Position numbers and translations under genes: made by a program. A DNA stretch of 22,332 bases from a virus: positions 1 through 22,332 of IMG/VR virus record IMGVR_UViG_3300042549_002051; one strand, written 5' to 3'. How positions within the stretch are numbered: the stretch's first letter is position 1; every line of letters starts with the position of its first letter. This document shows, one piece after another, positions 1 to 22,332 of the stretch. The notes under the pieces were generated by a model. The model had not been told where the DNA came from and searched no databases. It was given only the letters and a program-made list of their open reading frames with translations.

Positions 1-938
1 GGGCATTTATCCCGAAGTTGGTCGTACAAATCTACAACTCGACGCCCCTGATGGCGGCACTGATTGCTAACTCACAGACTGCCTCCGGCGGTGTGTCGTC
101 AGTTTCGGTTCCGGTTCAGGGTTCTCAATTCGTGAATGCTCAGTGGTCGGACTATTCCGGTTCGTTCGCACAGCCTTCCGTTCAGCAAGGTGCTTACCAA
201 GCTGAATTTAACCTGAAGCTGCTGGTGTCTCCTGTACCGTTCCTCGGTATGGAAGGTGCAGTTCAGCAAGACTATGCAATCATCCCTCTGATCGAAGCGC
301 GTATGAACGACGCGACCAACGTCATGATGGATTCGATGGCAACTGCGCTGTACACCAATACCACCAACAACCAGCAATTTATCGGCCTACCGGCTGCGGT
401 TGACGATGGTACTGGCACCGCGACCTACGGCAACATCAACCGTAGCTCAAACACTTGGTGGAAGTCGAAGCAGTATGCGGCAGGTTCGGTCAACCCGACC
501 CGTCAGAACGTACTGCAATACATCTCCGGCACTGTGAAGAACGGCGCTGAAGTACCGACTTTCGGTGTTTGCGGCTTTGGTACTTGGACGCTGCTGGCGC
601 AAGATTATGTAGGTCAGGAAAACTACATGATCACTCCCGGCTCAGGCTTTGATGGCGATGCCAACGGCCCACAGGCGGCTTTCCGCGCTTTGATGGTAGC
701 CGGTGTGCCGATCTATCCAGACCCGTATTGCCCGGAAGGTACTCTTTACCTGCTGAACACGAACTATCTCTCGCTCTATATCCATGAGCAGGCATCGTTC
801 GCCTTCACTGGCTTCGAGTCCACACTTCCGAACTTCCAGATTGGCTACGTTGGTGCAGTTCTGATGATTGCAGAACTGGTAAACACCAAGCCGAAAGCCA
901 TGACGAAGATTACGGGCTACAACTCTTTGAGCCTGTAA
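1..938 (+). CDS. major capsid protein (HK97 fold), 5' partial
   Basis: The frame is open from the window edge (first whole codon at 3, reading AFIPKLVVQIYNSTPLMAAL), so the gene starts outside the window; the TTG at 18 is internal. About 311 residues are visible. The protein forms the icosahedral shell. Support is the overall character of an HK97-type coat protein: an N-terminal FIP...L..YNSTPLMAAL helix, a central segment near residues 137-155 containing TATYGNINRSSNTWWKSK, which matches the 'G.I.R..N.WW' pattern common in phage coat proteins, and a C-terminal beta-rich region ending in NSLSL. It lies directly upstream of small head genes and an adaptor, as expected for a head module. Codon use is richer in G/C than in downstream genes, fitting high expression. 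The coat identity is strong; the exact family is not certain. Confidence 0.85.
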   Translation, partial: AFIPKLVVQIYNSTPLMAALIANSQTASGGVSSVSVPVQGSQFVNAQWSDYSGSFAQPSVQQGAYQAEFNLKLLVSPVPFLGMEGAVQQDYAIIPLIEARMNDATNVMMDSMATALYTNTTNNQQFIGLPAAVDDGTGTATYGNINRSSNTWWKSKQYAAGSVNPTRQNVLQYISGTVKNGAEVPTFGVCGFGTWTLLAQDYVGQENYMITPGSGFDGDANGPQAAFRALMVAGVPIYPDPYCPEGTLYLLNTNYLSLYIHEQASFAFTGFESTLPNFQIGYVGAVLMIAELVNTKPKAMTKITGYNSLSL

Positions 939-948
939 GGAGGAAATC

Positions 949-1272
949 ATGTCTCTTGCTACTAATAAAATCATTCTGGCTGGCGCTCAGAGCAATACTC
1001 CGGGTGCCTACTTCCAGACCGTTACTGTTACCGCAGTCGATTCGGGCAATGGCACTGTCATTCCGGCAGGTATCTATGTCATGTTCCCGTCGGCTAACGT
1101 CACTGTGCTGGCTTACAACGGTTCGTCTAACGCAACCGTTATGGCATCTAACACAGGTGGCGTAGTGATTTCGGATGGTGTCAACGTGTATGCCAAGAAT
1201 TCTTCTGGCAATGCAACGGTGACGCTGTTGGATATCAACGGCGGTCAGGCTGCTGGCGAAACCTACGCATAA
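949..1272 (+). CDS. small Ala/Thr/Val-rich virion protein, probable head decoration
   Basis: This 107-residue protein begins ten bases after the capsid stop, with an excellent ribosome binding site (aggagg at 939-944). It has almost no charged residues and is made of alternating hydrophobic and Ser/Thr/Asn residues (YVMFPSANVTVLAYNG, VVISDGVNVYAK), the look of a beta-sandwich. No catalytic motif is seen. Position immediately after the coat gene and strong translation signals suggest an abundant capsid decoration or head-fibre protein. That role is inferred from composition and context; no named family was recognised. Confidence 0.65.
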   Translation: MSLATNKIILAGAQSNTPGAYFQTVTVTAVDSGNGTVIPAGIYVMFPSANVTVLAYNGSSNATVMASNTGGVVISDGVNVYAKNSSGNATVTLLDINGGQAAGETYA

Positions 1273-1281
1273 GGGGGAGCT

Positions 1282-1683
1282 ATGGACGCAAATGCAGTCG
1301 GTAGATCGTATCCAGATTCGTTTGGCAACTATCGTTTGGCAGAGCAGACAGGCGTAAGCCTTGCAGCTACCGGCGATATCACGACTCTGGTTGCGCAAGC
1401 CGCAACGAAGTACATTGTGCGTCGGATAGTTCTGTCTAACTTCAGTGGTAATGCAAGTGGTGCCAATGTGGGTGTCTTCACCGCCGCAAGCGGTGGAGGC
1501 ACTGCTATTGCTGCGGATCAAACCTTGAGTGCTGCTACTGGCGCAACCAAGTTTGATGATCTGACATTGGCTTCTGCTGCTAATACTGACGTTCAAACTG
1601 CCCGAGTGCTGTATGTCAACTGTTCGGTCAACGCCGCAGTTACTTGCGATGTTGCCCTTTATGGAGATATTGTCTCGCTATGA
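1282..1683 (+). CDS. small virion protein, probable head/decoration component
   Basis: This 133-residue protein starts after gggggag (1273-1279). It is rich in Ala, Thr, Gly and Val with few charges. A central segment (YIVRRIVLSNFSGNASGANVGVF, residues about 46-68) and a C-terminal VLYVNCSVNAAVTCDVALYGD read as beta strands, as in phage structural proteins that report or fill surface positions. Its TGA overlaps the next start (ATGA at 1680-1683), so the two genes are translationally coupled. No enzyme motif is present. I do not recognise a named family; a structural role is inferred from composition and location between capsid and adaptor genes. Confidence 0.6.
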   Translation: MDANAVGRSYPDSFGNYRLAEQTGVSLAATGDITTLVAQAATKYIVRRIVLSNFSGNASGANVGVFTAASGGGTAIAADQTLSAATGATKFDDLTLASAANTDVQTARVLYVNCSVNAAVTCDVALYGDIVSL

Positions 1684-2021
1684 CCACGATCTTTGTTCGC
1701 AATAACGGTTCTGAAACCTTTTCCGATGGCTTGGATGGTACGGTGTACCACTTTGAGCCGGGGAAAGAAGTCGAGATTCCTGAAATTGCAGCAAAGCATA
1801 TTTTTGGTTATGGTGATGATGATAAAGAGCCGTATCTAGTTAGGCTTGGATGGATGAAGATGAGTAACCAGTTTGGTCTAGCAATGGAAAAACTGGCGCA
1901 GTTTTCATTTTCCAAAGAGTCTTCTAAAACCGTCCACTTGTCAGCCCCAGTGGTGGAACGAGTAGCCGCCCCGATGCCTAAAGCAAAGGGTGCGGCGAAA
2001 GTTGCAAACTTTAATGCTTAA
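1680..2021 (+). CDS. conserved head-region protein of unknown function
   Basis: The start was placed at 1680 because this ATG overlaps the upstream TGA (ATGA). An in-frame start at 1644 would add 12 residues (MRCCPLWRYCLA) that are only the shadow of the upstream gene. The product is 113 residues. The N-terminal half reads FVRNNGSETFSDGLDGTVYHF followed by EPGKEVEIPEIAAKHIFG and YLVRLGW, a pattern I associate with small conserved phage proteins next to capsid genes. The C-terminal 45 residues are Ala/Lys/Ser-rich and look flexible. It could help head completion or be a minor head protein; no function can be assigned from sequence. Confidence 0.6.
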   Translation: MTTIFVRNNGSETFSDGLDGTVYHFEPGKEVEIPEIAAKHIFGYGDDDKEPYLVRLGWMKMSNQFGLAMEKLAQFSFSKESSKTVHLSAPVVERVAAPMPKAKGAAKVANFNA

Positions 2022-2023
2022 TC

Positions 2024-2662
2024 ATGGCAGATACGCTGTCTGGCTACATTACTCAGACCCGGCGTTTATTACATGACGTTAATGCTAATTTCTGGACGAA
2101 TGCAGAATTAACGGACTACATAAACGATGGGCGCAACACCCTTGTCCGAGACACAGGGTGCAATCGTGTTTTGCAGAATCACACCGCGCCGTATAACGTC
2201 GAAACCATCGACTTTGCAGACTTACCCGAAGGCAACAATACCGTTGATGTGCTGAATGTGATCCTCTATTGGGGGAACTCGCGCATTCCGCTGTATTACC
2301 TGCCTTGGACAGACTTTAACGCACAGTTACGTTACTGGCAAAACTACAATGGACGCCCGGTAGGGTTCTCCATGTACGGGCCTAAGAAGATTTTTATTGG
2401 CCCAAAGCCTGATCAAGCCTACGAAATGGAAATTGACACGGTAGTGTTGGTTGATCCTATGGTCAACGGTTCTGATGTAGAAACATTACCTACTCCCTTC
2501 ACAGAGGCTGTACCGTTTTACGCTGCTTATATCGCCAAATACCAAGAGCAATCCTATGGTGAGGCTGAGATATTCAAGCAAGAGTACACCAAGCATGTGA
2601 TGGAAGCCCTGAATACGACCTTTACCCGCAGATTACCTACACCTTACACAGCGGGGTACTAA
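2024..2662 (+). CDS. head-tail adaptor protein (SU10 adaptor-like)
   Basis: This 212-residue protein starts with MADTLSGYITQTRRLLHD, then FWTNAELTDYINDGRNTLVRDTGC, an opening typical of podoviral head-tail adaptors in which N-terminal helices bind the portal ring. A middle stretch (GPKKIFIGPKPDQAYEMEID, about residues 123-142) and a helical C-terminus (YAAYIAKYQEQSYGEAEIFKQEY) fit the family, to which I assign it from memory of the SU10-type adaptor. It sits between head genes and the nozzle-like gene, exactly where the adaptor lies in short-tailed phages. It would form the ring linking the portal to the tail nozzle. Confidence 0.7.
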   Translation: MADTLSGYITQTRRLLHDVNANFWTNAELTDYINDGRNTLVRDTGCNRVLQNHTAPYNVETIDFADLPEGNNTVDVLNVILYWGNSRIPLYYLPWTDFNAQLRYWQNYNGRPVGFSMYGPKKIFIGPKPDQAYEMEIDTVVLVDPMVNGSDVETLPTPFTEAVPFYAAYIAKYQEQSYGEAEIFKQEYTKHVMEALNTTFTRRLPTPYTAGY

Positions 2663-2663
2663 C

Positions 2664-4394
2664 ATGGCTGCGGCAGAGCAAAAAAAGAACTATGCCGTAG
2701 TTAAGGACTTCAAAGGCGTAAACACCAAGAACAACCGCACCGTGATTAGCGACGGTGAGTTTAGCTGGCTAGAGAATATCCAGCCGGTTGGCTACGGTAA
2801 CTTAAAGATCGTTCCCGGCAATCAGCAGCTTGCGAATGTGGCATTTACTGCCAACGTGACCTTCATGGGATCGGTCAACATTAACAACAATGAATACGTC
2901 ATGGCGTTCCAGAATGACGGTTCAGCGCAGTACGTCAACATTACCACCGGCGCTCAAGGCAACATCGCAGCCGCCAATACCTTCTCCAATACCGATGTAA
3001 TGATCACGCAGTGGCGCAATGAACGCGCCCTGATCATTGACCCGGCAAAGGGTTACAAGACGTGGGATGGCGCTAATCTAACGTCCATTGGCAGCGTCAA
3101 TACCATTACCATCAACAACAAGGGTAGTGGTTATCTAACATCCAACACGACGGTGACGTTTAGCGCACCGAATGAGGCAAGTGGAGTTCAGGCAACCGGC
3201 ACGGTAACGGTAGTTGCCAATGCCGTATCTGAAGTGATTGTGACGCAGCCGGGTACGGGTTACACCTCGCCACCGACGGTAACGATTGTTGGCGCAGGCA
3301 CCAATGCCAATGTGACTTGCACGGTTTTGAATCAGAGTGGTACAGACATTGCAACCTTCTCAGGCCGCACTTGGATTGCCCAAGACCGTACCGTGTTTTA
3401 TACGGCGGCAGATACCTACAATGATTTTATCAATCTGAGTGCCGGGTTCATTACCCTGTCTGACTCCACCCTACGCACCACGATTACTCGTATCCTGTCT
3501 GCTAACAACTTCCTATACATTTTTGGCGAAGACAGTATCAACGTCTTTTCTGATGTGCGGGTGGATTCGACTACAGGCGTTTCTCTTTTTACTAACACCA
3601 ACGTGTCTGCCTCCGTTGGTTCGGCATTGAAACATGCCATCTTTCCGTACTTCCGTTCCGTGCTGTTTATGAACGAGTATGGCGTCTATGCGCTGGTAGG
3701 TGCGACCACCACCAAGATCAGTGATCCGCTGGACGGTGTGTTTCCGCTGATTAACTTTAATCAAGAGATTACGGGTGGTCAGTGCCTAATCAATAACATT
3801 TTGAGCGCTGTTTTTAATTTTAAGTACAACGATGGTGGTACGGATCGTTGGATACAGGCGGCGTTCTTTGAGCGTAAGTGGTTCTTTACCAATCAGCTAA
3901 CGAATTGCTTTTATGTGGTGCCAGCGTTTAAGGATGGTTTTATCAACCTGTATGGCACGACAGGTCAGAACTTGTATCAATTTTATGAAGACAGTGCCAA
4001 TGATGTTGATATGATTCTGAGAACTGCCTTGTTGCCGATGGGTGATCCTATCCGTGACAAGCAGGCATTAAAGATTGGCATTGAAGCAACATTAGGTAGT
4101 GAGCCGATCATCTTTGATGCGTTTGTGGATTCCGAGTCGCAGCAGTCGCCAGCCATTGAGTTCTCCAATGCAATTATTTGGACGAATAATGTTGGCAATC
4201 CAATCTCTTGGAGCAACAACGTAAGTGCATTGATTGGATGGGCTGCGGCAAGTAGTGCGGGTGGTGGATACTACTTGTACAAGAGTGATGCCAAGATGTT
4301 TGGCAAATACTTAGGCATTACGCTCACCGGCAGCGTAACGCCCTTTACGATTAACGGTTTTGAATTTGAGCATGAATTGAGAGCGAGGTTCTAA
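2664..4394 (+). CDS. tail nozzle / tail tubular protein B-like beta-propeller protein
   Basis: This 576-residue protein opens with VVKDFKGVNTKNNRTVISDGEFSWLENIQP, then GNLKIVPG, a start I recognise from podoviral nozzle proteins (T7 gp12 / P22 gp10 type) that form the distal tail tube below the adaptor. Further propeller-like strands include WRNERALIIDPAKGYKTWDG (118-137), GRTWIAQDRTVFYTA (234-248) and FLYIFGEDSINVFSD. Residues about 147-222 hold two similar GSGY/GTGY...TVTI beta repeats inserted in the propeller. The start ATG is one base after the adaptor stop. Alternative readings are a related stabilisation or tail-needle-adjacent protein, but a structural tail role is well supported by place and composition. 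Confidence 0.65.
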   Translation: MAAAEQKKNYAVVKDFKGVNTKNNRTVISDGEFSWLENIQPVGYGNLKIVPGNQQLANVAFTANVTFMGSVNINNNEYVMAFQNDGSAQYVNITTGAQGNIAAANTFSNTDVMITQWRNERALIIDPAKGYKTWDGANLTSIGSVNTITINNKGSGYLTSNTTVTFSAPNEASGVQATGTVTVVANAVSEVIVTQPGTGYTSPPTVTIVGAGTNANVTCTVLNQSGTDIATFSGRTWIAQDRTVFYTAADTYNDFINLSAGFITLSDSTLRTTITRILSANNFLYIFGEDSINVFSDVRVDSTTGVSLFTNTNVSASVGSALKHAIFPYFRSVLFMNEYGVYALVGATTTKISDPLDGVFPLINFNQEITGGQCLINNILSAVFNFKYNDGGTDRWIQAAFFERKWFFTNQLTNCFYVVPAFKDGFINLYGTTGQNLYQFYEDSANDVDMILRTALLPMGDPIRDKQALKIGIEATLGSEPIIFDAFVDSESQQSPAIEFSNAIIWTNNVGNPISWSNNVSALIGWAAASSAGGGYYLYKSDAKMFGKYLGITLTGSVTPFTINGFEFEHELRARF

Positions 4395-5939
4395 ATGCCA
4401 GTACCTAATACATTTGCCAACGCTACTGCGACGATTCCGCTGTCACAACTTGACGCGAACTTTGCCACAACGATTACGTTAGGCAACACTGCCATTCAGC
4501 TAGGCAATACGGTTACGACGCTGAATAATATGACGTTGGCGAACGTCAACATTAGCAGTGGTATTGTGACAATTACCAATGCAACAGTGACTACGGCAAA
4601 TGTCACGACTGCCAATATTGCAACCGCTGAAATTGCAAACGTAACCGTCAGCGGCACAGGTACATTTGCAGCGGGTAGCAATACAGCGCCTAGCATTACG
4701 ACATCAGGCGATACCAACACGGGCATCTTCTTCCCTGCTGCGGATACGGTAGCTATTGGTACAGGTGGTACGGAAGCGTTGCGGGTAAATAGCTCGCAGA
4801 GTTTGTTGCTAAACACAACAAGCGCTCCAGCAGCTAGTGCAAAAATGAAGATTGCAACTTCTGCCCGCACAGGAGCGTTCTTCGATCTTACTGCGACTGG
4901 CGGTGAAAACTGGATTATTGACTCTACAAACACAACAGGGAGTACTGATGTTCTCGGCATTTATGCCAACGGAGCTACCGGTTTGTATCTCCAAGATAAT
5001 GGCAACGTGGGGATTGGTACGACTTCGCCTAGCACTTATGGAAAGTTTGTAACCTATTCTAGTGGTGGTTACTGCGCTATTGATGGTAATGGTTTTGTAA
5101 ACTCATACCAACTATTAGATGTTACAACAGCAGGGGGAAGACTTAACGGTGGCTCAAGCCAAGGTCTTCTTGGTTCGATAGGAATTGAACAAGCAGCTAC
5201 AGGCGCAAAAGGTGGCTACATAAGTTTTAGAACTTGCCCATCAGGTTCTAATTCTGATACCGAACGCGCTCGTATCACCAGCGATGGGTATTCTCGTTTT
5301 GCAGACAATGGAACGTACAGCTACGCAGGTACGGCTCATACTATTAACAATAGTGCTTCCAATGACATTGTTCGTTTCTTCAATAGTAATGCAACTCCTT
5401 ACGGGATATTTGTTAAATATACCGCTGCTGACCCAAATAACACTACATCGTATGTTTTTGCAGCCGAGCAAAATACAGGCGTAAACATCTACAAAATTTG
5501 GTCGAATGGCACAGTCACAGCACGTTCAGATGCCAAGTGGAAAAAAAACATTGAAACAGCCCGTGATGGCTATGCTGAAGATTTGGCAAAGCTGCGCGTA
5601 GTCAAATACAACTGGTACAACCACGACGATGGAACGCCTAAAGAGCTTGGTTTAATTGCTCAAGAAGTCGAGCAAGTATTCCCCGGTCTTGTGATTACTG
5701 ACGAGCAAACGAGGGATGAGGTAAATACCCGTGAAGTACCTGCGGTGCTTGATGAAGAGGGTAATGAAGTTGAGCCAGCAAGAACAGAGGAATACACAGA
5801 GAAAGTTGGCACAGGCGAATACAGCAAGTCAATCAAGTTCTCCGTGTTACCGATAATGCTGCTGAAAGCCATCCAAGAACAGCAAGCCATGATTGACGAG
5901 ATGAAAGCAGAAATCGCAGCATTGAAAGGCAACGCATGA
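4395..5939 (+). CDS. tail fibre/spike protein with C-terminal Peptidase_S74 chaperone
   Basis: This 514-residue protein starts directly on the base after the previous stop. The N-terminal 100 residues are a low-complexity Thr/Val/Asn/Ala repeat (NVTTANIATAEIANVTV) suited to trimeric beta structure. Then come SGDTNTGIFFPAADTVAIGTGG and NGNVGIGTTSPSTYG blocks, typical of fibres fused to endosialidase-type chaperones. The C-terminal domain from residue 378 (SDAKWKKNIE ... YNWYNHDDGTPKELGLIAQEVEQVFPGLV) is an S74 intramolecular chaperone: the family's Ser-Lys dyad would be S378 and K383, with cleavage just before S378. The last 25 residues form a coiled coil. It likely adsorbs to the host surface; receptor specificity cannot be read. 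Confidence 0.88.
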   Translation: MPVPNTFANATATIPLSQLDANFATTITLGNTAIQLGNTVTTLNNMTLANVNISSGIVTITNATVTTANVTTANIATAEIANVTVSGTGTFAAGSNTAPSITTSGDTNTGIFFPAADTVAIGTGGTEALRVNSSQSLLLNTTSAPAASAKMKIATSARTGAFFDLTATGGENWIIDSTNTTGSTDVLGIYANGATGLYLQDNGNVGIGTTSPSTYGKFVTYSSGGYCAIDGNGFVNSYQLLDVTTAGGRLNGGSSQGLLGSIGIEQAATGAKGGYISFRTCPSGSNSDTERARITSDGYSRFADNGTYSYAGTAHTINNSASNDIVRFFNSNATPYGIFVKYTAADPNNTTSYVFAAEQNTGVNIYKIWSNGTVTARSDAKWKKNIETARDGYAEDLAKLRVVKYNWYNHDDGTPKELGLIAQEVEQVFPGLVITDEQTRDEVNTREVPAVLDEEGNEVEPARTEEYTEKVGTGEYSKSIKFSVLPIMLLKAIQEQQAMIDEMKAEIAALKGNA

Positions 5940-6082
5940 AATTCTAACTAGACCAAAACGAAGCGCAGTTTATCGTACAGGTAATCGGCAACCTGCCAAC
6001 GCAGTCAGGAGCGCATCCTCTGTGGCAGAAGCTGGTAGCACAGTTTAACGAGCAACTACCCAAGCAGGAGGTACAAGAATGA
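5936..6082 (+). pseudogene. small conserved tail-region ORF interrupted by TAA at codon 4
   Basis: An ATG at 5936 overlaps the fibre stop (ATGA), and the frame runs to a TGA at 6080-6082 that overlaps the next start. Codon 4 is TAA (5945-5947). Apart from it, the frame encodes a sensible 48-residue protein: MKF, stop, then LDQNEAQFIVQVIGNLPT followed by QSGAHPLWQKLVAQFNEQ. I recognise this as the kind of tiny conserved phage protein often found beside fibre genes. Both edges keep the coupling overlaps typical of working genes here. A single CAA-to-TAA change would explain it. No ATG/GTG/TTG start follows the stop. Called as broken, but an assembly error or readthrough cannot be excluded. Confidence 0.6.
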
Positions 6083-6408
6083 GTACGACATTTACTTGGT
6101 CTGTGACTGCTATGGACTGCTATCCACAAGCAGACGGGCAGACAGACGTTGTGTTTACCGTTCACTGGACACTATCCGGCACAGATGGCACCTATAACGG
6201 CAGCGTGTACAGCACTTGCTCTGTACCTGCGCCTGAAGGCACATTCACCCCTTACGATCAGCTAACGCAAGAACAGGTGCTAGGCTGGATATGGGCTAAC
6301 GGTGTGGATAAACAATCAGCCGAAGCAGCAGTGCAGCAACAAATAGACAATCAGATCAACCCGCCAGTGGTCACGCCACCATTGCCTTGGGCTAACGTAA
6401 CGGAGTAA
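6079..6408 (+). CDS. conserved tail-region protein of unknown function
   Basis: This 109-residue protein starts after gcaggagg (6065-6072 region), a strong ribosome binding site. It begins MSTTFTWSVTAMDCYPQADGQTDVVFTVHW, then TLSGTDGTYNGSVYSTC, followed by a helical, acidic second half (TQEQVLGWIWANGVDKQSAEAAVQQQID) and a Pro-rich end. This pattern is familiar from small phage proteins placed next to fibre genes (I associate it with a DUF7936-type family, from memory only). The first half looks like a small beta domain and the second like a helix pair. A role in fibre assembly or as a minor tail protein is guesswork from location. Confidence 0.65.
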   Translation: MSTTFTWSVTAMDCYPQADGQTDVVFTVHWTLSGTDGTYNGSVYSTCSVPAPEGTFTPYDQLTQEQVLGWIWANGVDKQSAEAAVQQQIDNQINPPVVTPPLPWANVTE

Positions 6409-6411
6409 GAC

Positions 6412-6741
6412 ATGGGAACACAAGCCTTTACCAAGCTAGGCAATACGGTTGCTTTTACGGCAGCGGCAACTGCACCTGCTGCGGTACAGGCTGTGTCCAC
6501 CACCTTAGGTGGCAACCAATATCGCATCATCAATGCTGGCAGTGTGACGGTCTTTCTAGGCTATGGTTCAACGGCTACGGAAGCCAATACCAATGCTGCG
6601 GTAGTCACAACAACGGGTGCCTCTTTGCCACTGTTAGCAGGTACGGATGAGATTCTGACCTTTGTGCCAAACGCTTACTTTACGGGTGTGACTGCCAACG
6701 GTACTGCGCAGATTTACATTTCTCCGGGTGATGGCCTTTAA
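6412..6741 (+). CDS. small structural-type protein, paralogue of the one at 16817
   Basis: This 109-residue, nearly uncharged Ala/Thr/Val/Gly-rich protein starts four bases after the previous stop. Its layout is a strand-rich segment (YRIINAGSVTVFLGYGSTAT), a LPLLAGTDEILTF segment and the ending AQIYISPGDGL. The same order and ending (AVFVTPGEGL) occur in the 111-residue product of 16817-17152, so the two appear to be paralogues. Such proteins are common near fibre genes and probably adopt a small beta fold on the virion surface. No catalytic motif is seen. Function is inferred only. Confidence 0.6.
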   Translation: MGTQAFTKLGNTVAFTAAATAPAAVQAVSTTLGGNQYRIINAGSVTVFLGYGSTATEANTNAAVVTTTGASLPLLAGTDEILTFVPNAYFTGVTANGTAQIYISPGDGL

Positions 6742-6751
6742 GGACTAAGCC

Positions 6752-8038
6752 ATGTTAAAGACCGTATCCTCATTTAGCAACATCATTGGTGCGCTTAACT
6801 ATAAGGGTACTTGGGATGCCTCGACTAATTCGCCAGCCCTTGCGTCCGGTGTCGGTACTAAAGGTGATTATTACGTTGTGTCTGTTGCTGGTACAACTAA
6901 TCTTGACGGTATTGATTTTTGGGGTGTTGGTGATTGGGCGGTCTTTAATGGCGCTGTATGGCAGCGTGTCGAGGGTGGTAGCGAAACTGACACCGACGTA
7001 GTTGTTTTTAATACCCTAGCCAATGTCACGCCCACCAATGCAGAGCTAACGTGGGATAACAATGACCGTAGAAAGACACTAGCGGTAGGCATTAACGGTG
7101 ATCAGTTTTATATATTTGAAGATCAGATTGTGCGAGTTAAAGCGCAATCAACGATCACCAAAGGCCAAGTCATCATGTTTGTCAGTGGTGTTGGCTCTTC
7201 CGGTGGATTGCTTGCGGCACCGGCAACAGGGTTAGACCCAACACAATCTAACTACATTCTTGGCATTTCTGTTGACAATATTGCTACAAACGGATGGGGC
7301 AATGTTATTACACATGGCGAGATTCGCGGCGTTGATACTACTGGGGGTGGTGAAGGTTGGGTTGTTGGCGAGGAGTTGTATTACAACCCAGCGGTTACAG
7401 GTGGCCTGACAAAGACAAAACCTACTGCGCCAGCGGCAATTACCCGCGTTGCAGACGTTGTAAACGTCAGTGCAAGCAATGGCATATTGTTTGTCCGTAT
7501 TTCTTATGGCTCTGTATTTGGCGGTACGGATGGCAATGTCAACTTTACAAACTTAGCTAATAATAATGTCGTTGTTTACAACGGCACCTCAAATGTTTGG
7601 ACGAACCAGCCGCCTGCTAATGTGGTGGTAGGAACAGGACTAACGGGTGGTGGGTTAGCAATTGCTAATACCAATGTCAACATTGCTTTGGCAAACACGG
7701 CGGTAGCTCCCGGCAGTTATGGCACGGCAAACTCCGTTTCTCAAGTAACGATAGATGCGCAAGGTCGCATTACGAGTGCAGCCAATGTCACCATTGCCAT
7801 TGCTAACTCGGCAGTCTCTGGCCTTGGCACCATGTCCACACAAGACGCCAATAATGTCAACATTACTGGCGGTAGTGCAACATTGTCAAATGTGACGGTG
7901 ACTGCAAATCTTTATGCGAATCTGGCGACCAGTAATGTTGCAGCGATGACTGATCCGAGTATCATGCTGGCCCCGGAAGGTTATATCACTGTCGTTATCA
8001 ATGGAACCAACAAGAAAATCCCTTATTACGGAGTCTGA
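6752..8038 (+). CDS. second tail fibre / receptor-binding-type protein
   Basis: This 428-residue protein begins MLKTVSSFSNIIGALNYKGTWDA, where the NYKGTWDAS...P segment resembles N-terminal modules of phage fibre and collar proteins. YYVVSVAGTT and DWAVFNGAVWQRVEGG follow (about residues 41-75). Residues 75-270 form a beta-rich body. Residues about 292-345 hold GTGLTGGG...NIALANTAV...VTIDAQGRITSAANVTI, a repeat-like fibre module that in many phages spaces the tip. Unlike the first fibre it has no S74 chaperone and ends in YITVVINGTNKKIPYYGV. A second adsorption or accessory fibre is the likeliest role; no enzymatic domain is visible. Confidence 0.7.
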   Translation: MLKTVSSFSNIIGALNYKGTWDASTNSPALASGVGTKGDYYVVSVAGTTNLDGIDFWGVGDWAVFNGAVWQRVEGGSETDTDVVVFNTLANVTPTNAELTWDNNDRRKTLAVGINGDQFYIFEDQIVRVKAQSTITKGQVIMFVSGVGSSGGLLAAPATGLDPTQSNYILGISVDNIATNGWGNVITHGEIRGVDTTGGGEGWVVGEELYYNPAVTGGLTKTKPTAPAAITRVADVVNVSASNGILFVRISYGSVFGGTDGNVNFTNLANNNVVVYNGTSNVWTNQPPANVVVGTGLTGGGLAIANTNVNIALANTAVAPGSYGTANSVSQVTIDAQGRITSAANVTIAIANSAVSGLGTMSTQDANNVNITGGSATLSNVTVTANLYANLATSNVAAMTDPSIMLAPEGYITVVINGTNKKIPYYGV

Positions 8039-8040
8039 AC

Positions 8041-8262
8041 GTGGAACCTCAGTTCCTAATCAACATCCTTTTTGCAACCGCAGGAGCCGCTTTTGGGTGG
8101 ATACTGAACAGTATCTCTCGCTCCATCGTGAGAATCGAAGACAGAATCTCGGAAATGCCGATGATCTACGTCAACCGAGATGACTACCGGGAAGACATCC
8201 AAGACATCAAAGGCATGTTGGGCAAAATCTTCGACCGCTTAGAGAAAAAGGCGGATAGATGA
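8041..8262 (+). CDS. small one-helix membrane protein with coiled-coil tail
   Basis: This 73-residue protein uses a GTG start two bases after the fibre stop. One hydrophobic helix (FLINILFATAGAAFGWILNSI, residues 5-25) is followed by a charged helical tail (DDYREDIQDIKGMLGKIFDRLEKKADR). The next gene overlaps its stop (ATGA). The shape resembles small phage inner-membrane proteins; a holin/antiholin or pore-assisting role is possible but it lies far from the endolysin. No family could be named. Confidence 0.6.
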   Translation: MEPQFLINILFATAGAAFGWILNSISRSIVRIEDRISEMPMIYVNRDDYREDIQDIKGMLGKIFDRLEKKADR

Positions 8263-8606
8263 GCCTTAACATGGATGCGCTGGCTACCCCGATCTTTGGG
8301 GAGCCTGACAGCCTCCGTGATTTTCTATTTGAAAATGGCATTCAGCATCAAGTCTTTTGGGAAAGACTAACCGATGCTGGCTTCTATGTGCCGCGCTACC
8401 CCATTATTGACGCTGATCCGCAGGATTTGGACGATTGGTTGCTCATTCACCAACAAGAGCATCAGCGGTATGCCGCCATTCTTTCCCTAAACGATCCCTT
8501 TAACCTGCTGGACTTGGACTTTAACCAAGAAGATGACTTTTACGATTGGGTAAATAGTCATTTGCTAATACATGAGCAGATCGCCAGATCACTTGGCGTG
8601 ACGTAA
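8259..8606 (+). CDS. acidic phage protein of unknown function
   Basis: This 115-residue protein overlaps the previous stop (ATGA), so it is translationally coupled. It is acidic and rich in aromatic residues, with a paired-helix look: SLRDFLFENGIQHQVFWERL (about 18-37), DLDDWLLIHQQEHQRY and FYDWVNSHLLIHEQIA near the C-terminus. The two similar D[DY]W...HLLIH/LLIHQQ segments suggest an internal helical duplication. It is the last gene before the 155-base non-coding gap, so it ends this transcription block. No motif reveals a reaction. Confidence 0.55.
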   Translation: MSLNMDALATPIFGEPDSLRDFLFENGIQHQVFWERLTDAGFYVPRYPIIDADPQDLDDWLLIHQQEHQRYAAILSLNDPFNLLDLDFNQEDDFYDWVNSHLLIHEQIARSLGVT

Positions 8607-8613
8607 TTTTGAC

Positions 8614-8631
8614 CTGTCGAATAACCGACAG
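8614..8631 (+). repeat. short perfect inverted repeat after the acidic gene
   Basis: CTGTCG (8614-8619), loop aataac, CGACAG (8626-8631). A perfect 6-bp stem lies eight bases after the stop of the previous gene. No U-tract follows, so it is not a classical terminator; it may protect the 3' end of the mRNA or bind a protein. Confidence 0.45.
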
Positions 8632-8677
8632 TCTAATGGCTATTTGGCAACAAAAAAGATAGGTTAAATCGCGTGTT

Positions 8678-8701
8678 GGGCTTGCTTAAAGCCCTGCTTT
8701 T
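8678..8701 (+). terminator. probable rho-independent terminator between tail and ejection blocks
   Basis: GGGCTT (8678-8683), loop gctta, AAGCCC (8689-8694), followed by tgctttt. A 6-bp stem with a short, imperfect U-rich tail sits in the only non-coding gap of the late module. Termination is probably partial. Confidence 0.45.
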
Positions 8702-8703
8702 GC

Positions 8704-8731
8704 TTGACAATTTGGCTTATCGTGTTGTATC
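8704..8731 (+). promoter_or_regulatory. weak sigma70-like promoter candidate upstream of the ejection block
   Basis: A perfect TTGACA box (8704-8709) is followed after 16 bases by TGTATC (8726-8731), a poor -10 match. The site is 30 bases upstream of the next start and just after the terminator-like hairpin. The -35 is convincing, the -10 is not; a phage-specific promoter could also be here. Confidence 0.3.
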
Positions 8732-8761
8732 CGGCAAGGCATTTTAGATTGAGAGGCGAGT

Positions 8762-9223
8762 ATGGTTCAGATGGTGGACAGCCGACAGCAAGAGCTTAGC
8801 GCTGAAGACATTGTGGCAATAGATGCAATGAACATGGAGTCTGGATTAAGCCGTGATCAGGCCATTGCGATGATCAATGCCGAACTCAAAATGGATGACA
8901 CTCTGTTTATTCGTCAGGGCAACACACTCTACGTCATTCACAAAGCACAACCGGGCGTTGGTTATTTCCAAGCATTTAATGCAGACGTTCCTGAAAACTT
9001 TTTGCAAAACAATATCGAATTTGCGAAAGCCTGTTACAAAATGGGTTTCGATACTGTGGCAACTATTCTCGAAGAGCCAAGTACAGCTTCTTTCTATCGC
9101 GGCGTTGTAGAAGCTGCGCCTAATCCAGACATGGGTTATGAGTTGCAAGAGATGGATGATGGTTCTTACATGGCAGTAATTAAGACGGGGCCAGATACCG
9201 GAGGCGCAAATGAGCTGGCTTAA
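8762..9223 (+). CDS. small protein with GNAT-like look, head of the ejection-protein block
   Basis: This 153-residue acidic protein follows gagaggcgag (8751-8760). The N-terminal 45 residues are helical (LSAEDIVAIDAMNMESGLSR). Residues about 46-140 read as strand-helix-strand: DTLFIRQGNTLYVIHKA, then an amphipathic helix NNIEFAKACYKMGFDTVATI, then a final MGYELQEMDDGSYMAVIKTG. That order resembles GNAT acetyltransferase-like proteins found before internal virion genes in podoviruses, but I see no clear acetyl-CoA loop (Q/RxxGxG/A), so activity is doubtful. It overlaps the next gene by 14 bases, tying it to that operon. It may be a minor internal virion or scaffold-like protein. Confidence 0.55.
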   Translation: MVQMVDSRQQELSAEDIVAIDAMNMESGLSRDQAIAMINAELKMDDTLFIRQGNTLYVIHKAQPGVGYFQAFNADVPENFLQNNIEFAKACYKMGFDTVATILEEPSTASFYRGVVEAAPNPDMGYELQEMDDGSYMAVIKTGPDTGGANELA

Positions 9224-10628
9224 AAAAGTATTCAAAAAAGTAACAAAAGCTGCTGGCAAAGTTGTCGATGCTGTTGGTAGCGCTGTAAAAACAGTTGGTG
9301 AAGCGGTAGTCAACACGGTCAAATACGTTGCTGAAAACCCTGAAGTCGCCATCATTGCGGTTGCTGCGCCACAGCTACTGCCGACCATTGGTGTTACTGG
9401 TATTGCTGTCCAGCCTGTGACTGCTGGTTTAATTTCAGCGTCACAAGGCGGTAGTGTTGAAGACATTGGTAAGGCTGCATTAGGTTCGTTTGTTGGTCAA
9501 GGTGTCGGCGTTCCGGTTGCGCAAAAAGTAGGAACAGCTATTGGTGCTGCTGGCAATACGGCACAAACTGCTTTGGCTAATGCAGTTGGCGGTGCTGTTG
9601 GTTCTGCTGCTGGTGCCGCAGCAACAGGTGGTGATGTTGGTGAGGCTGCGTTACTTGGTGGCCTTGGTTCTGGTTCTGCATCATTAGCGCGTTCGGGGGC
9701 CACTTCTCAATTTGATTTGGATGAAACTGGCACGGCTGCAAACATTGCCGCTGACGTTGGTGAGGCGCTTGGACGTACCGCAGTATCTGGAAACCTTTCT
9801 GGTGAATTAACTGGCGCAGCATTTGGCACCTTGGCAAGAGAAGGTGACATTGCCATGCAACAGTTGCGTCAACCTACCACCAAAACTGGCGGTGATCAGG
9901 TTGTCGAAGCCTTCTCGCAGCCTAAGTCTCCCGGCGTTGGCACACAAATAGGCGAGCCAACCGCCGAACTTGCGGGCGGCATTCAATATGGTAGTAAGCA
10001 AGGTGCGGCTGGAACAGACATTGTTCGTGATGTTGATTTACCCTCAGTATCAGGAAGATTTGGCGTTGCTGACAATAATACCTTGCCAGAAGTTACTGTT
10101 AAACCTGAAATGCGGTTTGACGTTCGCACGGGCAGACTCATTCCCGTAATTAAGCCAACTCAGCCTGCCACTCAAGCGCCAAGTCAGCCTGCGCGTCCTC
10201 CTGCTAGACCGCCAGAAGAGATGACCGGCAGAGAGTTAATTGAACGCACAGAAACGTCAGCAGAAACGCCAACAGAAACGTCAGCAGAAGCGCCAACAGA
10301 AACGACGCGTTTGCCGGGTGTGGATGTTATTGATGAGATGCAGGTTGAAGAACAGCCATTGGCATTGGACAAAGTGTCTGATGAAGAATTGCTGGCTGCA
10401 ATTGAAGAGTCGGTGCAACAAGAAGGATTTAAGCCGCTTGACGTTTCAATCGCTACTGCGCCACGCCGTAGAAGTGCAACGCCAATGTCGGTTAGCGCTC
10501 GCGCTGTAGGCACAAGCCCAACAGCCGCGATAGTAGGTCAAAAGGAGCCGGTCTTCGGCGGTGAAGAGGATGCACAACAAGATGTGTGGAATACCCGTTC
10601 CTTGCGTCTTAGAAAGGCACTAGGTTAA
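9210..10628 (+). CDS. probable internal virion / ejection protein, Ala-Gly-rich with amphipathic N-terminus
   Basis: This 472-residue protein starts inside the previous gene with ggagg at 9200-9204. The N-terminus (MSWLKKVFKKVTKAAGKVVD) is a cationic amphipathic helix. It is followed by a hydrophobic stretch (VAIIAVAAPQLLPTIGVTGIAV, about 45-66) and a Gly/Ala-rich region (residues 85-165) with closely packed small residues, all suited to membrane insertion. The C-terminal half is Pro/Thr/Glu-rich and probably disordered, with a 12-base tandem repeat coding TETSAETPTETSAEAP near residue 347. It leads a run of four large genes without recognisable enzymes, the usual place of proteins ejected into the host with the DNA. 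The role is inferred. Confidence 0.6.
   Translation: MSWLKKVFKKVTKAAGKVVDAVGSAVKTVGEAVVNTVKYVAENPEVAIIAVAAPQLLPTIGVTGIAVQPVTAGLISASQGGSVEDIGKAALGSFVGQGVGVPVAQKVGTAIGAAGNTAQTALANAVGGAVGSAAGAAATGGDVGEAALLGGLGSGSASLARSGATSQFDLDETGTAANIAADVGEALGRTAVSGNLSGELTGAAFGTLAREGDIAMQQLRQPTTKTGGDQVVEAFSQPKSPGVGTQIGEPTAELAGGIQYGSKQGAAGTDIVRDVDLPSVSGRFGVADNNTLPEVTVKPEMRFDVRTGRLIPVIKPTQPATQAPSQPARPPARPPEEMTGRELIERTETSAETPTETSAEAPTETTRLPGVDVIDEMQVEEQPLALDKVSDEELLAAIEESVQQEGFKPLDVSIATAPRRRSATPMSVSARAVGTSPTAAIVGQKEPVFGGEEDAQQDVWNTRSLRLRKALG
10249..10306 (+). repeat. 12-bp tandem repeat inside the first ejection-type gene
   Basis: About 4.8 copies of cagaaacgYcaR run head to tail (10249, 10261, 10273, 10285, partial 10297). 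They encode alternating T-E-T-S-A-E-T-P units in a disordered, acidic linker. Twelve bases keep the frame, so copy number can change without breaking the gene. Confidence 0.8.
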
Positions 10629-10632
10629 TTCA

Positions 10633-11814
10633 ATGAAAACACTGGCAATGATGTTTGGTAGCAATGGGTTGGGCAGCCCAAGACTGATGGCAGAAGCCTT
10701 GCGTCGCATGGGTCGGCGTGGTGACACGGTACTTGCGCACATTACACCTGAAGAAGCTGACATGCTGATGCAAGCAGGTGGTGCTGGCAGCATCAACCCG
10801 GACACGGGGTTGCCTGAGTTTGCTCCTCGTCGAGCCAGTGACTTTGATGATGGTGGTGATTTAGTTCGCTCTACGCAGTCAGACATTTTGCGCACAATCC
10901 AGAGCCAACCTGTTAGCGGGACAACAAGAGCTGAGTCAGTGCCAATGGATACTGGCTTTGAGCGATTTGATGTTCCTACTAGGGCAGAAACTTATACGCC
11001 TGTTGGTAATCGTATGGACTTAATGAGCTACGGTACCGGTGTTCCCAACGTAAGAACGGGTGGCGTAACTCCAGAGCCAATGGATGTGACCAGTGATTTC
11101 GGTGTTTATGGTGTTCGTCCGGGTAGTACAGGACTAAGAATGCCTGATAGAGATATTGGTCTAACCACTAGAGCATTGTCGCAAGCGCCAGAGCCTTACT
11201 TTTCTAGCCTTGCGCAAGTTAGACCGCTAGAAGATAGAACCGCAGTTGCGCGTCGCGAGCCAGAAGGATTTGCAGAACGTGCAGAAGCTGGCTTGCAAGA
11301 GTTGCGTGATGTGCTTGACCGCTATCCTAATCTAACCCGTGCTGGCACAGCCGGTGCCAACATTCTGGCGCAAACCTTGTTGTTTAACCAAGCTAACAGA
11401 GAAATGCAGCGTGGTGTTGAAGAGTCTCGTCGTGCTGCCATACCTTTCCGTGAAGCGCAGGCTGAAGCAATGGGTCGTGCAACAGGTGAAGGTCTAACGC
11501 CAGAGCAACAGCAAGAGTTAGAGACTGAGCAGGCCCGTGCGCGTCAAGGTCTGACTGAGCGCAACCTGCAAACTGGCAGTGCCGCATCCGGCATTTTGGC
11601 TGCACAAGCGCGTCGTGCGCGTAGCATTGCTCGTAAGAGTAGTTTTGATGAAGCACTGCGTCTTGCCAACATTGCAGATCAGTATGACCGTCGTGCTTTG
11701 GAGTTGGAATTGCAACGTGATCAGCAATTGGCACAACTCTTTGCTGGCATCCTAGGCCGTGAAGTACAACAAGCACAGCGCACACAAGCGCCTGTACCTG
11801 AAACGGGAAGATAA
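10633..11814 (+). CDS. probable internal virion protein with INPDTGLPEF segment
   Basis: This 393-residue protein has an N-terminal block, residues about 28-63 (RRGDTVLAHITPEEADML, then AGSINPDTGLPEF), that I have seen repeatedly in uncharacterised phage virion proteins. Residues 70-220 are polar and Pro/Gly/Arg-rich, probably disordered. Residues about 225-385 are strongly helical and Gln/Arg/Glu-rich (EQQQELETEQARARQGLTER, ALELELQRDQQLAQLFAGIL), suggesting long coiled coils. The next ATG is two bases after its stop. A structural internal role, such as a core or ejected protein, is inferred from the neighbours; no lytic transglycosylase motif is visible. Confidence 0.6.
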   Translation: MKTLAMMFGSNGLGSPRLMAEALRRMGRRGDTVLAHITPEEADMLMQAGGAGSINPDTGLPEFAPRRASDFDDGGDLVRSTQSDILRTIQSQPVSGTTRAESVPMDTGFERFDVPTRAETYTPVGNRMDLMSYGTGVPNVRTGGVTPEPMDVTSDFGVYGVRPGSTGLRMPDRDIGLTTRALSQAPEPYFSSLAQVRPLEDRTAVARREPEGFAERAEAGLQELRDVLDRYPNLTRAGTAGANILAQTLLFNQANREMQRGVEESRRAAIPFREAQAEAMGRATGEGLTPEQQQELETEQARARQGLTERNLQTGSAASGILAAQARRARSIARKSSFDEALRLANIADQYDRRALELELQRDQQLAQLFAGILGREVQQAQRTQAPVPETGR

Positions 11815-11816
11815 CT

Positions 11817-13175
11817 ATGGCAACTGATATGTTAAGCCAAGCATTAGGCACGACACCATCCTTAGTTCGTGGCTTTGGTGCAAAAACAGGCATGAAAGAA
11901 CGTGCCGAGTTTGGTCGCCAAAACCTTGCTGAAACTTTTGAGAAGGGCGCTGAAGCTGAAGCCGAGGCTGCTAAAACTCAGTTCGACATTCAGCAAAGTG
12001 AGATTGGCAGAACAGCGCAAGCTGAGCGCGAGTTAGCAACTGAGTCTGCCCGTGAAGCCCAAGCCTTAGAGCAAGGCACTGAAGGTTACAAAGAGTTTGA
12101 GATTCCGCAGATCAAAGCCTCTGACTATGCGGCTAATGCCTCTTTGCGCCTACTGTCGTCCCTGCTGCTAGGTGGTGTGGGTGGCGCTTCTGGTAGAGCG
12201 CAGTTAATGGCAATCAAAGAAATGCAAGATGCTGAAGACAAGAATCAGCGTCAGACCTTTGCTGCTGCCAAGCTGAAGTTTGATGAGGCAGACAAGAAGC
12301 GCAAAGATAGCAACGAAATGCTGAAACAACGGTTTGACCGCATGTTGAACTTGCTGTCGAAGAATCGTAATGCTGCATTGGTAGAAGCTAAGCTGATTGA
12401 GGGCAAGATGGGTGATGGCTTGATTGCTGCCCAACTGCGCAAAGGAAACTATCAGAAAGCCTATGAGTTGTTTACAAAATCTATTGACGCCGTTGATAAA
12501 GCTGATGCTGAGTTAGCTAAACAGCAAGCAATCTTTGAACGGGAAAAAGCGTTAAAACGCATTCCACAAGCAAGAGAAGGTGGTGGAGGCAGACTTTTGC
12601 CAGCAAAAGAAGTAACCTCAATTGAAGGCTTGAGTTCATTGTCTGAGGCGCTTAAAAAACTTGAAAGAGACTTTAAGCCGGGGTTTGCTGGCCTTGGTGT
12701 TTTTGGTATTGGTGCTGAGTTAGAGCTTGAGGCCAATCGTAGGCTTGGCGGTAAAGACGCACAAGAAGCTATTTCGTGGTGGTCACGTTATCAAAGATTG
12801 CAAGCGCCTAACCGTCACGCCTTGTATGGTGCAACGCTTACCGGCAATGAATTGAAGAATTATCAGAGTTTTACTGCTAAGCCTTCTGATAGCGCAGAAA
12901 CAGTTAGAACCATGTTAAAAGATCAGTCAGACTATTCAGATGCAACTGCACGGCAAAAGGCAATGCAATTTGATTCTGCGGGTTATCGTGTGCCAGAAAT
13001 TAGAGTTCAAAACTTTGAGCAAACTTATGGTGGTGGCACATCAACTTCCGCAGCGCCTGAGGCTAGAGTGGCAACAAAAGCAGATGTAGCAGAAACGGCA
13101 AGAGCCAATCGAATGACTGAAGCGCAAGCTAAAGCAGAACTTCGTAAACGTGGTTTCACGATTGAGGGTGAGTGA
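11817..13175 (+). CDS. probable internal virion protein, coiled-coil
   Basis: This 452-residue protein starts after gggaagataact. Residues 25-90 are charged helix (AEAEAAKTQFDIQQSEIGRT). A Leu/Gly-rich patch at about 109-125 (ASLRLLSSLLLGGVGGASG) could contact membrane. A long coiled coil follows at 130-255. Residues about 334-370 (HALYGATLTGNELKNYQSFT) form a pattern I know from C-terminal regions of phage proteins that are often fused to peptidoglycan-degrading or internal virion proteins. The end (ARANRMTEAQAKAELRKRGF) is a small helical tail. No catalytic residues are recognised. It lies third of four such genes and is coupled to the fourth by TGATG. Confidence 0.6.
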   Translation: MATDMLSQALGTTPSLVRGFGAKTGMKERAEFGRQNLAETFEKGAEAEAEAAKTQFDIQQSEIGRTAQAERELATESAREAQALEQGTEGYKEFEIPQIKASDYAANASLRLLSSLLLGGVGGASGRAQLMAIKEMQDAEDKNQRQTFAAAKLKFDEADKKRKDSNEMLKQRFDRMLNLLSKNRNAALVEAKLIEGKMGDGLIAAQLRKGNYQKAYELFTKSIDAVDKADAELAKQQAIFEREKALKRIPQAREGGGGRLLPAKEVTSIEGLSSLSEALKKLERDFKPGFAGLGVFGIGAELELEANRRLGGKDAQEAISWWSRYQRLQAPNRHALYGATLTGNELKNYQSFTAKPSDSAETVRTMLKDQSDYSDATARQKAMQFDSAGYRVPEIRVQNFEQTYGGGTSTSAAPEARVATKADVAETARANRMTEAQAKAELRKRGFTIEGE

Positions 13176-15199
13176 TGGCTGGTCGAAACTTGCTTGCTGA
13201 AGAGCCGCAACCTTCTGGCAAAAACTTATTGGCTGAAGAGCCAAAAGAGTCTGCGCGTGAAGGATTTATACCTGCGTCCATTGACGTAGTAAATCGTTCC
13301 TTGGTTGCCGGAACTTTGGGTGCGCCAGCAGATATTGGTGCGCTTTTACTGCGTCCTTTTGGATATAAAGAAGAGCCAACTTTGGGTTCTGAATACATTG
13401 GTCGCAAAATGGAAGAGGCAGGATTTATCTCTCCCAAGCGTAGGCCAGTAGCTGAATTATTGACTAGCTTTGCTCCATTGGGTGTAACCGGCCTTGCGGC
13501 AGGCACCAAATTTGGCGTCGATCTTGCAAGAAAAGCATTAGGGAGAGGCGTAGCCTCAGAAGCAGAAGCAGTAAAAAAAGCTACTGTTGGCAAGTATGAA
13601 GAACCAATTGCAGAGGCAGCAAGAGAAAGAGAACGAGCATCAAGAGTTATTTCGCAAATGGAAAGGCAACCATCGGTTGCTGCGGAACGTGCTGCTATTG
13701 CTCCATTGACAGAGGCGCAACGTGTCGCCCAACTGCAATCAGAATTGCGTCAACCTGTGCGCGAAGCTGCTGGCGCTAAACGAGTAAAAGCAGAACAAAC
13801 TGCTGCTGAAGCCGCTAAAGTTGAAGAGCTTGCGCTTCAAAGAACTGCTGCGGCTGAGCAAGCTGTAAATGCAATTGAGCAGCGCATGATGCAAATGCCA
13901 ACTATGAATGCAGAGCAATTTGGTACTTTGCTTAGAAATGCAACTCAAACAATGAACCAAAGGCTGTTATCCGCAAGGACAGAAGGTTCTGGTTTGAACT
14001 CAATTATTACGAACGCAGGCGATGATCTAATTGTTGATACTGCACAAGTAATAGAACGCGCAAAAGAAATTAAAAAAAGAACAAGAAATCCGCAAGTTGC
14101 TGCAATGATGGATGAGGTTCAAGCGCTTGCAAAAACAGATAAGGAAGCTGCTTTAAGCCTGTACTCTGCTGATTCTCTGCGTAAATATTTATCAAAAGAT
14201 ATTATCAATAAATTTTTTCCGCAAACTGGTGCTGATAAAGAAGTTTTAACTGGATTAAAGGCTTTGCGTGGCGCTTTAATTACTAAAACACCACAGCAGT
14301 ATAGGGAAGGATTGGGCAAGTTTAGTGAGCTGTCACGCCCATTAGATATAGTGGAGCGCCAAGGCTCATTGAAACGTGTGTTAGACATTGATCCTGTTAG
14401 CACTGCTGAAAAACTTACTGAGGCAGAAGTCGTCGGTGAAGTTATAAGAAAGGCAAATCGTGGGAATCCAGTGTTTTCTCGTTTGCTTGAGGTAAGCCCA
14501 TCTCTTAAAGATTCTGCACGTTTGTACTTTACTCAAGACTTGTTTGCCAAAGGAGTGGTTCCGTCCGAAGCCTCCGTAAGAACTTGGCTGGCTGCAAATC
14601 AAAGATCGTTACAGCAACTTGGTTTGTATGACGAGTTCAAGAACCTGCGCACAGCAAGAGAAACTGCACAACGCGCAGTGGATGATGCAAAGCTGACAGA
14701 AAAAGCAGTTGGTGCAGTGGTTAAAGAGGCAAAAGCTGGTGAAACTGCCGCCGAAAAGTTAAGCAGGGAAAGTGAACGCCGCTTGCAAGAAGCATTAAAA
14801 ACAACTGCTGGCCCAACACAAAGGCCGGGAGAAACATTGGCTGAAGCGTTAAGAAGAACAAGGACGGGAGAAAAGCCTGTACCAATCCAAACTTTTATTC
14901 AATCAAGAGAAAAACAAATTGATGCAATTAGGTCATTGACTAAGATGCAAGATGACGTAAATGCAGCGCGAGATACAAGAGAAGTAGTTGCCGCTGTAAA
15001 TAGATCGGCAACTGATTTGTTGAATCGTGGAATTATTGATGATGCTGGCTACAGAACTATGCTTCGTGATGTTGCTAGATTAGAAAAAATGGAAGACGCT
15101 AAAAATCAATCTCGTAAGATTTTGGCATTCTTTGGTGGTGCGCTTGGTGTGGGTTGGTTGGGTCGCAGAGCAATTGAATCGACAACGGAGGGTAAATAA
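13175..15199 (+). CDS. large probable internal virion / ejection protein
   Basis: The ATG at 13175 overlaps the upstream TGA (TGATG) and is preferred to the GTG at 13172. The 674-residue product starts with two copies of NLLAEEP (residues 5-11 and 17-23), then a segment SLVAGTLGAPADIGALLLRPFGY (42-64), PTLGSEYIGRKMEEAGFI (68-85) and ELLTSFAPLGVTGLAAG, a beginning I associate with large uncharacterised podoviral virion proteins. Residues 125-235 and 495-560 are Ala/Glu/Arg-rich coiled coils. A short hydrophobic segment (LAFFGGALGVGWLGRRA) ends the protein. Codons are more AT-rich than in the capsid gene. It is the largest product of the block and could be the main ejected protein; no enzyme motif is seen. 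Confidence 0.6.
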   Translation: MAGRNLLAEEPQPSGKNLLAEEPKESAREGFIPASIDVVNRSLVAGTLGAPADIGALLLRPFGYKEEPTLGSEYIGRKMEEAGFISPKRRPVAELLTSFAPLGVTGLAAGTKFGVDLARKALGRGVASEAEAVKKATVGKYEEPIAEAARERERASRVISQMERQPSVAAERAAIAPLTEAQRVAQLQSELRQPVREAAGAKRVKAEQTAAEAAKVEELALQRTAAAEQAVNAIEQRMMQMPTMNAEQFGTLLRNATQTMNQRLLSARTEGSGLNSIITNAGDDLIVDTAQVIERAKEIKKRTRNPQVAAMMDEVQALAKTDKEAALSLYSADSLRKYLSKDIINKFFPQTGADKEVLTGLKALRGALITKTPQQYREGLGKFSELSRPLDIVERQGSLKRVLDIDPVSTAEKLTEAEVVGEVIRKANRGNPVFSRLLEVSPSLKDSARLYFTQDLFAKGVVPSEASVRTWLAANQRSLQQLGLYDEFKNLRTARETAQRAVDDAKLTEKAVGAVVKEAKAGETAAEKLSRESERRLQEALKTTAGPTQRPGETLAEALRRTRTGEKPVPIQTFIQSREKQIDAIRSLTKMQDDVNAARDTREVVAAVNRSATDLLNRGIIDDAGYRTMLRDVARLEKMEDAKNQSRKILAFFGGALGVGWLGRRAIESTTEGK

Positions 15200-15200
15200 C

Positions 15201-15392
15201 ATGCCACTAATGAAAGGTAAGAGTGCCAAGACGATTAGCTCGAACATTGGCGAAATGGTGCGCAGCTTCAAGGAATCCGGCAAGATTGGTACGAGTAAGC
15301 CTTCGAGCGTGCGTAAAGCTGTCAAACAGGCTGCGGCGATTGCTTACTCAAAAGCTGGCAAGTCGCGTATGAAGCGAGGGTCAAAACGATGA
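15201..15392 (+). CDS. small basic conserved phage protein
   Basis: The start at 15201 follows ggaggg (15187-15192) and opens a 63-residue product, MPLMKGKSAKTISSNIGEMV...VRKAVKQAAAIAYSKAGKSR. An upstream in-frame start would only read through the tail of the previous gene. The protein is very basic, has few acidic residues, and its MPLMKGKS..TIS.NI beginning with an AVKQA.AIA.SKAG core is typical of tiny phage proteins of unknown role (DUF6496-like, a tentative link). DNA contact during packaging is possible. Its stop overlaps the next start (ATGA). Confidence 0.7.
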   Translation: MPLMKGKSAKTISSNIGEMVRSFKESGKIGTSKPSSVRKAVKQAAAIAYSKAGKSRMKRGSKR

Positions 15393-15562
15393 TTTATGAC
15401 AACGGCAGCAACAACGACAAAATGAACAATAGCGTCGAAGAGTTGCGTAAGTTGAAAGAAACGGCAAAGCAACAAGCCGAGAAGCGCGGGGATACCATGT
15501 TAGTTGGCACCCGCATTACGATGATGCGTTCAAAGCGTGACGGGAGAAAGCTAGAACGATGA
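15389..15562 (+). CDS. 57-residue charged small protein
   Basis: The ATG at 15389 overlaps the previous TGA and the stop at 15560-15562 overlaps the next ATG. This chain of ATGA couplings is the main evidence that it is real. The product begins MIYDNGSNNDKMNNSVEELR, is helical in the middle (LRKLKETAKQQAEKRGDTML) and ends basic (MMRSKRDGRKLER). There is no recognisable family. Its neighbours are small proteins placed between ejection and lysis genes. Confidence 0.65.
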   Translation: MIYDNGSNNDKMNNSVEELRKLKETAKQQAEKRGDTMLVGTRITMMRSKRDGRKLER

Positions 15563-15765
15563 AGAAAGCAAAGGGGCTGAATCCTGAACTTGAGCAGGCT
15601 ATTTATGATTTACTCAAGCAAACAATGAATGACTCTACCGCATCACTAACTGACAAAACGAAAGTGCTTGACCGGGTTCTGAAGCTAGAACAGATTAAGC
15701 AAAAGATTATGGATGATGAGTACGGAAGTGGGTTTTATTCCAACGATGATGACGAGTCGGAATAA
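15559..15765 (+). CDS. small helical protein, possible packaging-related (terminase small-subunit-like)
   Basis: This 68-residue protein is coupled by ATGA to the upstream gene. MKKAKGLNPELEQAIYDLLK, then SLTDKTKVLDRVLKLEQIKQKI form helices, followed by an acidic tail DDEYGSGFYSNDDDESE. I recall similar small proteins in phage packaging regions, which suggests a terminase small-subunit-like or regulatory role, but no terminase large subunit is in the window and the protein is short for that job. Its last 59 bases are overlapped tail-to-tail by the HNH endonuclease gene on the other strand, so the two genes share sequence in opposite directions. Confidence 0.6.
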   Translation: MKKAKGLNPELEQAIYDLLKQTMNDSTASLTDKTKVLDRVLKLEQIKQKIMDDEYGSGFYSNDDDESE

Positions 15766-16300
15766 ACTTTTCGTCATGCCAAATTTTATTTTGGCAAACT
15801 AGAAATATCGTGTGCTTATGCACATTGTATTTTTGGGCAAGATCGGAGTAAGTATGGTTTTTGTAAAGTTCTCGAATTACTTTGACGGACTCCCAACTAA
15901 GGCCATTAGTTCGGTTTTGCGCTTGTTCTTTGGAAGAAACCCATCGGCAGTTGCTAGGATGATAACCAAAAGAGTTATCAATTCTGTCAATGGTCAAGTT
16001 TTCTTCGTATCCATTTTGATAAGACCATTCTTTGAACTTATCAAAAACACTCCATTCGTCACAAATTTTTATGTTTGCGCCGCCGTATTTTGGATAACCA
16101 AAGGACTTGGAATTGTTGCATCTTTGGTTAACGCCGTACCAAATGCGATAAAGTCTTGTGCGGCTGTGGTTATGAGTTGTAAGGGTTTGCCTGCCGCGAC
16201 AAGGGCGGCAATAGTGACTTTGATGAGCTTTGTCACTGCGTCGATTAAAAACGCCTTGACACCCAAGACAGGTAAATTCAAAGTATTTTCTGGTAGTCAT
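15707..16300 (-). CDS. HNH homing-type endonuclease with zinc ribbon and HTH
   Basis: The start at 16300 is chosen because ggggagg lies directly upstream and an in-frame TTG at 16330 would lie upstream of the -10 box. The 197-residue product has a zinc-ribbon-like N-terminus (C11xxC14, C31xxC34) and then THNHSRTRLYRIWYGVNQRC...YGGANIKICDEW. The nuclease core LTIDRIDNSFGYHPSNCRW (102-120) followed by EQAQN has D105, R106, D108, N117 and W120 as in the common phage HNH family. A helix-turn-helix (SWESVKVIRELY...YSDLAQKYNVHKHTIFLV, 136-168) probably binds the target site. It is antisense to the late genes, AT-rich, with its own promoter: marks of a freestanding homing gene. Confidence 0.85.
   Translation of the reverse strand: MTTRKYFEFTCLGCQGVFNRRSDKAHQSHYCRPCRGRQTLTTHNHSRTRLYRIWYGVNQRCNNSKSFGYPKYGGANIKICDEWSVFDKFKEWSYQNGYEENLTIDRIDNSFGYHPSNCRWVSSKEQAQNRTNGLSWESVKVIRELYKNHTYSDLAQKYNVHKHTIFLVCQNKIWHDEKFIPTRHHRWNKTHFRTHHP
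15777..15796. repeat. AT-rich inverted repeat near the end of the HNH gene
   Basis: TGCCAAA (15777-15783), loop ttttat, TTTGGCA (15790-15796): a perfect 7-bp stem just after the rightward small gene and inside the 3' part of the leftward HNH gene. No proper U-tract follows on either strand, so termination is uncertain. Confidence 0.4.
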
Positions 16301-16320
16301 ACGCCTCCCCTTTGTTGTTA

Positions 16321-16329
16321 AGTATAGCA
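16321..16329 (-). promoter_or_regulatory. extended -10 promoter for the HNH gene
   Basis: On the minus strand TGC TATACT (TGN plus a 5/6 -10 box) lies about 21 bases upstream of the chosen start, with the ribosome binding site in between. No clear -35 is present, which extended -10 promoters tolerate. It would let the inserted gene be expressed independently of the opposing late transcription. Confidence 0.5.
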
Positions 16330-16375
16330 AATAAGAAGATTGGGGAGTTATTTAATTTAATGAGGGAGAAGAGTA

Positions 16376-16588
16376 ATGGTTGATGGGGCTGCGATTAAAA
16401 TTATCAACATGGCAATGGACATACTGTCTCATAGAGCGTTGACGTTCCTTGCCTTGTTTTTCTGCTTTGTGTTGGCTTGCTGGACGATGGTGGTGCCAAC
16501 ATGGGAACGAATGGCAATGGCAGGCTTCTTTGCCGTTTTCATTTATTTGCCGTGCATTTTCAAGGAAAGGACTTCAAATGAAACTTAA
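16376..16588 (+). CDS. small two-helix membrane protein, holin-type candidate
   Basis: This 70-residue protein follows gagggag (16362-16368). Two hydrophobic helices, ALTFLALFFCFVLACWTMVV (21-40) and MAMAGFFAVFIYLPCIF (46-62), are separated by a short charged turn (PTWER), with a basic C-terminus. Size and topology fit a class II-type holin or a holin partner, and it lies at the start of the lysis-side block. Three further small membrane proteins occur in this phage, so which one makes the hole is open. Confidence 0.65.
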   Translation: MVDGAAIKIINMAMDILSHRALTFLALFFCFVLACWTMVVPTWERMAMAGFFAVFIYLPCIFKERTSNET

Positions 16589-16817
16589 CATCACCAAGAC
16601 TAGCATGACTGTCATGGAAGCTAACAACAACCACAAGCGTGGTAGCGCAGGCGAGGCTTATCGCTCTGCCTCAGTTGCTGATACCTTTGGTCGTGGCAAG
16701 CCTACTCGCACCAATCCTATGGGGTTTATGGGTATGCAGTGTTTCTCTGGCTCACCAGATCAGCGTAAGTCGCCTACCTCGAAGCCCGGTAATGCCGGAG
16801 GAAAGGACATTATCTAA
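16578..16817 (+). CDS. small basic, probably disordered protein
   Basis: The start at 16578 follows aaggaaagga and overlaps the end of the membrane gene by 11 bases. A longer in-frame opening from 16449 would only translate the membrane gene in another frame. The 79-residue product (MKLNITKTSMTVMEANNNHK ... GKPTRTNPMGFMGMQCFSGS ... GNAGGKDII) is Gly/Ser/Lys/Met-rich with no domain. The stop overlaps the next start (TAATG). It is unrecognised beyond its position in the block. Confidence 0.6.
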   Translation: MKLNITKTSMTVMEANNNHKRGSAGEAYRSASVADTFGRGKPTRTNPMGFMGMQCFSGSPDQRKSPTSKPGNAGGKDII

Positions 16818-17152
16818 TGGCTAACAATATTGCCTTTCAGCCGATGGGCAAGACCGTCAAGGTCACTGCCAATACGTCGCCGGTATCTGCCAATGTGTCG
16901 GCAGATTCTCCGGTGGCGCAATACCATGTCTTAAACAGTAGCGGTACTGACATTGCTTATGTACGCATTACACCGTCGGGTGGCAATGCGGCAGTGCCGG
17001 GTGCGAATGCTGAATATGGCATGGCAGTCTTGCCTGCATCGTCAGTCATTATTACTGGCCCACAGTGTCGTTCCGGTTCCAACGTCGTGGTATCGGCAAT
17101 CTCTGCGGCTAATACACCGGCAGTCTTTGTGACACCGGGCGAAGGATTGTAA
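16817..17152 (+). CDS. small structural-type protein, paralogue of the one at 6412
   Basis: This 111-residue protein, starting by TAATG overlap, is nearly uncharged and strand-rich: IAFQPMGKTVKVTANTSPVS, YHVLNSSGTDIAYVRITPSGG, MAVLPASSVIITGPQCRSGS and the ending AVFVTPGEGL. The order of elements and the G[DE]GL ending match the 6412-6741 product, so I read them as diverged copies of one small beta-fold protein. Here it sits beside membrane and lysis genes instead of fibres. It may be a virion decoration protein; no enzyme signature is seen. Confidence 0.6.
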   Translation: MANNIAFQPMGKTVKVTANTSPVSANVSADSPVAQYHVLNSSGTDIAYVRITPSGGNAAVPGANAEYGMAVLPASSVIITGPQCRSGSNVVVSAISAANTPAVFVTPGEGL

Positions 17153-17154
17153 TT

Positions 17155-17565
17155 ATGGACGCCGATCTACAAAAGATAAGAATGCAAGCCGATGTTGAGC
17201 TTGCTAAGTTAGAAGCAACTTCCCCTGCTAAAGAGGTGGCTGGCAAGGCTATTGGTAAGTGGGGTCTTGCAGCTATCGTGTCTATTGTAGTAATCGGCGT
17301 CATAGCTAGTCTATGGCTGGAAGAGGGGAAGATGGCAGCAGTCATGGGCTTACTTGGCGCTTCTCTAACCGCCTTGATTCAAATGCTTAACGGCATTGCA
17401 GGCTCAGCAACAAAGCAAGAGAAACCTGAGTTTGAAGTCATGAAGCAACTAATTGACAAGCTAGACCGGCTGGATCGTAAAGAACCGTCTATGCAAGTTG
17501 ATGTTGAAGATGGGAAAGTTACTGTCAAGCGCGGTGATGATAAGGTTGTTGCGGAGGGGAAATAA
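17155..17565 (+). CDS. two-helix membrane protein with charged coiled-coil tail
   Basis: This 136-residue protein has a charged N-terminal helix (QKIRMQADVELAKLE), two hydrophobic helices at about 36-55 (WGLAAIVSIVVIGVIASLWL) and 60-83 (MAAVMGLLGASLTALIQML), and a cytosolic-looking charged tail (MKQLIDKLDRLDRKEPSM...). It overlaps the holin gene by one base (TAATG). The layout suits a holin partner, antiholin, or a membrane protein of the lysis cassette. No spanin lipobox or Pro-rich segment is present. Confidence 0.6.
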   Translation: MDADLQKIRMQADVELAKLEATSPAKEVAGKAIGKWGLAAIVSIVVIGVIASLWLEEGKMAAVMGLLGASLTALIQMLNGIAGSATKQEKPEFEVMKQLIDKLDRLDRKEPSMQVDVEDGKVTVKRGDDKVVAEGK

Positions 17566-18059
17566 TGTTGCCACTGCTTGCCCCAATACTTTCTCAGCTT
17601 GCTGGTGCTGGTATGCAAAAGGTGGCTGATGCTGTCATGGACAAAGGCTTAGATGTGGTGGAAGCCAAGCTAGGCGTGAAGCTAACGCCTAATGAGGATG
17701 GCGTCCTTGATCCTGCCAAACTAGCTGAAGTCGAGACTGCTGCCATGAAACATGCTGAGTTTATGGCTGAGCTAGACCAGAAAGACCGTGAGAACGCCAG
17801 AGCAAACAGGCTTGCCATTGTGACTAACAAGGATGTGCCTTGGTGGGAGAAAGCCGTTATGCCTTTCTTGGCTGTCTTTACTGTGGTGGCAACCTTTGTA
17901 TTGGTGGGCATCCTCTGCTTTGTAGAGATTGCAGATTCACAAGAGCGCATTGTGATCTTTGTCTTAGGCTTTGTGACTGCGGTGGCAGGTCAGGTGCTAA
18001 GTTTCTACTTTGGCTCCTCGCAGGGTTCCAAGGATAAGACTGAAGCACTGAAGAAATGA
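17565..18059 (+). CDS. holin of the 3TM phage holin type
   Basis: This 164-residue protein has a hydrophobic N-terminal helix (LPLLAPILSQLAGAGM), a long acidic helical region (50-90), then VPWWEKAVMPFLAVFTVVATFVLV (91-114) and RIVIFVLGFVTAVAGQVLSFYFGSSQGSKDKT (128-159). This WW-E-K.V.P plus FxxG.VxxxxSFYFGSSxGSxxK ending is characteristic of the GTA/phage 3TM holin family. Holins of this kind open the inner membrane so the endolysin can reach the wall. It overlaps the endolysin gene (ATGA), giving a compact holin-endolysin pair. Confidence 0.78.
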   Translation: MLPLLAPILSQLAGAGMQKVADAVMDKGLDVVEAKLGVKLTPNEDGVLDPAKLAEVETAAMKHAEFMAELDQKDRENARANRLAIVTNKDVPWWEKAVMPFLAVFTVVATFVLVGILCFVEIADSQERIVIFVLGFVTAVAGQVLSFYFGSSQGSKDKTEALKK

Positions 18060-18499
18060 AGCTGTCAGAGCATTTCACGCTGGAAGAGCTGACCGTTAGC
18101 GAAACGGCAGCACGGAAGGGCTTGGATAACACGCCAGACAATGATGCTTTGTTTGACCTAAAGCGTCTGGCTGCATTCCTTGAGAGCATTCGAGAGACTG
18201 TTGATAAACCGATCAAGATTAACTCTGCTTACCGTGCGCCTGAAGTCAATGCCAGTGTGGGCGGCAGCAAGACAAGTCAGCATTGCAAAGGGCAGGCAGC
18301 AGATATTCGGGTGGCGGGCATGACCCCGGATCAAGTGGTGCAGGCCATCATTGCCGCTAAGCTACCGTTTGATCAGGTGATCAGGGAGTTTGATAGCTGG
18401 ACGCATGTTAGCATTGCGCCCAAGGACAAGCCGCCTCGCAAGATGGCCTTGATCATTGACAAAAAAGGAACCCGTCCTTATGCCCCAAAAAAATCCTAG
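18056..18499 (+). CDS. endolysin, peptidase M15 family
   Basis: This 147-residue zinc peptidase would cut peptide cross-links or stems of peptidoglycan. The opening LSEHFTLEELTVSETAARKG is typical. The family core is INSAYRAPEVNASVGGS, then SQHCKGQAADI and SWTHVSI; the expected zinc ligands are H76, D83 and H117. It has no signal peptide or membrane anchor, so export depends on the holin encoded directly upstream with a 4-base overlap. Length matches single-domain M15 phage endolysins. The exact bond cleaved (L-Ala-D-Glu or D-Ala-D-Ala type) cannot be told from sequence. Confidence 0.88.
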   Translation: MKLSEHFTLEELTVSETAARKGLDNTPDNDALFDLKRLAAFLESIRETVDKPIKINSAYRAPEVNASVGGSKTSQHCKGQAADIRVAGMTPDQVVQAIIAAKLPFDQVIREFDSWTHVSIAPKDKPPRKMALIIDKKGTRPYAPKKS

Positions 18500-18740
18500 T
18501 TTGTCGATAGGGCGTGGTGAGAAGCTGCCGGTCAGCAAAGGTGCTGGCTTGACTGCAAAGGGCAGGGCTAAGTACAACCGCGAAACTGGCAGCAACCTGA
18601 AAGCACCAGCACCTAATCCTAAGACGAAGAAGGAAGCAGGCCGCAAGGCTAGTTTCTGTGCAAGGATGGCTCCCATTGCAAAGGCTAGTCCAAAGGGAAG
18701 CCGTGCTAGAGCGTCCATGCGGAGATGGAACTGCCGGTGA
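18480..18740 (+). CDS. small basic conserved phage protein (DUF6321-like)
   Basis: The ATG at 18480 is preferred over an in-frame TTG at 18456 because aaagga precedes it at a usable distance. The 86-residue product reads NPSLSIGRGEKLPVSKGAGL, then TAKGRAKYNRETGSNLKAPA, PNPKTKKEAGRKASFCARMA and ends RASMRRWNCR. This GxGEKLPVSKGAGLTAKGRAKYN...FCARM block is widespread in phage genomes without a known role (DUF6321-type, from memory). It is very basic with two cysteines. It overlaps the endolysin by 20 bases and the next gene by 16. Confidence 0.75.
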   Translation: MPQKNPSLSIGRGEKLPVSKGAGLTAKGRAKYNRETGSNLKAPAPNPKTKKEAGRKASFCARMAPIAKASPKGSRARASMRRWNCR

Positions 18741-19249
18741 GTCATCAGGCACAGATAAACTTTGTGGCAGAACTGAGTAACCAGTTCCCTGAATACTTCA
18801 TTGGCAAGAAAGTCCTTGAGATTGGTAGCCTAAACATTAACGGTTCTATCAGACCATTCTTTGAGCAATGTACCTATGTTGGGGTTGATCTTGGCGAAGG
18901 ACGAGACGTTGATGTGGTGGGTAAGGGAGAAGAACTTACCTACGGTGACGATAGCTTTGACGTTGTTGCAAGTTGTGAATGTTTTGAGCATAACCCTGAG
19001 TGGGTAGCGACGCTCAATAACATGATCAGGATGTGCAGTGGCTTGGTATTCTTTAGCTGTGCAACTACTGGCAGGCCGGAGCATGGAACGCCACGCACTA
19101 GCCCGCATGATGCACCGTTCTGTGGTGACTACTACCGGAACTTGACGGAAGAGGATGTGCGGCAGGCAATAGATTTATCAGTCTTTACAGACTATCAATT
19201 TCTAACTAATGATACGTCGCACGACTTATACTTTTGGGGGATCAAATGA
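18725..19249 (+). CDS. class I SAM-dependent methyltransferase (type 11-like)
   Basis: In this 174-residue protein, motif I is KVLEIGSLNINGSIRPFF (29-46) with the glycine-rich SAM loop replaced in part by SLNING. The acidic residue binding the ribose is probably D55 in YVGVDLGEG, and DDSFDVVASCECFEHNPEWV (75-94) supplies motifs II-III. No DNA-target domain and no N6/C5 DNA methyltransferase signature (DPPY or PC) is present, so a small-molecule, glycan or protein substrate is likelier. It shares ATGA with the next small gene. The context beside lysis genes and a second methyltransferase suggests envelope or virion modification, which is inference. Confidence 0.75.
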   Translation: MELPVSHQAQINFVAELSNQFPEYFIGKKVLEIGSLNINGSIRPFFEQCTYVGVDLGEGRDVDVVGKGEELTYGDDSFDVVASCECFEHNPEWVATLNNMIRMCSGLVFFSCATTGRPEHGTPRTSPHDAPFCGDYYRNLTEEDVRQAIDLSVFTDYQFLTNDTSHDLYFWGIK

Positions 19250-19389
19250 AGACCGGACTCTATTCCAACATTGCAGCAAAGCGCAACAGAATCAAGGCTG
19301 GTAGCGGAGAGCGTATGCGTAAACCCGGAACCAAGGGTGCGCCTACGGCAAAGGCTTTCAAGCGTTCAGCACGAACCGCTAAGCGATAA
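19246..19389 (+). CDS. 47-residue very basic protein
   Basis: The ATG at 19246 overlaps the methyltransferase stop (ATGA). The product starts MKTGLYSNIAAKRNRIKAGS and ends in TAKAFKRSARTAKR. Fifteen of 47 residues are Lys or Arg and only one is acidic. Tiny proteins of this KTGLYsNIaaKR.RIkaGSGE type are common in phage genomes; a nucleic-acid-binding role fits the charge but is unproven. It is wedged between two methyltransferases with two bases to the next start. Confidence 0.7.
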   Translation: MKTGLYSNIAAKRNRIKAGSGERMRKPGTKGAPTAKAFKRSARTAKR

Positions 19390-19391
19390 CG

Positions 19392-19946
19392 ATGCGCTTA
19401 GTTGATTTCATTGAAGCCAACTTCATCACAAAAACTGACAAGTACGACCTAGGCTATATCCATAGTTTCTACGATGAATTGTTTACGCCTAGACAAGACA
19501 CGGCAAAGCATGTCTTAGAAATTGGCATTTACCGAGGCGATAGCATAAGGCTATGGCAACAGTATTTTCATAAGGCTGAGATTATTGGGGTGGATGTCAA
19601 CCAATGTCCTGCGCTGGAAGGCTTAGAGCGCGTCAAGCAGGTAACAGAAAATGCTTACTCGAAAGAGTTTGTCAGCAAGTTAGAACCCAAGTTTGACATC
19701 ATCATTGATGATGGCCCACATACGTTTGAGTCAATGGTTTTCTTTTTGGAAAACTATGTGCCGTTATTGGCTGATGGTGGGGTATTGATCTTGGAAGATA
19801 TTATTGATCCAAGCTGGACGCCGAAGCTATTGGAATTGGTGCCAGACCGTTTAACCCAAGTCTATGACATGCGAGGCAAACAGAAAAATGCCCACTTGCT
19901 AGACTTGTGGAAAAACGGTTTGGACGTTATTGTTATCAGTGAGTGA
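19392..19946 (+). CDS. class I SAM-dependent methyltransferase (CmcI/MycE-like)
   Basis: In this 184-residue protein, motif I is HVLEIGIYRGDSIRLW (40-55), the ribose-binding acid is D68 in IIGVDVNQ, and FDIIIDDGPHTFESM (101-115) carries the DDG.H metal-binding signature (D106, D107, H110) of magnesium-dependent sugar O-methyltransferases such as MycE and CmcI. LILEDI (132-137) follows. N-terminal YIHSFYDELFTPRQD resembles the substrate lid of that family. It is unlike the methyltransferase 140 bases upstream. A sugar hydroxyl, perhaps on surface glycan, is a reasonable substrate guess. It is the last gene before the convergent terminator. Confidence 0.78.
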   Translation: MRLVDFIEANFITKTDKYDLGYIHSFYDELFTPRQDTAKHVLEIGIYRGDSIRLWQQYFHKAEIIGVDVNQCPALEGLERVKQVTENAYSKEFVSKLEPKFDIIIDDGPHTFESMVFFLENYVPLLADGGVLILEDIIDPSWTPKLLELVPDRLTQVYDMRGKQKNAHLLDLWKNGLDVIVISE

Positions 19947-19969
19947 ACGACACTCTCTCCCTGTGCTGT

Positions 19970-19992
19970 AGCCTAGTTCTTCTCCCTAGGCT
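19970..19992 (+). repeat. first hairpin of the tandem terminator region
   Basis: AGCCTAG (19970-19976), loop ttcttctcc, CTAGGCT (19986-19992), followed by tt. It is a perfect 7-bp stem immediately before the main terminator, and probably a weak terminator or mRNA-end structure. Confidence 0.5.
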
Positions 19993-19994
19993 TT

Positions 19995-20022
19995 CCCCCG
20001 CCTAATCAGCGGGGGTTTTTTT
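19995..20022 (+). terminator. strong rho-independent terminator at the convergent junction
   Basis: CCCCCGC (19995-20001), loop ctaatca, GCGGGGG (20009-20015), then seven T. A perfect GC-rich 7-bp stem ends the rightward late transcript. The last two T belong to the stop codon of the opposing glycosyltransferase gene. In the leftward direction the hairpin lacks a U-tract, so termination there is less sure. Confidence 0.9.
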
Positions 20023-20755
20023 AGTCATTCGACAGCAAAGCACCTTCAAACAAATACGTTCCCATGTGACCTAGGTTGCACCAAGGTGCTGCATGAACCT
20101 TGCCGCCAATCTTGCGCCACTGATGGCAGAAGAAGTAATCCTCTGACAACAACCGCTTGCTCTCAGGATCAATCGGATCAAGGTAGAACCCGTAGATTTC
20201 CTGACCACCCAAGTGGCTCATGTCGCTCACATACGTCTGTGTGTGCGGCTTTAGTTGCTCAAACACATCCCGCTTGATCAGCATAAACCCTGTGCCAATG
20301 GCTGAGACTTCACACGGCTGATCTGCTGGCACTGTCACGCTAGGCTCAGCATTTAAGAGGTTGACCACAAAGCTGCCGGTGTACTTCTGCAAGTCCTCTT
20401 TGCCATCAATGGCAGCATTCTTGACGGTTTCCCAATTGATTTCCTTCTTTGGATAGATTCCACCTATGACATCTACATCAGATTCCAGCATCTTGATGAC
20501 ATCTTCAGCACGGAACCGAATGTCAGAATCAATCCAGAACAGGTAATCAGCATCCGTTTGCAGGAACTGGTGCGCCATGTTGCAACGTGCGCGAGTAATC
20601 AACGACTCATTGAACATGAAGGCACACGATGTCTTGTAACCTTTAGCCCCTAAAATGGCGATTAGGTTGATCAAGGATTGAACATATACCCCTGTGCATT
20701 GGCCACCAAACATCGGTGTGCAGATGTAAATATGTTTTTGTTTATCAGTTGACAT
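20021..20755 (-). CDS. GT-A type glycosyltransferase-like protein
   Basis: The start at 20755 has aaagga upstream, inside the HNH gene; a start at 20788 would have no such site. The 244-residue product begins HIYICTPMFGGQCTGVYVQS, then MFNESLITRARCNMAHQFL (47-65) and ADYLFWIDSDIRFRAEDVI (69-87), where DSD (76-78) is the metal/nucleotide-sugar DxD motif of GT-A enzymes. VIGGIYPKK and a SAIGTGFMLIKRDVFEQL segment fit phage glycosyltransferases of this type, and SEDYFFCHQWRKIGGKVHAAP supplies the acceptor-side acid and final strand. No membrane segment is seen. The acceptor (glycan, protein or modified base) is not identifiable. It ends the leftward operon. Confidence 0.75.
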   Translation of the reverse strand: MSTDKQKHIYICTPMFGGQCTGVYVQSLINLIAILGAKGYKTSCAFMFNESLITRARCNMAHQFLQTDADYLFWIDSDIRFRAEDVIKMLESDVDVIGGIYPKKEINWETVKNAAIDGKEDLQKYTGSFVVNLLNAEPSVTVPADQPCEVSAIGTGFMLIKRDVFEQLKPHTQTYVSDMSHLGGQEIYGFYLDPIDPESKRLLSEDYFFCHQWRKIGGKVHAAPWCNLGHMGTYLFEGALLSND

Positions 20756-21215
20756 GATTCCAGCGTTCCTTTCGCTTAATTTGAGCAATGCAACCAGCAG
20801 TTACGCCAAAATTTTTTGCTATGGCTAAGCTAGTCCATCCATCATTTATCAATTTTTTAATACTTTTTACTTGTTCTTCCGTTAGTTTTGCTCTGCTATT
20901 TTTTGATCCAATCGTGCTGCGACCTTTCCTTGCCATGTCTTCAAGGTTTTGTTTTTGAGTTCCCAAGAAAAGGTGTGCTGGATTAACGCAATAAACATTG
21001 TCACAAGCGTGGCAAACATACATACCCTTTGGTATTTCGCCAATAAAAGCCTGATAGCTTGCTCGATGAGCGTAATGTTTTCTGTTGTGGCTAATGATTT
21101 GACCGTAACCGCGAACGGTTGTTGTACCCATCCAAACCCAACAGCCGCCTTCAGGTATGCGTTCAACCTTTGCTTCTATTCTGTCTTTGGTAATTTCTAC
21201 ATATTTCGTCATCAT
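20745..21215 (-). CDS. HNH endonuclease with C-terminal HTH
   Basis: This 156-residue protein (start at 21215, or 21212 with the same cggag ribosome site) has GGCWVWMGTTTVRGYGQI (23-40), HRASYQAFIGEIPKGMYVCHACDN (50-73) and CVNPAHLFLGTQKQNLEDM (76-94), the HNH_3-type core with C68, H69, N78, H81 and N90 conserved. The C-terminal KLTEEQVKSIKKLI...TSLAIAKNFGVTAGCIAQI (110-146) is a helix-turn-helix DNA-binding repeat found on phage homing endonucleases. It is AT-rich against its neighbours and its end overlaps the glycosyltransferase start by 11 bases. It is probably a freestanding homing gene inserted in the operon. Confidence 0.88.
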   Translation of the reverse strand: MMTKYVEITKDRIEAKVERIPEGGCWVWMGTTTVRGYGQIISHNRKHYAHRASYQAFIGEIPKGMYVCHACDNVYCVNPAHLFLGTQKQNLEDMARKGRSTIGSKNSRAKLTEEQVKSIKKLINDGWTSLAIAKNFGVTAGCIAQIKRKERWNHVN

Positions 21216-21231
21216 GTGATCTCCGAAAGGT

Positions 21232-21259
21232 GGGGCGTGTCGCAGTGACGCTGCGCCCC
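21232..21259 (-). promoter_or_regulatory. GC-rich inverted repeat between nuclease and HNH genes
   Basis: On the minus strand GGGGCG ... CGCCCC (21259-21232) encloses a nested CGCAG-cgtca-CTGCG stem-loop. It lies in the 54-base gap before the HNH start, downstream of the PD-(D/E)XK gene, and has no U-tract. It could be a leftover terminator, an mRNA-processing element or a 5' UTR structure for the HNH gene. Confidence 0.4.
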
Positions 21260-21269
21260 GTCAGCGCTC

Positions 21270-21629
21270 CTAACTGTCCTCTGGCGAAGACTCATCCTGC
21301 GACTGATGGGGGTTTATTTCATTGCCAAGTAGCTTCAGCAAGTCGGGTAAGTGCATTAAGGCCAGTGATTTACCACCGTCCTCGCGCATGATCACAATGG
21401 ATGTTTGACCAGCTTCACAGGCTCTGTCTGCCTGTTCAATGAAATCATACACCGCAATCTTGCGTCTGCGTTTGCACTCAATCAGATAGTTGCCAAGGAT
21501 TAAGTCACCCTCATCCTTCACCTGATACTGCTTCAGGTTGCGCCGGATACGAATACCAAGCACATCAAATATCTCATTAGCAACCTCACGTTCGTAGGAT
21601 GCTCCCCGGTTCCTTGCCAGCTTACTCAT
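21270..21629 (-). CDS. PD-(D/E)XK nuclease (Holliday resolvase-like)
   Basis: This 119-residue protein starts by ATGA overlap with the upstream gene. It has the small PD-(D/E)XK fold order: N-terminal helix GASYEREVANEIFDVLG with E13/E15, a beta pair with RRNLKQYQVKDEGDLILGNY where D42 is the metal-binding acid, and YLIECKRRRKI where E51 and K53 complete the site, followed by VYDFIEQADRACEAGQ. Resolvases and endonucleases of this size process branched DNA during phage replication or packaging. Its neighbours (SSB-tip protein and HTH protein) support a DNA-metabolism role. The exact substrate is not determined. Confidence 0.78.
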   Translation of the reverse strand: MSKLARNRGASYEREVANEIFDVLGIRIRRNLKQYQVKDEGDLILGNYLIECKRRRKIAVYDFIEQADRACEAGQTSIVIMREDGGKSLALMHLPDLLKLLGNEINPHQSQDESSPEDS

Positions 21630-21775
21630 CAGTAGCAGTTCGTATTGCAGCTATTACCGTAGCAGCAGGTAGTGCAAGTAACACACCGCCCCTGATCACA
21701 GTAGGTGTTGTAGGTGCAGCTTGCCCACACCAAAGGTGCAGTCACTGCCAACCACAAAGCGAATAAGTAACGCAT
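21629..21775 (-). CDS. secreted cysteine-rich small protein
   Basis: The start at 21775 is preferred because aaggaga lies at a good distance upstream; a longer reading from 21841 would run antiparallel to no site and overlap the previous gene. The 48-residue product has a signal peptide (MRYLFALWLAVTAPLVWA) and then about 30 residues with eight cysteines (CTYNTYCDQGRC, CTTCCYGNSCNTNC). Cleavage after VWA is likely; a lipobox (WASC) is poor. The spacing suggests several disulfides, which would need the oxidising periplasm. Its place among cytosolic DNA genes is odd. The role is unknown. Confidence 0.7.
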   Translation of the reverse strand: MRYLFALWLAVTAPLVWASCTYNTYCDQGRCVTCTTCCYGNSCNTNCY

Positions 21776-21788
21776 GATTGTCTCCTTA

Positions 21789-22064
21789 TCAAAAAGGAAT
21801 ATCGCCATCTTCACGGCGCTTGCTAGGGAAGGGATTGGCATTGCCGCTAGTGTTCTCAGCAGGTTGCCAGTTGTCTTCTTTCAGGCTGATCAACGCACCA
21901 CCCTTTGTTTCTTTCGTCCACGCAGCCAGCTTGATGGTATCGCCCGGAGCATAGTGTTGCTCCACCTTTAGCTCACCACGCCAATCAGGGCTGCCAGCGC
22001 TCTTCTTGTTGCGGTTGCTCAGTAGTACACCAGTACCGGGTTTTCTATCTTGATAATCACTCAT
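21789..22064 (-). CDS. small protein with SSB-like acidic C-terminal tip
   Basis: This 91-residue protein starts by ATGA overlap after the HTH gene. MSDYQDRKPGTGVLLSNRNK, then GSPDWRGELKVEQHYAPGDT, IKLAAWTKETKGGALISLKE resembles a family of small phage proteins with one beta domain related in pattern to single-stranded DNA-binding proteins. The C-terminus REDGDIPF closely copies the DDDIPF tip by which bacterial SSB recruits repair and replication enzymes. It could act as a phage SSB or compete for SSB partners. The N-terminal fold assignment is tentative, the tip is clearly visible. Confidence 0.65.
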   Translation of the reverse strand: MSDYQDRKPGTGVLLSNRNKKSAGSPDWRGELKVEQHYAPGDTIKLAAWTKETKGGALISLKEDNWQPAENTSGNANPFPSKRREDGDIPF

Positions 22065-22249
22065 GTTTTACCTTTCGTATATGAATATCGTGCAAACTCT
22101 TTATTACCAATTCGCACTGTCTGCGTAATGATGTTATGCCCGTCTTTCCTAAGATCATCAATCCGTGCTGCCAGCCGAAGCACGCCATACAATCTCAGGG
22201 AATCCAAGGCCGTAATGCTTTGTCCAGCCTGCAAGTGTTCAAGCACCAT
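22061..22249 (-). CDS. small helix-turn-helix protein (HTH_39-like), start uncertain
   Basis: The ATG at 22249 gives 62 residues: VLEHLQAGQSITALDSLRLY, then GVLRLAARIDDLRKDGHNII and a wing-like TQTVRIGNKEFARYSY. LQxGxSIT.L.SLRLYG.xRLAARI.DLRKxGH is a family I know as a small phage winged-helix domain (HTH_39-like). No ribosome binding site precedes this ATG, and the same frame stays open for 14 further codons upstream (GVTPAKSGSKSQNQ) without a normal start, up to a slippery A-tract. So it may instead be made by frameshift from the gene upstream. A regulatory or DNA-binding role is likely. Confidence 0.7.
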   Translation of the reverse strand: MVLEHLQAGQSITALDSLRLYGVLRLAARIDDLRKDGHNIITQTVRIGNKEFARYSYTKGKT

Positions 22250-22272
22250 TTGGTTTTGAGACTTGCTGCCAG

Positions 22273-22297
22273 ACTTGGCTGGCGTTACCCCTTTTTT
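22273..22297 (-). promoter_or_regulatory. candidate -1 frameshift site (A AAA AAG with downstream stem)
   Basis: On the minus strand the heptamer A AAA AAG (22297-22291) is read in the frame of the right-edge gene as atA AAA AAG. It is followed by GGG, a TAA stop and, after a 7-base spacer, a GCCAG/CTGGC stem-loop that extends to 22268. A -1 slip would continue into the HTH frame. Stem is short and only 15 codons of the upstream gene are visible. Confidence 0.35.
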
Positions 22298-22332
22298 ATT
22301 GCTTCATCCAGTTGCTCTTTCACCTTCTTGAC
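22285..22332 (-). CDS. C-terminal fragment of an unidentified gene (partial)
   Basis: The frame entering at the right edge on the minus strand reads VKKVKEQLDEAIKKG and stops at TAA (22287-22285). It looks like a charged helical protein end. The gene starts outside the window, so nothing more can be said. It would be the first visible member of the leftward operon and ends 35 bases before the HTH start. Confidence 0.5.
   Translation of the reverse strand, partial: VKKVKEQLDEAIKKG

Follow-up and report, generated by a model that had tools for sequence, protein, structure and literature searches.

The locus and its features

The window, i.e. the whole stretch of DNA analysed here, comprises 22,332 nucleotides (positions 1 to 22,332 of IMG/VR virus record IMGVR_UViG_3300042549_002051). 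Its minus strand carries a short gene that probably encodes an exported, cysteine-rich peptide. The features of the locus are as follows.

21629..21775 (-): coding sequence of the putative exported peptide, 48 residues plus a TGA stop, supported by conservation and a selection test
21722..21775 (-): signal peptide, residues 1-18, with predicted cleavage after V-W-A; the signal-peptidase-I motif occurs in 156/156 family proteins
21632..21721 (-): mature peptide, residues 19-48, with eight cysteines; strands predicted at 20-27, 30-39 and 42-47 and four probable cysteine pairs, supported by AlphaFold2, indel positions and covariation of residues 26 and 31
21782..21787 (-): Shine-Dalgarno sequence AAGGAG, six bases 5' of the peptide ATG, read from the DNA
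21789..22064 (-): upstream neighbour, an SSB-like protein of 91 residues with an acidic tail (GDIPF); phrog_18154, E 1.1e-4
21270..21629 (-): downstream neighbour, a RusA-like Holliday junction resolvase of family phrog_244, E 7.2e-20; its start overlaps the peptide stop
20021-20752 (-): phrog_1574 protein, encoded downstream of the peptide gene; it matches a glycosyltransferase weakly

The gene order in the window is SSB-like protein, peptide, resolvase phrog_244, HNH endonuclease and phrog_1574 protein. The TGA stop of the peptide gene overlaps the ATG of the resolvase gene (TGATG at 21629).

Coding evidence

Translation of 21775-21629 (-) yields 48 residues: an 18-residue signal, MRYLFALWLAVTAPLVWA, followed by a 30-residue mature part, SCTYNTYCDQGRCVTCTTCCYGNSCNTNCY. 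All eight cysteines fall within the last 30 residues, so the frame, the coordinates and the count of eight cysteines in about 30 residues given in an initial annotation of the sequence are borne out. Cysteine density alone is weak evidence and a poor screen in this genome, because six stop-free frames of the window reach at least eight cysteines per 30 residues; 100 Markov-resampled windows gave 13 hits. It is conservation across relatives, and not density, that rules out cysteine richness by chance and indicates that the 21775-21629 frame is real.

Purifying selection on the peptide is strong. Across 61 distinct coding sequences of the eight-cysteine form, pS and pN were 0.812 and 0.087 for the mature part, and 0.678 and 0.098 for the signal part. 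In the same 61 sequences, the columns less than 90% conserved numbered 13, 9 and 45 at codon positions one, two and three, respectively. The pS and pN values and the third-position variation identify the frame as a selected protein-coding gene, and this signature of coding selection goes against the possibility, raised in the initial annotation, that the frame is untranslated. Constraint on an RNA or an antisense product was ruled out, as third codon positions vary and the antisense frames contain stops (in 55, 61 and 57 of the 61 sequences).

Existing annotation can miss this family. Only two annotated phages, MW202462 and MW202544, encode the full-length peptide. In MW202462 the peptide gene at 755-895 (+) is unannotated and a hypothetical-protein CDS annotated at 817-1059 (-) overlaps it; likewise, an opposite-strand frame is annotated over the unannotated peptide gene of MW202544.

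Family size and cysteine framework

The peptide belongs to an abundant family. At least 532 viral stretches (of 600 candidates) encode relatives, and another scan gave at least 518 (of 599). Further relatives, among the matches listed, came from a pattern scan on the C-terminal motif that is independent of the signal peptide, and the 80 loci kept from a broader query comprised 79 six-cysteine forms and one eight-cysteine form. The resulting set covers at least 271 places and at least 157 distinct proteins; one incomplete protein was left out, giving 156. Members share a signal peptide and a C..CC[YF]G core, with the first cysteine (C1) 12-16 residues before the core, together with C7, C8 and a C-terminal residue.

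Of the 156 distinct proteins, 107 have six mature cysteines, 49 have eight and none has an odd number; four proteins have further cysteines within the signal peptide. The wider family is thus mainly a six-cysteine family, and the eight-cysteine form has one extra pair. Conservation of all eight cysteines, which the initial annotation had proposed to check in homologues, therefore holds among the nearest viral relatives, where 80/80 among the matches listed keep 48 residues and every cysteine, and does not extend to the wider family (six in 107/156). A cysteine pattern as such is conserved, with six or eight throughout, and the even count in 156/156 is consistent with the proposed disulfide-rich mature part.

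No convincing family match was found in Pfam, PHROG or NCBIfam, and the window protein had none at all. When 114 members were scanned singly, the best E values were 0.0061 (Pfam), 0.0011 (PHROGs) and 0.0033 (NCBIfam), each reached in a minority of members. A search of the PDB by sequence returned no convincing relative chain, and a literature search found no description of the family. A relative met in BFVD is A0A6J5M8Q5 of an uncultured Caudovirales phage (49 residues, 73% identity over 30 residues, TM 0.95), which belongs to the same family as the window peptide. Its accession appears in no paper of the literature searched, and "Lipoprotein" is a database label only. The results reveal an abundant, mobile and new family of exported peptides that has no name in the libraries searched.

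Export signal

A [small residue]-X-Ala site lies 0-2 residues ahead of the first mature cysteine in 156/156 distinct proteins by a motif test, and the first six residues carry a net positive charge in 155/156. These features support export through a signal-peptidase-I type signal. The signal peptide noted initially is thereby corroborated, and the concern that it might not be conserved in homologues did not hold when compared across sequences. Lipoprotein identity was ruled out, since the lipobox [LVI][ASTVI][GAS]C occurs in 1/156 distinct members and the window protein lacks it. The label of A0A6J5M8Q5 is doubtful because the family has a signal-peptidase-I motif and not a lipobox.

Predicted fold and disulfide register

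Structure prediction, suggested in the initial annotation, was run with AlphaFold2. With an alignment of 114 sequences the full-length model has a helix at 3-17 and strands at 20-27, 30-39 and 42-47 (mean pLDDT 77.2, pTM 0.41). With 126 mature sequences and a six-cysteine query, strands were placed at 2-9, 12-21 and 24-29; mean pLDDT was 91.7 and pTM only 0.41, equal to the full-length model. The mature part is thus predicted to be a three-stranded antiparallel sheet without a helix. The spacing of the 126 distinct mature sequences fits this layout, as indels are confined to the two turns: 117 share one spacing, eight have one more residue in the first turn and one has four more in the second.

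Two-residue turns at 28-29 and 40-41 give pairing sums of 57 in the first hairpin and 81 in the second. This register would set every cysteine opposite a partner, and the disulfide pairs are probably C20-C37, C26-C31, C38-C43 and C34-C47. In the predicted register T36 and T45, both invariant, likewise lie opposite one another; the family has invariant threonine and glycine. Disulfides read from the register in this way would imply cross-strand ladders stapling the sheet, as opposed to the cystine knot of knottins and conotoxin-like peptides.

Covariation agrees with one of these pairs. Of the 118 mature sequences that are 30 residues long, 31 have both C26 and C31, 87 have neither and none has just one of them; 26-31 ranks first among covarying pairs in the whole set and second when six-cysteine forms are taken by themselves. 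This covariation reflects few (one or two) independent events, because the eight-cysteine form makes up a single nested clade, possibly lost once (two changes), on a tree that is poorly resolved and includes the cysteine columns.

Foldseek against the PDB returned nothing below E 1.6 for the full-length model or 0.66 for the mature part, and the best VIA-align Z of 3.5 is too low to be meaningful for a three-stranded sheet. A likeness to the TCT motif of insect antifreeze proteins was dismissed, as no 12-residue repeat is visible by eye.

Gene neighbourhood

Neighbours were surveyed at 210 places remaining after identical flanks were removed (205 upstream and 205 downstream neighbours, from a simple ORF caller). 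The peptide gene shares its strand with the upstream neighbour in 194/205 (median gap 10 nt) and with the downstream neighbour in 180/205. An SSB-type acidic tail ends the upstream neighbour in 83/205 and the downstream neighbour in 0/205, and several SSB types are represented. A replication initiator is often found downstream of six-cysteine forms. The setting among cytosolic DNA proteins, which the initial annotation had considered unusual for such a peptide, is therefore seen across relatives as well, with DNA-metabolism genes on either side, and the gene content suggests an early operon. A phrog_1574 protein turned up close to the peptide 48 times in a survey of neighbours.

The mature part is more conserved than most neighbours, with mean identities of 0.70 versus 0.40 for SSB-like neighbours and 0.76 versus 0.37 for initiator neighbours. 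In the comparison with resolvase neighbours the two are equal (0.90 for the peptide and 0.91 for the resolvase), a point against the function proposed below.

Two further observations concern the surroundings of the gene. In seven loci (1729-1586 (-) of L181, and L078, L080, L081, L082, L083 and L194), a diverged 48-residue second copy lies upstream of the peptide gene. It has the same eight-cysteine spacing, a Shine-Dalgarno sequence and about 40% identity, occurs as two DNA variants only and lacks a credible signal peptide in these seven loci. In the capsid relative MW202753 (locus L165), a 55-residue frame at 28107-28274 (-), which begins like a signal peptide and has four cysteines close to its C-terminus, lies between SSB-like and RusA-like genes. 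It is unrelated to the peptide, and a search for its relatives found none; this single case may be another exported peptide in the slot.

Distribution and phage life style

At least two capsid lineages that are unrelated to each other carry the peptide gene. The 47 long phage records searched (MW202462 and 46 IMG/VR contigs picked by length) include 12 that encode the window's capsid (phrog_9953), 12 that encode the MW202462 capsid and 24 that encode neither. The phrog_9953 records comprise eight with the eight-cysteine form and four with the six-cysteine form, and the MW202462-capsid records four and eight, respectively. One contig of 56997 bases (G033, which holds L147) has both capsid types and may be a chimeric assembly or two joined phages. 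Only 3/18 relatives of the window capsid in records of at least 20 kb carry the peptide, and two of the three were already known carriers. The two capsid lineages and the 3/18 count indicate that the gene is accessory and mobile.

The 47 records yielded no tyrosine integrase and no serine resolvase; both were present in the MAG containing locus L163, which was searched alongside. The carrier phages are apparently virulent, with the caveat that absence of an integrase is no proof of a virulent life style because many of the 47 records are probably fragments.

Bacterial genome contigs gave one hit, an alphaproteobacterial MAG contig with Erf, Gam, SSB and endolysin genes, in a scan limited to the patterns CTTCCYG[NA] and M[KR]YL[FI]A[LV]W, which many bacterial six-cysteine copies would escape because just two patterns were used. 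That MAG is also the only one of 289 genomes of its class with the peptide (1/289). No hit was found in a plasmid search. Within the reach of these scans a host or plasmid gene was rejected, given that the sole bacterial contig hit carries the genes just named and that plasmids gave none.

Likeness to known exported proteins

Superinfection exclusion and envelope takeover are among the tasks of small exported phage proteins, and the solved mechanisms that we found are from coliphages (T4 and T5). T4 Spackle (gp61.3) is an early gene product and a signal-cleaved periplasmic exclusion protein with a disulfide (PMC7677548). Both it and the peptide are phage-encoded, and the early expression, signal cleavage, periplasmic location, disulfide bonding and exclusion role of Spackle are predicted or proposed for the peptide. 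However, Spackle is a 75-residue helical bundle with one disulfide, whereas the peptide is a predicted 30-residue beta sheet with six or eight cysteines; the three predicted strands do not agree with a helical bundle. The Spackle family phrog_1586 matched 1/114 members weakly (E 0.069) and the window protein not at all. T5 Llp is described as a periplasmic exclusion lipoprotein with a disulfide (PMC9586334). The exclusion lipoproteins Llp and Cor share with the peptide small size, export, a disulfide and periplasmic action (predicted for the peptide), but they are lipidated at an N-terminal cysteine, and 155/156 members of the peptide family lack a lipobox.

Outside phages, the closest analogy is with thanatin and other stapled beta-hairpin antimicrobials. 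Thanatin is a disulfide-closed beta-hairpin that binds LptA and blocks LPS transport, and the likeness lies in the cross-strand disulfide hairpin and the envelope target. It differs in its insect origin, its one hairpin and its one disulfide; the comparison is one of working principle only, without shown homology.

Proposed function and alternatives

Exclusion or envelope modification, as first suggested from the sequence, is the likeliest guess for a gene product that is exported, accessory and encoded by apparently virulent phages. We tentatively propose, with somewhat less than even confidence, that the phage makes a periplasmic peptide that blocks the envelope or excludes superinfecting phages. 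Its synthesis would coincide with that of the replication and recombination proteins, and export through Sec and cleavage by signal peptidase I would follow. Oxidation in the periplasm would then produce a rigid 30-residue three-stranded antiparallel sheet, in which cross-strand disulfides staple each hairpin (two of them for each in the eight-cysteine form). The stapled sheet would bind, from the periplasmic side, an envelope component conserved among hosts, for which an outer-membrane receptor or an envelope-biogenesis protein is a candidate. Binding would block the entry of competing phages in the manner of T4 Spackle or T5 Llp, without kinship to either, and these two proteins make it the use with the best precedent. 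More generally, an accessory peptide that is exported, probably rigid and strongly conserved at its surface most likely acts on some envelope component that is conserved as well. Exclusion proteins that target their own virion are expected to track virion genes, and the peptide gene does not, which argues against the exclusion reading. A host envelope target is likelier than a virion target because the peptide is spread over unrelated capsids.

The main rival to exclusion is that the peptide, by strand addition, inhibits a host protein of envelope biogenesis or quality control, such as Lpt, BAM or a periplasmic protease, so as to take over the cell and not to exclude phages. A stapled sheet with free edge strands would suit strand addition, conservation over unrelated phages fits a conserved host target, and thanatin sets a precedent by blocking LPS transport via LptA. 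Antimicrobial hairpins are cationic, however, unlike the near-neutral phage peptide, whose mature net charge is 0 or +1 in 127/127 (K, R, D and E counted), and no analysis indicated a target; we consider this inhibition unlikely. A lysis-timing or counter-defence protein, such as an antiholin-like sensor or a protein that blocks a defence residing in the envelope, is quite unlikely. T4 RI is a periplasmic phage protein with a role of this type, and the accessory distribution fits counter-defence, but the peptide gene lies among replication and recombination genes, away from lysis genes, and has no conserved partner.

A role that begins only once lysis has set the peptide free, whether on cells nearby or in signalling from one infection to the next, is also quite unlikely. 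Disulfide peptides of compact shape often persist outside cells, and survival there would suit such a role. Matches to the signal-peptide families AimP (3 of 114 members, best E 0.0057) and Phr (2 of 114, best E 0.0068) point the same way, but they are weak and are taken as signal-peptide resemblance. The surveyed neighbours include no consistent receptor-like partner gene, and there would be no lysogeny switch to steer, because no integrase was found. A metallothionein-like metal-binding or redox peptide with free thiols is highly improbable. The many cysteines, the C-x-x-C-C spacing and weak matches to MerP (13 of 114 members, best E 0.0045) and CopI (10 of 114, best E 0.012) speak for it, whereas export to an oxidising periplasm, the strictly even cysteine count, the cross-strand register and the invariant threonine and glycine speak against it.

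Taken in its broadest form, the envelope-directed reading would hold that virulent phages of several capsid lineages exchange a gene, placed among their replication genes, for a secreted sheet of 30 residues and three strands, with a cystine ladder in either hairpin, which hits one conserved envelope target and blocks either rival phages or envelope biogenesis. We regard this reading as doubtful; under it, scaffold and gene family would be previously undescribed, and phages would be making their own natural equivalent of the stapled beta-hairpin antibiotics. That the peptide is conserved in different phage lineages suggests a target in the bacterial envelope that is itself conserved, and the scaffold, which is tiny, near-neutral and predicted to be rigid, would be easy to synthesise and test.

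Elsewhere in the window, a 207-residue open frame at 15707-16330 (-), beginning MLYLTTKGRRMTTRKYFEFTCLGCQGVF, lies within plus-strand late genes and looks like a putative insertion of the homing-endonuclease type.
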